DNA from: Thermotogaceae bacterium
GTDB taxonomy: Bacteria > Thermotogota > Thermotogae > Thermotogales > Thermotogaceae
DNA length: 64,000 nt
Direction of reading: 5' to 3'
NCBI GenBank assembly: GCA_027077795.1
Contig: JALWTT010000015.1
Coordinates: 62,001-126,000, forward strand
The position numbers were made by a program, and so were the translations under genes. Positions 1 to 64,000 of this stretch are shown piece by piece (the first letter of the stretch is position 1; the number at the start of each line of letters is the position of its first letter). The notes under the pieces were generated by a model. The model did no database searches. It had not been told where the DNA came from and saw nothing but the letters and a program-made list of their open reading frames with translations.

Positions 1-2043
1 GCTCTGAATTCCTCTGATTTTTTGGCCGAACTTATGAAGCCTTATTTGCCCTCTGGAAAGTCAGCCGTTGATGTATGGGAGGAAGGATCCATAAGGCAAA
101 CTTGGGCGATAGAAAATCTTTGTGGAGAAGAAGAAGCTCCATCCGGGTTCAGTAGTTTCCTGGGCGGATTTGGGGCTACTGGTTCCGAGGAAAATGGCAA
201 GGAGAAGCTGACGAAATGCTTGAAAAATGTCATAAAGAAGTATGGGAAGCTTCCAAAGGTTGAGAGGGAAGTAGATTTCAACGACCTTTTTGCGAAATCC
301 CTCTTTCTCGCATATCTGGAGTTCTACCTCAAGCACTCCAAGTTAAGTCCAAGCTCTGTCATGGCCAGTAGCTCTCTGTCTCTAGTTTACTCTAGCTATG
401 CTAGATATGTAACATCTGAGATGAAGGACGCCGTAAAGCATATACTTCTTTACTACAGTGGAATGATAGATGAGCCAGTTCCGTTCAAACTCAAGGGAAT
501 AAAGTATGAGAAATGTGAAAAATGTGGTCCTTTAAGATATGAAGGACAAGACAAACTCCCTTACGTGGAAAGAGAGTATTACTATAAGGGTCTTTCTCTC
601 AAAGAAGTTCTGGGAAGTGCTGTCGGTATCTTGAAAGGCATGGATTTTAAAAACGACGATGATTTCAACTGGAAGGTCAGAATGGTGGCGTTTTTCGTAT
701 ACGATGATATGGTGAGGAAGAACCTTCTGGGGAAGCCCTTGTACAGAACGCTCAAGAACAACATGCTTGATATTTTGTCACACACCATATCCTATTATCT
801 TGGAGCTACCGATGTCAAACCACCCATAAAGCTAGACATGGACAGATACAAGACTATCTGTGGTGACCATGAATGCGTTTATGAGATGTTCAGGTACTCA
901 GCGATCGAGAATTTGGAGAAGCTTTTTGAGAATGGAAAGGTCATTTCGATCATAAACGACGCTCTGAGTAAAATGAGAAAAGCAGGTGTAAAGAATTTTG
1001 AAAGGTTCGCAAACGATGTCACCGATAGTGTTATAGATGCTCTGAGCCTGGAAGACACAAAGCAAGATCTCGCTAACATAGCCGCAAGAGCTGTTCCCAA
1101 AAGGATCAATTTGTGGTGGCTCAGATATGTGCTTTATGGATTGCTGATCTTCCTGGGTTGGAAAATGAGGAAGGTTAGGGTGATGTTTCTAATCTCGGTG
1201 ATTTTGGAATTTCTGTACGTTGCATTTTTCTTGGATCCAATTTCGCTAGGGGAAGGGATCTTATACTCGATCATAGGCTTTTTCACTCTTTCTTTTGCTT
1301 TCATGATAAGTCTGAGCAGGGTGAAAAAGAGATGGTTTGAGGTTCTCCTAGCGTCCCTTTTCGCAGTGTTCATATTTGTACCGGAGTTTCCACACCCTTC
1401 CAACTTATCCATGGACAAGAATTCGGGACTCCTCAGCTCCAGTTTTGCAAATCTCTTGAAAAACGATCTCTACGATGGAGAAAAATACAGAGAATTTTTG
1501 AAAGATCCACTGGTTGGATTCATGCCGGTATCGGAACTGGGAAGAACCATCGGTGTTCTCCTTTCAAGCGAGAATCCTCTCAAAGGAGGGAAATTCAGAA
1601 AGGCGGAGAGGTTAACAAGAAGAATAGCTATGTACTCAAACGATGAACTCAGAAGAGATTTCAGAGATTTTTTGGAGAAGAGGATAAGGTCGAAACCGGA
1701 ATTGAAAAAAGTGCTCGTCGATATAGTAAACTCCTATATAGGAAAGCCAGCGAAATCGCCGAGTGTGCTGAATTCGCAGACAATCAGAGGGTTGAGGGCT
1801 TTTGTGATTTTATCCATACTACTTTTCTTGTGGGTGATAGGCTTTAAGTCGAAGCTACTAGGCTTGACTTCTCTCGGCATTGGAATATGGCTCATGTTCG
1901 CACCTGCTACTTTTTTTGTTGAATATGGTGTTCCTGTTTTTCATGCTTCAGGTAACTTTTTCCCGGCTTCACAGATTTTGCTTATTGCTTTTTCCCTTTT
2001 TATCTTACTCAAGAAAACTTCTGAAGGGAGGTTGGAAGGATGA
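1..2043 (+). CDS. Unrecognised multi-spanning membrane protein, 5' end outside the window
   Basis: The reading frame is open from base 1, so the true start is probably upstream; the first in-window start codons are TTG at 22 and ATG at 34. About 680 residues are visible. The first half is charged and probably soluble, with one CxxC pair (CEKCG) near residue 155. Four hydrophobic segments follow at about residues 363-458. A second soluble stretch of about 130 residues comes next, then three C-terminal hydrophobic segments. The architecture resembles an envelope protein with a large extracytoplasmic part, but I recognise no family. Its stop overlaps the next gene as ATGA, so it is probably co-transcribed with the BMP importer. 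Any link to transport is inference. Confidence 0.7.
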   Translation, partial: ALNSSDFLAELMKPYLPSGKSAVDVWEEGSIRQTWAIENLCGEEEAPSGFSSFLGGFGATGSEENGKEKLTKCLKNVIKKYGKLPKVEREVDFNDLFAKSLFLAYLEFYLKHSKLSPSSVMASSSLSLVYSSYARYVTSEMKDAVKHILLYYSGMIDEPVPFKLKGIKYEKCEKCGPLRYEGQDKLPYVEREYYYKGLSLKEVLGSAVGILKGMDFKNDDDFNWKVRMVAFFVYDDMVRKNLLGKPLYRTLKNNMLDILSHTISYYLGATDVKPPIKLDMDRYKTICGDHECVYEMFRYSAIENLEKLFENGKVISIINDALSKMRKAGVKNFERFANDVTDSVIDALSLEDTKQDLANIAARAVPKRINLWWLRYVLYGLLIFLGWKMRKVRVMFLISVILEFLYVAFFLDPISLGEGILYSIIGFFTLSFAFMISLSRVKKRWFEVLLASLFAVFIFVPEFPHPSNLSMDKNSGLLSSSFANLLKNDLYDGEKYREFLKDPLVGFMPVSELGRTIGVLLSSENPLKGGKFRKAERLTRRIAMYSNDELRRDFRDFLEKRIRSKPELKKVLVDIVNSYIGKPAKSPSVLNSQTIRGLRAFVILSILLFLWVIGFKSKLLGLTSLGIGIWLMFAPATFFVEYGVPVFHASGNFFPASQILLIAFSLFILLKKTSEGRLEG

Positions 2044-3140
2044 AAAGACTTTTGGTAGTTCTCATGGTTGCCACTCTCGTGATTTCGGCTATGGCATTCA
2101 AAGTGATCATGGTCACCGATACGGGAGGACTCGGCGACAGGTCATTCAACGATGGAACATGGTCAGGTGTAGTCAGAGCTGCTAAAGAACTTGGACTTCA
2201 GTATGATGTCATTCAGTCATATGAGCAGGCGGACTACATACCGAACCTATCGAAAGCCGCCCAGCAGGCGAATGTGGTTTTCGCGGTTGGATTCATGATG
2301 ACTGATGCTTTGTTCAAGGTGGCCGCACAGTACCCGGATACGAAATTCGTCGGTATAGATATCGTTCCTCCTGAAGGTAAGAACCTTCCAAATGTTCTGA
2401 CGTTCACATTTAAGGAGCAGGAGGGAGCTTTCCTCGTAGGATACATTGCAGCTGCTATGACCAAAACACACATTGTAGGGTTTGTAGGAGGTATACCAAT
2501 ACCACCTGTTGAGAGGTACCGCTATGGATACGAAGCAGGGATTAGAACATATGAAGCCATACATGGTGTGAAGATAAAGATCCTCCGCGGGTACACCAAC
2601 GAATTCTCAGATCCTAAGAAAGGAAAAGATCTTGCCATGTCCCAGTTCGCCGAGGGTGCAGATGTGGTATTCCACGCGGCTGGTGCCTGTGGAAATGGGG
2701 TTATAGAAGCTGCAAAGGAGAAATTCTCCGAGCTTGTTGGAAAGGAAAACCCGACGCTTCAAGATTTCATAGATTACTACTACAAGACTGGAAAAGCTTA
2801 CTTTGCAATTGGCGTTGATGCAGATCAGGATTACATGGCACCTGGAGCAGTTCTGGCTTCCGCTATGAAAAGAGTCGACATGGCCGCTTACTATGCAGTC
2901 AAATGGGCTTATGAGGGGACTTTCGAGGGTGGACATGATGTCCTAGGTCTCGCTGAGGATGGGGTTGGAATAAGCCCGATGAAGTACACCAAGGGTATGG
3001 TCCCGAACACGGTTATAGCCGAGCTTACTCTTATAACGAACTCTATAAGAACAGGCGCATTCAAAGTTCCATCCACTCAAGAAGAACTTGACAACTTCAC
3101 CGTACCGAAATGGCTCCAGTTCCCGTGGACTAAGAAATGA
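2040..3140 (+). CDS. BMP-family (PnrA/TmpC-like) substrate-binding protein of a nucleoside-type ABC importer
   Basis: This 366-residue protein opens with a signal peptide of about 18 residues ending in an AMA-type cleavage site. It continues directly into the BMP fold with the typical TDTGGLGDRSFND start, which binds the ligand in PnrA-like proteins. There is no lipobox cysteine near the N-terminus, so the protein is probably periplasmic and not a lipoprotein. Members of the family bind purine or other nucleosides. The ATG overlaps the previous stop (ATGA) and follows a GGGAGG-type ribosome-binding site. The ATPase and two permeases of the same transporter follow. The exact substrate cannot be read from sequence. 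Confidence 0.92.
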   Translation: MKRLLVVLMVATLVISAMAFKVIMVTDTGGLGDRSFNDGTWSGVVRAAKELGLQYDVIQSYEQADYIPNLSKAAQQANVVFAVGFMMTDALFKVAAQYPDTKFVGIDIVPPEGKNLPNVLTFTFKEQEGAFLVGYIAAAMTKTHIVGFVGGIPIPPVERYRYGYEAGIRTYEAIHGVKIKILRGYTNEFSDPKKGKDLAMSQFAEGADVVFHAAGACGNGVIEAAKEKFSELVGKENPTLQDFIDYYYKTGKAYFAIGVDADQDYMAPGAVLASAMKRVDMAAYYAVKWAYEGTFEGGHDVLGLAEDGVGISPMKYTKGMVPNTVIAELTLITNSIRTGAFKVPSTQEELDNFTVPKWLQFPWTKK

Positions 3141-3145
3141 AGTGT

Positions 3146-3170
3146 GGCGGGGCGTTGCCCCGCCTTTGAG
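3146..3170 (+). terminator. Intercistronic hairpin after the binding-protein gene
   Basis: A perfect 8-bp GC-rich stem (GGCGGGGC / GCCCCGCC, bases 3146-3153 and 3157-3164) with a GTT loop lies 5 bases after the binding-protein stop and is followed by only three T residues. A weak terminator or 3' stabiliser in this place is common in ABC importer operons, where it lets the binding protein be made in excess over the membrane parts. The structure is visible in the sequence; the function is inferred. Confidence 0.6.
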
Positions 3171-3191
3171 AACCCACAAAGGAGTGGTCAG

Positions 3192-4724
3192 ATGTACGAA
3201 GAATACGCAGTTGTTATGAAAGGCATCGTCAAGAGATTTCCCGGAGTGTTGGCAAATGACCACGTCGACCTCTTCGTCAGGAAGGGGGAGATCCATGCGG
3301 TGGTTGGGGAGAACGGAGCTGGTAAAACCACGTTGATGAATCAGCTCTATGGTCTTCTTCATCCTGATGAGGGGGATATATACATATTCGGGAATAAAGT
3401 CATCATAAGAGGTCCAAAAGATGCAATTAAAAATGGCATAGGGATGGTTCACCAGCATTTCATGCTTGTTGGGAATTTGACCGTTGCCGAGAATGTTGTC
3501 TTGGGTTCCGAAACAACCAGAGGTGGGGTTATTTTCGATCTCAGAGAGGCCCGAAGAAAGGTGAAAGAGCTTTCGGAGAGATATGGGCTCCACGTCGACG
3601 TGGATGCCAAGATAGAGGATATCCCAGTTGGAATGCAACAGAGGGTTGAGATAATAAAAACCCTTTATAGGGGAGCGGAAATACTGGTATTCGATGAGCC
3701 GACAGCGGTTTTAACACCGCAGGAAACCGAGGAATTGTTCGAGGTTATGAGGAGGCTCAAGGCGGCTGGAAAAACTATGATATTCATTTCGCACAAGCTT
3801 AATGAGGTTATGGAGATATCCGATAACATAACGGTTATGAGACTGGGAAAAGTCACAGCTAATTTGGTTACGAGAGAGACAAATCCTCGGGAGATAGCAA
3901 GAGCTATGGTGGGAAGGGATGTCGTTCTAAGAGTTGAAAAACCTCCGCATGAGCCAAAAGAAGTGGTTTTCGAGGTGGAAGATCTGTGGGTTAAGGACAA
4001 CAGGGGATTAGACGCAGTCAGAGGAGTTTCACTCAAGGTAAGAGCTGGAGAGATAGTCGGTATAGCAGGTGTCGCTGGTAATGGACAATCGGAATTCGTT
4101 GAGGCCATAACGGGGTTGAGAAAAATCGAGAGAGGTAAAGTTACCCTCCTTGGAAGAGACATCACAGGACTTGATCCAAGAAGCCTTAGAAACATGAGGA
4201 TGACCCACATTCCAGAAGATAGACATAAGTACGGTATGGTTCTTCAATATCCAGCGTATTACAACATGATACTGGGTAAACATTGGTGGGAACCTTATTC
4301 GGTGAGGGGATTTCTCAATCATCCTGCAATATTTGAAGGTTCTAAAGAGCTGTTTGAGGAGTTCGATGTCAGACCAAGGAATGTCAACATGCTGGGTGGG
4401 AATTTCTCCGGAGGTAATCAGCAGAAGATAGTGGTTGCCAGGGAAGTAAGTGGTAACCCAAAATTCACAGCCATAGCCCAGCCCACAAGAGGACTGGATG
4501 TCGGAGCCATTGAATTCATACACAGAACGATTTTGAAGCTTCGTGAAAATGATGTCGCGATCCTTTTGGTGTCCATGGAACTAGAGGAGATTTTCTCACT
4601 GTCCGACAGGATTCTTGTGATGTACGAAGGTAGAATCATGGGCGAGGTCATGCCGGAGAAAACGACCGTCGAAGAAGTGGGATTGATGATGGCTGGAAAG
4701 AGACTTGAAGAGGTGAGGACGTGA
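3192..4724 (+). CDS. Double ABC ATPase of the BMP-type nucleoside importer
   Basis: At 510 residues this is the usual size for the duplicated ATPase of carbohydrate/nucleoside importers. The first half has a Walker A motif GENGAGKTT (about residues 39-47) and an ATP-binding DEPTAVLTPQE segment. The second half has the degenerate P-loop VAGNGQSE and the signature FSGGNQQK, both typical of this subfamily. I chose ATG 3192 because AAAGGAG lies 7 bases upstream and the family begins near that point. The frame also runs back to a GTG at 3144, but that would place the intercistronic hairpin inside the coding sequence. The stop overlaps the first permease start. Confidence 0.93.
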   Translation: MYEEYAVVMKGIVKRFPGVLANDHVDLFVRKGEIHAVVGENGAGKTTLMNQLYGLLHPDEGDIYIFGNKVIIRGPKDAIKNGIGMVHQHFMLVGNLTVAENVVLGSETTRGGVIFDLREARRKVKELSERYGLHVDVDAKIEDIPVGMQQRVEIIKTLYRGAEILVFDEPTAVLTPQETEELFEVMRRLKAAGKTMIFISHKLNEVMEISDNITVMRLGKVTANLVTRETNPREIARAMVGRDVVLRVEKPPHEPKEVVFEVEDLWVKDNRGLDAVRGVSLKVRAGEIVGIAGVAGNGQSEFVEAITGLRKIERGKVTLLGRDITGLDPRSLRNMRMTHIPEDRHKYGMVLQYPAYYNMILGKHWWEPYSVRGFLNHPAIFEGSKELFEEFDVRPRNVNMLGGNFSGGNQQKIVVAREVSGNPKFTAIAQPTRGLDVGAIEFIHRTILKLRENDVAILLVSMELEEIFSLSDRILVMYEGRIMGEVMPEKTTVEEVGLMMAGKRLEEVRT

Positions 4725-5764
4725 TGGAGAAATATTGGGGATTTATCATACCAGTGGTATCGGTTTTAGTTGCTCTGATAATAGCCGCTTTTGTGATACT
4801 GTCTGTGGGGAAAAGTCCTGTAGAGGCTTATATAATAATGGTGAAAGGTGCCTTTGGAAGCGCCGGTGCTATAGTTAATACGATAGTAAAAACCGCTCCG
4901 CTCGTGTTAACCGGACTCGCCGTTGGTTTTGGGTTCCGCGCGGGTGTTTTCAACATAGGTGCGGAAGGTCAGATGATAATGGGTGCTCTGACTGCAACCG
5001 CTGTTGGAATAAACCTGGGTTGGGCTCCACCTTACTTTGCACTCTCCTTGACCATAATATCAGGAATGCTCGCTGGTGCCGGTTGGGCTGCTATAGCGGG
5101 ATACTTGAAAGCTAAGACAGGAGCTCATGAGGTTGTTACGACGATAATGCTCAATTGGATAGCCACATATCTCTCCGCTTACATGGTTCAGGTTCCATTG
5201 GCGGTTGGTTCGGGAACCCCCAAAAGTCCTGAAATAGCCCCATCAGCTAAGCTCCCAGTCTTGATGAAAGTGGGGCCTCTAGAGATGAGCGCTGGGATAA
5301 TAATATCCGTTATAGCTGCTATTGTAATGTACGTGGTGCTTGAGAAAACAACCATGGGTTATGAAGTGAAAGCTGCTGGTTTCAATCCTTATGCTGCAGA
5401 ATATGGTGGTATAAGCATTTCAAAAAATATAACCATGAGTATGGCAATATCTGGGGCTTTGGCGGGACTTGCAGGGGTTGTTGAGCTCATGGGGGTTCAC
5501 CATAGGTTTTTGGGGACACTCTCCGGTGGTAAAGGATTTGATGGCATATCGATAGCCTTGATAGGCCAGAATCATCCCATAGGTATAATATTCGCTGCAC
5601 TTCTCATGGGAGCTCTTAGAACAGGTTCAAACGAGATGCAGTTTGCTGGGATATCGAAACACATAGTCATGATAATACAGGGTATAGTGATATTTCTCGT
5701 CGCAGCAGATAGAATCGTCAGAACCATGATACTCTGGAGAAAAAGGAGGAAGGTGAAAGCTTGA
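4724..5764 (+). CDS. BMP-type ABC importer permease, first subunit
   Basis: This 346-residue, very hydrophobic protein of the BPD_transp_2 class has about eight to ten membrane segments. It contains the family stretch GFRAGVFNIGAEGQMIMG near residue 65, typical of the NupP/YufP-like subunit. The ATG at 4724 overlaps the ATPase stop; a GTG one codon earlier (4721) is possible, but the AGGTGAGG ribosome-binding site is better spaced for the ATG. It should pair with the next gene to form the membrane channel energised by the double ATPase. Confidence 0.9.
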   Translation: MEKYWGFIIPVVSVLVALIIAAFVILSVGKSPVEAYIIMVKGAFGSAGAIVNTIVKTAPLVLTGLAVGFGFRAGVFNIGAEGQMIMGALTATAVGINLGWAPPYFALSLTIISGMLAGAGWAAIAGYLKAKTGAHEVVTTIMLNWIATYLSAYMVQVPLAVGSGTPKSPEIAPSAKLPVLMKVGPLEMSAGIIISVIAAIVMYVVLEKTTMGYEVKAAGFNPYAAEYGGISISKNITMSMAISGALAGLAGVVELMGVHHRFLGTLSGGKGFDGISIALIGQNHPIGIIFAALLMGALRTGSNEMQFAGISKHIVMIIQGIVIFLVAADRIVRTMILWRKRRKVKA

Positions 5765-6756
5765 GAGTACTAGAAGCACTACTGGATGTTTTCAGAAACC
5801 CGCAGTTTTACAGTATTTCGCTCACTGCTTCTACTCCTTTGATATTTGCCTCTCTCGGTGGGGTTTTTTCGGAAATCACCGGTGTTGTTAACATAGCCTT
5901 GGAAGGAATCATGCTGATGGGGGCCTTTGTTTCAACGGCGTTTACATACTACACAGGTGATCCGTGGATAGGAATACTCATGGCAATGGTGGTTGGGATG
6001 GGAGTTGCTTGGCTACATGCATGGGCTTCTATCAAATGGTGGGGAGATCAGATAGTTTCAGGTACGGCTATAATACTAATGGCCCAAGGTATAACTGGGT
6101 TTCTCATGAAACCCGTCTTTGGTCAAGTTGGTCAGACTGATCTCGAAAAGTTCAAAATGGTAAAGCATATAACTAGGGAGATAAATCCTATAATAAAGCC
6201 CATAAAGCTTCCGATACCTGAGAAGACGTTTTTAGGTCAGGCGATCGGGACTATAAGTCCACTTGTGATACTAGCTTTCGTTTCCGTGTTTATAGGCTGG
6301 TTCATAATATACAAAACAACTTTGGGACTGAGAATGAGATCCGTTGGGGAAAACCCGGAGGCAGCTGATACCCTAGGAGTAAATGTCTATGGAATAAGGT
6401 ATTTCGGTGTGATGATGAGTGGGGTTTTCGCATCCATAGGTGGAGCTTTCTTGAGTGTTGGTGATACCGGGATATTTAAGGAGCTTATGACAGGTGGCAG
6501 GGGATTCATAGCGCTTGCTGCAATGATACTGGGAAACTGGAACCCAATAGGAGCAATGCTGGCATCTATTCTGTTTGGAGCTTCTGAGGCATTTGCTAAC
6601 CAACTTCAAAGCAGTAAACTCATAGAAGTTTCCTCCTCGGTTAAGCCTCTATTTAACATGGTACCTTTTGTCGTCACACTGATAGTCATAAGCGGATTCA
6701 TAGGTAAAACCAGACCTCCTTCAGCAGATGGGGTTCCATACAAGAAAACCGATTGA
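5761..6756 (+). CDS. BMP-type ABC importer permease, second subunit
   Basis: This 331-residue BPD_transp_2 permease has the NupQ/YufQ-type signature (SLGGVFSEITGVVNIALEG near residue 30) and the conserved GENPEAADTLGV cytoplasmic loop. It starts with TTG at 5761, overlapping the previous stop (TTGA), behind an AGGAGG/AAGGTGA ribosome-binding region. It completes a four-gene importer. Its stop codon abuts the stop of the minus-strand gene that follows: TGA and TCA are adjacent and form TGATCA, with no terminator hairpin visible between them. Confidence 0.9.
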   Translation: MRVLEALLDVFRNPQFYSISLTASTPLIFASLGGVFSEITGVVNIALEGIMLMGAFVSTAFTYYTGDPWIGILMAMVVGMGVAWLHAWASIKWWGDQIVSGTAIILMAQGITGFLMKPVFGQVGQTDLEKFKMVKHITREINPIIKPIKLPIPEKTFLGQAIGTISPLVILAFVSVFIGWFIIYKTTLGLRMRSVGENPEAADTLGVNVYGIRYFGVMMSGVFASIGGAFLSVGDTGIFKELMTGGRGFIALAAMILGNWNPIGAMLASILFGASEAFANQLQSSKLIEVSSSVKPLFNMVPFVVTLIVISGFIGKTRPPSADGVPYKKTD

Positions 6757-7008
6757 TCAGATCTCGGAGAGGAATATCAAAATCTCTGCAACCGCCGTGT
6801 AAAGCTGCTGCGGTATTTCCTCCATAACCCCAAGTTCGTAGAGGTCATGTATTATCTCCGGAGAGCTCACAACTGGAACTCCAAATTTTTCAGCTATATT
6901 TATGATTCTCTCAGCAATCCATTCTTTCCCTTTCGCGACAACGAATGGAGCATCCTTGAGTGTCGGATCATATTTCAATGCAACTGCAAGCTTAGACACG
7001 GAATCCAA
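6757..7008 (-). CDS. Small FlhB C-terminal-like protein (YlqH type)
   Basis: The protein is about 83 residues long and matches the cytoplasmic domain of the flagellar/type III export switch FlhB. It has the opening AVALKYDPTLKDAPFVVAKG and the later VPVVSSPEIIHDLYELG. It lacks the membrane part and the NPTH autocleavage motif. Small stand-alone forms like B. subtilis YlqH are known; their role is unclear. The start is uncertain. TTG 7008 or GTG 6999 lies just after a GGGGGGAAGG ribosome-binding site, while the TTG at 7029 has none. It overlaps the FliK-like gene upstream, as ylqG and ylqH neighbour each other in Bacillus. Confidence 0.75.
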   Translation of the reverse strand: MDSVSKLAVALKYDPTLKDAPFVVAKGKEWIAERIINIAEKFGVPVVSSPEIIHDLYELGVMEEIPQQLYTAVAEILIFLSEI

Positions 7009-7792
7009 GACCCTTCCCCCCTTGAACAACGAATGCCCTACCCAAGATTTTCTCCAGCCTTTTTTGAAGTAATTCTACCTTTGCTTGATCCAAAGCCTTT
7101 TCTGGGACCACCTTTAATTTCGCCTCAGTTTTTCCCACGAGCCCCTCAACTAGTACTCTTCCATGTTCTTTGGATAGGTAATCTATTCTAATCATCGCTT
7201 TGGATTTGTTTATGAAAACTCTAGCTGGCCTCGGTTTCCCTCTGTACGATCTGAAGTAGTAAGGATGTGAAAATGTGTTCATCCAATCTCCAAAAGCTCT
7301 CAGGAAATCGGGTTTACCTATCCTGAGGTTCATACTTTCAAGTGCACGAACGGTGATATGACTGCATACACCTTGCGAATTTCCTTCACCTTTCTTGTAG
7401 TATTCCTCCAGTTTCTTGTAATACCACTTTGGAAGTTTTCCCAACCTTAAAAGAATCGATCTGGTGAGATCTACCAAGAAAGTCACATCTACTGGATCTG
7501 AAATTCCCATTTCCAAAAGTGGGACAACATCAACAAGTGGGGGGAGAGAAACTGTTGATTCCAAGATCACGCTTCCAACGAACGATGATGAGTTACCTTC
7601 TTTTCTGAATTCCAAGATCCATCCCTTGTTGGGAACTTTCTTTCCCCTCATTCTCAGGACCTTTTCCCCATTTTGAGTTCTCACCTTAACGTATTTTCCA
7701 AGTACGTCGATAACTCGCCCTGAAATCATCTCATTTATGTTATCGTCAATGATCAGGTTCTTTTCAGATAGTCTGTTATGTATTCTCTCCAA
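6992..7792 (-). CDS. Uncharacterised protein preceding the FlhB-like gene, possibly FliK/YlqG-like
   Basis: This protein of up to 266 residues has no signal peptide or membrane segment. An N-terminal stretch around GRVIDVLGKYVKVRTQNGE looks like a small beta domain. The C-terminal half (PARVFINKSKAMIRIDYLSKEHGRVLVEG, then AKLKVVPE) resembles the beta-rich C-terminal domain of the hook-length protein FliK. Position next to an FlhB-like gene supports a YlqG-type assignment, but I am not certain of the family. The start is either TTG 7792, with a 40-base overlap with the upstream gene, or ATG 7729, which has no clear ribosome-binding site. Confidence 0.6.
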   Translation of the reverse strand: MERIHNRLSEKNLIIDDNINEMISGRVIDVLGKYVKVRTQNGEKVLRMRGKKVPNKGWILEFRKEGNSSSFVGSVILESTVSLPPLVDVVPLLEMGISDPVDVTFLVDLTRSILLRLGKLPKWYYKKLEEYYKKGEGNSQGVCSHITVRALESMNLRIGKPDFLRAFGDWMNTFSHPYYFRSYRGKPRPARVFINKSKAMIRIDYLSKEHGRVLVEGLVGKTEAKLKVVPEKALDQAKVELLQKRLEKILGRAFVVQGGKGLGFRV

Positions 7793-8766
7793 ATGTCCTT
7801 CGTCATCACCAGAAATGGGACAGCTATCAGAATTCCTATGACTCCGTATATCTCGGATAGAGCGAGCATAGTTATCAAGACGACAAACCAGTTCAACTTC
7901 ACTCGTTCTCCCAGAACCCTTGGTGCCAGTATCCAGCCTTCAACCTGGTTGGCGATTGTGAGAACTATCAAGACCTTCAGGATTCCAAGCAGACCGTATT
8001 GCGATATGCCTATAAATATCGCTGGAACGCCGGTGATTATCACACCGAGGAAGGGTATGAAATCTGTGATCCCTGAGAGAATTCCCAAAAACCCAGCATA
8101 CTTTATTCCAGACAGCATCATACCACACCATACTATAAACCCCACTACTGTAGCGTTGAACATCTGCCCACCGACGAATTTCTTCATGTCCGAGTAAAGG
8201 CTCGCTATGAACCTGTAAGTCCTATCAAGAGTCGATTTTGGAAACATGTGAGGTATAGCATTTCTGAGCATGGGAAGAACTATGACGAGATATGCCGATG
8301 AGATGACAAGGAGTAGTGTGGCCGTGAATATATCGGGGATTTTTGACACCACAAAAGTGAGAGTTTTCCCGAGATAGGACACGAAGAGTTGGCCTATGTT
8401 GTCCATAGCACTTTTAAAAATCTGAACAGTTTCATCACCTTTTAGGTATGGGAATATGTCGGAGGGCTTTTTATTCATAAATTCTGAAACGAATGCGCTG
8501 ACGTTTCCCCACTGCTCTATGAGTATGGGAATCACTCTGTACATGGAGTAGCTGATTATTCCGAAGAAGATCAAACTAGCTAGCAGGACTGCAATCCATC
8601 TTCTGACTCTGAGCTTTTGAATCAAGTTGGATATGTTTTCGATTATCAGTGCAAACATTACCGCCAGGGAAAACGCTCCGGCAGTTGTCGGGATCAGCTT
8701 TAAGGCTATCATGTAAGACAGCAGGTAGAACAATATCCAGTAAAATGCCGGATCAAGTTTCTTCAT
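7753..8766 (-). CDS. AI-2E family transporter (PerM-like membrane protein)
   Basis: At 337 residues with about seven to eight hydrophobic helices, this has the layout of the AI-2E/PerM family (PF01594). An N-terminal pair of helices is followed by a long amphipathic region and then the conserved C-terminal block [22 protein letters not shown] near residue 240. Family members are proposed exporters or ion/solute antiporters, and the substrate cannot be told from sequence. The ATG lies inside the last codons of proS (14-base overlap), so translation is probably coupled to it. Confidence 0.85.
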
Positions 8767-10489
8767 CCATGATCACCGGCGGACTGTATTCATCGAGAAT
8801 TTTCCTAACGGCTGATGCCACATCACTGGATCTGATGATCTCCTTCTCACTGGAATATCTCTTTTTTATCTCAACCTTTTCATCTTTAGCCATCTTTCCG
8901 ACGGTTATTCTCACAGGAATTCCTATGAGATCAGCGTCGTTGAATTTCACGCCAGGTGTGATCATCCTGTCGTCTATCAGCACTTCGATACCACCTTCAA
9001 GAAGTTTTCTGTATATCTTTTCACCTAATTTCACCTGTTTTTCCCTGTTCATGTTTACCACAATCACAACGACTTGGAATGGGGCGATGGATTTGGGCCA
9101 AATAATCCCTTTGTCATCGTGATATTGCTCGACGACTGCTGAGATCGTTCTTGAAACTCCCCAACCGTAGCATCCCATTATGAGTGGTTTCATGGTTCCA
9201 TCTCTATCCATGTAGTACGCCTTCATGGCTTCAGAGTACTTTGTTCCAAGCTTGAACACGTGCCCAAGTTCTATCCCCTTTGTTCCTTTCAACGGGGCAC
9301 CGCACACCGGACACGGATCCCCTTCTTTAACCATCCTGAGATCTGCCCATTCATTCACTTTGAAATCTTTTCCAAGGTTTGCGTTTCTGTAATGTCTATC
9401 TATAGCCATTCCACCAACGACGGCGTTTTTAACATACCTAACACTCTCATCTGCAACAATTTTCATGTCTTTGTTCAATCCAACAGGACCAACGAAACCT
9501 ATTGGTACCCCTATTTCCTCTTCCACTTCCTCCGGGGTGGCCATTCTCAGTGACTGATCGTTCAGATACTCTTTGAGCTTTTCCTCATTCAACTCCAAGT
9601 CACCCCTTATGAGTACCATTACCATTCCTTCTCTTCCCATGTACAAAAGGGATTTAATGATTTTCTCTTTTCGAACGCCGAGAAAATCGGCCACTTGTTC
9701 AACAGTTTTCACACCTGGAGTTTCAACAAGCTCGAGTGGTCTTTCTTCTTCCTCTTGTTCCTCGTATTTTCCAACGTAAGGAGTTCTCTCATCACTAGCT
9801 TGATAGCCACATTTGTCGCAATACAGAACGTTGCTCTCTCCTATGGGAGCCAAGGATACAAATTCGTGGGATTCGTTCCCACCTATCGCACCAGAGGAAG
9901 CTTCTATTATCAGGTACTTAAGACCTATTCTCTTCATAATTTCCTCATAAGCTTTTTTCATGTTCTGATAAACCTCATCAAGGGATTCCCAGTTGGAATG
10001 AAAAGAATAGGCATCCTTCATTATGAACTCTCTAGCTCTGAGAAGCCCAAACCTCGGTCTCAGTTCATCACGGTACTTGTTAGCAATTTGATACACCGTC
10101 ACTGGAAGCTGCTTGTAAGAGCTGATCTCATTTCTCATCAGGAATGTGACCACTTCTTCATGAGTTGGACCGAGCGTGAAATCCCTTTCGTGCCTATCTT
10201 TGAACTTCATCATGGTTGGGCCATAATCATCCCATCTTCCGGTGGTTTTCCAAAGCTCCGCAGGTTGTATGATTGGCATCAGCATTTCTTGGGCCTCTAT
10301 GGAATCCATCTCTTCCCTCACAATCTTCCAGACTTTATCCAAGACCCTTTTACCGAGTGGAAGATAGTTGAAAACACCTGCGGTGACTTTCCTGATGAAT
10401 GCCCCTCTTACAAGGTATTCATGGCTTTTTATCTCCGCATCCGCAGGCTTTTCCTTGAGAGTTGGCGCAAAGAGCTTTGAAAATCTCAT
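8753..10489 (-). CDS. proS: Prolyl-tRNA synthetase (bacterial type with editing insertion)
   Basis: This 578-residue class II aminoacyl-tRNA synthetase charges tRNA-Pro. Motif 2 is visible as [20 protein letters not shown] (about residue 135) and motif 3 as [14 protein letters not shown]. Between them sits the YbaK-like editing insertion (about residues 235-380), which in this family clears alanyl-tRNA-Pro. A CPVCG segment precedes motif 3. I chose ATG 10489, preceded by AGGGGTGATTGT; the frame extends five codons further to a TTG that overlaps the wecB stop, but that would leave no ribosome-binding site. Operon order is wecB, proS, then the AI-2E-like gene. Confidence 0.97.
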
Positions 10490-10500
10490 ACAATCACCCC

Positions 10501-11571
10501 TCAATCTTTGATTCCTTCGTTCAAGATAATGTCGACTATTCTCTGCGAGGCTCTACCATCCCCAAATGGGTTTTTCAGCTTTTTTGGAGAAAATTTCAGC
10601 GCTTTTTCTAAGCTCTGATACACTTTCTCTTTGGATGTCCCTGCCAGAATTCCCCACCTGTTTTCGATGAGCTCCGGACGTTCCGTCGTTTCCCTGACCA
10701 CAACAACGAATTTTCCAAAGGAAGGAGCCTCTTCCTGCACACCACCGGAATCAGTCACAACGAAAACGCAATTTTCCAGAAGTGACAGAAATTTTATGTA
10801 ATCAACCGGTTCTATCAATATCGCATTTTCGCAATTTCCAAGAGCTTCATAAACAACTTCTCTAACTTTCGGATTTTTGTGAACGGGAAATACAATTTTC
10901 AAGTTGTGCTCTTTAGAAAAGTACTTTAGGGCAGCTAGAACACTTCTCATCTTTTCCCCCCAGTTTTCCCTCCTGTGCATGGTCACCAATATGTAGTTCT
11001 CATACTCTATGGTACTCAAATTGAACCTCTCTCGTATGATCTTCATGGCATCCACAACGGTGTTACCAGTTATGAAAATTTTCTTTTCACATATTCCTTC
11101 CTTCAGAAGATTTTCTTTCGCTCTTCTCGTTGGAGCGAAGGTGAAATCTGCAAGTCTGTCTATGAGCATCCTGTTCATTTCTTCTGGAAATGGATCCCTT
11201 GGATTTCCACTCCTCAATCCAGCTTCTATATGAGCAATTCTTATGCCCATATGAAAAGCTGCTAGTGCAGATGCCATTGCACTGGTTGTATCTCCCTGAA
11301 CTAGAAGTATGTCTATTTCTCTTTGGGACAAGATTTCATCCATGTTTTTCAAGATTCTGGAAGCAACAGCATTTAGACTTTGGTTGTGGGTCATTATATT
11401 CATATCGATATCTGGTTTTATGCCGAAAACTTCAAGCATTGTATCCATCATTTCTCTATGTTGAGCTGTTGCAATCATGAGAGGGTTCAATCCTTTATCC
11501 TTGAACTCTTTGTAAACAGGGGCTATTTTGATAACTTCCGGCCTTGTTCCAAACGCTATCGCCACTCTCAA
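10501..11571 (-). CDS. wecB: UDP-N-acetylglucosamine 2-epimerase (non-hydrolysing)
   Basis: At 356 residues this is the normal length for the WecB/MnaA family, which interconverts UDP-GlcNAc and UDP-ManNAc for surface polysaccharides. It begins with the [12 protein letters not shown] signature. It continues with [27 protein letters not shown] and the C-terminal UDP-binding block [11 protein letters not shown]. The start is TTG 11571, about six bases after GGAGGG and one base after the previous gene's stop. No other surface-sugar gene lies nearby, so its pathway is not shown by context. Confidence 0.95.
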
Positions 11572-11572
11572 G

Positions 11573-12007
11573 TTAGTTCCCTCCTGAATCTGCTATAACC
11601 TTCATTGGAAGTGAGTCCACCCAGATCTCTTTAACTGCGTTTTCCTCAAGGTCGGCATAGAGTTTCACATTCTCTTGCCCTTCTATTCTATCCACCTCGA
11701 AGAAGGGCTTGCTAAACCTTCTGGAAAGGTTCAACGATTCCTTTGAGAGATTTAGATCCTTTTCTTTGACAACCCCGCTCACTCCCATTTTCAAGACGTC
11801 CTCTATGAATATAGGCGAAGTTTCCTTGATCAGAACGAGTTCCCCCATGAGATCGTATGGGAAACTCCCTTCCGCTTTATAATAGTTCTTCATTCTTTTG
11901 AGTGCTCGGTTTGAGATAAAGACAATCTTTCCGTAGTACTTGATTTCGTCTCCTTCTCTGAGCTTCCTTGCAATACTCCAGGATAGAGGATACCTCAGAA
12001 CTATCAA
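11573..12007 (-). CDS. Short degenerate fumarase beta-subunit-like (Fumerase_C) protein
   Basis: This 144-residue protein follows the class I fumarase/tartrate dehydratase beta-subunit pattern. The order is PLSWSIARKLREGDEIKYYG, then ALKRM, FPYDLMGELVLI and a late EIWVDSLPMKVIADSGGN. It is shorter than the usual roughly 180 residues, and the segment that carries the GPTTSGRMD-type active-site motif is replaced by unrelated sequence. Catalysis is therefore unlikely unless the protein does something new. The start is TTG 12007 behind AAGGGAGAG. No alpha subunit lies beside it; trmB is upstream and wecB downstream. Confidence 0.65.
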   Translation of the reverse strand: MIVLRYPLSWSIARKLREGDEIKYYGKIVFISNRALKRMKNYYKAEGSFPYDLMGELVLIKETSPIFIEDVLKMGVSGVVKEKDLNLSKESLNLSRRFSKPFFEVDRIEGQENVKLYADLEENAVKEIWVDSLPMKVIADSGGN

Positions 12008-12056
12008 GAATTCATCTCTCCCTTCACTTGTATAAGATTATCCACTACCCTTCTTT

Positions 12057-12986
12057 TCAAGTCAAACTTATCTTCTTGGAAATCTCTCTGACGGACCATT
12101 TAACCGAGGGAGTTCTATAAGGCTGACAGGTATTATCCAGCTTAACTATCCAAAAATCCCTGTGCTTTTCCACCAAAATGTTGTAATGCTGTTCAAAACC
12201 ACCGTCAGAGGATACGATCTTTAAAAGGTGCGTATTCTCGTTTGAAGATGAGAAAACCTCTTTAACCACGAACACCTTTTTACCACTCTTGAACACTTTC
12301 CCCACGAGTAATTTGAGCTTTCCAGAGTCTAGAAAATCTATTTTCTGGTGCACATCTTCTCCTCCCCATGCAATTCTCTCGACGGTTGCTGAGCGGACCT
12401 TTTCCGCCCTTATGAGGTATGTGTGCCTTCCCATGGACAACCACTTTTTTTCGTACCTCGTTTGAACTTCCCTTCTTTTATCCACCATCACCGGGAATAC
12501 TCTGAAAAGTCCACTGGAAAGAATCTTATCATACACTTCCTGTGAATATTGCCTATTGTCTGTCATGAGTTCAAAAACTCCGTCGCTTTTCAACACAGCA
12601 GCTAGGGTTTCAACGAAATCCCCGTGTGTTATTCTCCTGCCTTCGTGTTTTTTCTTGCTCCAGGGGCATGGAAAGTTAATGTACACATGGCTCACCGAAT
12701 CGTTTGGAAAGAGTTCTCTCAACCCAAATCTTCCATCGATCATAACCAGTCTGACGTTTTCCACACCATAGCGATAGAACTTTTTCTGCGCCTTGACAAA
12801 AGATGTTATTGAGAGTTCAAATCCAATGAAATTCACTTCCGGCATCTTCCGTGCTTGATGCAGGAGAAATTCACCGTTCCCAAAACCAATTTCAACTCTC
12901 ATTTCGGATTCCCTTCCAAAGATTTTCCCCCAGTCAAGTGGAAGTTCCTCTCTTTCGGGTTTAATATGGTATCTAAGCCATTCCAT
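12057..12986 (-). CDS. trmB: tRNA (guanine-N7-)-methyltransferase with C-terminal extension
   Basis: This protein methylates G46 of tRNA using SAM. Of 309 residues, the first 200 or so form the TrmB domain: the SAM site VEIGFGNGEFLLHQAR near residue 32, and the family motif seen here as NFPCPWSKKKHEGRR (the usual Asp after NFP is Cys). About 100 further residues form a beta-rich extension, which I believe also occurs in Thermotoga homologues. ATG 12986 is chosen because GGAGGG sits five bases upstream; the frame extends 21 codons further into the preceding gene. The 49-base gap to the next gene shows no terminator. Confidence 0.92.
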   Translation of the reverse strand: MEWLRYHIKPEREELPLDWGKIFGRESEMRVEIGFGNGEFLLHQARKMPEVNFIGFELSITSFVKAQKKFYRYGVENVRLVMIDGRFGLRELFPNDSVSHVYINFPCPWSKKKHEGRRITHGDFVETLAAVLKSDGVFELMTDNRQYSQEVYDKILSSGLFRVFPVMVDKRREVQTRYEKKWLSMGRHTYLIRAEKVRSATVERIAWGGEDVHQKIDFLDSGKLKLLVGKVFKSGKKVFVVKEVFSSSNENTHLLKIVSSDGGFEQHYNILVEKHRDFWIVKLDNTCQPYRTPSVKWSVREISKKISLT

Positions 12987-13033
12987 GTGATCCCTCCAAA
13001 ACGATTTTATCAAGCATGTCTTGTATGGTTCTT

Positions 13034-14515
13034 CTAGCTTATGTTCCAAAATTTTTTCACTAAGTCACTCCATAAAAGAGCACTTTTGAACTTGAATCCA
13101 ACCATTCTGTCGTCATTGGAATAGAAGAACACCTCTCCTCTTCCCTCAGTTATGAAGGTTCTAACATCTTCCTTTTTCAGGATTCTTCTGCCATATTTGA
13201 TCGCATTTTCGCTGAACGTGACCAGCACCCTCTTCCCTAGAGACTTTCCATATGGGTCTATCAATTCACCCTCCTCGCTGTAGCATGGAGTGAGTGAGCT
13301 GTATACTTCATCGTGAATGTTCCAGAGTTCTCCCACAGTGGGCTTTTTTACCTCAAAGCCGCACCTTTCACATTTCAACCCTCCTTTACTAGATGAAATA
13401 CTGTGAAATTCCTTGCATTTCGGACACCTATAGATGTACTTTTCAACCCCTTTGTATGAGGGATACCTGTCATCTGGGGATACAGAGGGTTTTTCTAAAA
13501 ATTCTTCTAATTCTCTCAAATTCTCAAAGCACCTAACCCTGGCGAAAACCTTACCCGGTAGGAACTTCTTCCCCCATCTGGGGTAGAGAAGGTGGGCTTT
13601 TTCTATGCGAATTCCTATTAGAGGTTTCGGGACTTTCTGTGTCAACTTGTCGAAACCTTCTTTGACGCCGATAAATCTTCCATCCCAACTTCTCTCAGAC
13701 TCTGGAAATATCCCTATTCTTCCATTTCTTTTCACGTAGGAGATGATCTTTATTATCGCTCTCGTATCAGGTTTGTGCCTTTTTATCGGGAAACTCCCAA
13801 CCAATTTGAGTAGCCATTTATTTCTCTCGAAGTGAAAGTACGATATAGGAAAGGAAACGAATCTTGAAAGAGTATATACTATGACAGCAAAGTCAAGGTA
13901 TGTAACATGGTTTGCGACGACCATATATCCTTTTTCTGGAATTTCACATTCCTTCTCGAATTTGATATTCCATGTAAACCATGAAATTACATGGCCAACG
14001 TAGAACAGAAGTTGGAAAAGCAAAGGAGGACATCTGTCATCCATTCTAGGAAGTCTTGGAAAAAACGCTGGGACTTCTTTCCGATACTCTTCGTATTCTG
14101 GGAATTTCTTCAAAAGCTTTCTCTCCTCATAAAAAGCGGTGAATAAGACTATAAGCGTAGAAAATGCTGAGGATGCTATGAGAGATCCTAAGTTTCCAAA
14201 TTTCAAGGCTAGTCCATTGATATACAGGATGAATCCGAAATACATTGGGTGACGGCACATGGAGTAAGTTCCGCACTTTAAAAGCTTTTTCGGTGGGCAG
14301 CAGTATGCCACCCCTCCACCATCTATGAGAGCGTATGAAGCGCTTATTAAACCAAATGTAAAACCAATCCATCCTAGTACCGTACCAGCAATCTTTCCCC
14401 ACTCGGGAATCATGTGACTATCCATGTAACCACCGATTGCTACAACAGCAATGGGAAGTACTATCCAGTAGAAGATAAAGAGAATTGCCCCAATCGCTAT
14501 GTGCTTCCAATACAC
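13034..14515 (-). CDS. Fusion: isoprenylcysteine-methyltransferase-like membrane domain, PlsC acyltransferase, zinc ribbon
   Basis: This 493-residue protein has three parts. Residues 1-170 are a membrane methyltransferase-like domain of the ICMT/PEMT type, with GTYSMCRHPMYFGFILYING and a closing EERKLLKKFPEYEEYRKEVP. Residues 180-350 are a PlsC-type acyltransferase, with NHVTYLD (the NHx4D catalytic box) and FPESERSWDG (an FPEGxRS variant). Residues 355-405 carry CPKC and CERC pairs that form a zinc ribbon, followed by a short C-terminal domain. Membrane-lipid modification is the natural inference; the substrate is unknown. GTG 14515 follows GAGGTGA, whereas the upstream in-frame GTG (14539) has no ribosome-binding site. 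Confidence 0.85.
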   Translation of the reverse strand: MYWKHIAIGAILFIFYWIVLPIAVVAIGGYMDSHMIPEWGKIAGTVLGWIGFTFGLISASYALIDGGGVAYCCPPKKLLKCGTYSMCRHPMYFGFILYINGLALKFGNLGSLIASSAFSTLIVLFTAFYEERKLLKKFPEYEEYRKEVPAFFPRLPRMDDRCPPLLFQLLFYVGHVISWFTWNIKFEKECEIPEKGYMVVANHVTYLDFAVIVYTLSRFVSFPISYFHFERNKWLLKLVGSFPIKRHKPDTRAIIKIISYVKRNGRIGIFPESERSWDGRFIGVKEGFDKLTQKVPKPLIGIRIEKAHLLYPRWGKKFLPGKVFARVRCFENLRELEEFLEKPSVSPDDRYPSYKGVEKYIYRCPKCKEFHSISSSKGGLKCERCGFEVKKPTVGELWNIHDEVYSSLTPCYSEEGELIDPYGKSLGKRVLVTFSENAIKYGRRILKKEDVRTFITEGRGEVFFYSNDDRMVGFKFKSALLWSDLVKKFWNIS

Positions 14516-14519
14516 TCTA

Positions 14520-15104
14520 TCACCTCGCGAAAGCTGCACTCATGTATTCCACTAAGTTGTTAAGAATGTGAACAACTATCCCGGGTAATATGGATCCGCT
14601 TATTTCCCTCAGATACGCCATGAATATTCCAGCTATGAACACCTGTGGAAACAGGACAAATGGATGGAATATGGAGAATATCAACCCAGATATCACGATA
14701 GTCCATTCCGTTTTGAGCCTCTGGCGAAGATACTCTTGCATGTACCCCCGGAACATGAACTCTTCAACGGTTGGAGCTACTAGCGTTATGAGCAAAAATA
14801 CCGAGGCAGAATTTACATTCACGTTATCCTGAACTTTGAGCTGGACGGGAAAGAGGATGTTCACAATGTATCCTATAGAGAAGAAAATGGGAAAGGCCAC
14901 TAGACCCTTCAGAATCCCAGATTTCACATCGGGTATCCAAAACTTGAACCATATAGTGTCCTTTTTCATGAAGAGCAAGGTTATGGCCAGCATCAGGGAA
15001 TAATAAGCGTATGACATATACATGCCGGAAATTCCTCCTGTTGTTGGGAGTACAGCCAAGGCTACTATCAAATAGATCAGAAATCTGGTTGTTGATATCT
15101 TCAA
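14520..15104 (-). CDS. CPBP family intramembrane metalloprotease
   Basis: At 194 residues with about six hydrophobic segments, this shows the three CPBP (CAAX protease/bacteriocin-processing) motifs. These are EEFMFRG (EExxxR, about residue 115), FSIFH (FxxxH) and HILNN (HxxxN), which together form the zinc site in the membrane. Family members cleave prenylated or membrane substrates. It is followed at once by the ICMT-like fusion, notable because eukaryotic CAAX processing pairs the same two activities, but no CAAX substrate is visible here. It starts with TTG, overlapping the previous stop (TTGA). Confidence 0.88.
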   Translation of the reverse strand: MKISTTRFLIYLIVALAVLPTTGGISGMYMSYAYYSLMLAITLLFMKKDTIWFKFWIPDVKSGILKGLVAFPIFFSIGYIVNILFPVQLKVQDNVNVNSASVFLLITLVAPTVEEFMFRGYMQEYLRQRLKTEWTIVISGLIFSIFHPFVLFPQVFIAGIFMAYLREISGSILPGIVVHILNNLVEYMSAAFAR

Positions 15105-15895
15105 CCTATACCAGCCCCTTTGAGAAAGGCTTCATATCCGTTCAGTGTTCTCCTCATCATGTTGGTAGCCTTTTCTAAAGGATTCACCTTCCATAGCTCT
15201 TCCAGTGGAAGAGTTGCCGTTGCGATTATTCTGCCTTGCTTTGAAAGCTTGGAAAATCTGGATGTTGACAGCTTCATCCTACTTTTAATGACCTTCGCCA
15301 TTTCTGAAAGGAGTGGTATTTTATCGTCGTCGACGTAATCTGGTGCGGTGAAAGCTATGTGTATGCCATCATCATCCACCGAGGTATAGATGTTCTCCGA
15401 TGCGTGGTTCTTGAGATCCAAGATTCTGTTGAAAACAACGTCGTTTACTTTCTCAGCAAAACAGATATTTTCAGATCCCTTGATCTTTTCTTGGAATATC
15501 TCCTTTTTCATCCACTTATCAGGGCCAACTATGGCTAAAAACTTCACTTTCAAGGGAAGCTCAAATATTCCGCTTTTTACTGAAGGAACAGGCCAGCCAA
15601 ACACCTCTCCTATTATCTTTGAAATGTTTTGAATATCCACAGTCATTCTGTAAGGTGAGGGAGATTTAACAAATGGATCAGAAAGCGTCATACCGGCCAG
15701 GAGATTTCCATCACCCAAAACAGCTATGACTATCTGCAAGTTGGAGGGAATAGAGTGAACAACAGCTGCTTTGTGTGAGCTGCTTATTCTATCCTTGTAG
15801 GCTTGTAGAAACTCCCGGGATTTCTCCCTCAGATCTTCTACGTTTTCCAAGATCCTTGAGAGCTTCTCACAAACTTCTTTTGGACCCAGTTTCAA
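15101..15895 (-). CDS. Unrecognised protein in the MoxR/VWA operon
   Basis: This 264-residue protein has no signal peptide or membrane segment. An N-terminal alpha-helical stretch (residues 1-45, charged) is followed by an alternating beta/alpha region and a final helix. I recognise no family. It is locked into the operon by TTGA overlaps on both sides, between the DUF2201/VWA protein and the CPBP protease. A role as partner or substrate of the MoxR-VWA pair is inference from position only. Confidence 0.75.
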   Translation of the reverse strand: MKLGPKEVCEKLSRILENVEDLREKSREFLQAYKDRISSSHKAAVVHSIPSNLQIVIAVLGDGNLLAGMTLSDPFVKSPSPYRMTVDIQNISKIIGEVFGWPVPSVKSGIFELPLKVKFLAIVGPDKWMKKEIFQEKIKGSENICFAEKVNDVVFNRILDLKNHASENIYTSVDDDGIHIAFTAPDYVDDDKIPLLSEMAKVIKSRMKLSTSRFSKLSKQGRIIATATLPLEELWKVNPLEKATNMMRRTLNGYEAFLKGAGIG

Positions 15896-17058
15896 CTTAT
15901 CACCACCACCGATGGAGAACCGTACATCTTCATTGCTTCATTCTTGAATTCAGTACTATGATATTTAGACAGCACAAAAAGGATCCGCCTCCTGCTCAGC
16001 GGAACATCTGCATGTCCATCCGTGAACACTATTACTCCCTCTGTCTTGAGATTTTCTTCTACATAGCTCACAGCCGGCTGAAGATCTGTTTCCCCTCCAC
16101 CGACTATTTCCAGATCTCTCCAATCTCCTTTCCTGTACCTTGCGACGACCGTAACGTTACTGTCAACTTGAACCAGATAAACCTCACCTTCAGTGAGTTT
16201 TACCAAAGCCTCTATTTCTGACAAGAAATCATTTATCTCACTTTCAATGATACTCCCGGATGTATCTATGACCACGGCTAACCTTGATCTGTATTCATGC
16301 CGCCATCCGGGTTGGTCTTCATATCTTCTGTTTGGCCTCAGAGGTGTCGAATACCTCTCTCCTTTCATGGAAACTCCCATGAACCTCCTGACCAGCACTT
16401 TCCAGTTGAGAGCAGGTTTTGAAAGAACTCTCTCAACAATTCTCTGAACACCCGATGGTAAGCTATTTCCATACATGTTGAAAGCCTTTCCAACTTTGCT
16501 TTTGGTTATCTCAAGTATCATGTCAAAGTTGACATCAGAGCTGGAGTTGTGATCATCTGGTGATGACGGAAGTGCCTCTATATCGTACCTTCCCAATTCC
16601 TCAAATCTTTTCAGGATCCAGTCGTGGTAAAACTCTGCCGTTTCTCCCGGATATTGTGGTGGTGGGACAGCAAAGATATATTCGTTATCTACTCCATGTC
16701 CTTCCTCGATGAGCTGATTCAGCGAAACTCCAAACGCGTCGAGTTCCTCTATGTATTGATTTATCGAGGCATCCATGGCCAAATCCCATATCTTTTTATC
16801 CCTTCTATCTTTTGGCTTTATCAGGAAATGCAGGTTTATAAGGTGCATCACCTCATGCTTTAAAAGAGCTTTTATAAATCTCATATCTTTGTTTTCCATC
16901 TTGGGATTGTAAAACAAAAGAATATCCCCGTTCCTTGAAAAGCCCAGAGAGATGGTTCTAACGGAATCCATCTTGATCCTCTTCATACCTATCAAAATGT
17001 ATAGGTAGAATGGTGATTCTTTTCCAAGCTCTATGAGAGCCCTTTCCAGTTTCTTCAT
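15892..17058 (-). CDS. DUF2201-type protein: metallopeptidase-like domain plus VWA-like domain
   Basis: Of 388 residues, the N-terminal half has a zinc-peptidase-like HEVMH motif (about residue 90) in the VWA-containing metallopeptidase fold. The C-terminal half is VWA-like with a MIDAS motif DTSGSI (about residue 270) and a later TDGH. This two-domain arrangement (PF13203 plus PF09967) is normally encoded beside a MoxR-type ATPase, as here (ATGA overlap with it). Such pairs act in metal insertion or complex remodelling, but the target is unknown. Both catalytic-looking motifs are intact. Confidence 0.88.
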   Translation of the reverse strand: MKKLERALIELGKESPFYLYILIGMKRIKMDSVRTISLGFSRNGDILLFYNPKMENKDMRFIKALLKHEVMHLINLHFLIKPKDRRDKKIWDLAMDASINQYIEELDAFGVSLNQLIEEGHGVDNEYIFAVPPPQYPGETAEFYHDWILKRFEELGRYDIEALPSSPDDHNSSSDVNFDMILEITKSKVGKAFNMYGNSLPSGVQRIVERVLSKPALNWKVLVRRFMGVSMKGERYSTPLRPNRRYEDQPGWRHEYRSRLAVVIDTSGSIIESEINDFLSEIEALVKLTEGEVYLVQVDSNVTVVARYRKGDWRDLEIVGGGETDLQPAVSYVEENLKTEGVIVFTDGHADVPLSRRRILFVLSKYHSTEFKNEAMKMYGSPSVVVIS

Positions 17059-18119
17059 ATGCTTCTCACCATTTCAACGATCTCCTCGTGTTCCATGAGG
17101 TTTGAAAGGAGTGCGTCAAAAGTTTTCCCCCTCAAGCCGGATTTCTCCGATTCATCCACTATGTACCTCATAAGAGCGTAGAAAGACTCCTTAGGGAGCT
17201 TTCTGGATAGCAAGAAAATGTTTTCAGAAACCTTTTTTAAATTTTCAGAGATTTTCTCAAGTCGCGTGTCATCAGCCGAGGATAGGAAATCTATCACTCT
17301 TACAACCAGGGAGTTGTATTCATCTATTCCTTCGAGATCCGAGTCAAATCCTTCAAAGAGAATCCTTTCAACCGACGGAATCTCGGAATTTTTCAGATGT
17401 GAGTCGTAAAAAGCCTTGGCGGCTTCTGGACCTATTATTCCAGCTGCTAGAGTGTAACCGTACTTCTCGACTTCCTCTTCACTCAAAGTTGACAGAACTT
17501 TGCCAAGTTTGTACCAGCTCCTTGGACTAGGTTTGAGGTCTGCTCTTATCGAGACGGATCTGCTGGAAGATAAGAACTCCGGATAATTTGATATGAACTC
17601 CTTCACGGATTCGTGAATACCGTTTTCTTCAGCCCAATTTATCCATTCCGATGGATCTGGATTTATCTCGAGTATGAAAAACCTCGATATGAACGCGGGA
17701 TCAGTTATGAGCTCTGCTTGGTCGTATTCATCATCCGGCGGATTCATGGCAGCTGATATCCAAACTCCCTTTGGAAGTACATGGTTGTGAATTCGCTTAT
17801 CGATCAAAAGTTGCATAATTGCGTTCCTGATAGATCTATGCGCTCGGTTTATCTCGTCCAAAAGTAGTATGGTTTCGTCCTTCTCTGGCCACCAGTCGGG
17901 CTTGAGAAACACAGTTCTGTCCTCTCCCCTGGCCGGCAAACCTATCAGATCTCCTGGCTCCATTTGTGAGAGTATCAGTATTACAAGGTCTCTTCCTGTT
18001 TCCTGGGCTATTTCCCTCACTAGATCAGTTTTCCCCACACCAAAATGTCCAACGAGAAGAGGAATCTCTCCTACAGACATTATTTTCTTTGCTAACTTTT
18101 TGGCTTCATTTACCGTCAC
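17055..18119 (-). CDS. MoxR-family AAA ATPase
   Basis: This 354-residue AAA+ protein has Walker A GHFGVGKTDL (about residues 23-32), Walker B LLLDEINRAH and a sensor-1 stretch WISAAMNPP. MoxR ATPases work as chaperones with VWA proteins to mature or activate enzyme complexes. The gene for such a VWA protein follows with an ATGA overlap. The start is GTG 18119 with a GGGGGG ribosome-binding site, overlapping the end of the regulator gene by 14 bases. The protein is complete. Confidence 0.92.
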   Translation of the reverse strand: MTVNEAKKLAKKIMSVGEIPLLVGHFGVGKTDLVREIAQETGRDLVILILSQMEPGDLIGLPARGEDRTVFLKPDWWPEKDETILLLDEINRAHRSIRNAIMQLLIDKRIHNHVLPKGVWISAAMNPPDDEYDQAELITDPAFISRFFILEINPDPSEWINWAEENGIHESVKEFISNYPEFLSSSRSVSIRADLKPSPRSWYKLGKVLSTLSEEEVEKYGYTLAAGIIGPEAAKAFYDSHLKNSEIPSVERILFEGFDSDLEGIDEYNSLVVRVIDFLSSADDTRLEKISENLKKVSENIFLLSRKLPKESFYALMRYIVDESEKSGLRGKTFDALLSNLMEHEEIVEMVRSI

Positions 18120-18606
18120 GTTTTCCCCCCTTATCTTTTTCCATGAGTATGGGGCAGTAAGTACACATTTCGTATTTCCCCTCCCTTATGTACTCTTCGA
18201 ATTTGTCAATGAATACGGGTTTCGCCGGACAAAGCGTCATGAATTCAATAAATTTGTAAAGCCTTTTTGAAACGACTTCATCCAGTTCAAAGAGTATTTT
18301 CAAAGCGCTTCTTTTTGCAACTTCCTTGTTGAGCACCAGGCAATCTGTAAGAAACCTCACTATCACTTCAAGTCTGCCCTTTTCACTTTCCGCTAATTTT
18401 CTTCCTTTTTCAGTCAAGAAGATTGCTCCTCTTCTTTGATGTGAGACCATTTTTTTATCCTCCAGCGAGTTCAGAAATTCTTTTACTGTGGACATTTTCA
18501 CACTGAAGAAATCCGCGATCCACTTCAACCTGGTCCAGCCATATTCGCTTTCGGTCAGCAATATTCCCAGAAGGTATTTTCTTTCTCCTTTACTAAGCCC
18601 CATCAT
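18106..18606 (-). CDS. DtxR/MntR-like winged-helix regulator with cysteine-rich tail
   Basis: Of about 166 residues, the N-terminal 65 form a winged helix (helix-turn-helix around LKWIADFFSVKMSTVKEFLNS, wing around RRGAIFLTEKGRKLAE). A helical segment like the DtxR/MntR dimerisation domain follows. The tail adds four cysteines (CPAKP, then CTYCP), which could bind metal or an Fe-S cluster; this is not usual for MntR. It heads the operon containing MoxR, VWA and CPBP genes and may control it. AGGAGG sits four bases before ATG 18606; a second ATG follows directly. Confidence 0.75.
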   Translation of the reverse strand: MMGLSKGERKYLLGILLTESEYGWTRLKWIADFFSVKMSTVKEFLNSLEDKKMVSHQRRGAIFLTEKGRKLAESEKGRLEVIVRFLTDCLVLNKEVAKRSALKILFELDEVVSKRLYKFIEFMTLCPAKPVFIDKFEEYIREGKYEMCTYCPILMEKDKGGKRDGK

Positions 18607-18674
18607 CGCGCCTCCTAGCATAGCTTGTTCAGCTTGAATACTATCACAGTAAGTGAAAAATTTGGATGGGCTAA

Positions 18675-18716
18675 TTCAAAAATAAGCTAGGGACATGGGG
18701 GTCCAACTGGGCCCCC
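18675..18716 (-). terminator. Possible terminator after transketolase
   Basis: Just after the tkt stop, reading the minus strand, a GGGGG-CC/GG-CCCCC hairpin (bases 18716-18697, one bulged A) is followed about 15 bases later by a TTATTTTT run. The gap between hairpin and T-run makes this weaker than a standard intrinsic terminator. Confidence 0.4.
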
Positions 18717-18719
18717 GTT

Positions 18720-20600
18720 TCACAGACCTTTCAACTTCTCAACAATCTTATTCTCGCTAAACCCGTGAAGCTCGTAGATGTCTTTCCAACTGCCCGATTC
18801 TGTGAAATCACTTATCGCAACGTGCTCGAACTTCTTCGGAACTATTCCAGCCTTCATCATCTTGTAGGCCAGAATTGCTCCGAGCCCAAACCAGTTGTGA
18901 TCTTCCACGACCAGTATTTTCTTTCCACCAAGCACGTCTCTCAAGTTCTCAATGTTGAGGTTCAGGGGGCATGGCACTGCTATCGCACCGGCTTTCACTT
19001 CATCGGCGGCTTTCACGGCGAATGGCACAACGGATCCCATGCTTACAACAACTCTATCGTTTTTGGGTGCTCTTATGATGTCCGCCTTCTCGCATTCCAT
19101 CACGTAGTTTTCATCGTAGAACACACTTCCATCCTCTTTTCTTATTATCGGGAGCTTTGATCTCCCGACGGCTATCAGGAAATTTCCATATCTTGAAGCC
19201 GCGTACCTGACCGCTCTGTCAGCTTGGTTTGCATCTGATGGGACTATCACTTCAGATCCAAACCAATTGGCAGCCCCAGACAAGTAGAAAAGCGCGTGAT
19301 GGGTTTTTCCATCTTCACCGACATTCGTTCCGCAGTGCGTGGCGATGATCTTTAGGTTTGTATGATTCATAGCGTTGAGTCTCTGATTGTTGAAAGTTTC
19401 ATCTACAGCGAAAACCCCGAAGTCTCCGAAGAATGTTATAACCCCTTCTGCTGACATTGCACCTGCGACGGTTGCAGCGTTCTGTTCCGCAACGCCCGCT
19501 TCCACTATCCTGCCTGGAAATTCCTCGGCGAGCCAGTTGAACCTGACGGATTCAAGAAGATCGCAGTCCACAGTGGCTATTGGAGAGTTCGGATTTCTCT
19601 TCACCAGGTCCAGTATGGCCTTACCGGCCGCCCCTCTTCCATCCATATCTTCCTCATAAACAAAAGGTTCTCCGATATCTATCCTCACCTCATACTCTTT
19701 CTTGACTCTTTCTGGCTTCTTGATCGGTAGCTTCTTCCTATTCTCTTTGAACCTTTCTGTATCATCCTCTACTCCGAGCTCTTCGAGGGCCTTTTTCAGC
19801 TCCTCATCGGATAGCGGCTTTCCGTGGTACTTGACCTGATCTTCCATGAAAGATATTCCCTTTCCTATCCTCGTGTGTGCGAGAACGACGCTTGGTTTTC
19901 CATCCTCAACGGCCTTTTTTATAGCTGAGTACAGAGATCTGAAGTCGTGTCCATCGGTCTCGTAAACTTTCCAACCGGCGGCTTCGTACTCCTCCTTTAT
20001 GTTCACCTTCATTATGTTTGAAGCTTTTCCACTTATCTGAGCGTCATTGTAATCTATGACTACTGTTAGATTACCCACGTCGTACTTGACGGCTAACCTC
20101 CTTGCTTCTGCAACTTGCCCTTTGTTCTGCTCGGCATCGGACATCATCACGAAGACATGATAATCCCTGCCGTTGTATTTCGTGGCCAGTGCCATTCCGA
20201 GACCCGCCGACAAACCCTGTCCCAGATTTCCAGTTGTCCAATCTATTCCAGGGAGACCCCTAGTTACATGACCCTCATATTTGGAAGAGACGTGTCTGAA
20301 CGATGTGAGAACTTCCTCCCTTTCCATCGCGCCAACCTGTATGAGTGCGGAATAGACCCCCGGTGATGTATGTCCGTGACTTATTACAAACCTGTCTCTA
20401 TTAGGATCATCGGGATTTTTCGGATCGAAATTTGCGAATGAGTACACCGTCAGGAATATCTCGATTGAAGACATAGAACCTCCCGGATGGCCCGATTTCG
20501 CTGTATTCGTCATTTTCAGTATATCCGCCCTTGCCAGCCTAGCCTTTTCTCTGAGATCTTTTTCGATATCTTCAGGAAGTTCTACATGTCCAAATCTCAT
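18720..20600 (-). CDS. tkt: Transketolase
   Basis: At 626 residues this is a full-length thiamine-diphosphate transketolase of the non-oxidative pentose phosphate pathway. The N-terminal half has the HGHTSPGVYSALIQVG and GNLGQGLSAGLGMA blocks, and the middle domain has the EAGVAEQNAA glutamate. The usual GDG of the cofactor motif is replaced by SDA within the stretch MMSDAEQNKGQ. The conserved Asp and Asn remain, so activity is likely. The ATG follows AAAGGAGGGGG. The gene appears monocistronic, with a -10 element upstream and a weak hairpin downstream. Confidence 0.94.
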   Translation of the reverse strand: MRFGHVELPEDIEKDLREKARLARADILKMTNTAKSGHPGGSMSSIEIFLTVYSFANFDPKNPDDPNRDRFVISHGHTSPGVYSALIQVGAMEREEVLTSFRHVSSKYEGHVTRGLPGIDWTTGNLGQGLSAGLGMALATKYNGRDYHVFVMMSDAEQNKGQVAEARRLAVKYDVGNLTVVIDYNDAQISGKASNIMKVNIKEEYEAAGWKVYETDGHDFRSLYSAIKKAVEDGKPSVVLAHTRIGKGISFMEDQVKYHGKPLSDEELKKALEELGVEDDTERFKENRKKLPIKKPERVKKEYEVRIDIGEPFVYEEDMDGRGAAGKAILDLVKRNPNSPIATVDCDLLESVRFNWLAEEFPGRIVEAGVAEQNAATVAGAMSAEGVITFFGDFGVFAVDETFNNQRLNAMNHTNLKIIATHCGTNVGEDGKTHHALFYLSGAANWFGSEVIVPSDANQADRAVRYAASRYGNFLIAVGRSKLPIIRKEDGSVFYDENYVMECEKADIIRAPKNDRVVVSMGSVVPFAVKAADEVKAGAIAVPCPLNLNIENLRDVLGGKKILVVEDHNWFGLGAILAYKMMKAGIVPKKFEHVAISDFTESGSWKDIYELHGFSENKIVEKLKGL

Positions 20601-20639
20601 CTTCTACCCCCTCCTTTTTGCTTTGAGATCTCTCAGCAA

Positions 20640-20645
20640 ATTATA
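20640..20645 (-). promoter_or_regulatory. -10 element upstream of transketolase
   Basis: On the minus strand a perfect TATAAT lies about 40 bases before the tkt start codon. No convincing -35 hexamer is found 16-18 bases upstream of it, so the assignment rests on the -10 match and position alone. Confidence 0.45.
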
Positions 20646-20734
20646 CCCCCTTAGCCCATCGTATATTTAAGGGCACTGTAGTCCCATTAACCATCTAAGC
20701 ATATGAAATAGTAGGTTAAGAGGGGGTGAAATTA

Positions 20735-20848
20735 ATGATAGCATCAGTTGGACTAACCAGAATGAACCTTGAGAGCTGCACCTTGCTAGATTGCAACCAT
20801 TTTTATAATCTTCTTCTGTCCCATCTTAAACCTCTATGGATGATTTAG
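20735..20848 (+). CDS. Possible 37-residue small ORF
   Basis: In the 225-base gap between tkt and the MutS-like gene, an ATG preceded by AGAGGGGGTGA opens a 37-codon frame on the plus strand, running 23 bases into the end of the minus-strand MutS-like gene. The product would be neutral to hydrophobic with two cysteines. No promoter was found and no family is recognised. The ribosome-binding site is the only real support, so it may be chance. Confidence 0.2.
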   Translation: MIASVGLTRMNLESCTLLDCNHFYNLLLSHLKPLWMI

Positions 20849-22325
20849 AATAGTCATCGAAGAGCTTTTTGTATATATCTATTCCAAAGCTTGTCGGCAG
20901 AGGCTTTCCTTCTTTTATCTTGAATGTTCTTTCACCACTAGGTGTTCTTTCGGCTCTTAAGAACATCACGCTCTCATCTTCAGAAAATCTTCTTGCAAGT
21001 GCATACATGTGGGTCACATAGAAAATTCTTATTTGATTCTCCAGCAGAGCTTTGACGATCTGGTATGCTATTTCAGACCCCTCTCGCTCGTTTGTGGATG
21101 ATAGGAATTCATTCAGAAGAAGGAGAGCCCCAGGTTTTATGTTGCTCACGATTTTATCCATTCTGGAGAGTTCCTCTTCAAATTTCCCCATGCGGAGGTT
21201 TTTATCCTCTTCTCTTCTGAAATGGGTGAAAACTCCTTCGTGTATTCTCGAAGAGAAATAGGATGCGGTTACAAACATACCAGCTTGCATCATAAGGACC
21301 GCTTGACCTATACTCCGAAGAAACGTTGTTTTTCCTCCCCTGTTTGCACCAGTTATTATGAAGACTTCTTTCCCGTTTGCTGAAAGATCGTTACTCACAA
21401 CACCTTTTTTCATAGCTAGGGCAAGGCTTATGTTGTAGAGATTTTTGAACTGAATCAACCCTCCATTCTCGAGTGGTGCTGGGAAGCTTATGGTGGATCC
21501 CAATTTCCTCAAGTCTTCTGCCAGATTGAGTGCCGCTACGTAGAAAGCAAGTTCTTTTCGAAGTTTTTTAAAGAAGCTCTCTATATGCTTCGCAGCGCAT
21601 GCAACCACTGTTGCAGCTCTGTGGATTCCCTTATTCTTGAGATCGTCAAGTGCCTGCGCACCCGCCTCATCCCTGGGATGAAGTTTGTACGAGTACACTT
21701 TCTCTCTGCTTAAGAGTTTCTGTAGCCAATTCTTCTCAAGAGGTTTTGAAAGGATATAATTCTCTCCTTCGTTTCCCTTTCCAAGTGATACGCTCAGCAA
21801 AACTCCCTTTGAGAATTTCAGAGTCTCCAGTTGCTTTTCAAACTCCTTTAGATAATCGTCATCTAATTCCTTCTGAATCATCTCGAAAAACCTTCGAAAT
21901 CCCCTAGACTGGAATCTCTCCTTGTTGTTGTCAGCCATTTCTCTGAGTTTTTTGAGAAATTCAAGAAGTGCTTCCAGAGTTTTCCTGGCCCCACTCAGGA
22001 TATTCGTAGGTGTCTTCCACCCGAAGATCCCCCACCATTTTTCCCTCTTATTTTCCTCAACATCAATCGTTAGCTGATAAAGGCTCCTGATAACCTCAGG
22101 ATTTCTCAAGGTGTCCTTTAAAATCTCTTGTCGGTACAGTATAGCTGTCTTGTCACTCAACGGATTGAGTAAAACTTCTTTAGATACGTCTAGGAGGTAG
22201 TGATCTCCCCTCGACATGTGGTTGAAAACGATCTGCAGACCAAGATCCTCTATGATATCATCAGCGTTAAACGGCAAGCCTTTTTCCTCGAAATCTCTGT
22301 CTGGATACATCAGAAACACTTTCAT
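20826..22325 (-). CDS. MutS-like ATPase (second of a tandem pair)
   Basis: This 499-residue protein has the core/clamp helices and the ABC-type ATPase domain of the MutS family. Walker A is GANRGGKTT (about residue 323), Walker B is ALLLLNEFLSST, and the trans-acting region is STNEREGS. The mismatch-recognition domain with its Phe-x-Glu motif is absent, and so is the Smr nuclease domain of MutS2. Near residue 45 it has LYRQEILKD, shared with its upstream neighbour. ATGA overlap with that neighbour implies co-translation under the fluoride riboswitch. Function is not known; classical mismatch repair is unlikely. Confidence 0.88.
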   Translation of the reverse strand: MKVFLMYPDRDFEEKGLPFNADDIIEDLGLQIVFNHMSRGDHYLLDVSKEVLLNPLSDKTAILYRQEILKDTLRNPEVIRSLYQLTIDVEENKREKWWGIFGWKTPTNILSGARKTLEALLEFLKKLREMADNNKERFQSRGFRRFFEMIQKELDDDYLKEFEKQLETLKFSKGVLLSVSLGKGNEGENYILSKPLEKNWLQKLLSREKVYSYKLHPRDEAGAQALDDLKNKGIHRAATVVACAAKHIESFFKKLRKELAFYVAALNLAEDLRKLGSTISFPAPLENGGLIQFKNLYNISLALAMKKGVVSNDLSANGKEVFIITGANRGGKTTFLRSIGQAVLMMQAGMFVTASYFSSRIHEGVFTHFRREEDKNLRMGKFEEELSRMDKIVSNIKPGALLLLNEFLSSTNEREGSEIAYQIVKALLENQIRIFYVTHMYALARRFSEDESVMFLRAERTPSGERTFKIKEGKPLPTSFGIDIYKKLFDDYSKSSIEV

Positions 22326-23845
22326 GATATCACCCGCTTTTTAATCTTTTCATAAGTTAAGCCATACTTTTCGGCTATTGAAATCGCAAAAGCCAAGCCA
22401 TCCGCTGGTTTTCTAACTATTTTAAAAGTCCTTATGGAAGGATCCCTTGGGTCCACCAGTGCAACCATGCTCACGACTTTCTCCCCGAAATTGGATAGTT
22501 CATCCGCAAATGTTACCCATACACCGAGGCAGTCCGTGTCCAGAATCTTCTGCAAGATTTTCTCGCTCAGGTTGATCATATCAAGCAAAGTGGCTGACGA
22601 GAACACTTCGTTCATTATTACAACACTCCTTGAAGTGGCTTCCTGAACCATCCTTTTCGCTCTTACAAGATCGTCCTCTAACTTGCTTTTTAAACTTTCA
22701 ACTTCCTCGACTCTTTCAAAATGAGTTAGTATCTTGTCCGGGATAAGTAGTTTGGCCTCGATTGCCGGCACCGGAAGCCCCAAGCTTGAAATGTAGTGTA
22801 GCTGTCCAAAAGCTCTCGCAAATGTTGTTTTCCCACCCTGGTTTGGCCCAGTTACAACGATCACCCTTTCAGGATCCCTCAGATAGAAATCGTTGAGAAC
22901 GATCTCTTGCCTCTCACCTAAACTACTCGCAAGAGCTATATCAAAGATTCCACGAGCGCGAATATCCTTGTCGGTTTCACTGACTTTAGGATAACAGAAC
23001 GGTAACCCCTCCTCTTGAAGTGGCTTGATGAATTCCAAATAAGACATGTAGAACTGAATTTCCCTTTCGAACCTAAGCACACAACCATCTAGAAACCCCT
23101 CATGCTTCTCGTGAAATTCGTCAAGCTCTTTGAATAGCTCCGGATAGAGTTTCATCACGAAATCTAGTATCTTTGCTTCTATGTGATTCATCCCATAGCT
23201 ACTTACCACCTCAAAATCGTACTCGTTGCAATCTTCCTCTTTGAATTTTGAGAAGACGTTTTCTATGTCAACTGTGTAGTCTTCTTCTCCCTCATATTTT
23301 TTTACACTGAATTTGCCGGGCTCAATTATTAAAGAATACCTTATGCTGGAAAGTCTTTTCTTCACACCCTTCGAATCTTCCACCAACATTTTGAAGCTTT
23401 CTAAGCTTGTGTATGCACTCAGATACTCCCGGATCTTTCTCAAACCTTCTGAATTTAGATCAACCTCATTCAAATTTTTTGAAAGTTTCAAGACGACGTC
23501 AGAATAGAAAAGCGCAGCTTCGAGTATCCATCCCTTTCTGTTATACTCGTAATCCATGTTTTCTGCCATCTTTAAAAGTCTGTGAACTCTTTCCATTCCC
23601 TCTGAAAAATCCTTTAGAATTCTGTAAACCCTTACGTTCTCTATATCTTTTGAAACCTCTTGTCTATACAGGACCTCACTTGCTTTCTTCAAAGGAGAGA
23701 AGAAAAAGGGTTTCAAGTTGTGCCTTTCTCTGGATGCACTGATAGTTTCGAAAACTTTATCGAGTCTGAGGTCTAGGAGACAATCTGGAACACCACTTCC
23801 TTCTTCCACCCGATCATCTGGGTAGAGAACGCTTGGGCAATGCAT
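22322..23845 (-). CDS. MutS-like ATPase (first of a tandem pair, fluoride-riboswitch controlled)
   Basis: Of 507 residues, the C-terminal 200 form the MutS ATPase domain, with Walker A GPNQGGKTT (about residue 328), Walker B SVVIMNEVFSSA and the shared LYRQEVSKD near residue 60. There is no mismatch-binding N-terminal domain and no nuclease domain. I chose ATG 23845 because AAGGAGGTG sits just upstream. A longer in-frame reading exists, but it runs through the riboswitch and terminator and is an artefact. It differs clearly in sequence from the second copy, which would suit a heterodimer. Confidence 0.9.
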   Translation of the reverse strand: MHCPSVLYPDDRVEEGSGVPDCLLDLRLDKVFETISASRERHNLKPFFFSPLKKASEVLYRQEVSKDIENVRVYRILKDFSEGMERVHRLLKMAENMDYEYNRKGWILEAALFYSDVVLKLSKNLNEVDLNSEGLRKIREYLSAYTSLESFKMLVEDSKGVKKRLSSIRYSLIIEPGKFSVKKYEGEEDYTVDIENVFSKFKEEDCNEYDFEVVSSYGMNHIEAKILDFVMKLYPELFKELDEFHEKHEGFLDGCVLRFEREIQFYMSYLEFIKPLQEEGLPFCYPKVSETDKDIRARGIFDIALASSLGERQEIVLNDFYLRDPERVIVVTGPNQGGKTTFARAFGQLHYISSLGLPVPAIEAKLLIPDKILTHFERVEEVESLKSKLEDDLVRAKRMVQEATSRSVVIMNEVFSSATLLDMINLSEKILQKILDTDCLGVWVTFADELSNFGEKVVSMVALVDPRDPSIRTFKIVRKPADGLAFAISIAEKYGLTYEKIKKRVIS

Positions 23846-23860
23846 CAGTAACACCTCCTT

Positions 23861-23896
23861 AAAAACAAAAAAGCCTCTACCCATGATGGTAGAGGC
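23861..23896 (-). terminator. Riboswitch expression-platform terminator
   Basis: On the minus strand a perfect 9-bp stem (GCCTCTACC with GGTAGAGGC, bases 23896-23888 and 23881-23873) with a six-base loop is followed by TTTTTTG then TTTTT. Its 5' arm is the same segment that forms the aptamer pseudoknot, so terminator and ligand-bound aptamer exclude each other. Fluoride should therefore permit read-through into the MutS-like genes. Confidence 0.92.
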
Positions 23897-23937
23897 CATC
23901 AGCCCTTTTCGGGCACTTTGGGCGAGCCTCATCGCCC
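23888..23937 (-). ncRNA. Fluoride riboswitch aptamer (crcB motif)
   Basis: The minus-strand RNA has stem 1 GGGCG/CGCCC (23937-23933 with 23924-23920) and a loop with ATGAGGC. Stem 2 is GCCC/GGGC (23914-23911 with 23905-23902). The conserved CTGATG is followed by GCCTCTAC, whose GCCTC pairs with GAGGC of loop 1 to make the pseudoknot. From memory, the sequence differs at only a few positions from the crystallised Thermotoga petrophila fluoride aptamer. It sits directly upstream of the two MutS-like ATPase genes and feeds an intrinsic terminator. Confidence 0.93.
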
Positions 23938-23960
23938 GTTATAGATTTCTTCTCACAGAA

Positions 23961-23969
23961 ATTTTATCA
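23961..23969 (-). promoter_or_regulatory. Extended -10 promoter for the riboswitch transcript
   Basis: Minus-strand TGATAAAAT fits an extended -10 (TGn plus TAAAAT) about 24 bases before the aptamer. No good -35 lies 17 bases upstream, as is usual for extended -10 promoters. A TATAAC adjoining the aptamer is less likely because it would start transcription inside stem 1. Confidence 0.4.
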
Positions 23970-24015
23970 CGATTTTTTGATCCTGCTTAGTAGGAATTCT
24001 ACTACGTATGTTTTC

Positions 24016-24044
24016 TTGAAATATCCCAGGTGCTATGGCATAAT
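24016..24044 (+). promoter_or_regulatory. Promoter of the tRNA cluster
   Basis: TTGAAA (24016-24021) and CATAAT (24039-24044) are separated by exactly 17 bases, and the predicted start falls a few bases before tRNA-Ser. Confidence 0.7.
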
Positions 24045-24055
24045 AGCGCCCGGTT

Positions 24056-24143
24056 GGAGGTGTGCCCGAACTGGCTAAGGGGCCGGTCTCGAAAACCGGT
24101 GGGCCTAGTGCCCTTGTGGGTTCGAGTCCCACCGCCTCCGCCA
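24056..24143 (+). tRNA. tRNA-Ser (anticodon CGA)
   Basis: This class II tRNA of 88 bases includes an encoded CCA. The acceptor stem GGAGGTG/CGCCTCC has one T-G pair. The anticodon stem CCGGT/ACCGG encloses CTCGAAA, giving anticodon CGA for codon UCG. A long variable arm and GTTCGAGTCCC T-loop are present. It is first of four tRNAs. Confidence 0.95.
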
Positions 24144-24166
24144 AGGTAGAAAACAGTCTTTGGATA

Positions 24167-24175
24167 TGCTATAAT
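24167..24175 (+). promoter_or_regulatory. Internal extended -10 promoter before tRNA-Lys
   Basis: TGCTATAAT is a perfect extended -10 lying 11 bases before tRNA-Lys. No -35 is evident. It could give the last three tRNAs a second promoter. Confidence 0.5.
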
Positions 24176-24186
24176 GCAGCACTGGC

Positions 24187-24262
24187 GACCCGGTAGCTCA
24201 GCAGGTAGAGCACCTGACTTTTAATCAGGGGGCCGCGGGTTCGAATCCCGCCCGGGTCACCA
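24187..24262 (+). tRNA. tRNA-Lys (anticodon TTT)
   Basis: A 76-base tRNA with encoded CCA. The acceptor stem is GACCCGG/CCGGGTC, and the anticodon stem CCTGA/TCAGG encloses CTTTTAA, giving anticodon TTT. It ends with no spacer before tRNA-Leu. Confidence 0.96.
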
Positions 24263-24350
24263 GCGAGAGTGGCGGAATTGGCAGACGCGTCGGACTTAGA
24301 ATCCGATGGGTGAATAGCCCGTGTGGGTTCGAGTCCCACCTCTCGCACCA
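24263..24350 (+). tRNA. tRNA-Leu (anticodon TAG)
   Basis: A class II tRNA of 88 bases with encoded CCA. The acceptor stem is GCGAGAG/CTCTCGC. The anticodon stem TCGGA/TCCGA encloses CTTAGAA, giving TAG for codon CUA. A long variable arm is present. It directly abuts tRNA-Lys. Confidence 0.95.
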
Positions 24351-24356
24351 AGGCAT

Positions 24357-24428
24357 GCGGGCATAGCTCAGTGGTAGAGCGCCTGCTTGCCAAGCAGGAG
24401 GTCGCGGGTTCGAATCCCGTTGCCCGCT
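24357..24428 (+). tRNA. tRNA-Gly (anticodon GCC), CCA not encoded
   Basis: The acceptor stem is GCGGGCA/TGCCCGC with discriminator T. The anticodon stem CCTGC/GCAGG encloses TTGCCAA, giving anticodon GCC. Unlike the other three, the bases after the discriminator are CCG, so the CCA end must be made by the tRNA nucleotidyltransferase. Confidence 0.95.
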
Positions 24429-24435
24429 CCGACAA

Positions 24436-24463
24436 GGCGGCTCGACTGAGAGCCGCCTTTTTT
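24436..24463 (+). terminator. Terminator of the tRNA cluster
   Basis: A perfect 8-bp stem GGCGGCTC/GAGCCGCC (24436-24443 and 24450-24457) with a six-base loop is followed at once by TTTTTT. This is a standard intrinsic terminator. Confidence 0.9.
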
Positions 24464-24482
24464 AAAACCGGAGGTGATCTTG

Positions 24483-25583
24483 TTGGTTCTAGGTGCTGTT
24501 GGAGATGCACTTGGATTTCCAATTGAGGCTGGAGTAGTTGAAAAAGTTAACGGGTTTGTAAGTTGGAGTTTGAACGGCGAATTGATCAAAGAAGGAGAAT
24601 ATTCGGATGATACTCAGCTCACCCTTTCCACAGCTAGATCTGTTTGGAACGGCAGGTTTCATCCTGAATATTTTGCATATGTCGAACTGCCTCTTTGGGT
24701 CTACTATCAGCGAGGTGCAGGGCAATCAACCAGAAAAGCCGCTATGAACCTCTTTTCATTGAGAATTCAGTGGAACGAAAACTTCTATATGGGTTATGAG
24801 AAAGCTGGTGGTAGTGGGGGGGTTATGAGGATATATCCGTTGGTTGTGAAGATAAAAGATGAGGCAGCTCTTATAGAAGATGTATTCAAAAATGTCATGA
24901 TAACTCATGGCCATCCACTGGCCTTCGTTGGAGCCTACCTTTTTGTAGTTGCGCTCAAATCGAAAAGGAACCTGGACGAAATAGCTTTTTCATTTTGCAA
25001 CATAATAGAAGGGCTTGAAAGCTCTTTAAAAAGTCTTCCAGAGATTTCACGGTGGCTCAAGGGAAGAGGTGACAGCTTTTTCCCTGAATTGAGACGCGAG
25101 GCTCTTCACATCAAGGAACTTTTGATAAAGTCTTCAGAAGTTTCCAGCTATAGCGAGTATTGCAAAGTAGTGGGGGAGAAAGATCATCCTGGTTCTGGAA
25201 GAGGAGTTAGTTTATGCGCTGTGTATCTTTACCTGAATTTCAGATCGCGGGATGCGATCTTCAAGGCTGCTAATGAACGGGGGACGGATACAGATACCAT
25301 AGCTTCCCTGGTGGGGAACCTCTTTGGGAAATCGGAAGATCTTCTGGATCTCTCAGAGAAAGTTCAAGACTCCATGTACATTCTCGAGCTTTCCGAAGAA
25401 GAGGGTAAAGAACGGCTTGTGAACAGAAGTGAGGTCAGGAAATGGGCATCGGATTACGAAAAGGGTGTAAGGAAGGGCAAGGTTCCCAGATTTCACCCTG
25501 TATTTGGAGAGCTTGAAATGATAGAGTCTAGGAGGAAGAGAAGGTTTTTCAAAACAGAGGAAGGTCAAACCATTCTTCTTTAA
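24483..25583 (+). CDS. ADP-ribosylglycohydrolase family protein
   Basis: This 366-residue protein of the ARH/DraG family removes ADP-ribose or related groups from protein or nucleotide substrates. The two metal-binding motifs are intact: GAVGDALGFPIE at the N-terminus with EYSDDTQLT near residue 40, and GTDTDTIASLVGN near residue 275. An unusual C-terminal extension of about 70 basic and acidic residues follows. The start is probably TTG 24483, six bases after GGAGGTG; TTG 24480 and GTG 24474 are nearer or inside that site. It lies alone between the tRNA terminator and an SDR remnant, so context does not show the substrate. Confidence 0.88.
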   Translation: MVLGAVGDALGFPIEAGVVEKVNGFVSWSLNGELIKEGEYSDDTQLTLSTARSVWNGRFHPEYFAYVELPLWVYYQRGAGQSTRKAAMNLFSLRIQWNENFYMGYEKAGGSGGVMRIYPLVVKIKDEAALIEDVFKNVMITHGHPLAFVGAYLFVVALKSKRNLDEIAFSFCNIIEGLESSLKSLPEISRWLKGRGDSFFPELRREALHIKELLIKSSEVSSYSEYCKVVGEKDHPGSGRGVSLCAVYLYLNFRSRDAIFKAANERGTDTDTIASLVGNLFGKSEDLLDLSEKVQDSMYILELSEEEGKERLVNRSEVRKWASDYEKGVRKGKVPRFHPVFGELEMIESRRKRRFFKTEEGQTILL

Positions 25584-26007
25584 ACGCTTGACATGTTTCG
25601 CCCACCGTCTACAACAATTGTTTGTCCTGTCAAATAAGATACCCTCTCTGAAGATGGGAAAGCGGCAACTGCAGCTATCTCTTCTGGTTCACCTGCTCTA
25701 CCAAGTTTTTATAATGCTAATTATGGCCATTCTCACCGCATTTGAAAGTACCGAGTTGGGAATAGACGGATATCGAGGTTAAAAAATATGAGCCTTCCGC
25801 TTACCTCGAAAAGTCCTTCCGGCTTTGGGCCACCTGCGTTGAGAAAGAGGATATCAGTTTTCCAGATCTCTTTTCACTCTTTCCAGGATTTCTGAAGTTT
25901 ATCAACAGGTTAGATCCCTCTTTAGCTAGCTCCTTTGCAGCGGTAGATCCGATCCCTTTGCCGGCAGCTGTTATAACAGCGGTTCTTCCTCTTAAATCGA
26001 GATCCAT
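25580..26007 (-). pseudogene. Decayed short-chain dehydrogenase/reductase
   Basis: Pieces of an SDR appear in order on the minus strand but in different frames. First comes an ATG with RGRTAVITAAGKGIGSTAAK (cofactor-binding start), then DILFLNAGGPKPEGLFE (NAG motif). Next is LSNAVRMAIISIIKT, and last GRAGEPEEIAAVAAF with TGQTIVVDGG and a stop. Only 428 bases remain of the roughly 750 expected, and the segment that should carry the catalytic YxxxK is missing. At least two frameshifts and internal deletions are needed to join the parts. The stop overlaps that of the convergent ADP-ribosylglycohydrolase gene. It resembles a FabG-type 3-oxoacyl reductase. Confidence 0.85.
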
Positions 26008-26011
26008 CCTC

Positions 26012-27436
26012 TCATCCCGTTATCATTCTTTTAACAGTATTTATCAAGTTTCTAAAGGCCCTTTGATCTGTACTCTCTATATAGACCCTTATCAGAGGCT
26101 CCGTACCAGATGGCCTCGCGAGTATCCAGGTATTCGGGGCATCTAAGAAGTACCTGACTCCATCTATTTCATCCCTTTTAGTTACATTCATTCCGGCGAA
26201 TTCTCCTTCAATGTATCTGAACTTGTTCATAAGTTCGTCCTTTTGGGTGGTACTTTCCACCTCAAGATCTATCCTGGTGTTGAAAAACTCTCCATATGTT
26301 TCCCTGAATTTCTCTCTTATCTCAGATAGATTTTTCCCTTCATAGGCTATCATTTCCAGGACGAGGAGATCCGCTACAATGCCGTCTTTCTCGGGAGTGT
26401 GATCTTTTACCGATAGCCCACCACTCTCTTCACCAGCTATTAACACATTATTTTGCATTATGAGAGGGCCTAAGAATTTGAAACCCACGGGTGTCTCTAT
26501 GGTGTCTTCGCCGAATTCCCTGGCTACCTTGTCAACGGCATGTGAAGTCGCTATACTCCTAGCAACAGGCCCTTTTAACCCTTTGTTTCTGTACAGGTGA
26601 TCAGCTAGAAGGGCTATCACCTCGTTGGGTTTCACGAAGTTTCCTTTATCATCTACTATTCCAAATCTATCTGAATCTCCGTCTACAGCAAGTCCCACTT
26701 TCCATTTTCTGTCCTTTACAACCTCTCCTATCATCCTCATACGACTTTCATCCGGCTCAGGTCTTCCCCCTCCAAAGTATGGATCTCGGTAATCGTGAAG
26801 GATCTCATATTCAGCTGCTATCTCCTTTATCATCGGATCTAGATATCCTATCGAGGCGCTGTACATGAGGTCTACAACTACAGTTAAACCAGCTTGTTTT
26901 ATTCTCTCAAGATCCACGGTTTCTCTGACCTTCTCGTAATATTCCTCGTGCGGGTCTATTATCTCAAAAAGCCCCTCATTTGCCGCGTTCTTGAGTGGCA
27001 TGGTCTTTACCTTTATTTTCCCATCCATAACTTGCTCTATCTTCTTTTCAATGGATGAAGTCACATCTGGCAACGCTGGTCCTGCACTGGAGGGGTTAAA
27101 TTTCACTCCACAGTACTCCGGGGAGTTGTGGGATGCTGTGATGTTCACCCCACCATCTAACCTTCTGTTCAATATAGCCCATGATATAACTGGTGTTGGC
27201 GTCGGAGCCTCAGGCATGTAGACTTTTATTCCGTTACCAGCCAAGACTTCGGACACGATCGTAACGAACCTTTCGGTCATGAAGCGAGGATCTCTTGCCA
27301 CTATCACTCCTTGATCTGTTTCTCCTCTTTCTTTAAGGTGCTCCGCTATGGCTTGGGCCACACAGCGAACATTCTCAAAGGTAAAATCATCTGCTATTAT
27401 TCCTCTCCATCCTGATGTTCCAAACTTTATCTTCAT
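26012..27436 (-). CDS. Phosphoglucomutase/phosphomannomutase (alpha-D-phosphohexomutase)
   Basis: This 474-residue four-domain phosphohexomutase has all family sites. These are FGTSGWRGI near the N-terminus, the phosphoserine loop TASHNSPEY (about residue 100), the metal loop DGDSDRFG (about residue 240), the sugar loop GEESGG and the phosphate loop RPSGTEPLIR. It would interconvert hexose 1- and 6-phosphates, supplying glucose-1-phosphate for the glgC/glgD step encoded elsewhere in the window. ATG 27436 follows GAGGGGGTGA. The frame continues 12 codons upstream without a ribosome-binding site. Glucose versus mannose preference cannot be told. Confidence 0.93.
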   Translation of the reverse strand: MKIKFGTSGWRGIIADDFTFENVRCVAQAIAEHLKERGETDQGVIVARDPRFMTERFVTIVSEVLAGNGIKVYMPEAPTPTPVISWAILNRRLDGGVNITASHNSPEYCGVKFNPSSAGPALPDVTSSIEKKIEQVMDGKIKVKTMPLKNAANEGLFEIIDPHEEYYEKVRETVDLERIKQAGLTVVVDLMYSASIGYLDPMIKEIAAEYEILHDYRDPYFGGGRPEPDESRMRMIGEVVKDRKWKVGLAVDGDSDRFGIVDDKGNFVKPNEVIALLADHLYRNKGLKGPVARSIATSHAVDKVAREFGEDTIETPVGFKFLGPLIMQNNVLIAGEESGGLSVKDHTPEKDGIVADLLVLEMIAYEGKNLSEIREKFRETYGEFFNTRIDLEVESTTQKDELMNKFRYIEGEFAGMNVTKRDEIDGVRYFLDAPNTWILARPSGTEPLIRVYIESTDQRAFRNLINTVKRMITG

Positions 27437-27514
27437 CCGATCACCCCCTCGAGAAAATTCTACCACAGGCATGCTAAGGTGAATTGATGTAAAATAGCCC
27501 AGCGAGGTGATATC

Positions 27515-29329
27515 GTGTATAACCCGAATTTAATACGAAACATCTGCATTATAGCCCACATAGATCATGGAAAAACGACTCTCATAGATCGCATCCTGGA
27601 GATAACGGGATCTGTGGATTCTCACGAAATGAAAGAACAGTTTCTCGATATGATGGATATAGAAAGAGAGCGTGGGATAACCATAAAGGCCCAGCCTGTG
27701 AAGGTTCTTTACAAAGCGTCTGACGAGAAGACATACGAGATAAACATAATAGATACGCCTGGACATGTCGATTTCTCATATGAGGTTGGAAGGAGTATGG
27801 CCGCGTGCGAAGGAGCAGTCCTTCTCGTTGATGCGAGCCAAGGTGTGGAAGCTCAAACTGTTGCCCATACATACCTTGCCCTGGAAAACGATTTGGAGAT
27901 AATACCAGCGCTGAATAAAATAGATCTTTCCAGTGCAAATATCGAAGAAACAGCCTTGCAGGTCATGGATCTTCTTGGCGTGGATGAAAATGAAATATTA
28001 AAGGTGAGCGCAAAAGAGGGAACAGGCATCAAGGACTTGCTGGAGGAGATAGTCAGGAAAATTCCTCCTCCTGATGGGAATATCGACGATAAGCTTGCTG
28101 CCATCATATTCGATGCTAGATATGACAAGTACAGAGGTGTTGTAGTCTCAGTTAGGTTGTTTTCAGGGAGGCTTGAAAAGGGCGACAGGATCATCACGAT
28201 GTCGAATGGCTTGGAATATGAAGTGGATGAAATAGGGGTTTTCACACCCTTTATGAGACCAGTTCAGTCTTTATCGGCGGGAGAAGTTGGATACGTTATA
28301 GCTGGGATAAAGGAAGTCTCTATGGCTAGAGTTGGGGATACCATAACCCACAAAGATAATTCGATCGATGAGCCCCTTCCTGGCTATAAGGAGATAAAGC
28401 CGATGGTTTACGCGGGAATGTATCCGGGACTCCCAGAGTATTATCAGGAGCTTAGAAAAGCTTTGGAAAAGTTGAAATTGAACGATTCTGCGCTGAGTTT
28501 CGAACCGGACAATTCCCCAGCCCTTGGTTTTGGATTCCGAGTAGGGTTCCTCGGCCTTCTTCACATGGATGTAGTTCGAGAACGCATAGAGAGGGAGTTT
28601 GAACTCGCAGTCATTCTGACAGCTCCAAATGTCGAGTACAAAGTCAAAATGAAAAGCGGGGAAATCGTGGACATCACCAACCCATCTAAGTTTCCAAATG
28701 AGTCTGATATAGAGGAAGTTTACGAACCTTGGGTGGATTTGTCTGTTATAACTCCGGGAAAGTACATGGGAAACATGATAAACCTCATACAAGTTGAAAA
28801 AAGGGGAAAACTGTACGCTACGGAGAATGCCGGGAGAGATCGTGTCATACTGAGGTTTGAAGTACCACTTGCCGAGATAATCTTTGACTTCTTCGACAGG
28901 ATGAAAGCACTTAGCAGAGGATATGCTTCAATGGATTATGAGTTTCTGGAATACAGAAGATCCGATCTCGTAAAAATCGTCATTCTGGTCAACAGGGAAC
29001 CCGTCGATGCTCTGACATTTGTAGCCCATAAGTCAAAAGCCTACCAAGTTGCTAGAAAAGTCGTTGAAAAGTTGAAGGATTTGATACCACCTCACCAGTT
29101 TCAAATACCAGTTCAGGCAAAGGCTGGGGGGAGAATAATAGCCAGAACGGATATAAGAGCTTTGAGAAAGGATGTACTTGCCAAGTGTTATGGAGGAGAT
29201 GTGACGAGGAAAATGAAGCTCCTTGAAAAGCAGAAGGAAGGCAAGAAGAAGCTCCGCGAGATCGGAAAAGTTAGAATTCCTCAGGAGGCGTTTCTAGCTC
29301 TACTTAAGATAGGCGAGGACGAAGATTAG
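27515..29329 (+). CDS. lepA: Elongation factor 4 (LepA), ribosomal back-translocase
   Basis: At 604 residues this is the standard LepA length. GTPase motifs are AHIDHGKTTL (G1, about residue 14), DTPGHVDF (G3) and NKIDL (G4). The C-terminal LepA-specific domain ends with QKEGKKKLREIGKVRIPQEAF. It starts with GTG 27515 after GAGGTGATATC. The gene is divergent from the phosphohexomutase, across 78 bases holding a TGTAAAAT -10-like element. At its 3' end the TAG stop overlaps the TAA stop of the convergent propeller gene (TTAG), leaving no room for a separate terminator. Confidence 0.97.
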   Translation: MYNPNLIRNICIIAHIDHGKTTLIDRILEITGSVDSHEMKEQFLDMMDIERERGITIKAQPVKVLYKASDEKTYEINIIDTPGHVDFSYEVGRSMAACEGAVLLVDASQGVEAQTVAHTYLALENDLEIIPALNKIDLSSANIEETALQVMDLLGVDENEILKVSAKEGTGIKDLLEEIVRKIPPPDGNIDDKLAAIIFDARYDKYRGVVVSVRLFSGRLEKGDRIITMSNGLEYEVDEIGVFTPFMRPVQSLSAGEVGYVIAGIKEVSMARVGDTITHKDNSIDEPLPGYKEIKPMVYAGMYPGLPEYYQELRKALEKLKLNDSALSFEPDNSPALGFGFRVGFLGLLHMDVVRERIEREFELAVILTAPNVEYKVKMKSGEIVDITNPSKFPNESDIEEVYEPWVDLSVITPGKYMGNMINLIQVEKRGKLYATENAGRDRVILRFEVPLAEIIFDFFDRMKALSRGYASMDYEFLEYRRSDLVKIVILVNREPVDALTFVAHKSKAYQVARKVVEKLKDLIPPHQFQIPVQAKAGGRIIARTDIRALRKDVLAKCYGGDVTRKMKLLEKQKEGKKKLREIGKVRIPQEAFLALLKIGEDED

Positions 29330-31293
29330 TACTCGACAACCTTCAGATGAGTCTGATTGCCACAACACATAGGCCAAGGGCCATTGTCCAAACCGTCTGT
29401 TCTTTCATAAATTGCGTAAAGCTTTCCATCCGTTGAGCCGAAGTAAATCGAATCCTTACTTATAACGGGAGATGCAACTATCTTACCACCTGTAGAGACT
29501 TTCCATCTGAGGGTTCCGTCAAGGTTTAGAGCGTAAAGGTATCCATCCTCAGCTCCAAAAAATACGAACCCTTCTTGTGATACAGCCGGATCAGACGTTA
29601 TAGGGCTCCCAACCTGGTAGGTCCACATGAGATTACCTTGCCTGTCAAGGGCATATAATTTCCCATTTTTCGTTCCGAATATCACCCTTCCAAAGGAGTC
29701 CAAAACTGGTCCCGAGGAGATTTCATCACCAACATCGTAATGCCATATCTCCTTTCCATTTTTATCTATCATGAAAACCCTCCCATCTGCCGTTCCAAAG
29801 TAGAGATTTCCATCCTTGTCAGCTGCTATGTATGAGGACACCCAGCCATTCGAATCGAATTCCCAGAGTACGTTTCCAGAATATGAGATGGCGTATATCT
29901 TCCCATCGCTAGTTCCCAGAACCAATTGACCGTTGCTGTAGAGAATGGGGTTTGTCGTCATCCAGCCTGAAAGCTCTCTCTTCCATATTACCTTTCCATT
30001 TTCAACCGCATAAAAATTTCCGTCCTCAGCTCCCACGTACACTCTGTTTCCATCAATCACCACAGGTTTTGTCAAGTCTCCGCCAAGTCGCACCCTCCAA
30101 AGTAAGTTCCCATTCTCATCCAAAACATAAAGGTAGTTGTCCCAACTTCCAACGTACACTTTTCCTCTACTCCCAACTATTGGAGATGTTATTAGAAACC
30201 TAGCTCTGTAACTCCAAAGGAACTTCCCACTTTTGTCCAAGGAGAATATTCCACCATTTACGGATGCGAAGTATATCTTATCCCCCATCACTATGGGTGC
30301 AGACCTGATTTCACTTGCTGCGGAATAGCTCCACATAACACTTCCTGGTGACATTTTTCTGATAGGAGATACTCTCTTCCTGGCAAAGACTTCAACACTC
30401 ATAGCTGGCACATAGTTCAGAAAACTCAGTCCATATTTCTCCAGCTTGTAGATGTAAACCCCACGGTCTTTTGCCACGTATATGTATCCAAACACCACGT
30501 CTATATCTGAAACATCGGTACCTATGTATCTGCTGAACAGTAGCTTTGGTTCAAATGGATCCGATACATCGACAACTGAAATTTTTCCAGCGGGTGATGA
30601 GACCACCAGATAATTGTTATATATCGCTCCCTTTTTCGCGTTTTCTGGAAGATATGTATACTTTATCACTTTAGGTTTCATCGGATCGCTGACGTTCACA
30701 ACAAATATCATCCCGCTGGCACATACCGCTAGCAGGTTTTCTTTGGTCGGTATTACATCGACGACCTTCTCCAACTTTGCTTCAAGTCTCCATACAATCT
30801 TCGGATCTGAGGGATTCTCCAGGTTGATTAGCCCAATGCCATTGTCACCGAAGTTAGCTATCAAGAAACTTTTGTTGAGAAATTTCAGTCCTACTATGTT
30901 CCACTTCATCGAGATCGTTCCAAGCACATTAAACTTCGGTCCCATTATGTAAACGGTGCCGTCGTAAGATGTTGCTATCTCGTTTTCCATGACATCGAAG
31001 CTCGATACAGGAAATGGGAAGTTTTTTTCCGAGCTTTTTGTCACCTCTCCGTTTTCGCCGACCACCAGGCTTTCTAGGGATTTCTCATGTCTGATGAATA
31101 TCAATCTTCCCACGACGAGCACTTCGTTTGTGGGGGAGCTAAGCTTGTAATACCTAATCATTTTAGGACTCTCTGGGTTGCTTATATCCGTGATGACCAT
31201 CATTGTTGGAGATTCCAAATAAGCTGTTATCACTGAGACGGCCATCACCACAGCGGATGTCACCATCGTTGCAAGGAACAAAATACGAGACAC
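29326..31293 (-). CDS. Exported PQQ-type/LVIVD beta-propeller protein
   Basis: This 655-residue protein has an N-terminal signal or anchor segment (about residues 1-25). The first 290 residues contain repeats with the LVIVD pattern (for example VVDVSDPFEPKLLFSRY). From about residue 320 there are eight or so PQQ-type blade repeats of the form GxIYFGTADGxxYALDxxGxxLW. A cofactor-bound dehydrogenase is unlikely because the catalytic residues of quinoproteins are not recognisable. It is better read as an envelope propeller scaffold. GTG follows GGAGGGGATATC. Confidence 0.8.
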   Translation of the reverse strand: MSRILFLATMVTSAVVMAVSVITAYLESPTMMVITDISNPESPKMIRYYKLSSPTNEVLVVGRLIFIRHEKSLESLVVGENGEVTKSSEKNFPFPVSSFDVMENEIATSYDGTVYIMGPKFNVLGTISMKWNIVGLKFLNKSFLIANFGDNGIGLINLENPSDPKIVWRLEAKLEKVVDVIPTKENLLAVCASGMIFVVNVSDPMKPKVIKYTYLPENAKKGAIYNNYLVVSSPAGKISVVDVSDPFEPKLLFSRYIGTDVSDIDVVFGYIYVAKDRGVYIYKLEKYGLSFLNYVPAMSVEVFARKRVSPIRKMSPGSVMWSYSAASEIRSAPIVMGDKIYFASVNGGIFSLDKSGKFLWSYRARFLITSPIVGSRGKVYVGSWDNYLYVLDENGNLLWRVRLGGDLTKPVVIDGNRVYVGAEDGNFYAVENGKVIWKRELSGWMTTNPILYSNGQLVLGTSDGKIYAISYSGNVLWEFDSNGWVSSYIAADKDGNLYFGTADGRVFMIDKNGKEIWHYDVGDEISSGPVLDSFGRVIFGTKNGKLYALDRQGNLMWTYQVGSPITSDPAVSQEGFVFFGAEDGYLYALNLDGTLRWKVSTGGKIVASPVISKDSIYFGSTDGKLYAIYERTDGLDNGPWPMCCGNQTHLKVVEY

Positions 31294-31311
31294 GATATCC
31301 CCTCCAGATAA

Positions 31312-31339
31312 TGTAAAATAACTTTGGGTATATTTTACA
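31312..31339. promoter_or_regulatory. Inverted repeat between two divergent genes
   Basis: A perfect 9-bp inverted repeat, TGTAAAATA-N10-TATTTTACA, occupies the 64-base gap between the propeller gene and truA. Each arm contains a TAAAAT that could serve as -10 for one direction, so this may be a symmetrical divergent promoter or an operator. Confidence 0.4.
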
Positions 31340-31357
31340 CCAAAGGAGAGATGCTGG

Positions 31358-32104
31358 TTGAAAAGGCGTGTTGGAGCTGTGGTTATGTACGATGGAAGTG
31401 GATTCTACGGGTATCAAGGCCAACCAGAGCTTCGAACTGTTCAAGGTGTTATAGAGAATGCTCTAGAACGTATTTTTAAATATAGGGTTTATACTCATGC
31501 GGCTGGGAGAACCGATGCAGGTGTCCATGCTTGCGGTCAACTTGTAGTTTTTGACTGTCCTAATCCTAGAATGATGAACAAAGACATTAAAAACGCCATG
31601 AATGCAAACTTACCTCCTGATGTGTACGTCAGATATGTGATTGATCTTCCGCCAAATTTCAACCCGAGATCTGAGGTATACAAAAGGATTTATCACTACT
31701 ACATTTTGAACACAGAGCACCCGAACGTATTCATGAGGAACTACGTATGGTGGTTTCCATATGCTCTCGATTTGCAAGCCATGAGAAAAGCATCAGAGTT
31801 TTTAGAAGGGGAGCACGATTTCACGGCTTTCAGAAAGAGTGATTCAGATGACAAGAGGAATCCTGTGAGAACCATATATAGAATCCGTGTGATCAGGATG
31901 AGAGGAGGGATCCTACTATTCAGGGTAGAAGGAAAATCTTTTCTGAGGAGAATGGTGAGGAATATAGCAGGAGCCCTTGTAAAAGTCGGGGTTGGGGATT
32001 GGGAACCGGAGAAGATAAAGGAGGTTTTGAAAACTCGAGACAGATCAAAGGCTCCGGCCTCAGCGCCGCCAAATGGGTTGTACTTGTACTCAGTTCACTT
32101 TTAA
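31358..32104 (+). CDS. truA: tRNA pseudouridine(38-40) synthase
   Basis: This 248-residue protein makes pseudouridine in the tRNA anticodon stem. The catalytic Asp lies in AGRTDAGVHACGQ (about residue 52). The conserved N-terminal YDGSGFYGYQGQP and the C-terminal FLRRMVRNIAGALVKVG are present. It starts with TTG 31358, seven bases after AAAGGAGAG; an ATG at 31351 is out of frame. It leads a plus-strand run through tlyA to secA. Confidence 0.95.
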   Translation: MKRRVGAVVMYDGSGFYGYQGQPELRTVQGVIENALERIFKYRVYTHAAGRTDAGVHACGQLVVFDCPNPRMMNKDIKNAMNANLPPDVYVRYVIDLPPNFNPRSEVYKRIYHYYILNTEHPNVFMRNYVWWFPYALDLQAMRKASEFLEGEHDFTAFRKSDSDDKRNPVRTIYRIRVIRMRGGILLFRVEGKSFLRRMVRNIAGALVKVGVGDWEPEKIKEVLKTRDRSKAPASAPPNGLYLYSVHF

Positions 32105-32145
32105 TAACAGTTTTTGGGCTGTATGTTTACAAGAATGGAGGAACT

Positions 32146-33321
32146 GTGATATACGTATCCAGTGATCCTCCGGATTCAAAAGCCTTGTCTTTGATTGAAA
32201 AGTGGCGATCTTTGCCATCAGTGGAGTTATTCTACTCTGGCCCTGAGAGTTTGGAATCAAGTGTCCTGCACACACTTGACAACTGTGGAATTTTGACTGG
32301 TGGGGGAACACCGTTGTTCATCAGAGTGGACAGCGAGAACGATAAAATCGCAATTTGGATGAGGTACATGGACACCAAATGGAGCAATTACGAAGATCCC
32401 TCCTCTGTCTCCAGAATAGGTGATGTACTTATCAACGGCCTAAGAACAGTTATAGGATGCTACAGAAAGCCGAAAGAAGGTTTCCTCGTTGAGTTTTCAC
32501 CTGAGAGGGTGACGGCGAAGATCACCAAGCTATCTGAACCTGTGGAATATGAGTTCAAGCCTATGTCGACTTACACGGTGTACTTGGACGATGTAGCAAC
32601 GACCCTCACCAGGGGTTTCCATGAGGTAGAAGGAGTGCTGTTTTTCGCGGGGGAGAATGGACTGCGTGTGGAAACAGCGAGATTTTTCAAGGGTACAGAC
32701 ATGATCTTTCCGGTTGAGAAAGCGGTTGCTGTTCTATCCTCTGGGATCTTGAGAGTGGGGAAAAGAGAGTACAAAGTCGACATGATGCCGACGGGTTTTT
32801 GGAATGGAGATGTAATCCTGCCGAATCGTGTCGAGGGAAAAGATAGAAGAATGCTTCAATCTACCGCTATAGATGTTTACAAGGGATTCATACTCGAAGG
32901 GGATGGACATCTTGAAGCTGTTGATGGATCGTGGAGAAGGAGGATATCCTGCACTCCTGTAGAATGGTGCTGGAGAGATGAAAAGCTCTATATCTTGGAT
33001 GTGTGCGGACATTACATGGAGTTTGATTTGGAAAAAGAGAGAGTTGCGTATGAAAAAGACGTTCCTGGAAGTGTCGGATTTGATTTCCTAGGTGGAAAAC
33101 CCCTCTTCGTCTATGATGAGAACTTCTGCGTTGTGAAGGGTGAAAAGATCTTTGAGAAATGCGTGAGACTTCACAACGGATACGCTCTGGAAGTTGGAGA
33201 AGGTGGAATATCAATTCTCGGTAGAAAGCTTTTTCTGAAGGCTAAGAGCTTCAGGATGATAAATGGGTACTTGATCTTGAAAGGTGGCGGAGGAGTTTGG
33301 CTGGTAAGGTTCAGAAAGTGA
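32146..33321 (+). CDS. Unrecognised protein between truA and tlyA, probably envelope-anchored
   Basis: About 391 residues follow GTG 32146, which has GGAGG four bases upstream. The same frame is open back to TTG 31999 inside truA and there encodes a hydrophobic segment (WVVLVLSSLLITVFGLYVY). That segment looks like a membrane anchor and would be lost with the GTG start. No ATG, GTG or TTG lies between 31999 and 32146. The remainder is beta-rich and has five or six cysteines, suggesting a folded extracytoplasmic domain, possibly a propeller. I recognise no family. It overlaps the tlyA start. Confidence 0.65.
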   Translation: MIYVSSDPPDSKALSLIEKWRSLPSVELFYSGPESLESSVLHTLDNCGILTGGGTPLFIRVDSENDKIAIWMRYMDTKWSNYEDPSSVSRIGDVLINGLRTVIGCYRKPKEGFLVEFSPERVTAKITKLSEPVEYEFKPMSTYTVYLDDVATTLTRGFHEVEGVLFFAGENGLRVETARFFKGTDMIFPVEKAVAVLSSGILRVGKREYKVDMMPTGFWNGDVILPNRVEGKDRRMLQSTAIDVYKGFILEGDGHLEAVDGSWRRRISCTPVEWCWRDEKLYILDVCGHYMEFDLEKERVAYEKDVPGSVGFDFLGGKPLFVYDENFCVVKGEKIFEKCVRLHNGYALEVGEGGISILGRKLFLKAKSFRMINGYLILKGGGGVWLVRFRK

Positions 33322-34106
33322 GGATAGACCGGTTGCTTGTCGAGATGGGGTTCGTCGAGACCCGTGAGAAAGCCAAAAGGTTAATCATGGCGGGAGAGGT
33401 CTATGTGGATGACGAGCGGGTGGACAAACCTTCAAAATCCTACTCCAAAGATTCGAAAATCTCTGTGAAATCTCCTGAGAAATATGTGAGTAGAGGGGGA
33501 TATAAGATAGAATCTGCCTGGGAAGTGTTCAAATTCAACATTCGTGGAAAGGTGGCCTGCGATATAGGGGCTTCTACTGGAGGATTTACCGATTTTTTAC
33601 TTCAGAAGGGAGCTAAGAAGGTCTATGCTGTAGATGTCGGAAGAGGGCAGCTACATTGGAAGCTCCGAAATGACCCGCGGGTTGTGGTAATGGAAAGAGT
33701 CAACGCGAGATACTTAACGAGTCTCGAAGACAGGGTTGATCTTGTGACGTGCGACGTTTCTTTCATATCCCTGAAAAAGATTATTCCATCTGTAAGGGGT
33801 ATTATAAAGGATGGTGGAGAGGCGGTACTTTTGGTGAAACCTCAATTCGAAGCTGAAAGAACCGAGGTTAAAAAAGGATTGATGCTCAACAAGTCTGTAC
33901 ATGAGAGGGTTTTGAGGAATATAATAAAGGTTTTAGAGGAGGAAGGATTCTCAATTCTAAATGCAACTTTCTCCAGGATCCGGGGAGCTAAGGGAAATGT
34001 GGAATACTTTGTACACACAAAACTTGGCGGAGAGTCGAGAAATTTGGCAATAGATAATCTAGTTAAAAGTGCGTGGAGATATTTTAAATTGGAGGGAAAC
34101 GGATGA
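33318..34106 (+). CDS. tlyA: TlyA-type rRNA 2'-O-methyltransferase
   Basis: About 262 residues. An N-terminal S4 RNA-binding domain (RIDRLLVEMGFVETREKAKR) is joined to an FtsJ/RrmJ-like SAM domain with DIGASTGGFTDFLL (about residue 83) and TCDVSFISLKKI. The family methylates cytidines in 16S and 23S rRNA; some members also have membrane-active properties. GTG 33318 overlaps the previous stop (GTGA) and gives the usual N-terminus. TTG 33297, seven codons earlier, sits close to GGAGG and is an alternative. Its stop overlaps the next start (ATGA). Confidence 0.92.
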   Translation: MRIDRLLVEMGFVETREKAKRLIMAGEVYVDDERVDKPSKSYSKDSKISVKSPEKYVSRGGYKIESAWEVFKFNIRGKVACDIGASTGGFTDFLLQKGAKKVYAVDVGRGQLHWKLRNDPRVVVMERVNARYLTSLEDRVDLVTCDVSFISLKKIIPSVRGIIKDGGEAVLLVKPQFEAERTEVKKGLMLNKSVHERVLRNIIKVLEEEGFSILNATFSRIRGAKGNVEYFVHTKLGGESRNLAIDNLVKSAWRYFKLEGNG

Positions 34107-35515
34107 GAGAAAAAATCATATCGATGGCAATTTTACTACTGGGATTGTGTATTTTTGCTGGTGACATCCTCGATTTTGTCCCTCCAGATTATGATTTTGT
34201 TATCCTTGTGAGTGATCCGGCCACCAATTACGAACATCTTAAGGATGTTCCTCTGTTTTCCTTTGCTTTCAGCGATAACGGACTGGGAATGGAATACCTA
34301 TTCAACTCGATGATGAACAAGGTAGAAAAGGATAGTGGGGTATCCAAGCAGGTTTTTCTGGATGCTATTTCTCACGATTTTCTCATATCCTCAAAAGGAA
34401 TATCTGTTGATTTGAATTCACTCACATCTCTGGATCTGAACTATTATATAGATCTCCTGAAGAATTTGGGATCCAATACCATAATTGCTTTGCAATCGTC
34501 AACGCCAAGTGAATTTCTGACCTTCCTGTCGAGTCTCTTGAATTTGAGCTTGAATGAAGAAGCCACAGGCCTTTATCTCATGAAAGATGATCAAGTTACC
34601 ATTTTTGCTGGAGTAAAAGACAAGTACGTGATTATGAGTGGAAGTAAGGGAAGTCTCAGTGCAGCTTTGTCAAATTACTCAAAACCGCTTACCGGTTTAA
34701 CCAAGGTTGCATCAGATGTCTTATCAAAGAAAGCCTTTATAAAGGGGTATTTCAAAGGGGACTCTTTCAAAATAGACATGGGAGTGAATGTTAAGGGAGA
34801 TGTGAATACCGATCACGTGGAACTTCTGGTTAACATAGATGACGGAAAGTTGGTGCTGAGGGTAGAGCAATTCGTCACTGGAAAATTGGAGAAACCTAAA
34901 ATGTATCTCGTGGGATCGAGCGACATGGGAGAAATACCCTTTATGGGAAACTATTTTGTGGGGATTTCCGCCAAGAGTTCCGCAGATGCCATAGATAGGA
35001 TAACCTCGTGGTTTTCCGGTAGAGGTGGGGAAGTTGGGAAAATGTCCGAAATAGTGTCAACAGTTGTAAAAGGTGCTTATGGAAAGATATACATAGTGGG
35101 TGATATATCAGCAGCCTCAAATGTTACCTTCGCTGCTGTTTTCAGGGAATCTAAGGAGAGCATCAAAGACATAGAGGGGGTTTTGAGAAAGTACGGTGGG
35201 ATGAGCAATGGAAAAGAATGGTTCATGAAGATAGGCGATGAGAATCTGCACTTCTTTTGGTATAGAGATCGCTTCATAATCTCGAATGTGAACAAGGATA
35301 AGTATGTGTCTTACTCCAAGCGCAAAAAGCTCCTCGATGATCCGACATTCAACTATCTCTCCTCATTCATTCCTTATAGGGAGGATATAAGTAGGGTGTA
35401 TCTAGATCTAGGTGATGTGCTGAAGAAAGTAACCGGCCTCGATGTTTCTTCGAAGATGCTTTTCTTTCAGACATATGAAATCGGGAAGTTTCTATACATA
35501 CTGGAGGTGATGTGA
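34103..35515 (+). CDS. Unrecognised exported protein upstream of secA
   Basis: This 470-residue protein has a clear signal peptide (about residues 1-19, [20 protein letters not shown]). Alternating soluble repeats follow, rich in Ser, Asp and Phe, of the style [25 protein letters not shown]. The pattern of repeated beta-sheet modules recalls DUF3352-type proteins, but I cannot confirm this. It has no further membrane helix and no lipobox. ATG 34103 overlaps the tlyA stop (ATGA) and has GGAGG upstream. It ends two bases before the proposed secA start, so the two are probably translationally coupled. Confidence 0.75.
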
Positions 35516-35516
35516 A

Positions 35517-38117
35517 ATTATAAAGCTTTTTGACAAGAATGAAAGGTTGATAAAAAGGTACAGAAAGATCGTACAGAAGATAAACGATTTTGAGAGGAGA
35601 TTGAGAAGGGAACCTTTTGAAAACTTTTCAAAGAGAGTGAAGAAACTCAGAGATGATATCAAAAATGGTGGAAAGTTGGATTCCCTGATAGTTGAGGCTT
35701 TTGCATTGGCCAGGGAGGCCGCCAGGCGCACGTTGGGAATGAGACCATTTGATGTTCAAGTGATAGGTGGGTTAGTCCTTCATGAAGGGAAAATAGCGGA
35801 GATGAAGACTGGTGAGGGTAAAACGCTAGCTGCCACTATGCCTATCTTCTTGAACGCTCTCGCTGAAAAAGGAGTTCATCTTGTTACGGTTAATGATTAC
35901 CTGGCTAGAAGAGATGCGATGTGGATGGGACCTATTTATCTATCGCTCGGTTTATCCGTCGGGGTTATAAATCAGCAAGGGAAGAGTTATGAGGTTGTGT
36001 GGAAGGATCCTGAAAGAGCCATCTGGGCTATAAGGAATGACCTTTCCGTTTGGCCCCAAGATTTTGAAGATGAGGTTCTTCCAGAAAACTTAATGAATCG
36101 GGAAGCCGTTGAAGCCTTTCAAGTTGAATTGAGAGAGATTTCAAGGAAAAATGCTTACGATAGAGATATCACATATGGTACGAACAACGAGTTCGGATTT
36201 GATTATTTGAAGGATAATTTGGTTTACGATGTTGAAGATAAAGTTCAGAGGGAACATTTCTACGCGATCGTAGATGAAGTTGACTCCATCTTGATAGATG
36301 AAGCGAGAACCCCTTTGATAATATCGGGACCGTCTAAGGAAAATCCAGCGGTATACAGATTCTTCGCTCAACTGGCGAAAGCATTCAAACGCGATAAAGA
36401 TTTTGTGGTGGATGAGAAAGCCAGAACGGTGATCCTGACGGAAGAGGGGATAGAAAAGGCTGAGAAGAGACTGAGCGTGGATAATCTCTATGACCCAGCA
36501 AATGTGAAACTTCTGTATCACCTGTTGAACGCTCTCAAGGCGATCCATCTCTTCAAAAGGGATGTTGACTATGTTGTGATGAACAATCAGATCGTTATAG
36601 TTGACGAATTTACAGGTAGACTTCTTCCAGGAAGAAGGTACAGCGGGGGGCTACATCAGGCAATAGAAGCTAAAGAAGGAGTCCCCGTACGTTCTGAGTC
36701 AATCACATACGCAACTATAACTTTTCAGAACTACTTCAGGATGTACGATAAATTAGCTGGAATGACCGGAACCGCTAAAACTGAGGAAGAAGAGTTCATA
36801 CAGGTTTACGACATGGAGGTTGTTGTCGTCCCGACCAACAAGCCAATGATAAGGGTTGACCAAGACGATTTAATCTACAGAACAGAGCAAGAGAAATTCA
36901 ATGCAGTTGCAGAGGAGATAGCCAAACGGCACGAGAAAGGGCAACCTGTTCTTGTAGGTACCACATCCATTGAAAAGAGTGAAAGACTCAGCCAGATGCT
37001 CAGGAAGCAAAAGATTCCACATGAGGTTCTTAACGCAAAGCATCATGAAAAAGAAGCGGAGATAATAGCAAAGGCAGGACAGATGGGTGCTGTGACCATA
37101 GCAACCAACATGGCTGGGAGAGGAACGGATATAAAGCTTGGACCAGGTGTAGCTGAACTTGGCGGACTGTATGTCATTGGGACAGAGCACCACGAAGCTA
37201 GGAGAATCGACAATCAGCTCCGTGGGAGATCTGGGAGGCAAGGTGATCCGGGAGAATCAAGGTTCTTTGTCTCACTCGAAGATGACCTCCTGAGGATATT
37301 CGGTTCTGAACAGATAGGGAAGATCATGAACATGCTGAAAATAGAACCTGGGGAACCTATATACCATCCAATGCTCACCAAGCTTATAGAAAAAATCCAG
37401 AAGAAAGTTGAGGGAATCAACTTTGCTATAAGGAAGAGTCTTATGGAAATGGATGAAGTTCTAGACAAGCAGAGAGATGCCGTTTACTCTTTCAGGGATT
37501 ATCTTCTCGCTGAGGAAGACTACGATGATCAAGTCAGGGAGATATTTGAAGATATAGTGGATAGGAGAATGGGATTTTTCATTCAGAAAACCGAGTGGGA
37601 TCTGAAAGGACTGGCGGAATCTTTCTCCAGTTTTCCAAAAGAAGTTGGGCTCTCAGATGTGGCAGGAGAGACATTCTCTAGAGAAGACCAGATAAGGGAG
37701 TATCTTTTTGAAAAACTTTGGAGCGCTTATCAGAACAAAAAAAAGGAGTTGGGTGAAGAGTACCCTAGAATAATGAGATTCTTGATGCTCAGGATAATGG
37801 ATGAGAACTGGAGGCAGTACCTGGAAGAAGTGGAGCATGTCAAAGACGCTGTCAGATTGAGAGCGTATGGTCAGAAAGACCCTATCCTTGAGTTCAAAAA
37901 AGAGACATACAGGATGTTCGACGAGATGATGGCCAACGTCTTCGAAACGGTGGCTGAATGGATACTCCGTGTGGTGAAAGTGAGCAGGGAGGCGGAAGAA
38001 GAGGCTAAGAAGGAAGTTGAAAGTGTTAGCGCGGTTCACGAAGAATTTAACCTCGTTAAGAGTGAAAGAAAGGGATCTGAGAGGAAGTACAAAAAGAGGT
38101 TGAAGGTGAAGAGGTGA
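35517..38117 (+). CDS. secA: Preprotein translocase ATPase SecA, apparent AUU start
   Basis: This ATPase motor drives the Sec pathway. Motifs include [16 protein letters not shown] (Walker A), [19 protein letters not shown] and [12 protein letters not shown]. The C-terminal zinc finger of E. coli SecA is absent. The conserved N-terminus [16 protein letters not shown] is encoded upstream of the first standard start (TTG 35547), which has no ribosome-binding site. The frame is closed by TGA at 35508. The only initiators that include it are ATT 35517, six bases after GGAGGTGA, or ATA 35520. A one-base loss in the AAA run at 35515-35517 would instead restore a GTGA-overlapping GTG start. Length from ATT is 866 residues. 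Confidence 0.95.
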
Positions 38118-38188
38118 AAACCGCTGGTTTCTTTCTCGGCATGTCGCTAGCCCCCCCTATGGAATTCCTCAAGGAGATGGGATTGTGA
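38114..38188 (+). CDS. Possible 24-residue coupling ORF between secA and the radical SAM gene
   Basis: A GTG overlapping the secA stop (GTGA) opens a 24-codon frame. Its TGA overlaps the GTG of the radical SAM gene (again GTGA), so it exactly bridges the 67-base gap. It contains the AAGGAG used by the next gene. The product would be a short hydrophobic peptide with a PPM motif. It may be a translated linker, a leader, or the relic of a longer N-terminus. There is no homology evidence. Confidence 0.35.
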
Positions 38189-38958
38189 CATTTGTGGATA
38201 CAAGGTATGTGGTGCCCGTATCGGTGACGGGTCCAAAATGCCCCATGAACTGCAAACACTGTGGAGGTGTTTATCTCAAACACATGATTCCAGTTTGGAG
38301 CATGGAGAGGTATGCAAAAGAAAGCAGAAAGGTATTCCTGATAAGTGGTGGAATGTCAAGGAATGGGGAAATCCCGTTTGGAAAATGGAGAGATTTTCTG
38401 AAAAGAATGAAATACGAGTACGGATTGAAATACAACTTCCATATAGGTTTTCCGAAAGAAAAAGAAGAGATAGCTAACGAACTAGCCGATGTCATATCGG
38501 CTGATTTCTTCGCCGATCCCGATGTAATGGAGGAAGTGTACGGGATAAGAAGGGATCCTTTAGAGCAACTTGAGCTTCTGAAATCATATGATGTCCCGGT
38601 GGTTCCTCATGTAACCATTGGGATTCGATGCGGAGAGATAACACATGAACTCAGAGCCATCGAATTTCTATCAAAAGCCTTTCGCTCACTGGTTTTGAAT
38701 GTTTTCATACCCACGCCCGGAACATTTTACGAAAGGTGTTCACCACCTGATGTTAAAGAGGTTGTTAAACTTTTCGGGATAGCCAGGAGGTTTTTCGATG
38801 TGGTATTTCTTGGATGCATGCAACCCAGAGGTACATATCGCTTAGAATTGCAAAAAAGATTGTTAAACCTTGTGGATGGAATCACAAAGCCTGTTCTCAA
38901 TGGTAAGAGGAGCTACAACTGCTGTGCCTTCGAGGTGCTTAAGAAGCACCGGAGGTGA
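38185..38958 (+). CDS. Radical SAM protein of unknown specificity
   Basis: This 257-residue protein has the radical SAM cluster motif CPMNCKHC (CxxxCxxC) only about 19 residues from its start. A SAM-binding LISGGMS follows, and there is a C-terminal CC pair (YNCCAF). The size and the two extra cysteines recall biotin-synthase/lipoyl-type sulfur-inserting proteins, but I cannot name the subfamily. GTG 38185 has AAGGAG eight bases upstream. Position between secA and fmt gives no functional lead. It is complete, and fmt begins five bases after its stop. Confidence 0.8.
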   Translation: MTFVDTRYVVPVSVTGPKCPMNCKHCGGVYLKHMIPVWSMERYAKESRKVFLISGGMSRNGEIPFGKWRDFLKRMKYEYGLKYNFHIGFPKEKEEIANELADVISADFFADPDVMEEVYGIRRDPLEQLELLKSYDVPVVPHVTIGIRCGEITHELRAIEFLSKAFRSLVLNVFIPTPGTFYERCSPPDVKEVVKLFGIARRFFDVVFLGCMQPRGTYRLELQKRLLNLVDGITKPVLNGKRSYNCCAFEVLKKHRR

Positions 38959-38963
38959 GAAAT

Positions 38964-39890
38964 TTGAAGGTGGTGTATTTCGGTAGTGACATCTATTCCG
39001 CAGAACATCTGAGATTTCTGATGGATCAGGGATGCGACATTGGGCTAGTTGTGACGCAACCGGACAGACCGAAGGGTCGAGGAAGAAGAGTGCTTCCAAC
39101 TCCAGTGAAGTCAGTTGCCCTGGAGAGGGGAATAGAGGTTGTTCACCCGGGGAATATACTGGAGTTAGTAGAGGTTCTTTCAAATTTCGACCTGGGAATT
39201 TTGATATCTTTTGGACGGATCGTTCCGAAAGAAGTCCTTAATGCTCCAAGGTATGGAATATTCAACGTTCATCCCTCACTTCTCCCGAAATATCGAGGGG
39301 CCTCTCCGATTAACAGAGTCCTAGAGAATGGGGAAACGGAAACGGGCGTGACGATAATCAAGCTTGTATCCAAACTCGATGCAGGTCCAGTAGTGCTCCA
39401 AAGAAGAGTAGAGATCTTTCCATTCGAAAATTTTGGCAAGCTGGAAAGGAAACTGATAGATCTTGGGAAAGAACTTCTCGGAGATTTTCTAGCCTTGGTT
39501 TCCTCTGGTAATTTGGAGCTTAGGGAGCAAGATGAATCTCTCGCCAGCTATGCTCCAAAAATAACAAAAAAGGACCTCATTGTTGATTTTTCAAAACCTT
39601 GCGAGGTTGTAAAGAACAAAATCAGAGCTTATGATCCAAAACCTGGGGCTTTTTCTAGGTTGAACGAACAGGTTGTAAAGCTGTTTGAAGTTTCCGACAT
39701 GGTTTTTGATAATAGCTTACCAGGGGTCGTTGAAGTGGTGACTAAAAGTGGTGGCTGGGTGGGGTGTAAGGATGGAAGAATTCTTTTGAGGAAGATACAG
39801 TTTCCTGGAAAGAAACCTATGAGTTTTTTGGATGCCAAGAATGGTGGAAAGTTGAAGGAGGGTGATGTGTTCACCCTCCCAGAGATTTGA
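38964..39890 (+). CDS. fmt: Methionyl-tRNA formyltransferase
   Basis: This 308-residue enzyme formylates initiator Met-tRNA using 10-formyl-tetrahydrofolate. Diagnostic segments are VVYFGSDIYSAEHL at the start, VVTQPDRPKGRGRR, and the catalytic block NVHPSLLPKYRGASPI (about residue 105); a C-terminal OB-like domain follows. TTG 38964 lies six bases after GGAGGTG, while an in-frame GTG at 38955 would lie inside that site. The last 20 bases overlap the convergent TPR gene and contain a 9-bp hairpin. Confidence 0.94.
   Translation: MKVVYFGSDIYSAEHLRFLMDQGCDIGLVVTQPDRPKGRGRRVLPTPVKSVALERGIEVVHPGNILELVEVLSNFDLGILISFGRIVPKEVLNAPRYGIFNVHPSLLPKYRGASPINRVLENGETETGVTIIKLVSKLDAGPVVLQRRVEIFPFENFGKLERKLIDLGKELLGDFLALVSSGNLELREQDESLASYAPKITKKDLIVDFSKPCEVVKNKIRAYDPKPGAFSRLNEQVVKLFEVSDMVFDNSLPGVVEVVTKSGGWVGCKDGRILLRKIQFPGKKPMSFLDAKNGGKLKEGDVFTLPEI
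39857..39879. terminator. Hairpin across the overlapping ends of fmt and the TPR gene
   Basis: A perfect 9-bp stem (GGAGGGTGA with TCACCCTCC) and a five-base loop TGTGT span the shared coding end. The TPR gene stop codon is in the right arm. A TTTTT follows about 17 bases downstream on the plus strand. It could act as a two-way terminator, though the T-tracts are distant. Confidence 0.4.
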
Positions 39891-40587
39891 GGTGCTTTTT
39901 AGCCTCTTCTTTTGCTTCTTTTCCAAGTGCCGTAAATCCTTCCATTGGAGGCATTTCAAGTACTTTTTTAAACATCGCTATCGCTTTGTCTTTCTTTCCC
40001 CACACCTCGTATAGCATCCCAAGCTCCAGATAGGTGTTTATGTATCTGGGTTCCACCTCCATGGCCATTTTGAAATATTTCTCAGATTTCTTGTAGCTCC
40101 TGAATGGCCATGGAAGATCTCTATACCTCATTCCCATTGCTACCATTGCTCTAAAACACTTTGGATCTAGCTCCAAAGCTTTTTTCATACTCTCATCAAA
40201 ATCTCCTACCAGAAAAAGACTTTTCAGGATTCCAACATACTGTGCCAACCTTCCTATTGCGGATCCACGCACAAAATATGCATAGGCGTATTTCGGATTC
40301 ATTTTTATGGCTTCTTCTGCGTATTTTCTCGCTTCCTCGTAAAGAGCCTTTTTATCCACATTTTCAGGAGCTCCCCAGAGTGCATATTCAACCAGAGAGT
40401 CCGCGAGGAGAGTATAAAATTTGTAATCTTTGTCTGGTAGAGATTTCAGCTCGTCTATCAGTGATTTCATACCAGTTGCGTTGTATGTATCCCTGTAAGA
40501 TATGAACCTCGCCTGATAGTCCGAAAATCCATTTGCAAATGTGGCAATGAAAATCACGACGAAAATAAGTGCCAAGAGCTTCTTCAA
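39871..40587 (-). CDS. Exported TPR-repeat protein
   Basis: About 238 residues. A signal peptide (MKKLLALIFVVIFIATFANG) is followed by tetratricopeptide repeats, seen as ARKYAEEAIKMNPKYAYAYF and KSEKYFKMAMEVEPRYINTY, which mediate protein contacts. I chose TTG 40587, six bases after GGAGGTG, which gives a standard signal peptide; the frame extends to GTG 40596, inside that ribosome-binding site. The 3' end overlaps fmt. It follows the diguanylate cyclase gene closely, so it is probably in the same operon. Confidence 0.82.
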   Translation of the reverse strand: MKKLLALIFVVIFIATFANGFSDYQARFISYRDTYNATGMKSLIDELKSLPDKDYKFYTLLADSLVEYALWGAPENVDKKALYEEARKYAEEAIKMNPKYAYAYFVRGSAIGRLAQYVGILKSLFLVGDFDESMKKALELDPKCFRAMVAMGMRYRDLPWPFRSYKKSEKYFKMAMEVEPRYINTYLELGMLYEVWGKKDKAIAMFKKVLEMPPMEGFTALGKEAKEEAKKHLKSLGG

Positions 40588-40592
40588 CGAAA

Positions 40593-41999
40593 TCACCTCC
40601 CGTAGATTTCCACACGATCTTTTCCAGACCTTTTGGCCTTGTAGAGAGCTTTGTCTGCCATCTCCACTAGCTCTATTACAGAAACCCCTTCTCTGTACTC
40701 CGCTATGCCAGCGCTCATGGTTATTTTCCCCACACCCAGATTTTTCCAGTTGTTTTTCCTTACTCTGCTTAGAAGTCTTTCAACAACTTCTTTCGCTTTC
40801 TCACTGTCACATCCTACCAGAACCACTAAAAACTCCTCTCCACCGTATCTCCCGGCAAAGTCTGTCTCCCTTATGGAATCCCTTATGATGCTTCCTATCT
40901 CCTTCAAAACTTTATCTCCAGTGACGTGACCATATGTATCGTTCACTTTTTTGAAGTCGTCTATGTCAAGCATCGATACCGACAGCTTCATGACACCCCT
41001 TTTTGCCATGCTCAGGATCTCCGAAAGTTTTTTCAAAATAGGGGTTTTAAGAAGAAGGCCGGTTAGTGAGTCCTCCGTCGCTGCCACTTTATAGTCATAT
41101 ACCCTGTTCAGTACGTTAAACAGCATTCCGAGAGATTGGGTGATATCCTTGAAGAGACCCAGTAGTGATCCTCTTGAATCAGGGTCTATTCCTGTGAACG
41201 CCAGCATTCCCACCTCTTCTCTAACCATTACCGGAAGATACAGGTCTATCGAGAAGGGCTCTCCGGGATTCGCCTTGAAATTTCCATAATACCTCCACTC
41301 AGCTGGAGTCAGAGGTTTTCTGACCAGTTTGAGCAGTGTCTCTTTAATGGAGACAGGTTCTGGTGTCACATAGCTTTTCACCGGGAAGATGTACAACCTC
41401 CCAGCTGTCAGAGAAAATACCATGGAATAAAAAGCCTTGTAATCCGAGAACTTTCTGAATATGGATTCAAGTTTTCTCATAACGTATTCCTCGTCATCGA
41501 CATACTCAAGAAGCTCCAGAATTCCCCTGTTTATAGTTTCCTTCCTGAGGTCTTCATCTAGAGTCTTCAGAAGTTCCTCCAGAAATCCTCTTTTTAGCTC
41601 CTTAGTGGCCTCCCTTTTTGATCTGAAATCCAGTATCAGGAAGTTGTTCAGCCGATTTTTTATCTCATCTACTCCTTCTCTTTTCATGAGAAACAGATCT
41701 GCTCCATACTCTTGGGCCCAAAATTCATTCACATATTCCTCATTAAAAGATATCAGTATCATTCCCGTGCTCTCGAAGATTGGATCCTTTCTCAGCATCT
41801 TTATTATATGTCCACCGTTTATTTTGGGCAGAAAGTAATCCACAACTAGTATATCCGGCTTGTATCTGTATGCCTTTGTTATCCCTTCAAACCCATCTGC
41901 CGCTTGATAAACTTTCAAGCCAGCTTCACTGATTATGTCACTGAGAATCCGCCTCCAGAGGGGATCGTCTTCTATGACCAGTGATACCCGCCTCTCCAT
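40593..41999 (-). CDS. Response-regulator diguanylate cyclase (receiver plus GGDEF)
   Basis: Of 468 residues, an N-terminal receiver domain has the acidic pair EDD and the phospho-acceptor in LVVDYFLPKINGG. A central region of about 190 residues has no recognised family. The C-terminal GGDEF domain has an active GGEEF (about residue 395) and an intact product-inhibition site RETD five residues before it. It should make cyclic di-GMP when phosphorylated. ATG 41999 follows AGGGGTGAG and overlaps the end of the radical SAM gene by 62 bases. No histidine kinase lies nearby. Confidence 0.93.
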   Translation of the reverse strand: MERRVSLVIEDDPLWRRILSDIISEAGLKVYQAADGFEGITKAYRYKPDILVVDYFLPKINGGHIIKMLRKDPIFESTGMILISFNEEYVNEFWAQEYGADLFLMKREGVDEIKNRLNNFLILDFRSKREATKELKRGFLEELLKTLDEDLRKETINRGILELLEYVDDEEYVMRKLESIFRKFSDYKAFYSMVFSLTAGRLYIFPVKSYVTPEPVSIKETLLKLVRKPLTPAEWRYYGNFKANPGEPFSIDLYLPVMVREEVGMLAFTGIDPDSRGSLLGLFKDITQSLGMLFNVLNRVYDYKVAATEDSLTGLLLKTPILKKLSEILSMAKRGVMKLSVSMLDIDDFKKVNDTYGHVTGDKVLKEIGSIIRDSIRETDFAGRYGGEEFLVVLVGCDSEKAKEVVERLLSRVRKNNWKNLGVGKITMSAGIAEYREGVSVIELVEMADKALYKAKRSGKDRVEIYGR

Positions 42000-42981
42000 C
42001 GCACTCACCCCTACTTTCGCGGACATATTCCTTCAGAGCATTCTCATACCTGATATGGTCCAGTAAGAACTCCGTTCCTCGATCTATTTTCGTACCCAGC
42101 TTTTCGAATGTCTTTCTATTTCCATATCCAAAGACCCAGCTCTCATGCTTTGCATCAACTGTTATCTTTCTGATATGTAGTTTTTCCGCCATTTTTCTGA
42201 TCATTCTTGCTCTTGTGAAGTCTCCAAACGATGGGTGATAAGGTCCCCCCACTATGTTTTTCCTCTGCTCTACTGGAACATGAAGCCCTATTCTTATGAG
42301 CTTTGCACCGCTTGCTTCCAGCACAATGGCCATCTCAGCGGTGATTTCGACAGCTTCCTCCAGTTCTAGTGGCTTGTAAACCCCCGATTTCAACATGTTG
42401 TGAAGTTCCGTCCCCTTGAAGACAAGAGTTGGGTGAATTCTAACCAAGTCTACTCCAAGATTCGCCACAATTTTTGATGACTCTATATCCTTTTCGGCCG
42501 AGCTACTGGGAAGTCCTACCATTAGATGAACACCAACGGTAAACCCTCTGGATTTCAGGATTTCAACCGCTTTAATCACATCCTCAGCTGAATGCCCTCT
42601 TTTGGATGCCAAAAGAACCTCGTCGAACATGGACTGGGCACCAATTTCCACCACTTTTACTCCTTTTCCTTTAAGAAAGTCCGCTTCATCCTTGTCAATC
42701 TCATCGGGTCTAGTGGAAACTCTCAGGCTAGAAATCCCTTTTCCAAACCATTTGGATACAACTTCAAGATACACTTTTTGAACATCTCTTGGGAGGGCCG
42801 TAAACGTCCCTCCATAAAACGCCAGCTCGTAATGTGACTTCGTTTTCAAGTATTCCTTAATCTTGCTCTCGATTTCATCAGGAGAAGGTCTTCTGGATTC
42901 ACCAGTTGCCCCAACTTGATCACAAAAAACACACCTATGCTTACACCCAGCGTAAGGCAAAAATATAGGTATTATGCTCAT
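41938..42981 (-). CDS. Elp3-like radical SAM protein
   Basis: This 347-residue protein has the cluster motif CKHRCVFC (about residues 13-20), the SAM stretch LAFYGGTFTALP, and VEIGAQSMFDEVLLASKRGH, all typical of the Elp3-type radical SAM family. It lacks the acetyltransferase domain of true Elp3, so tRNA acetylation is not implied. The ATG overlaps the rnc stop (ATGA). The last 62 bases overlap the cyclase gene, and its final 20 or so residues are low-complexity and basic, so the extreme C-terminus may be non-conserved. Confidence 0.85.
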   Translation of the reverse strand: MSIIPIFLPYAGCKHRCVFCDQVGATGESRRPSPDEIESKIKEYLKTKSHYELAFYGGTFTALPRDVQKVYLEVVSKWFGKGISSLRVSTRPDEIDKDEADFLKGKGVKVVEIGAQSMFDEVLLASKRGHSAEDVIKAVEILKSRGFTVGVHLMVGLPSSSAEKDIESSKIVANLGVDLVRIHPTLVFKGTELHNMLKSGVYKPLELEEAVEITAEMAIVLEASGAKLIRIGLHVPVEQRKNIVGGPYHPSFGDFTRARMIRKMAEKLHIRKITVDAKHESWVFGYGNRKTFEKLGTKIDRGTEFLLDHIRYENALKEYVRESRGECDGEAGITGHRRRSPLEADSQ

Positions 42982-43679
42982 CCATTCCTAAGGGCTTTGT
43001 ATGCCTCTTCGGCTGCCCTTTTTTCAGCCTCCTTTTTCGATCTTCCTTTTCCCGTTCCCAGAAGCTTTCCATTTACATAGACTTTGACTTCAAAGTAATT
43101 GTTCTTCTTCGTTGATACTTCGTATTCTGGTAGGATCTTGTAAATCTCTTGAGTCAATTCTTGGAGAGCCGTTTTGTAATCGAACAGCAATTTCCCCTTC
43201 ATCACCAACTTGGAGTACTTTTTGAAATGTTCACTGAAAACTCTACTTGTAGTCTCGAATCCCATGGATAGATATACTGCGGCTATGAATGCTTCCATGG
43301 CATCTGCCAATATAGAGTCTCTTTCTCTACCACCGCTGAGCTCTTCCCCTTTCCCCAGGAACAGGAATTCATTGAGTTTGTATTCCCTAGCCATCATCGA
43401 GAGAACCTTCTCGCTGGCCACGGCTGCTTTAACTTTGGACATCATTCCCTCCGACGCTCCTGGATAGGATTTGTAAAGTACATCACACACTATGAGATCA
43501 ACTACAGCATCTCCTAGAAACTCTAATCTTTCATTTGACTCTATATCTCGTCCTGCTTGCTTTTGCTCATTCGCATAAGAGCTATGCACCATAGATTGAA
43601 AAAACAGCTGGAGGTCTCTAACCTCCCATTCCAGACTTCTAATCATTTTTTTAATAGTTTCAAGCTCGTACTCGTTCAT
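42978..43679 (-). CDS. rnc: Ribonuclease III
   Basis: This 233-residue protein cleaves double-stranded RNA in rRNA and mRNA processing. The signature NERLEFLGDAVVDL is near residue 45. The second metal-site segment DSILADAMEAFIAAVYL is near residue 110, and a C-terminal double-stranded RNA-binding domain has the GKGRSKKEAEKRAAEEA helix. ATG 43679 is preferred by similarity to Thermotoga RNase III, which begins MNE. An upstream TTG at 43703 has a possible GGGGATG site and would overlap the previous gene. Confidence 0.95.
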   Translation of the reverse strand: MNEYELETIKKMIRSLEWEVRDLQLFFQSMVHSSYANEQKQAGRDIESNERLEFLGDAVVDLIVCDVLYKSYPGASEGMMSKVKAAVASEKVLSMMAREYKLNEFLFLGKGEELSGGRERDSILADAMEAFIAAVYLSMGFETTSRVFSEHFKKYSKLVMKGKLLFDYKTALQELTQEIYKILPEYEVSTKKNNYFEVKVYVNGKLLGTGKGRSKKEAEKRAAEEAYKALRNG

Positions 43680-43680
43680 T

Positions 43681-44736
43681 TCAAATGAAGAAGTACGAGA
43701 CAATCAGTATCATCCCCACCACAAGTATGGTTAGCAGGAAAGCTATCAGAAAGTCCGTTCCAGTGTGTTCTGGATGCTTTGTAACAACCATCTTAGTTCT
43801 CTTCTGAGTGATCTGTGGTAATTCCTTTTCCATGGTATTTTTAACCACCTCTGAGACTTTCCTGAACAGTTCATCCTCGCTAGAGGATTTCGAGAGCTTC
43901 TCCTCAAATCTTTCAAAATCTCCCATTATTTTCAAAGAACGAGATACTATTCCCTTCCCGACGATCCCCTTCCCAAAGTCGACTTTTATCAGAAAATATC
44001 TTCCACCTTTTTGACCAACTATGAGCTCTTTGGATATGAGGGTTCCAACGAACGGTCTGATATTCGTTCCAGATTTGAAGTGATTTGGGAAAGCTTTTTC
44101 AAGCTCCTGAACCTGGGTTTCTCCCCCCGGGTTTAGAACAACGAAGAAAATAGAATCACCTATGTCAAATTCGGTTATTGGCTTTCCATAGACTGGATCT
44201 ATTATGGGGAAAATTTCGGGTAGATCCTTGACATCAGGTCTTGATAGAACACCTAGGATGTTCTCATCGTCCAGGTCTTCCATCTGTGAGAGGAAATTCT
44301 CCATGGACATTTCCTCCATTGTGAGTGCGTTTATTCCAACGGAAACATCTGCTCTTGGTGTCCATCCCCTAATGAGCTCGGACGCTATGTAATGAACCAG
44401 ATCCGCATCGGTGTTTTGCACTGCGGCGCTCATCTCCGCTCCGAATATCTCTGGCCCTTTTTTCTGAATCTGCACTCTTATGTAGTTTATGAAGTCGTCG
44501 GTCATTTCAAGGGCTTCTGGAACTTCCTCGAATATACGCTTTTTTAGAGAGTTAAAACTGTCCATGAAATCTTTGTAGTTCGTGTCTAAAGATAAATTCA
44601 AGGCATTCCCGTATCTCGCGGGAACCACTATGAAATCGTATTCAGGTTCCCTTCCAATCTTGCCAAGAAAATACCCAAGCATGTTCTCTGCTGTAGCCTT
44701 ACTTCTTATAGAGACTTTCACGAAGTAGAAGTCCAT
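43681..44736 (-). CDS. Unrecognised C-tail-anchored membrane protein
   Basis: This 351-residue soluble protein ends in a single hydrophobic helix (about residues 328-350, FLIAFLLTILVVGMILIVSYFF), so it should be tail-anchored and face the cytoplasm. The middle is acidic, with a mixed alpha/beta pattern. A stretch around FFVVLNPGGETQVQELEKAFPNHF has no match I know. It stands between glgC and rnc, starting with ATG four bases after the glgC stop. No family recognised. Confidence 0.75.
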   Translation of the reverse strand: MDFYFVKVSIRSKATAENMLGYFLGKIGREPEYDFIVVPARYGNALNLSLDTNYKDFMDSFNSLKKRIFEEVPEALEMTDDFINYIRVQIQKKGPEIFGAEMSAAVQNTDADLVHYIASELIRGWTPRADVSVGINALTMEEMSMENFLSQMEDLDDENILGVLSRPDVKDLPEIFPIIDPVYGKPITEFDIGDSIFFVVLNPGGETQVQELEKAFPNHFKSGTNIRPFVGTLISKELIVGQKGGRYFLIKVDFGKGIVGKGIVSRSLKIMGDFERFEEKLSKSSSEDELFRKVSEVVKNTMEKELPQITQKRTKMVVTKHPEHTGTDFLIAFLLTILVVGMILIVSYFFI

Positions 44737-44740
44737 TCAG

Positions 44741-46021
44741 TCACCCCCGATGGAGTACATACCCCCCGGACGGCACTATCTCCTTCTCAAAATCCTCAGG
44801 TTTTACATCTAACCCTATAACCACGTTTTTTCCTATTTTCACGTTATCCGGTATTATTGAATCCATTCCTACGACAGTTATTGCGCTGTTATAAACCTTC
44901 GGATCTAGTTCACTTGCCAGGAATTCTCCCTCACCTATAACCACGCTCTTTCCGATGGTCACATTTTCGGCTACTATGGCGTTTTCAATTACACTTCCCT
45001 CACCTATAATGCTTCTCGTCATTATCACCGAATTCCTAACGACTGCTTCTTTTCCTATTCTAACTCCTTGGAATACGACCGAATCGTAAACCTTACCTTC
45101 TATATCACATCCCTCACTCACCAGGGAGTTTTCAACTACGGCATCCTTGGAGATGAAAGCAGGTGGCATTTCCTCCGTTTGAGTGTAGAACTTCCAATTT
45201 GGGTCATACAGATTCAGTGGAGGTAGGGGTCTGGTTAGCTCCAAATTGGATTCCCAGTACGACTGAATCGTTCCAACATCTTTCCAGTACCCTTCAAACC
45301 TAAATGCGTAGATCCTTCCCAAATCTCCTTTGACTATCTTCGGAATGATGTCCTTCCCGAAATCGTGAGTTGAGTATGGGTCGTTGTCATCCTCTATTAG
45401 GATATCTCTTAGGAATCTCCAATTGAAGACGTATATTCCTAAAGATGCCAGGTTGCTCTTCGGTTCTGTGGGTTTCTCTTGAAACTCCACTATTCTTCCA
45501 TCTATCTCTGTAACCATTATTCCAAACCTATGAGCTTCTTCCAGTGGGACTTCCATACATGCTATGGTACCATCTGCATCCTTGGATATATGGAAGTCAA
45601 TTATATCGTTGTAATCCATGGCATATACATGATCTCCGGATAATATCACCACATACTCTGGATCGTATTGATCCACAAATTCCACATTTTGAAAAACGGC
45701 GTTTGCGGTTCCTTTGTACCAATCTGATTCTTTGTTTCCCTGATACGGGGGAAGTATAACAATCCCCCCATCTTTTCTATCTAGGTCCCAGGGTTTCCCT
45801 ATTCCTATATGCTTGGAGAGCACATGAGGTCTGTACTGTGTCAAAACCCCGACTATGTAGATCCCACTGTTCACGGTGTTGCTCAGCGTGAAATCTATGA
45901 TTCTGTACTTCCCCCCGAATGGAACAGCAGGTTTTGCTATCTTCTCTGTTAATATACCCAGTCTCGTTCCCTGACCTCCAGCGAGTATCAACGCTACTAT
46001 TTCCCTAGCTTTTCTCATCAT
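44741..46021 (-). CDS. glgC: Glucose-1-phosphate adenylyltransferase
   Basis: At 426 residues this is the catalytic ADP-glucose pyrophosphorylase of glycogen synthesis. It has the nucleotide-binding [21 protein letters not shown] start and [10 protein letters not shown]. The catalytic/substrate segments are DHVYAMDY and EYVVILSGD, with sugar binding around [13 protein letters not shown]. The C-terminal left-handed beta-helix has hexapeptide repeats ([24 protein letters not shown]). It overlaps the glgD-like gene, and two adjacent ATGs are possible starts. The pair corresponds in order to the T. maritima glgC/glgD-type genes. Confidence 0.95.
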
Positions 46022-47130
46022 ATCACCGTCCTCTTTTCAAAAACAAGTATTTCGTTCTCACCGATCACTTTTTTTTCTTCCCTGACAACCGAATTTTTAT
46101 CGATCACCGCATTGTACACAACCGCGCCCTCCTCTACAACAGTTCCTTCCATTACTATGGAATTTTCAACGACTGCACCTGCCTTAACTTTTACCCCTCT
46201 GAATATCACCGAATTTCTAACCGATCCGGTTATTATCGCCCCGTCGGATATCAAGGAGTTTTCAACTGAAGCTGTACCGGAAAACTTAGGCGGAGGAAGA
46301 TCCTTGAGTTTAGTGTAAACCTTTCCATTCCTGTAGAAAAGCTCTTCTCTGATTTCCGACTTGAGTATATCCATATTCGTCTTGTAGTACTCTCCGACTC
46401 CCTTTTTGATATTCCTCCAGTATCCGTTGAACTTATAGGCATAGATTTTCAATTTTTTGAGGTTTGGAATGACTATATCCAATAGTAAATCCACTCCTCC
46501 GTATGGAACAAAAGAGTACAGAAGATCCATCAGCAAGTACTTGTTCACGAAGTAAACTCCCAAAAAAGCAGTCTTTGTCTTTGGTTTTTCTGGCTTTTCT
46601 TCCACACTGATTATTCTGTCGCTTTCGTCCAATTCGACTATTCCGTATTGAGTTAAGTCATAGCTGTCATCTAAGTCTTTTACTACAAGAGTTATATCAG
46701 CTCCTTTCTGAATATGAAATCGAAAAACATCGGTGAAATCTATCTTGTATATATGATCCCCGGACCCTATGAGTACGAAATCTTCCTCTCCTCTTCTCAA
46801 CAAAGTCATATTCTGGTATATAGCATCTGCTGTTCCCCTGTACCAAAGGTTCCCTTCTGGGGAAACATATGGTTGGAGTATGAAGAGTCCACCATTTTTT
46901 CTATCTAGATCCCACTCCTTACCAGATCCCAGATGATCCATTAGGCTCCTTGGGTTGTATTGAGTTAAAACACCGACTTTGACGATTCCACTGTTCACCA
47001 TGTTGCTCAATGTGAAATCTATCGCTCTGTATTTCCCAAAAATGGGCATAGCTGCTGAAGCTCTTTTTTCAACCAGAACGCCAAGCTTCTCTCCTCTACC
47101 ACCCGCTAATATCAATCCTAAAACTCTCAC
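46018..47130 (-). CDS. glgD: GlgD-type glucose-1-phosphate adenylyltransferase subunit
   Basis: At 370 residues this is homologous to GlgC but shorter and more divergent. It begins [21 protein letters not shown], so the conserved GxGTRL becomes [27 protein letters not shown] and C-terminal hexapeptide repeats are present. In firmicutes and Thermotoga such GlgD proteins act as regulatory partners of GlgC. GTG 47130 is chosen because AGAGGTGGTAAG precedes it; the frame runs six codons further to a TTG. About 100 bases upstream hold no promoter that I can support. Confidence 0.9.
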
Positions 47131-47234
47131 CTTACCACCTCTTTTCAAGGCAGAGATATGCTCAAAGCAAGAGATTCTGGAAACCTTGAGGATGTGCGAG
47201 GATGACTAAGATATCAGTTAAGTGTTGACCGCCG

Positions 47235-47915
47235 TTATCCCTTTATCCCAAGAAATTCTCTTATCCCTTCTTTCTCTCTGGAATCTATGTATATTCTTTC
47301 GTACTCTCCATCTCCTTCTATCTTCACCTTTATGGGGTTTTTCGTTATCCCACGAACTGTCCTCTCATCCAAATCGTATTTTCTGAGGGAATCGAGTAGT
47401 TTTAGAAGGGCAGAGTTATCTAGATTGGACTTCTCCGACAGAGATTTGACCACCTTTCCAACTACAAATATATCGAAAAATCCTCCTCTTTTCTTAAGTG
47501 CTCTCAATAGATCCCCAATGCTTCTTGTCTCTTTTCCTGTCAATTCTTTCGAAAATTTCGAAAATTCGTTTCCACCTAGGTCAAGGTATCTCCATTGGGT
47601 TGTCCCAGTTTCAAAGACATCCTTGAAAAACGCGTAATCCTCTATTGGATCCTGGTTGAGCTGTTTTCCAGTCTCGGGGTCATAAAGATTTGCCTCAGTG
47701 TATAGGACCTTTACAGATTCCTCATTGGAGTTCACGAGCACGAATGCTACAGAGGCATCACGTTTGATTATGTACAGAACCTTATCCGCTGAGTATATGG
47801 GAGAATTCTTCAAGCTTGTACTCATAGTATAGTAGACCAATGCAAATACAGCGATTACAACTAAAAGAGCCATAAACAAGGGCAAAAAGTTTTTTCTTCT
47901 CCTCCTTATCCTCAT
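47235..47915 (-). CDS. Unrecognised membrane-anchored protein downstream of yqeK
   Basis: This 226-residue protein has a basic N-terminus (MRIRRRRKNF), one membrane helix (about residues 11-30), and the remainder outside the cytoplasm. The layout resembles accessory proteins of the LytR-CpsA-Psr C-terminal type that often accompany yqeK, but I see no decisive motif. The ATG overlaps the yqeK stop (ATGA). The 104 bases after it up to glgD contain no clear terminator. Confidence 0.7.
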   Translation of the reverse strand: MRIRRRRKNFLPLFMALLVVIAVFALVYYTMSTSLKNSPIYSADKVLYIIKRDASVAFVLVNSNEESVKVLYTEANLYDPETGKQLNQDPIEDYAFFKDVFETGTTQWRYLDLGGNEFSKFSKELTGKETRSIGDLLRALKKRGGFFDIFVVGKVVKSLSEKSNLDNSALLKLLDSLRKYDLDERTVRGITKNPIKVKIEGDGEYERIYIDSREKEGIREFLGIKG

Positions 47916-48475
47916 TCCTTCACCTCCACTGTCTTGTTCCAGGTTTCAACACTTTTGGGAAGCAAAAATCTGCCAGTTTGTATCGCATAAATCATCCTGT
48001 TCTTCAAAACTTCGACAAATGCTTTTTCCAAGCTCTTGAAAGCGATTTCTCTAATTTCCTTAATTCCTGGGAAATCTCGGTCGTATCCAACAGTGTCCGC
48101 TATCATGAGAGCCTTCCCAAGTTTGCCCATTTCAGGATAGCCAGATGTGTGGTAAGCGACAGATATGATCACGGAGTTGTCGACAACATTCATTCTTCTT
48201 CTGAGAAACTCTGCTGCGATTTTTCCATGTAGGAGTATCGGATGTTTTATCTCTAAATCTTCCACTTCTATCTCCCAAATCTCCGCAATTCTTAAAAGTT
48301 TGTCAGCTGGTACGTCCCTAAAGATATCATGGGCGATTGCAGCAAGCTCCAGCTTTCTCGGATCTATACCATGGATGTCAGCCAGAAGAAGTGCAAAATC
48401 CCTTACAGCTATTATGTGCTTGAATCTACTTTTGGATACCAGAACTTTTGCAAAATGGATCAACTTGTCTACCAT
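47912..48475 (-). CDS. yqeK: YqeK-type HD-domain hydrolase
   Basis: At 187 residues this is the normal YqeK size. HD-superfamily metal ligands are visible as HIIAVRDFA, AAIAHDIFRD (the HD pair, about residue 50), HGKIAAEF and AYHTSG. YqeK proteins are symmetrical Ap4A hydrolases. They usually neighbour nadD and rsfS; here the neighbours are DUF503 upstream and the anchored protein downstream. ATG 48475 overlaps the DUF503 stop. Confidence 0.92.
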   Translation of the reverse strand: MVDKLIHFAKVLVSKSRFKHIIAVRDFALLLADIHGIDPRKLELAAIAHDIFRDVPADKLLRIAEIWEIEVEDLEIKHPILLHGKIAAEFLRRRMNVVDNSVIISVAYHTSGYPEMGKLGKALMIADTVGYDRDFPGIKEIREIAFKSLEKAFVEVLKNRMIYAIQTGRFLLPKSVETWNKTVEVKE

Positions 48476-48750
48476 AATTCCTTTTCCATCTCCTCTATCT
48501 CCAAACCCCCGCCATTCTCCACACGATTTTCTATGAGTTCGAAAACCTGATGAATCATATTCTTGTCGTTTGAGACCATTGCTATTCCCAAAACCAGGAA
48601 ATCTTTGGAATCCTGTGCTTCTACCTCCGAAATCGAAACATTGTAGGATTTTCTTATTTGATTTATCAGCCTTTTCGATAGGCTCCTTTTATCTTTGAGT
48701 GAGTTCATCCCGAAAAGTCGTATTTTCATCTTCGCCATTCCTATGTTCAC
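48469..48750 (-). CDS. DUF503/YlxP-like small protein
   Basis: This 93-residue protein matches DUF503: the N-terminal strand MKIRLFGMNSLKDKRSLSKRL and the central VSISEVEAQDSKDFLVLGIAMVSND are typical. Homologues are associated with ribosome maturation genes (rbfA region), but the function is not established. GTG 48750 follows GAGGTGATCC and overlaps the ribokinase stop (GTGA). Confidence 0.88.
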   Translation of the reverse strand: MNIGMAKMKIRLFGMNSLKDKRSLSKRLINQIRKSYNVSISEVEAQDSKDFLVLGIAMVSNDKNMIHQVFELIENRVENGGGLEIEEMEKELW

Positions 48751-49628
48751 CGGATCACCTCTTCACGATCAGGTATAGAGCTTTGTGCCCCCATTTTGGT
48801 TACGGATATAGAAGCTGCTTTTACCGCCAACTCGAGTGCTCTCATTTCACCTAGATCGTAGAAAGCGGCAAATGCTCCATTGAAAACATCACCGGCTGCT
48901 GTGGTATCAAGGACCTCGACCCTCAATGCTGGTATTTTTACCTCTTTCAATCCTTTTCTATAGTACACTCCGTTCTCACCTAGCTTCACTATGACGGATC
49001 CAGCTCCCATTTCAAGCAACTTCTCCGCCGCGTATCTGACTTCTTTGATTTCCCCAAAGAGTGTTCTTGATAATTGCATCAATTCGACCTCGTTTGGAGT
49101 TATGTAATCGACGTACTTGAATATTTCAGGATCGATTTCATGAGCTGGTGCCGGGTCAAAAACGACGATTTTTCCAGAGTTTTTTGCCCACCTTGCCACA
49201 TTAAGTGTTGTTTGAAACGGTATTTCGTTTTGAAGGAGTACTATTTCCACTTTTTCTAAAAGTGTGTAATCAAGCTTCTCTGGGGTCAACTTGGAATTCG
49301 TTCCCGTGTATATCGTTATCCTGTTCTCACCCGAGGAGGTAACTTCAATGAACGCCTTCCCAGTGTAACCCTCGATGGCTTTTGGACCAATGATCTTGAG
49401 CTCGCTGAACCTCTTTAGCATCCACTTCCCATCTTCGTCTTCCCCGACAAAGCTGGAGAATATCACGGAACTTTCTGAAAGCTTCGCAGCAGCAACAGCT
49501 TGATTTGCTCCTTTTCCGCCAGGAAACTTGTGGAAAGATCTAGCTTTTATAGTTTCCCCCACTTGAACAAATCTGTCGACTCTCAAAACGTAATCCACAT
49601 TTGTACTTCCAACAACCCCTATTTTCAC
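48747..49628 (-). CDS. rbsK: Ribokinase-like PfkB sugar kinase
   Basis: This 293-residue PfkB-family kinase has the N-terminal GSTNVDYVLRVDRFVQVGET, the first signature FPGGKGANQAVAAAKL (about residue 37) and the catalytic signature DTTAAGDVFNGAFA (about residue 247). It is most like ribokinase. No ribose transporter or repressor is adjacent, so the substrate could be another pentose or a nucleoside. Ribose from nucleosides brought in by the BMP-type importer at the start of the window is an inference. GTG start overlaps the ferredoxin stop (GTGA). Confidence 0.9.
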   Translation of the reverse strand: MKIGVVGSTNVDYVLRVDRFVQVGETIKARSFHKFPGGKGANQAVAAAKLSESSVIFSSFVGEDEDGKWMLKRFSELKIIGPKAIEGYTGKAFIEVTSSGENRITIYTGTNSKLTPEKLDYTLLEKVEIVLLQNEIPFQTTLNVARWAKNSGKIVVFDPAPAHEIDPEIFKYVDYITPNEVELMQLSRTLFGEIKEVRYAAEKLLEMGAGSVIVKLGENGVYYRKGLKEVKIPALRVEVLDTTAAGDVFNGAFAAFYDLGEMRALELAVKAASISVTKMGAQSSIPDREEVIR

Positions 49629-49849
49629 TTTCCCACCTCTACTGCTTCTTTCCTCTCTTCCACGTCTATAGCCATCTCAGGACAGATATTCTCGCATAAA
49701 AGGCATCCTATGCATTTATTCGCATCTTGAAGTTTGGGATAGAGAAGATCTCCTTCCACCAAAGCTTTTGTCGGACAGATCCAATAGCACAATCCGCATC
49801 TCTTACACCAAGAAAAGTTTATCTCAACGTCGTACTTTTTTCTCGGCAC
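49625..49849 (-). CDS. Two-cluster 4Fe-4S ferredoxin
   Basis: This 74-residue protein has two cysteine motifs, CKRCGLCYWICP and CIGCLLCENICP, each fitting CxxCxxCxxxCP, so it should carry two 4Fe-4S clusters. It resembles the delta subunit of ferredoxin oxidoreductases (KorD/PorD), but none of the other subunits is present. GTG 49849 has GGAGGGG five bases upstream. The frame can extend 20 codons into the end of the helicase gene, with no ribosome-binding site there. A TATGAT lies upstream. Confidence 0.9.
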   Translation of the reverse strand: MPRKKYDVEINFSWCKRCGLCYWICPTKALVEGDLLYPKLQDANKCIGCLLCENICPEMAIDVEERKEAVEVGK

Positions 49850-49894
49850 GCTCTCCCCTCCCGAAGAAATTAGTGTATCATACATCGAGGGCAA

Positions 49895-49909
49895 TTGAAC
49901 TGCGTTCAA
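49895..49909. promoter_or_regulatory. Palindrome upstream of the ferredoxin gene
   Basis: TTGAAC-TGC-GTTCAA is a perfect 6-3-6 inverted repeat covering the helicase stop codon and lying about 20 bases from a TATGAT on the minus strand. It could be an operator, but a short palindrome can occur by chance. Confidence 0.25.
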
Positions 49910-51894
49910 AGCGTCTGCGAAGTAAGAGGAAAGTTGATGTCATTCAAATTCAAAATGTATCCATTTTCTCCTACATATCTTTTGAGATCGGCGTATATCG
50001 GGTGGACAGACAGTGTGGAGAAATCCCCTATAACTATCAACTTGCTCTTGGCTCGAGTTATGGAAACGTTGAGCCTTCTCATATCTTCTAGAAATCCTAT
50101 ATCACCATTTTTGTTGCTTCTGACGAAGGATATTACAATGACTTCTCTCTCCTTTCCCTGAAAGGCATCCACAGTACTCACTTTTATCCCCTCGGGGAGC
50201 ATTCTTCTGAGAAGAGATACCTGATCGTCATAAGGGGTGATGACACCAATAAGAGAACTCTCCAGTCCCATCGTCACTAAGTCATCAATTACCCGTTTTA
50301 CAATGAGGGCTTCCAGCCTGTTTTCACGAGAAGTGGAACCTCTTTTTTGGCTCTCCCATCTCTTGGTGTGAAATGATGTGTTTATTAGGATCAGTGAATT
50401 TGATGGATCCGTGATCCTTGAAAACTTTGACCTTGTGGGTTTAAACCCCAATGTCTCCAAAGTTCGTCTTCTCACACTTTCATCTGCTATTAGTTTTCCG
50501 CCATAAAACTTTTCGGATGGGAACCCCATTATTTTCTCATTCATTCTGTATTGAACCCTCAATGTCTCGGACATTTCCTTGTATCTGCCTATTAATTTTT
50601 CAAAGAGTGTTTCTGAGAGGATTTTGAAAGCTTCTTGGCTCACAACGGTGGGAGGGAGTTGTTTGTGATCTCCAGCCATTATCAAGCTATTTGAAAGAAC
50701 AAGCGGGATGTAACTTGAAGGTTCTGTGGACTGGGTGGCCTCGTCATGAACCAGTGCATCGAACATCTCATCTTTCATGTATTCCACTCCAAACGATGCA
50801 TTTGTTCCAGTTACCACTTGCGCCTCTGAGAGAACCTTTTTAACGAGCTTCATCTCGAGTTCTTTGGATCTTTCCAAAATTTCGGAAATTCTCCCGTTTA
50901 CTTCTATCCATTTTGCCATGGATGAGATAACTCTTGAGGGTATTCCCCTGATACTCTTATGTGATCTAGACAGATTAACTATCTCTTCGTCTGATAATCC
51001 CCTTCTGTATTTTGGTTCAGGCTTTATGAACTTCTCTCTCTCCATCATCATCCGTTGAGCTTCTTCCAACATGAACCTCACCTTCGAATACCCTGGAAGT
51101 GATTGCACTATGAAAGATAAGGTATGGTTGATGAGGTTTTTCTCGACCCTGGAAGGATGCCCAATTCTAACCGCATTTACCCCTCTACTGATTAAAATTT
51201 CTAGGATGTTGTCCACTGCTGCATTCGAATCCGCTGAAACAGCTACTCTCTTGTTGCTTCTAACCAGCTGGACTATAATTTCAGCGAGAGTTCTAGTCTT
51301 ACCCGTTCCGGGTGGTCCGTGTATCAAGAATATCCTTGAACCTAGGGCTTTCTCAACTGCCAATCTTTGGAATTCATTCAGCGACTTGTCAGAGAACTCC
51401 ACATGGACTTCGTTGAAGTTCGGGGATGTCTTACCAAGGATTACTTCTCTAACCCAAGATACTCTGTCAGAATTTTCCATAATCTCTATGGCCTTTTCCA
51501 TCCTCCTAAAAGTTGTATCGTTGAGGAACAAGTCCACTCTAATTCCTTTGGATAGGGTCCACCTCGGTGGAGAATTGCTGAATGCGACAGACAAGGATCT
51601 CAAGGTTTTAGAGATTACCGTACCGGTGAGATCACTCTTCAGGGGGTTACCTTTACTTACCAAGACGACATCTCCAACTTCTATCTCAGTATCGATCGGC
51701 TTAGACCTTCCAAATTTGATAGCATACAGACCTCCAAGTTCTCTACCAACATAGGTTCCTTTCAAATTGAGGACAGCTCTCCCTATCCTCTCGCGCTTTT
51801 CGCCACTTAAATTTTTGATCTCATCTATCGCCGCTCTTTTCTCCTCTTCTCTCTCTAGATGAACGGCCCTCTTCAGTTCCTCGAAATACCTCAT
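49906..51894 (-). CDS. Superfamily 1B (IGHMBP2/Dna2-like) helicase
   Basis: This 662-residue protein has an N-terminal OB/1B-type region (residues 1-170), then Walker A HGPPGTGKTRTLAEII (about residue 193). Motif II is VHDEATQSTEPS, and late motifs include LRVQYRMNEKIMGFPSEKFY, STVDAFQGKEREVIVISFVRSN and RLNVSITRAKSKLIVIGD. It unwinds DNA or RNA 5' to 3' by family analogy. No nuclease domain or CRISPR/defence gene is nearby. ATG start four bases after mscS ends. Confidence 0.92.
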   Translation of the reverse strand: MRYFEELKRAVHLEREEEKRAAIDEIKNLSGEKRERIGRAVLNLKGTYVGRELGGLYAIKFGRSKPIDTEIEVGDVVLVSKGNPLKSDLTGTVISKTLRSLSVAFSNSPPRWTLSKGIRVDLFLNDTTFRRMEKAIEIMENSDRVSWVREVILGKTSPNFNEVHVEFSDKSLNEFQRLAVEKALGSRIFLIHGPPGTGKTRTLAEIIVQLVRSNKRVAVSADSNAAVDNILEILISRGVNAVRIGHPSRVEKNLINHTLSFIVQSLPGYSKVRFMLEEAQRMMMEREKFIKPEPKYRRGLSDEEIVNLSRSHKSIRGIPSRVISSMAKWIEVNGRISEILERSKELEMKLVKKVLSEAQVVTGTNASFGVEYMKDEMFDALVHDEATQSTEPSSYIPLVLSNSLIMAGDHKQLPPTVVSQEAFKILSETLFEKLIGRYKEMSETLRVQYRMNEKIMGFPSEKFYGGKLIADESVRRRTLETLGFKPTRSKFSRITDPSNSLILINTSFHTKRWESQKRGSTSRENRLEALIVKRVIDDLVTMGLESSLIGVITPYDDQVSLLRRMLPEGIKVSTVDAFQGKEREVIVISFVRSNKNGDIGFLEDMRRLNVSITRAKSKLIVIGDFSTLSVHPIYADLKRYVGENGYILNLNDINFPLTSQTL

Positions 51895-51898
51895 ATGC

Positions 51899-52666
51899 TC
51901 AAGACTTGTTCTTTATATGAATATCCATCTGGTTGAATGGTATCTCTATTCCCTCTTCGTCGAATCTCTTCTTTATCCTGATTGCTAAGCTCATCTGAGC
52001 ATCGAAGAAGTTTTCCCTTTTTACCCAAAACTTCACCGTGAAGTCTATGGAAGAAGCACCAAAGCCTTCGAAGGTGACAAACGGGGCAGGTTCTTTCTCA
52101 ACAAGCTCTTCTTCCTCCAAGCATTCATTCAACACCTTGATGACCTTGTTTAAATCAGAATCATATGCAACGCCTACTGATAGATCGACCCTCCTAGTAC
52201 TTGAAGGCCAATAGTGAGTTATCATGTCTCCCCAGACAGTTTTATTCGGGATCATCACTTTTTTCCCATCGAAAGTTCTTATGAGAGTGTGGTTGATCGT
52301 TATTGATTCGACGGTTCCACTAATGCCGGATATGCTCACCGTGTCCCCGTCTTTCACAGCTCCGCTGAGGAGAAGAAATATACCCGATACGAAATTCGCC
52401 AATGGTTCCTGAAGGGCAAGACCTATGACAATACCACCTATTCCGAGGGAAGCTGCGAGACCTACAATGCTCACATTCCAAAAGCTCAGGATGATCATAA
52501 GTGCTATCAACCCGATTGTGGATCCCAGAATTGTTTTCAAACTACTGGGCATTTCCCTGGGCTGCTTGAGCTTTTTCAAAGTTTTGGCAAGTGCAGTCAC
52601 GATCAGCTTGTACAAGAAGTAGGAAACTACTACTACGAATGTGCTCAGGATGATTTTTAAAACCAT
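51899..52666 (-). CDS. MscS-type small-conductance mechanosensitive channel
   Basis: This 255-residue protein has two or three N-terminal membrane helices. The pore-lining helix is glycine/alanine rich (SIVGLAASLGIGGIVIGLALQEPLANFVSGIFLLL, about residues 67-101). It is followed by the MscS beta domain (DTVSISGISGTVESI) and C-terminal vestibule. It protects against osmotic downshock. ATG follows GGAGGTGAGG. Confidence 0.93.
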   Translation of the reverse strand: MVLKIILSTFVVVVSYFLYKLIVTALAKTLKKLKQPREMPSSLKTILGSTIGLIALMIILSFWNVSIVGLAASLGIGGIVIGLALQEPLANFVSGIFLLLSGAVKDGDTVSISGISGTVESITINHTLIRTFDGKKVMIPNKTVWGDMITHYWPSSTRRVDLSVGVAYDSDLNKVIKVLNECLEEEELVEKEPAPFVTFEGFGASSIDFTVKFWVKRENFFDAQMSLAIRIKKRFDEEGIEIPFNQMDIHIKNKS

Positions 52667-52670
52667 TTCC

Positions 52671-54767
52671 TCACCTCCAAAGGATATTCATGGAAATTGG
52701 CTCGACTGTTATGAGATTTTCGACATTTCTAATAGCGTCTGTACTGATTGTCTTCGAATCCACTACTAACTTCCAAATGCCACTTGGAAGGTGGTATTTT
52801 TTTCTATCAAGTGAACCATTCAGGATGATGAAGATTTCCTTCCAAGGATCTTCGTTTAAATGGTACCCAAAATATAGAACAGCAAAAAGGGGTTCAATTC
52901 TCAAAAGTTTTGCCTTTTCTCTGATCTCATCTGGATCGTTTGCTCTGAATGCAGGATGCTTTCTTCTTAATTTTATCAAACCTTTGTAGTACTCGAAAAC
53001 ATCCGAGAATTCCTCTTTTCTCCTCCAATTTACCCCATTTGTATCGATGGGAGCGTTGTATGAATTGGGATTGAAGTTCTTCGTTCTACAAAAGTCCTGT
53101 CCCAAGTGGAGAAAAGGTATCCCCAGTGAAAGAATGGTTATCCCTCCAGCGAGCTTCTGTGCCTTTTTAAGATCCTCTTTGTTCCATTTCCTTGAATCCT
53201 TTTTGGCGGAAAGTAGATTCTTGTCCCACAACGTGTGGTTGTCATGACACTCGGAGTAGTTCACAGTCTCTTCAGGTTTTAGAGTGAATCCCCCTAGATA
53301 CGAAGGACTACCCAGAAAACCGACGGCTATCCTTCTCTCCGTTCCCTTTTCCGCCATCACGAATCCCTTCTTTTCCTCCTCAAAAACACTTCCCCTGATA
53401 GCATCCCTTATATCATCATTGAACACACCGTAGTTCTTCCCTCTCTGATCTCCTTTGAAAATCCTCGTGGTTCCCGCGCCCCATGGCTCTCCGTATATGA
53501 GGACTGATGGCTTTACCTTCTTCAGTCTCTTAGTCAAATCTTCAACCAACCCTTTATCCATAGCACCCATCTGATCGAATCTGAATCCATCCACATGGTA
53601 TTCGTTCACCCAATACTTCAACGTGTCGATCACCAGTTTTCTCATCATCTTCCTTTCGGTTGCTGTTGTGTTCCCACATCCGGTTTCATCTACATATTTG
53701 CCATCTTGTGAGATTCTGTAGTAATAGTAGGGCACAGTTGCATCAAGTGGAGACTTTTCACCTATGTCAAAAGTGTGAGGAAAAACCATGTCCAATATGA
53801 CACGAATTCCCATTTTATGGAGTTTCAAGATCAGTTCCTTCAGCTCGCTTATCCGTGAATAAGGGTTGTAGGGATCCTTAGAGTACTTCCCGGATGGCAC
53901 CATGTGGAGATAGGGATCATATCCCCAGTTATAACACTGCTCATCATCTTCTTTACAACTCCTGAATATCATCGAAGGCATCAGTTGAACGTGTGTTACC
54001 CCCAGTTCTTTCAAATGTTTGGTGGCCTTTCCACCGGCCACTATACCCAGAAATTTTCCCCTGAGTTCCTCTGGGATTTCATCGTCAAAAGCGGTGATAT
54101 CCGCAACGTGAACCTCGTAAATAACAGCATCTGTTGGGCTATCCAATGCAGGTAGTATGTCCTCTTCCCACCCTTCTGGGTTGGACTTTTTCAAATCCAC
54201 TACAGCGCTCTTCTCTCCATTTATCGAGACGGATTTTGAGTATATGTCGACTGTTCTAACTGTGGCACCACATCTTTTTATTTCATATTTGTAGAACCAA
54301 CCATCTAGGTCTCCTTCCACTTTCGTTTCCCACACGCCATTCTCAATTTCTTCCATGTCCACCACTACATCAGGATCTTCAGATTGGAAATCTTCAAAGA
54401 GAAGCAGCTTTACATCCTTGGCAATAGGACTCCAGGTTCTGAAAGTGGTGCTATCCTCACCGTATATGCAACCAAGCTCCAAATCCCCTTCCGGTGTGAA
54501 GTTCTCCAAAACGGATATTGGGCAGACCCGATACTCCTTTTCATTGCGGTTTATAATGACTTCTTTCATTTCAGATAAGCTTATGTCCGCCTCGAGGACC
54601 ATTTTGACGTGTTTCGACGAAGGCGAATCCATTGCAAGGATGTAATCCATGTTTTTACCCGAAACCTTCAAGTCCAGAGAAAGATCCTCGCCAAGGGAAA
54701 CCTCTTGATCAAATAGCAGGTTAATGGTGTTTGGATTGACGATCTCTGCCCAAACTAGATTTTTCAC
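52671..54767 (-). CDS. pulA: Type I pullulanase, cytoplasmic
   Basis: This 698-residue GH13 enzyme cleaves alpha-1,6 branches in glycogen or pullulan. The type I signature is YNWGYDP. Catalytic residues lie in GFRFDQMG (nucleophile Asp), LIYGEPWG (acid/base Glu) and YSECHDNHTLWDK (transition-state Asp); a CBM48-like domain precedes the barrel. GTG 54767, five bases after AAGGAGG, gives no signal peptide, so unlike the secreted Thermotoga enzyme it should debranch glycogen inside the cell, matching glgC/glgD. The longer frame to 54833 has no ribosome-binding site. Confidence 0.95.
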   Translation of the reverse strand: MKNLVWAEIVNPNTINLLFDQEVSLGEDLSLDLKVSGKNMDYILAMDSPSSKHVKMVLEADISLSEMKEVIINRNEKEYRVCPISVLENFTPEGDLELGCIYGEDSTTFRTWSPIAKDVKLLLFEDFQSEDPDVVVDMEEIENGVWETKVEGDLDGWFYKYEIKRCGATVRTVDIYSKSVSINGEKSAVVDLKKSNPEGWEEDILPALDSPTDAVIYEVHVADITAFDDEIPEELRGKFLGIVAGGKATKHLKELGVTHVQLMPSMIFRSCKEDDEQCYNWGYDPYLHMVPSGKYSKDPYNPYSRISELKELILKLHKMGIRVILDMVFPHTFDIGEKSPLDATVPYYYYRISQDGKYVDETGCGNTTATERKMMRKLVIDTLKYWVNEYHVDGFRFDQMGAMDKGLVEDLTKRLKKVKPSVLIYGEPWGAGTTRIFKGDQRGKNYGVFNDDIRDAIRGSVFEEEKKGFVMAEKGTERRIAVGFLGSPSYLGGFTLKPEETVNYSECHDNHTLWDKNLLSAKKDSRKWNKEDLKKAQKLAGGITILSLGIPFLHLGQDFCRTKNFNPNSYNAPIDTNGVNWRRKEEFSDVFEYYKGLIKLRRKHPAFRANDPDEIREKAKLLRIEPLFAVLYFGYHLNEDPWKEIFIILNGSLDRKKYHLPSGIWKLVVDSKTISTDAIRNVENLITVEPISMNILWR

Positions 54768-54804
54768 ATCAACCTCCTCCTTGGATTTAAGACGCAGCTT
54801 ATAA

Positions 54805-54810
54805 ATTATA
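54805..54810 (-). promoter_or_regulatory. -10 element upstream of pulA
   Basis: Minus-strand TATAAT lies about 38 bases before the pulA start, directly after the rbgA terminator. No good -35 is seen; the suggested position has ATGAAT. Confidence 0.4.
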
Positions 54811-54842
54811 AATAAAATTGCCGGGGGATTCATAACCCCGGC
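54808..54842 (-). terminator. Terminator after rbgA
   Basis: Reading the minus strand, a perfect 7-bp stem GCCGGGG/CCCCGGC (54842-54836 and 54826-54820) is followed by AATTTTATTTATAA. This ends the operon upstream of pulA. Confidence 0.7.
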
Positions 54843-54867
54843 GCGAGTCCTTCCATTTCAAGATTTG

Positions 54868-55662
54868 TTATTCCGAAAATACATCCTCTGGGGACTCAAA
54901 ACTCATCTTTCCAAATCTTCCGATGTACATGTCGTGGAAAAACTTATGAGCTGCCTTTTCCCTGTCAACACTTCCTCCCTTTTGAACCATACCTCTCCTC
55001 CTACCAAAGCTCTCTATGAACTCTTCAAAGCTTGACACATCACCAGCTATGTTTCTAACAACACTTGGATATCTTTTTCTGAGAATTTCAAATGCGATTT
55101 CCCGAATCTCCCAATCATCAACTTTTTCAATAGTGATCGATCCCACTAGTAGGAGTTTAGCTGCAAGTTCTTTGCTGAAAAGCTCACTGTAAAGTATCCC
55201 AGGTGTATCCAGTATTTTCACCCTATCGTTCACTTGAATCCATTGCACCCCTCGGGTTATCCCGGGTACCCCTCCAACCCTCAGGGATCTCCTTCCTCGC
55301 ATTCTATTTATAAACGAGGATTTGCCAACATTTGGAAGTCCCACTATCAAAGCCTTCACATTTTTACCTTCTCCAAAAAGTGCTCGGAGAAGCTTTCTCG
55401 ATCTGTCTCCCTTTTTTGTCACCAAGACGCTTTCTCCACGATTTCTGTAAAATTCCTCCCAGCTCTTAGTTGTGCTCTCGTCGGCTATATCAGATTTGTT
55501 TAGAACGATCACGGATCTCTTTCCACGAAACAATTTCTCTCGCTCATATGCACCTGTAGCAAAAGGTGCTCTTGCATCTCTTACCTCCAATACATAGTTA
55601 ACAACCTTTACGAACTCGGCTATTTTTTTCTTCGCCTTTGCTATGTGACCTGGGCTCCACAT
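54868..55662 (-). CDS. rbgA: Ribosome biogenesis GTPase RbgA/YlqF
   Basis: This 264-residue circularly permuted GTPase has G4 NKSD (about residue 54) before G1 GLPNVGKSS (about residue 107), then G3 DTPG. The N-terminal MWSPGHIAKAKKKI and EVRDARAPFA are typical of YlqF. It is needed for late 50S assembly in Bacillus. ATG follows GGGGGG and lies 12 bases after the DUF72 stop; a terminator follows the gene. Confidence 0.94.
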   Translation of the reverse strand: MWSPGHIAKAKKKIAEFVKVVNYVLEVRDARAPFATGAYEREKLFRGKRSVIVLNKSDIADESTTKSWEEFYRNRGESVLVTKKGDRSRKLLRALFGEGKNVKALIVGLPNVGKSSFINRMRGRRSLRVGGVPGITRGVQWIQVNDRVKILDTPGILYSELFSKELAAKLLLVGSITIEKVDDWEIREIAFEILRKRYPSVVRNIAGDVSSFEEFIESFGRRRGMVQKGGSVDREKAAHKFFHDMYIGRFGKMSFESPEDVFSE

Positions 55663-55674
55663 GGTTTCCCCCCT

Positions 55675-56441
55675 TTAGATGCTGAGAAGCTCCTTCAACT
55701 TCAAGGCATTTTTAACGGCCTTACCGTTGTGACAATTGTTGAAGTAAATCAAAATCCTCCTTACCCTCGAAGATATCTCCTTTATATCCTCTGAAAACCT
55801 TCTTATATCTTCTTCTGTGTACAGGTAATCGTACCTGTCGGATCCCCGATCGAACCACCTTTCGTTTCTCCCATGGAACCTGAAATATGCTGTATCCGTT
55901 GTCACCACAATCTTATGTGGAAACAGGTTCCTCATCTTGGGTTCGTCCACTATGGCACATGTTATTCCGTTTTTCCTCAAGAATTCATACACTTCCTCTC
56001 TGTCCCAGCTATTGTGCCTGAATTCAACAGTGAGAGGGTGCAGCATGTCCGAGGTTTTTTTGAGATATTCTAGCCTCTTTTTCGAAAATTTGAAGGTGTA
56101 TGGGAACTGCGCCAGGTGTGATAATAATCTGCCCTCTATCAGCATTGGCTCGAGCGCTTTTGAATAGGACTTGACAATATCAGCATCGAGATCCTCTTTC
56201 CATCCTTCGTGCGTTACATGACCAGGAACTTTCACCGAGAACATGAAGTCTTGAGGAGTCTTCCTCAGCATGGAAACGACTGTCTTGTAGGAAGGTATGG
56301 AATAATAAGTAAAATTCAGCTCTACAGAGTTAAATCCCAGATTTGACCAGTAGTAAACAAGCATCTGAGACTTTTTGATCTTCTCTGGATATACCGTTCC
56401 AACCCAATCTTTGAAAGAAAAACCACTTGTTCCCAGATATA

Positions 56442-56445
<4 letters not shown>
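55675..56445 (-). CDS. DUF72 (YecE-like) protein with apparent CUG start
   Basis: The conserved DUF72 N-terminus, IYLGTSGFSFKDWVGTVYPE, lies 27 codons upstream of the first standard start (ATG 56364). It is preceded in frame only by CTG 56445, ATA and other non-standard codons. The CTG overlaps the previous stop as CTGA, copying the ATGA/GTGA/TTGA couplings seen across this genome, and a GGAGG lies ten bases before it. Full length is then 256 residues, as in T. maritima TM1631, whose start is almost the same. DUF72 proteins have a TIM-barrel fold and no settled function. An upstream frameshift is the alternative. Confidence 0.85.
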
Positions 56446-59471
<3,026 letters not shown>

Positions 59472-59475
59472 ACTG

Positions 59476-59904
59476 ATGAAAGAAATGGTTACCTTTCACT
59501 TTCAAGCTAAAAAGGAGAATGTTCGGATTGTTAGAGCTATAGTGAGGAATTTTCTCCTTTTAAAAGGAGTATTCGAGCAGGACATATTCGATACGGAGCT
59601 TGCTGTGGATGAAGCCGTTGCAAACGTTATAGAGCACACTTACAAATGTGACGAGAGTAAGTTCATAATTTTTACCATGATGTGGTGGCAGGGACAATTG
59701 GAAGTTCTTCTGAGGGATTTCGGTCCCAAAGTTGATCCTAACAAGGTGAGACCGAGGCCATTAGAAGAGGTAAGAGAAGGAGGTTTGGGGGTTTACATAA
59801 TTCAGAAGATATTCGATGAGATGAGATGGAGAGACATAGGAGAAGAGGTGGGAAACCTTCTTTACTTGAGAAAGGTTTACAAAATACCAGAGAGGGAACA
59901 ATGA
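59476..59904 (+). CDS. RsbW-like anti-sigma serine/threonine kinase
   Basis: This 142-residue HATPase_c_2 protein has the N-box ELAVDEAVANVIEH (about residue 42), the Mg/ATP segment LRDFGPKVDP (DxG) and the glycine loop GGLGVYIIQKIFDEM. Proteins of this size phosphorylate anti-anti-sigma (RsbV-like) factors. No RsbV or sigma-factor gene is adjacent. ATG 59476 follows AGGAGGG nine bases upstream, and the stop overlaps trmFO (ATGA). Confidence 0.86.
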   Translation: MKEMVTFHFQAKKENVRIVRAIVRNFLLLKGVFEQDIFDTELAVDEAVANVIEHTYKCDESKFIIFTMMWWQGQLEVLLRDFGPKVDPNKVRPRPLEEVREGGLGVYIIQKIFDEMRWRDIGEEVGNLLYLRKVYKIPEREQ

Positions 59905-61211
59905 GAGTTCATGTAGTTGGTGGAGGTCTAGCCGGTTCGGAGGTCTCACGGTATCTAGCTTCCAGAGGTCATGAGGTAATTCTTCACGAGATGCGTCCTG
60001 TGAAAATGACGGAAGTTCACAGAACGGGGTTTTTGGCGGAGCTTGTTTGCAGTAACTCACTCAAATCCGAGTCTTTGTCAAACGCTGAAGGTCTTTTAAA
60101 GGCAGAGATGAGGATTTTAGGATCTGTGGTTCTAGAGTGTGCAGATAAGGCCCGCATCCCAGCCGGAAGGGCTCTAGCCGTTGATAGGGAAATCTTCTCG
60201 AGATGCGTTACAGAAATCGTGGAGGATGCCGGTGTAAAAGTGGTCAGAGAAGAGGTATCGGAGATCGCACCAGCTGACGATGAGATATGGATTGTGTCGA
60301 CAGGTCCGGCCACTTCTGAAAGTCTGACAAAGTTCATAGAATCTCTAACAGGTTATGAGGATCTCTACTTTTTTGATGCAGTTGCTCCTATAGTCACCAG
60401 GGATTCCATAGACATGAATAAAGCGTTCCTTGGGGACAGATATGGGCGAGGGAGAGGAGACTACATAAACTGTCCCATGAGTGAGGAAGAGTATGAGAAG
60501 CTTTGGAAAGCGTTGGTGGAAGCTGAAACGATACCCATGGAAGATTTTGACAGGAAATTGCTCTTTGAAAGGTGCATGCCCATAGAAGAAATGGCGAAAA
60601 ATGGCAAGAAGGCTATGCTGTTCGGTCCTCTGAAGCCAGTTGGGCTTGTGGATCCAAGGAGTGGAAAAGAACCTTACGCTGTTGTTCAACTACGCCAGGA
60701 CAACAAAGATGGAACTCTTTATAACGTCGTGGGTTTTCAAACTAGATTGAAATGGAAAGAACAGAGCAAGGTTTTGAAATTGATCCCATGTCTTAAGAAT
60801 GCCGAAATAGTTAGGTACGGTGTGATGCACAGAAATACCTACATAAATTCTCCCAGAGTTTTGGATGTCTTCATGCGGTTGAAAGGAGGAAATAGGATAT
60901 TCTTCGCAGGCCAGATAACGGGAGTGGAGGGATATGTGGAATCAGCCATGTCGGGGTTGTATGTGGCTTTCAATGTAGACAGAATTCTCAGAGGCTTGGA
61001 ACCCGTGAGATTTCCCAGGGATACGATGATAGGAGCACTCACCCATTACATAACGGAGGAAGTGAAAGCTGGGCTGAGACCGATGTATGCGAACTTTGGA
61101 CTTTTGCCTACTTTGTCGAATAGAGTAAAAAGCAAACTGGAGAGAAGAAAAACCTTAAGTGAAAGGGCCTTGGAGTCTCTCAAAGACTTCTTGAAAAGTC
61201 TCAAATGGTGA
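59901..61211 (+). CDS. trmFO: Methylenetetrahydrofolate-tRNA-(uracil-5-)-methyltransferase
   Basis: This 436-residue folate/FAD-dependent enzyme makes ribothymidine at tRNA position 54. It has the FAD site VHVVGGGLAGSEVSRYLASRG at the start, ELVCSNSLKSESLSNAEG with the conserved cysteine (about residue 52), and QITGVEGYVESAMSGL. ATG 59901 overlaps the preceding stop and follows GAGAGGGAAC; a longer frame inside the kinase gene is rejected. Its 3' end overlaps the convergent M16 gene by 11 bases. Confidence 0.95.
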   Translation: MRVHVVGGGLAGSEVSRYLASRGHEVILHEMRPVKMTEVHRTGFLAELVCSNSLKSESLSNAEGLLKAEMRILGSVVLECADKARIPAGRALAVDREIFSRCVTEIVEDAGVKVVREEVSEIAPADDEIWIVSTGPATSESLTKFIESLTGYEDLYFFDAVAPIVTRDSIDMNKAFLGDRYGRGRGDYINCPMSEEEYEKLWKALVEAETIPMEDFDRKLLFERCMPIEEMAKNGKKAMLFGPLKPVGLVDPRSGKEPYAVVQLRQDNKDGTLYNVVGFQTRLKWKEQSKVLKLIPCLKNAEIVRYGVMHRNTYINSPRVLDVFMRLKGGNRIFFAGQITGVEGYVESAMSGLYVAFNVDRILRGLEPVRFPRDTMIGALTHYITEEVKAGLRPMYANFGLLPTLSNRVKSKLERRKTLSERALESLKDFLKSLKW

Positions 61212-62430
61212 TACGACAAATCTCCCAAGAAAAACCTCCGGGTGCTACCGCAAAGACAGACCAGTTCCCCTCTAAGAATTTCTCTGAGAACTTTTCCAAT
61301 TCTTGAGGTGTTATCGATAATATAGATCTCTCGTGTTCTTTTGGGTCTTCCACAGCTTCAGAATACAACAGTTTATCCACCATGTAGTTGACGACACCTC
61401 CAGGAGATTCCATGGACATCTTGAATTTCCCAAGCCTTCTTTTGATTCCATACTCGTGATATTCCTTTGCTCTGAACCGACTCAGAGCAGCTTTGACCTC
61501 ATTTAAGGTTCTTTCAACATATTCGGGTGAAGTTGAGAAATATATGCCGTATATTCCAGATTTTTTCAAAGAATACGAAAGCGAGTATATATCGTACACG
61601 GTGCCGAGCTTCTCTCGTATCTCTTCAAAGAGATATGAGCTCATTCCACTTCCAAGGATTGTATCGAGGACCATCATCTTCTCGTAATCTCCATCGAGTT
61701 TTCCCAAACCATTTTTCAATATTAAAACATGAACATGGTTTATATCTCTCATGTTCTCAATTTTAACCGCATCGTTGTGCTTGAAATCAGGCTCCTTGGG
61801 ATCTGTAACTTTCCCTTTATCTTCCATGTCACCGAGCTCTTTCAGAACTTCTTTCAAACCTTCCAGGTTTCCAGCCAAGGCAACTTTCACTCTTGATGGC
61901 AGATATTTTTCGCCGTGATACTTCCTTATTTCTTTTGAGGTGAACTTTAACACAGTGTTTTCGTATCCCAGCGTATCGCGACCGTATGGCTCTCCCCAAA
62001 CGGATAGAATGGCCATCTTATAGAGGCGTTCTTCTGGATTCTCGTATGTCATCTTGATCTCTTCTAGTATTATCCTTCTCTCTATTTCAACATCTTCTTC
62101 TCTCACAAGAGGGTAGAAGACTATCTCGTTGAGAACCTTCATAGTTTTCTTGAGTTGAAATGATGGAACCCTGGCATAGTAGACTGTTGATACTGGTGTG
62201 GTGAATGCGTTCAGAACACCTCCAACACTTTCTACAGTGTACTTGAGCTCCTTCATCGCGAAATTTCTCGTTCCACGAAAGGACACATGCTCAAGAAAGT
62301 GGGAGATTCCCGCTTGAGAATCTCCCTCATGTGCCGAGCCTATTCTCACAAGAAATGCCACAGATACTGTTTCCACGTGTGGTAGATCTTCAACGTAAAG
62401 CTTTAAATCACTTATGTCTATTCTCTCCAC
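61201..62430 (-). CDS. M16 family zinc peptidase
   Basis: About 409 residues. The inverted zinc motif HFLEH (HxxEH, about residue 41) and the downstream [11 protein letters not shown] glutamate show an M16 (pitrilysin/processing-peptidase-like) fold, with a second, catalytically inactive half. One chain of about 400 residues is the usual bacterial form and may dimerise. GTG 62430 follows AAGGAGAG; an ATG at 62460 is possible but has no ribosome-binding site. It overlaps the end of pnp by 23 bases, an order common in bacteria. Confidence 0.92.
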
Positions 62431-64000
62431 TTTTTTCTCTCCTTCTGCTAGGGTTGCCATATCTGTGCATTCCAGAGTGATCTCGAGGAAGTCTTCTGGA
62501 AGATCTATTATCACCTTCAGTTATTTTAATTCCAGGTCTTTTAAATTGAAGTCTTCCCATTTCATCCACGTTTATTACCTCGACTTCTATTTCATCACCT
62601 ATTTTGATTTTTTTCAGGAATTCTTTTGCACCAGCCCCCATCTTGCTCGCATGCATGAGCCCGATCTTCCCCGGTGGGATCTCCAGGAATATCCCGTAAG
62701 GCTCTATTCTGGTAACCTTTCCCGTGACCACAGTTCCAACTTCTATATCTTTGACTATGCTTTGGATCATCTCTATAGCCTTATCTACCTTTTCTTCATC
62801 GCTCCCTATTATCTTGACTTTTCCGGTCTCATCGTCTATGGAGACTTCTACACTGTAATCCTTGCTGATCTTCTTCACGATCTTTCCACCCGGCCCGATT
62901 ATCTCTCCAACCTTTTCGGGATCAACTTGAGTCATCTTTATTATGGGCGCGTATTTCGACACACTGGGTCTTGGATTTGAAATGGTTTCATACAGTTTAT
63001 CCAGTATGAACATCCTTGCCCGTTTGGCCTGCTCTAGTGCCTCCTTCAAAAGTCTTTCGCTTACACCAGAGACCTTACAATCCATTTGAAAAGCCGTTAT
63101 TCCATCCCTCGTTCCAGCGACTTTGAAATCCATATCTCCGTAGTGGTCTTCGTTTCCCAGTATGTCTGTTAAAATGACAGTTTTGTCTGGTTCCATTATG
63201 AGACCCATTGCAACTCCAGCAACGTGTTTTTTCACCGGTACACCAGCATCCATGAGAGCCATGGAACCCGAGCAGACCGTTGCCATAGAACTCGATCCAT
63301 TGGATTCCAAAATCTCTGATACCACCCTTATTGTGTAAGGAAAGTCATCCTCCGGCGGTATAACAGCCTTGAGAGCTCTCTCAGCTAGATGGCCGTGACC
63401 TATTTCTCTTCTGCTCGGCCCTCTCATCGGTTTGACCTCTCCCGTTGAGAATGGGGGGAAATTGTAATGGAGCATGAACCTCTTTGTTCCTTCCTCCAAA
63501 ATTGTGTCGATTATCTGCTCATCCATAGGTGCCCCAAGGGTAACTATTCCTAGACTCTGCGTCTCACCTCTTGTGAAAAGGGCCGAACCATGTGTTCTTG
63601 GAAGTAGCCCCACCTCGCATGTTATAGGTCTTATCTCATCTGGTTTTCTCCCATCCATTCTCACACCTTTTTCTACGATCATTCTTCTCATCGTATACTT
63701 AACGAGATCATCATAGGCATCTTTTAAGAATTCCACGTAGTTGTCTAAACTATCGCCTTCCTCCAAATTCCATACCTCCGAGAAAAATCTTTCCATTAGA
63801 GAATCTCTGTAGTTTTTCAAGGCCTCACTTCTGGCGTGTTTTTCCTTAACCAACATCCGCTTTTCAAGCTCGTCCTTATCGATCAGTTCCAGGAACTTGT
63901 CAACCATACCTTCAGGTGGTTCTGGGTATTCAGGCTGATACTTCTCCACTTGGATCTCAGAGATGATCCTCTCCTCAAATTCCACGATTTTTTTGATGGC
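62408..64000 (-). CDS. pnp: Polynucleotide phosphorylase, 5' part outside the window
   Basis: About 530 of roughly 700 residues are visible; the frame is open to the window end, so the first RNase PH domain is missing. It contains the helical linker, the second RNase PH domain ([35 protein letters not shown]), a KH domain ([15 protein letters not shown]) and an S1 domain ([20 protein letters not shown]). After S1 comes a basic tail of about 35 residues. It degrades RNA 3' to 5' by phosphorolysis. The visible motifs are intact. Confidence 0.96.

Follow-up and report, generated by a model that had tools for sequence, protein, structure and literature searches.

The window, a stretch of 64,000 nucleotides from a Thermotogaceae genome, carries at 13034..14515 (-) a gene whose 493-residue product joins a PEMT/ICMT-type methyltransferase, a PlsC acyltransferase, a zinc ribbon and a PH-like domain in this order. 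It is one real membrane-protein gene with four domains, the fourth of which is PH-like only by its relatives. Judged from its sequence, the fusion would be a bifunctional integral-membrane enzyme that acylates and methylates one and the same lipid, other than phosphatidylethanolamine (PE), a reading to which we assign a probability of about one half. That it makes a modified membrane lipid is probable. The fusion combines known domain families in a new way, each single domain coming from a well-known superfamily; no description of the architecture was found in the titles and abstracts of the open literature, subscription papers being outside the scope of that search.

Inspection of the open reading frames of the window showed that the frame at 13034-14515 (-) is unbroken. 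The start codon is GTG at 14515, and a ribosome-binding-site-like GAGGTGAT (14519..14526 (-)) lies ahead of it. An earlier note on this DNA had named a frame error joining two genes as a possible source of the fusion. Because the single-frame fusion is kept across 29 genomes of the phylum, such an error, the joining of two genes and a chance origin were all ruled out. The same note had described a three-domain protein; the methyltransferase, PlsC and zinc ribbon are indeed in one frame, but its count overlooked the C-terminal domain at residues 393-493.

Domains and catalytic motifs

The N-terminal methyltransferase domain (residues 1-158, 14042..14515 (-)) contains hydrophobic helices according to its hydropathy. 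Domain searches with PEMT/ICMT and PlsC models, as proposed in the earlier note, bore out two of the three families: PEMT (PF04191) matched residues 71-138 with 31.5 bits (curated cut-off 25) and Acyltransferase (PF01553) matched residues 184-304 with 42.8 bits (cut-off 23), but ICMT (PF04140) stayed under its cut-off (18.8 versus 24 bits). By profile, the domain matched the solved ICMT enzymes 4a2n (E = 2.5e-9), 5vg9 and 5v7p. The SAM-site-type motif RHPxYxG lies within GTYSMCRHPMYFGF (residues 82-95, 14231..14272 (-)), which aligned to the equivalent motif of 4a2n, and is followed by an EE motif at residues 130-131 (14123..14128 (-)). G82, H89, P90, Y92 and E130 were invariant in 17/17 N-domains aligned outside the Mesotoga branch, so named after G025, which we take to be M. 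prima. Within that branch the first motif has been eroded to RHPFN, RHPFS or RQPLY, and EE has been replaced by QE or IE. A Pfam search of the source genome yielded no second PEMT domain besides that of the fusion.

The PlsC domain (residues 160-345, 13481..14038 (-)) contains all four PlsC motif blocks and matched 5kym by profile (E = 1.1e-18). The NHx4D box, which had been called complete from the first reading, is NHVTYLD (residues 202-208, 13892..13912 (-)), in which H203 and D208 did not vary among 21 fusions. Block III, FPESERSWDG (residues 270-279, 13679..13708 (-)), has E272, R275, W277 and D278 invariant in the same alignment (A1), as is P298 of block IV. N202 is substituted throughout family f9 except in G018, with H and D retained. 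The NCBIfam model for 1-acylglycerol-3-phosphate acyltransferase (TIGR00530) was not reached (39.4 versus a cut-off of 102.95 bits), and a separate PlsC-like ORF of 257 aa was found elsewhere in the source genome. With both sets of catalytic motifs undamaged in most members, the fusion is likely to have two active sites.

The zinc ribbon, C364-x2-C367 ... C382-x2-C385 (residues 364-385, 13361..13426 (-)), is predicted from two CxxC knuckles; Pfam matches around residues 359-391 were weak, none over cut-off, and the four Cys were invariant in 21 fusions and 13 short forms. For the C-terminal ~100 residues of the window protein (residues 393-493, 13037..13339 (-)) no direct Pfam or PDB match was obtained. 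When the tail alignment (A6) was compared by profile with that of its counterparts in other phyla (A9), the two matched at 92.5% probability (E = 5e-7). A9 and its members in turn matched, weakly but mostly, centaurin-delta PH domain 2cod (E = 0.004), YcxB, bPH_11, Vps36 and FERM_C, all of which we take to be PH folds. These relatives point to a PH-like C-terminal domain. AlphaFold, run on two input sequences per job, gave poor models, with pLDDT of 47 for the full protein and 49 for the tail. In a permuted protein of G423 (L163:4343-5650 (-)), a zinc ribbon and a similar PH-like tail stand ahead of PlsC instead of after it, so the ribbon and tail together look like a movable unit.

Distribution, neighbourhoods and domain gain or loss

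A search repeated with a profile found the near-full-length fusion in 29/103 Thermotogota genomes, distributed over three families: f1 (the window's own), f8 and f9. The gene of G087, counted among these 29, is truncated where its contig stops, and an additional genome, G022, has the N-domain alone before its contig ends. Loss in all relatives, which the earlier note had regarded as a possible refutation, was therefore not what the survey found. Three genera of f1 carry the fusion, which was not found in g4 or in any of the seven genomes of the sister genus g5; in f8 it is present in 9/10 genomes, and in f9 one genome (G018) has two tandem copies. The domain order is retained in all 29 genomes at identities of 24-70%, the same range in which the 21 fusions of alignment A1 resemble the window protein, and 21/21 of these matched PEMT, ICMT and Acyltransferase at E of 0.1 or better. 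Between close relatives, dN was about two to three times greater in the N-domain than in PlsC; for dN/dS, dS was saturated in most pairs.

A scan of genome contigs found a single relative, and none was found in the viral contigs scanned. Among plasmids no record covered most of the fusion protein, the matches listed being single-domain. Several degraded forms were also observed. The short PlsC-zinc ribbon genes L033, L034, L049 and L050 (in G085, G019, G081 and G082) contain in-frame stops, as if decaying or misassembled. At a contig end of G033 (L111:5-633 (-)) a methyltransferase part adjoins a zinc ribbon part in a different frame and without PlsC, which may be a decayed copy or a misassembly.

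The gene upstream of the fusion (14520..15104 (-)) encodes a CPBP membrane protease, as had been noticed before; it is Rce1-like (Pfam, 79 bits, 3.4e-22). In those f1 relatives for which upstream sequence was available this gene adjoins the fusion; in f8, in f9 and in the other phyla it does not. In f9 the genes ahead of the fusion are those of a two-component system, a response regulator and a histidine kinase; in L071 the kinase gene and the fusion share 4 bases. In f8 the neighbours differ again. Because the neighbours vary in this way between f1, f8 and f9, the neighbourhoods name no common pathway, and the CPBP gene, confined to the window's family, does not indicate a CAAX-type pathway. 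Downstream lies a trmB-like gene (12057..13049 (-); NCBIfam TIGR00091, 134 bits), which has 16 bases in common with the end of the fusion gene. Its product is long (330 aa), with the Pfam methyltransferase match at residues 50-211 and ~110 C-terminal residues that have no assignment.

Outside Thermotogota, samples of ~390 genomes around the window's genome and 386 around G108, which overlap, contained the full fusion in three genomes of two small phyla. G108 and G390 belong to one of them, the N-domain of G390 starting in another frame of the assembly, and G412, with a fusion of 601 aa, belongs to the second. Sister PlsC-ribbon-tail proteins without the methyltransferase were found in other Thermotogota families (13 sequences, A2) and also in G103, G243 and G256. 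G256 and G108 have a SecD neighbour in common, but the methyltransferase is present only in G108; nothing methyltransferase-like adjoins the short gene of G256. In the PlsC tree, a grouping of all fusions into a single clade was rejected (p-AU = 1e-4), which speaks against a single origin without losses; the N-domain must therefore have undergone more than one gain or loss. Between these two, the N-domain tree was too weak to choose (p-AU = 0.34).

Proteins of other composition were encountered as well. Free-standing PEMT-type proteins are common. In G256 a PEMT-type domain is joined to the prolipoprotein diacylglyceryl transferase Lgt (L118:465-1655 (+), Pfam 3e-14, the contig ending inside the gene), and in G307 one is joined to a polysaccharide deacetylase (L110:8-1234 (+), Pfam 1.4e-35). 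L125:426-1877 (-) and L143:479-1930 (-) combine such a domain with a C-terminal extension of ~310 aa that has no Pfam match.

Candidate functions and lipid substrate

In the bifunctional reading, the N-terminal ICMT-fold domain would take a methyl group from S-adenosylmethionine and place it on a polar group of the membrane lipid, and the PlsC domain, acting at the cytosolic face, would move a fatty acyl chain onto a hydroxyl either of that lipid or of its lyso-precursor. A docking or regulatory role might fall to the module formed by zinc ribbon and PH-like tail. The earlier proposal of a one-protein modification of a lipid head group or tail is still the best reading, given that most members preserve the motifs of both catalytic sites. 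The Lgt fusion is in its favour, since there a similar methyltransferase domain is joined to another lipid transferase. Motif erosion in the Mesotoga branch, the methyltransferase-free sister forms and the varied neighbourhoods count against it. The two putative activities are separable, because A2 does without the methyltransferase and the domain is present or absent by genus at the SecD-linked locus.

The strongest alternative, which we consider possible but unlikely, is an accessory lysolipid acyltransferase whose N-domain is a methyltransferase-derived membrane anchor or lipid-binding scaffold with little or no catalysis. It would explain why the PlsC-zinc ribbon-tail unit occurs without the N-domain (A2; L107), why in the Mesotoga branch H and D of PlsC persist but the motifs of the methyltransferase degenerate, and why dN is higher in the N-domain. 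However, H89, P90, Y92 and E130 do not vary among the 17 N-domains from outside that branch, and a simple anchor would not require them.

Somewhat more doubtful is the notion that two active enzymes with different substrates share one chain for co-expression or co-localisation only. Both domains are also found apart, as free PEMT-type proteins and as PlsC-ribbon-tail proteins, and the joining of PEMT-type domains to Lgt and polysaccharide deacetylase indicates a module that changes partners. Nevertheless, the fixed order and the short linker (from residue ~155 to the start of PlsC at ~160) in 29 genomes fit coupling better, without being decisive.

The substrate is likely not PE. PS decarboxylase is required for PE by the usual route, and the family (PF02666) was absent from 16/18 genomes checked, the source genome included, with positive controls matched; methylation of PE was thereby disfavoured. 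The Pfam names PEMT and Acyltransferase would suggest a fusion of phosphatidylethanolamine N-methyltransferase with a housekeeping LPA acyltransferase; this is therefore highly improbable, the separate PlsC-like ORF and the TIGR00530 score of 39 against 103 also opposing it. An ornithine-type aminolipid was disfavoured too, as the OlsB-type family was found in 0/18 genomes.

A connection with unusual thermotogal membrane lipids had also been suggested. G091, which is presumably T. maritima, encodes the 5kym PlsC letter for letter over the stretch compared, and in this genome the phylum search and the profile search found no fusion and no short form. Since T. maritima nonetheless makes diabolic-acid PG lipids (PMC8788747), a link of the fusion to these lipids is unsupported. 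Because the source genome has another PlsC-like ORF, its core lipids could be made independently of the fusion. The fusion is an accessory enzyme, as judged from this additional gene and from the 7/7 genomes of g5 that do without it.

Returning to the bifunctional enzyme, a bolder and rather unlikely extension is that it performs a one-protein step toward a new lipid class, a methyl-capped and acylated glycerolipid or glycolipid. The dual-site enzyme would then sense or dock to the membrane through its ribbon-PH tail, and the sister enzyme would make the unmethylated version. The pairing, retained by three Thermotogota families and present in two further phyla, predicts a particular lipid not yet on record, and the forms with and without the methyltransferase offer a natural comparison for the effect of the methyl group.

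Comparison with known proteins

The N-terminal domain resembles the ICMT/PEMT membrane methyltransferases (4a2n, PF04191, PF04140) in its hydrophobic helices and in GxYxxxRHPxYxG followed by EE. It differs from them in being part of a larger protein, in its sub-cut-off ICMT score and in that the PE route was not found. The second domain is PlsC by sequence and has NHx4D and FPE-x2-R in common with the 1-acyl-glycerol-3-phosphate acyltransferase 5kym, which we take to be the PlsC of T. maritima. Compared with that enzyme, the fusion adds the methyltransferase, zinc ribbon, PH-like tail and the ERSWDG and PRW signatures; it also falls far under the TIGR00530 cut-off, in a genome with an additional PlsC-like ORF.

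Two further groups share parts of the architecture. In the PlsC-zinc ribbon-tail proteins (A2; L107, L108 and L109) the order of PlsC, zinc ribbon and C-terminal tail is the same, but the N-terminal methyltransferase is missing; L107 and the fusion L105 occupy the same SecD-linked locus in their genomes. The PEMT-Lgt (L118) and PEMT-polysaccharide deacetylase (L110) proteins, in contrast, lack PlsC, ribbon and tail, and carry a methyltransferase module of this kind at the N-terminus with a different membrane or envelope enzyme as its partner.

Follow-up and report, generated by a model that had tools for sequence, protein, structure and literature searches.

In the window, by which we mean the whole 64,000-nucleotide stretch of Thermotogaceae DNA that was analysed, an RNA whose sequence makes it almost certainly a genuine fluoride riboswitch lies ahead of two genes, A and B, coding for MutS-like ATPases, and the switch and the pair recur together in many phyla. 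In our preferred reading, to which we assign a probability of roughly 0.4, an ON riboswitch controls a two-gene operon encoding an asymmetric MutS-core heterodimer that would act as an ATP-driven clamp under fluoride stress. The switch and the operon are evident from the DNA itself, the heterodimer and its altered Mg site are well supported, the protein mechanism is hypothetical and the target of the clamp is a guess. The features of the locus are as follows.

23961-23966, minus strand: possible -10 element TAAAAT (weak, seen by eye only and absent from the computed promoter-like sites)
23883-23945, minus strand: fluoride riboswitch aptamer, RF01734 (cmscan match and covariation of P1, P3 and the pseudoknot)
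23926-23930, minus strand: pseudoknot 5' arm GAGGC in the P1 loop, pairing with 23892-23896
23892-23896, minus strand: pseudoknot 3' arm GCCTC, part of the terminator 5' arm (covariation and terminator layout)
23872-23897, minus strand: intrinsic terminator hairpin GGCCTCTACC-ATCATG-GGTAGAGGCT, then TTTTT (10 pairs and a T tail)
23854-23860, minus strand: Shine-Dalgarno sequence AAGGAGG of gene A (read directly)
22322-23845, minus strand: gene A, MutS-like ATPase subunit of 507 aa (Pfam MutS_V 60.9 bits, AF2 model, alignments)
20826-22325, minus strand: gene B, paralogous MutS-like ATPase subunit of 499 aa (Pfam MutS_V 73.8 bits, AF2 model, alignments)

The Rfam cmscan search of the whole window gave a single RF01734 match, which covers the full model (1-64) with 46.3 bits (E 1.1e-9) against a gathering score of 34 bits, and P1, P3 and the pseudoknot were all found in the aptamer. 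When 28 aptamers of the same phylum were compared, 97.5% of the cells were paired and 8 of 13 pairs carried changes on both sides, with 39-55% of the cells paired in slid controls; the pseudoknot helix was paired in 100% of the cells. The leader of A and B is the only fluoride riboswitch in the whole assembly. The initial annotation had described a near-complete aptamer with both stems and the pseudoknot and had proposed a covariance search with the Rfam fluoride model; the significant score, the full-length match and the paired helices agree with it. Its interval, 20826-23937, left the final aptamer bases outside, as the aptamer match extends to 23945.

Since the pseudoknot 3' arm doubles as part of the terminator 5' arm, fluoride should switch A and B on, and by its sequence the leader should be a transcriptional ON switch. 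The same sharing between terminator and pseudoknot was found in 55/67 A-linked aptamers versus 15% of shuffled tails. The ON layout with an arm common to both structures, already proposed in the initial annotation, is thus borne out by the 10-pair hairpin, its T tail and the overlap of the arms. Without fluoride, the pseudoknot would not be held, the terminator would form and transcription would halt ahead of gene A; binding of Mg-fluoride would let the pseudoknot sequester the terminator 5' arm, and both proteins would be made.

The locus has a well-studied counterpart in Thermotoga petrophila. The riboswitch that we located in its genome (C1:1794817-1794880) has exactly the published coordinates (CP000702.1/1794817-1794880; PMC13273304), and gene A directly follows it. 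The published riboswitch is the crystallised aptamer, and fluoride-dependent switching has been shown for it in vitro, also at 65 C with T. aq RNAP (PMC11077080). Because the coordinates are equal, the crystallised aptamer natively controls the A-B pair. The source of the best-studied fluoride riboswitch structure therefore carries, as native cargo of the switch, an unexplained ATPase pair.

Genes A and B are both real open reading frames: the ATG of A is preceded by AAGGAGG, and A is joined to B by an ATGA overlap that would couple their expression. MutS_V (PF00488) was the sole Pfam domain above threshold in each protein; mismatch-recognition domain I, connector domain II, Smr and KOW were all absent by Pfam. 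The initial reading of the sequence had described a pair of overlapping MutS-family ATPases with neither a mismatch-recognition nor a nuclease domain, and this is what was found. The AF2 models (pLDDT 85 for A and 87 for B) have MutS, MSH and MutS2 structures as their PDB matches, and the match is to the MutS core alone. Gene A has a GPNQGGKT Walker A, an NE Walker B and Phe for the H-loop His, and gene B has a GANxGGKT Walker A, an NE Walker B and a retained VTH. In the alignments Asn replaces the Walker B Asp in 51/51 A and 45/46 B proteins, Phe stands in place of the ATPase-loop His in 51/51 A, and the Walker A Lys and the catalytic Glu are invariant in both. Because the search patterns used to collect the A relatives contained GPNQGGKT and NExFSS, these residues are invariant in A partly by selection; the patterns do not select the Asn of B or the Phe of A. 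PDB 3k0s is the D693N Walker B mutant of MutS.

In the tree A and B form one clade of two sister subunits, apart from MutS, MutS2 and KamC, the last being represented by only the 3 KamC rows that carried the motif used for trimming. Against the NCBIfam MutS models the two proteins score 50-65 bits (cut-offs 480-642), and mismatch-repair MutS is ruled out by these scores, the missing domains I and II and the separate clade. MutS2 is ruled out as well (45-76 bits, cut-off 400, no Smr match). The best NCBIfam match of B is KamC (NF052383, cut-off 300), with 87 bits for B and 34 bits for A, while ordinary MutS and MutS2 reach about 200 bits; the low scores and the separate branch rule out KamC reactivase identity. 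A role in anti-phage defence was rejected, as PADLOC gave no meaningful match. The association of the crcB motif with mutS appeared as a single phrase in 2010, and the statement in the initial annotation that DNA-repair-type genes occur among crcB-motif associations is borne out by PMC2864571. For A and B this label denotes the family only: the two subunits make up a clade of their own and are not a mismatch-repair MutS. The literature searched contained no description of the identity, extent or role of the pair: nothing was found for the fluoride riboswitch with MutS, only unrelated work for fluoride resistance with MutS, and the terms 'DNA repair', 'ATPase' and 'mismatch' are all absent from a review of 2024 on how microbes resist fluoride.

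Among the best 80 A relatives, drawn from many phyla, B lies immediately downstream of A in 77, and the other 3 run into contig ends. A fluoride riboswitch was located less than 600 bp upstream of A in 57/80 loci, 6 of these matches being weak (E 0.001-0.05), and the enrichment over other open reading frames of the same loci is strong (OR 32, p 2e-39). No riboswitch was found within 600 bp in the other 23/80 loci, and 20 of these 23 genomes have one elsewhere. In Thermotogota the riboswitch is present in 16/17 genomes with A versus 32/86 without it, and in a class sample around genome G108 in 5/6 newly drawn A genomes versus 23/93. Three A copies in Thermotogota (G015, G041, G057) have in-frame stop codons. 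No conserved third gene was found downstream of B among its neighbours in relatives. The recurrence of switch and pair in many phyla points to a widespread, unexplained bacterial response to fluoride besides pumping it out, of which A and B would be part.

The initial annotation had seen neither crcB nor CLC-F in the window, and the result extends to the whole assembly (96.25% complete, 16 contigs), where neither CrcB (PF02537) nor CLC (PF00654) gave a match. The genomes G000 and G090 have no match to either family and carry A and B behind their sole fluoride riboswitch. Many A genomes also have exporters (CrcB or CLC), so the pair is not simply an exporter substitute, and such a substitution was rejected as a rule.

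By analogy with other MutS-family dimers, A and B would pair through composite ATPase sites, and these are probably unequal because B retains the ATPase-loop His where A has Phe. Altered Mg and nucleotide handling is expected because the Walker B Asp, which coordinates Mg, is replaced by Asn in both. Judging from this residue change, the pair may keep cycling where Mg-fluoride-ADP locks an ordinary P-loop ATPase. Its most likely function would be that of an ATP-driven clamp gripping and releasing a macromolecule jammed in fluoride stress, such as a poisoned enzyme, a stalled ribosome or DNA, which would make it a resistance arm apart from export. More tentatively still, the pair could represent a new functional class, a widespread machine dedicated to the fluoride response: a MutS-like ATPase clamp with unequal subunits, whose rebuilt Mg site works amid Mg-fluoride-nucleotide complexes and which would release or shield macromolecules poisoned by fluoride. 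Fluoride resistance would then have a third arm, in addition to export and to extra copies of the sensitive enzymes.

Narrower proposals for the target fare somewhat worse. The resemblance of A and B to MutS and MSH2-MSH3 in sequence and fold, the retained levers and small beta clamp, and the positive average charge of the B clamp region (+4.8) would suit a DNA-acting complex, a sliding clamp that has no mismatch reader and would mark or shield DNA suffering damage or stalling in fluoride stress, feeding MutL/MutS2 or recombination pathways. We consider this unlikely, though not strongly so: domains I and II are missing, the clamp region of A has no net charge on average and a charge of -7 in the window protein, no repair gene recurs in the islands, and the genome retains its own long MutS1-like and MutS2-like genes. 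About equally doubtful is a role in enzyme reactivation, in which the clamp would use ATP to open metalloenzymes such as enolase or pyrophosphatase that fluoride-metal-phosphate complexes have locked, on the model of KamC, the named reactivase of lysine 5,6-aminomutase. KamC, named reactivase by NCBI, is a stand-alone MutS-core ATPase of equal size, and the same islands contain fluoride riboswitches followed by genes for enolase, pyrophosphatase, glutamine synthetase and SAM synthetase; however, A and B branch apart from KamC, B scores below even ordinary MutS and MutS2 on its model, and the link of the candidate enzymes to the pair is one of genomic association.

MutS2 engages collided ribosomes, and by both sequence and fold A and B find some of their best matches in MutS2 cores, including that of the B. 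subtilis MutS2-disome structure. A rescue factor akin in action to MutS2, working on ribosomes stalled by Mg-fluoride-GDP-trapped factors, is nevertheless improbable, since the pair lacks KOW and Smr domains, the MutS2 match covers the shared core alone and no translation gene recurs in the islands. That the riboswitch is decayed or incidental, with A and B expressed independently of fluoride, is very improbable given the full-length aptamer, the intact pseudoknot and terminator, the association across phyla and the in vitro activity of the T. petrophila orthologue (PMC13273304, PMC11077080). Under the clamp reading that we prefer, action on fluoride-poisoned molecules would mean a resistance mechanism beyond efflux. 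The question is directly testable, because there are two co-transcribed genes, a clean inducer and culturable thermophiles.

Compared with known systems, A and B share the lever, clamp and ATPase core of MutS and MSH2-MSH3-MSH6, and the paralogous two-subunit arrangement of MSH heterodimers, but differ in the absence of domains I and II, the Walker B Asn, the Phe for His in A and their own clade. With MutS2, which is among their top sequence and fold matches (7vuf, 7vuk, 7qv3), they have in common a compact core without domains I and II, whereas they lack the Smr nuclease and KOW, consist of two unlike subunits and are under fluoride control. Like KamC they are stand-alone MutS-core ATPases of about 500 aa; in contrast, they fall far under its curated cut-off, occupy a separate branch, and A is found with B and fluoride riboswitches, not in an aminomutase operon. 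Fluoride resistance operons and islands are riboswitch-driven clusters with enolase, CrcB and pyrophosphatase, as in the FRM operon of Enterobacter cloacae (ppaC, uspA, eno, gpmA, crcB; PMC5533749), which has no MutS-like pair, whereas the window has the pair alone. With the transcriptional fluoride riboswitches of T. petrophila and B. cereus the window switch shares the full aptamer, the pseudoknot and a terminator that includes the pseudoknot arm, and with the T. petrophila locus (G093) also the downstream gene A; it differs from this transcriptional type in controlling a MutS-like pair and not an exporter.

A single RF01734 fluoride riboswitch was detected with cmscan in the 64 kb window, matching the full model with a score of 46.3 bits (cut-off 34), in front of two adjacent genes for MutS-like ATPases, A and B:

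23883-23945, minus strand, fluoride riboswitch
23897-23872, minus strand, 10-pair terminator hairpin followed by T residues
22322-23845, minus strand, gene A, 507 aa
20826-22325, minus strand, gene B, 499 aa

In an alignment of the window aptamer with 27 more from the phylum, pairing across P1, P3 and the pseudoknot was 97.5%, both sides had changed at 8 of 13 pairs and the pseudoknot pairing reached 100%; sliding the pairing partners by 1-3 columns as a control left 39-55% paired. Most mutS-linked aptamers carry the pseudoknot GAGGC/GCCTC versus GGAGT/ACTCC in most others, a swap that is clean covariation. The 5' arm of the terminator contains the 3' arm of the pseudoknot (23896-23892), and this sharing is the known layout of a transcriptional ON switch. 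Downstream of the terminator, AAGGAGG precedes the ATG of gene A, and the two genes overlap in ATGA. Four tRNA genes are clustered divergently from the riboswitch (24056-24428, plus strand), as are four in the same relative place in one relative (L069). At the other end, a 36-codon ORF with a strong GGGGGTG-type ribosome site (20737-20847, plus strand) converges with the end of gene B, and no obvious terminator was seen from gene B to the transketolase-like gene at 18720-20600. The window's fluoride riboswitch is the only one of its class in the whole 1.72 Mb assembly, in which, at 96% completeness, no CrcB or CLC family match was found; an exporter may lie on the missing part. A relative with a 99% complete genome (G090) likewise has one riboswitch and the A-B pair, and CrcB and CLC were not found in it.

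Within Thermotogota, an A orthologue (E < 1e-70) was present in 17 of 103 genomes, with B beside it in all 17. A fluoride riboswitch occurs in 16 of these versus 32 of the 86 genomes without A (Fisher p 2e-5), and in 14 of the 17 it lies directly upstream of A. Three Thermotogota A genes (genomes G015, G041 and G057; loci L075, L083 and L082) carry in-frame stop codons, and the pair may therefore be decaying in some lineages. In another locus (L076:5437-5774) a cobalamin riboswitch divergently adjoins the fluoride riboswitch ahead of gene A. In genome G093 the riboswitch occupies 1794817-1794880 of a 1,823,511-base contig, coordinates identical to those published for the T. petrophila riboswitch (CP000702.1/1794817-1794880; PMC13273304). 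The crystal structure was made with this aptamer, whose switching by fluoride was shown in vitro at 65 C with T. aq RNA polymerase (PMC11077080), and at its native locus A (L072) is the first gene behind it.

A wider scan, of GTDB genomes with an A profile, gave at least 572 confirmed relatives, and the best 80, which we analysed, come from Chloroflexota, Desulfobacterota, Firmicutes, Acidobacteria, Spirochaetes, Alphaproteobacteria and others, including two MAGs labelled archaeal. B directly follows A in 77 of these 80, the remaining three stopping at contig edges. A covariance model built in this analysis found 134 fluoride aptamers across the 1.26 Mb of the 80 loci, with one at most 600 bp upstream of A in 57 of the 80 (six of them weak, E 0.001-0.05); the odds ratio relative to other ORFs of the same loci was 32 (p 2e-39). 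Of the remaining 23 genomes, 20 hold a fluoride riboswitch somewhere according to the Rfam model. In a class sample around genome G108, A was present in 8 of 101 genomes, and a riboswitch, mostly directly upstream, in 5 of 6 A genomes versus 23 of 93 others (p 0.007), a comparison that omits two A genomes already drawn from the earlier GTDB scan. A terminator using the pseudoknot arm accompanies 55 of 67 A-linked switches, versus 15% with shuffled tails; in several of the others, by eye, a GGAG-type Shine-Dalgarno faces the arm, a hint of translational control. A Candidatus Sulfotelmatobacter MAG (G120, L157) has 21 fluoride riboswitch matches (E<=0.001), many in divergent pairs, on a few contigs.

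Around A relatives, islands of further riboswitch-led genes were found. Among 64 such genes other than A, 7 match Dynamin_N (PF00350; dynamin-like GTPase islands include L100, L113, L114, L122, L128, L129, L134, L157 and others), and to our knowledge these GTPases have not been discussed as fluoride genes. The rest include enolase (6), NADHdh/hydrogenase-type subunits (6), Na/H exchangers (4), CrcB (4), DUF6062 (4), glutamine synthetase (2), SAM synthetase and pyrophosphatase. DUF6062 (PF19538, function not assigned) stands directly behind the riboswitch in its four cases (e.g. L128:7241-7921), as do glutamine synthetase, SAM synthetase and dihydroxyacid dehydratase genes in L086-L165; these could be backup genes for Mg/phosphate or metal enzymes. 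A constant third partner was not found in the loci of relatives. From the island gene content, the A-B pair thus travels with fluoride genes.

MutS_V is the sole above-threshold Pfam match in A and in B, which are about 25% identical, and no NCBIfam model reached its cut-off. AlphaFold2 models (pLDDT 85 for A, 87 for B) each combine long lever helices, an ATPase domain and a small beta element of ~50 residues at the MutS clamp position, with PDB matches to MutS, MSH2/3/6 and MutS2 at 14-20% identity. In an ATPase-region tree, A and B each formed one clade (98 and 100) and together a clade apart from MutS1, MutS2 and the stand-alone MutS-core reactivase KamC (99), values that are SH-aLRT support only and to which a long-branch warning applies. 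Beside a retained catalytic Glu, the Walker B Asp is Asn in 51 of 51 A and 45 of 46 B sequences, the Asn and Gln counts of A being partly selected because the fetch patterns held NExFSS and GPNQGGKT; Asn is also present in all 13 Thermotogota A sequences, which came from a whole-protein search. The ATPase-loop His is Phe in 51 of 51 A and kept in 46 of 46 B. Among the listed PDB matches is 3k0s, the E. coli Asp-to-Asn mutant of the same residue, reportedly studied for Mg coordination. Fluoride forms phosphate-mimicking complexes with Mg and ADP that lock P-loop enzymes, so in a system induced by this ion the substitution is at least suggestive.

These analyses establish the riboswitch, the terminator, the operon, the family and its association with the switch. 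Constant adjacency, paralogy and one degenerate loop argue with good support for A-B being an obligate asymmetric heterodimer. We hypothesize that the pair would act as an ATP-driven clamp gripping a macromolecule jammed by fluoride, candidates being an enzyme, the ribosome or DNA, and that its own Mg site would tolerate the ion.

The bare association is already known, since a 2010 paper placed the crcB motif in front of genes "involved in DNA repair (mutS)" (PMC2864571). No further treatment was found in the literature searched, Baker et al. 2012 lying outside its coverage, and DNA repair and mismatch proteins go unmentioned in a 2024 review on how microbes resist fluoride. What appears new is that the fluoride-linked "mutS" consists of two constantly paired genes that form a clade of their own and have altered active sites, that its tie to the fluoride riboswitch is so broad and tight, and that the structural model aptamer of T. 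petrophila belongs to this pair.
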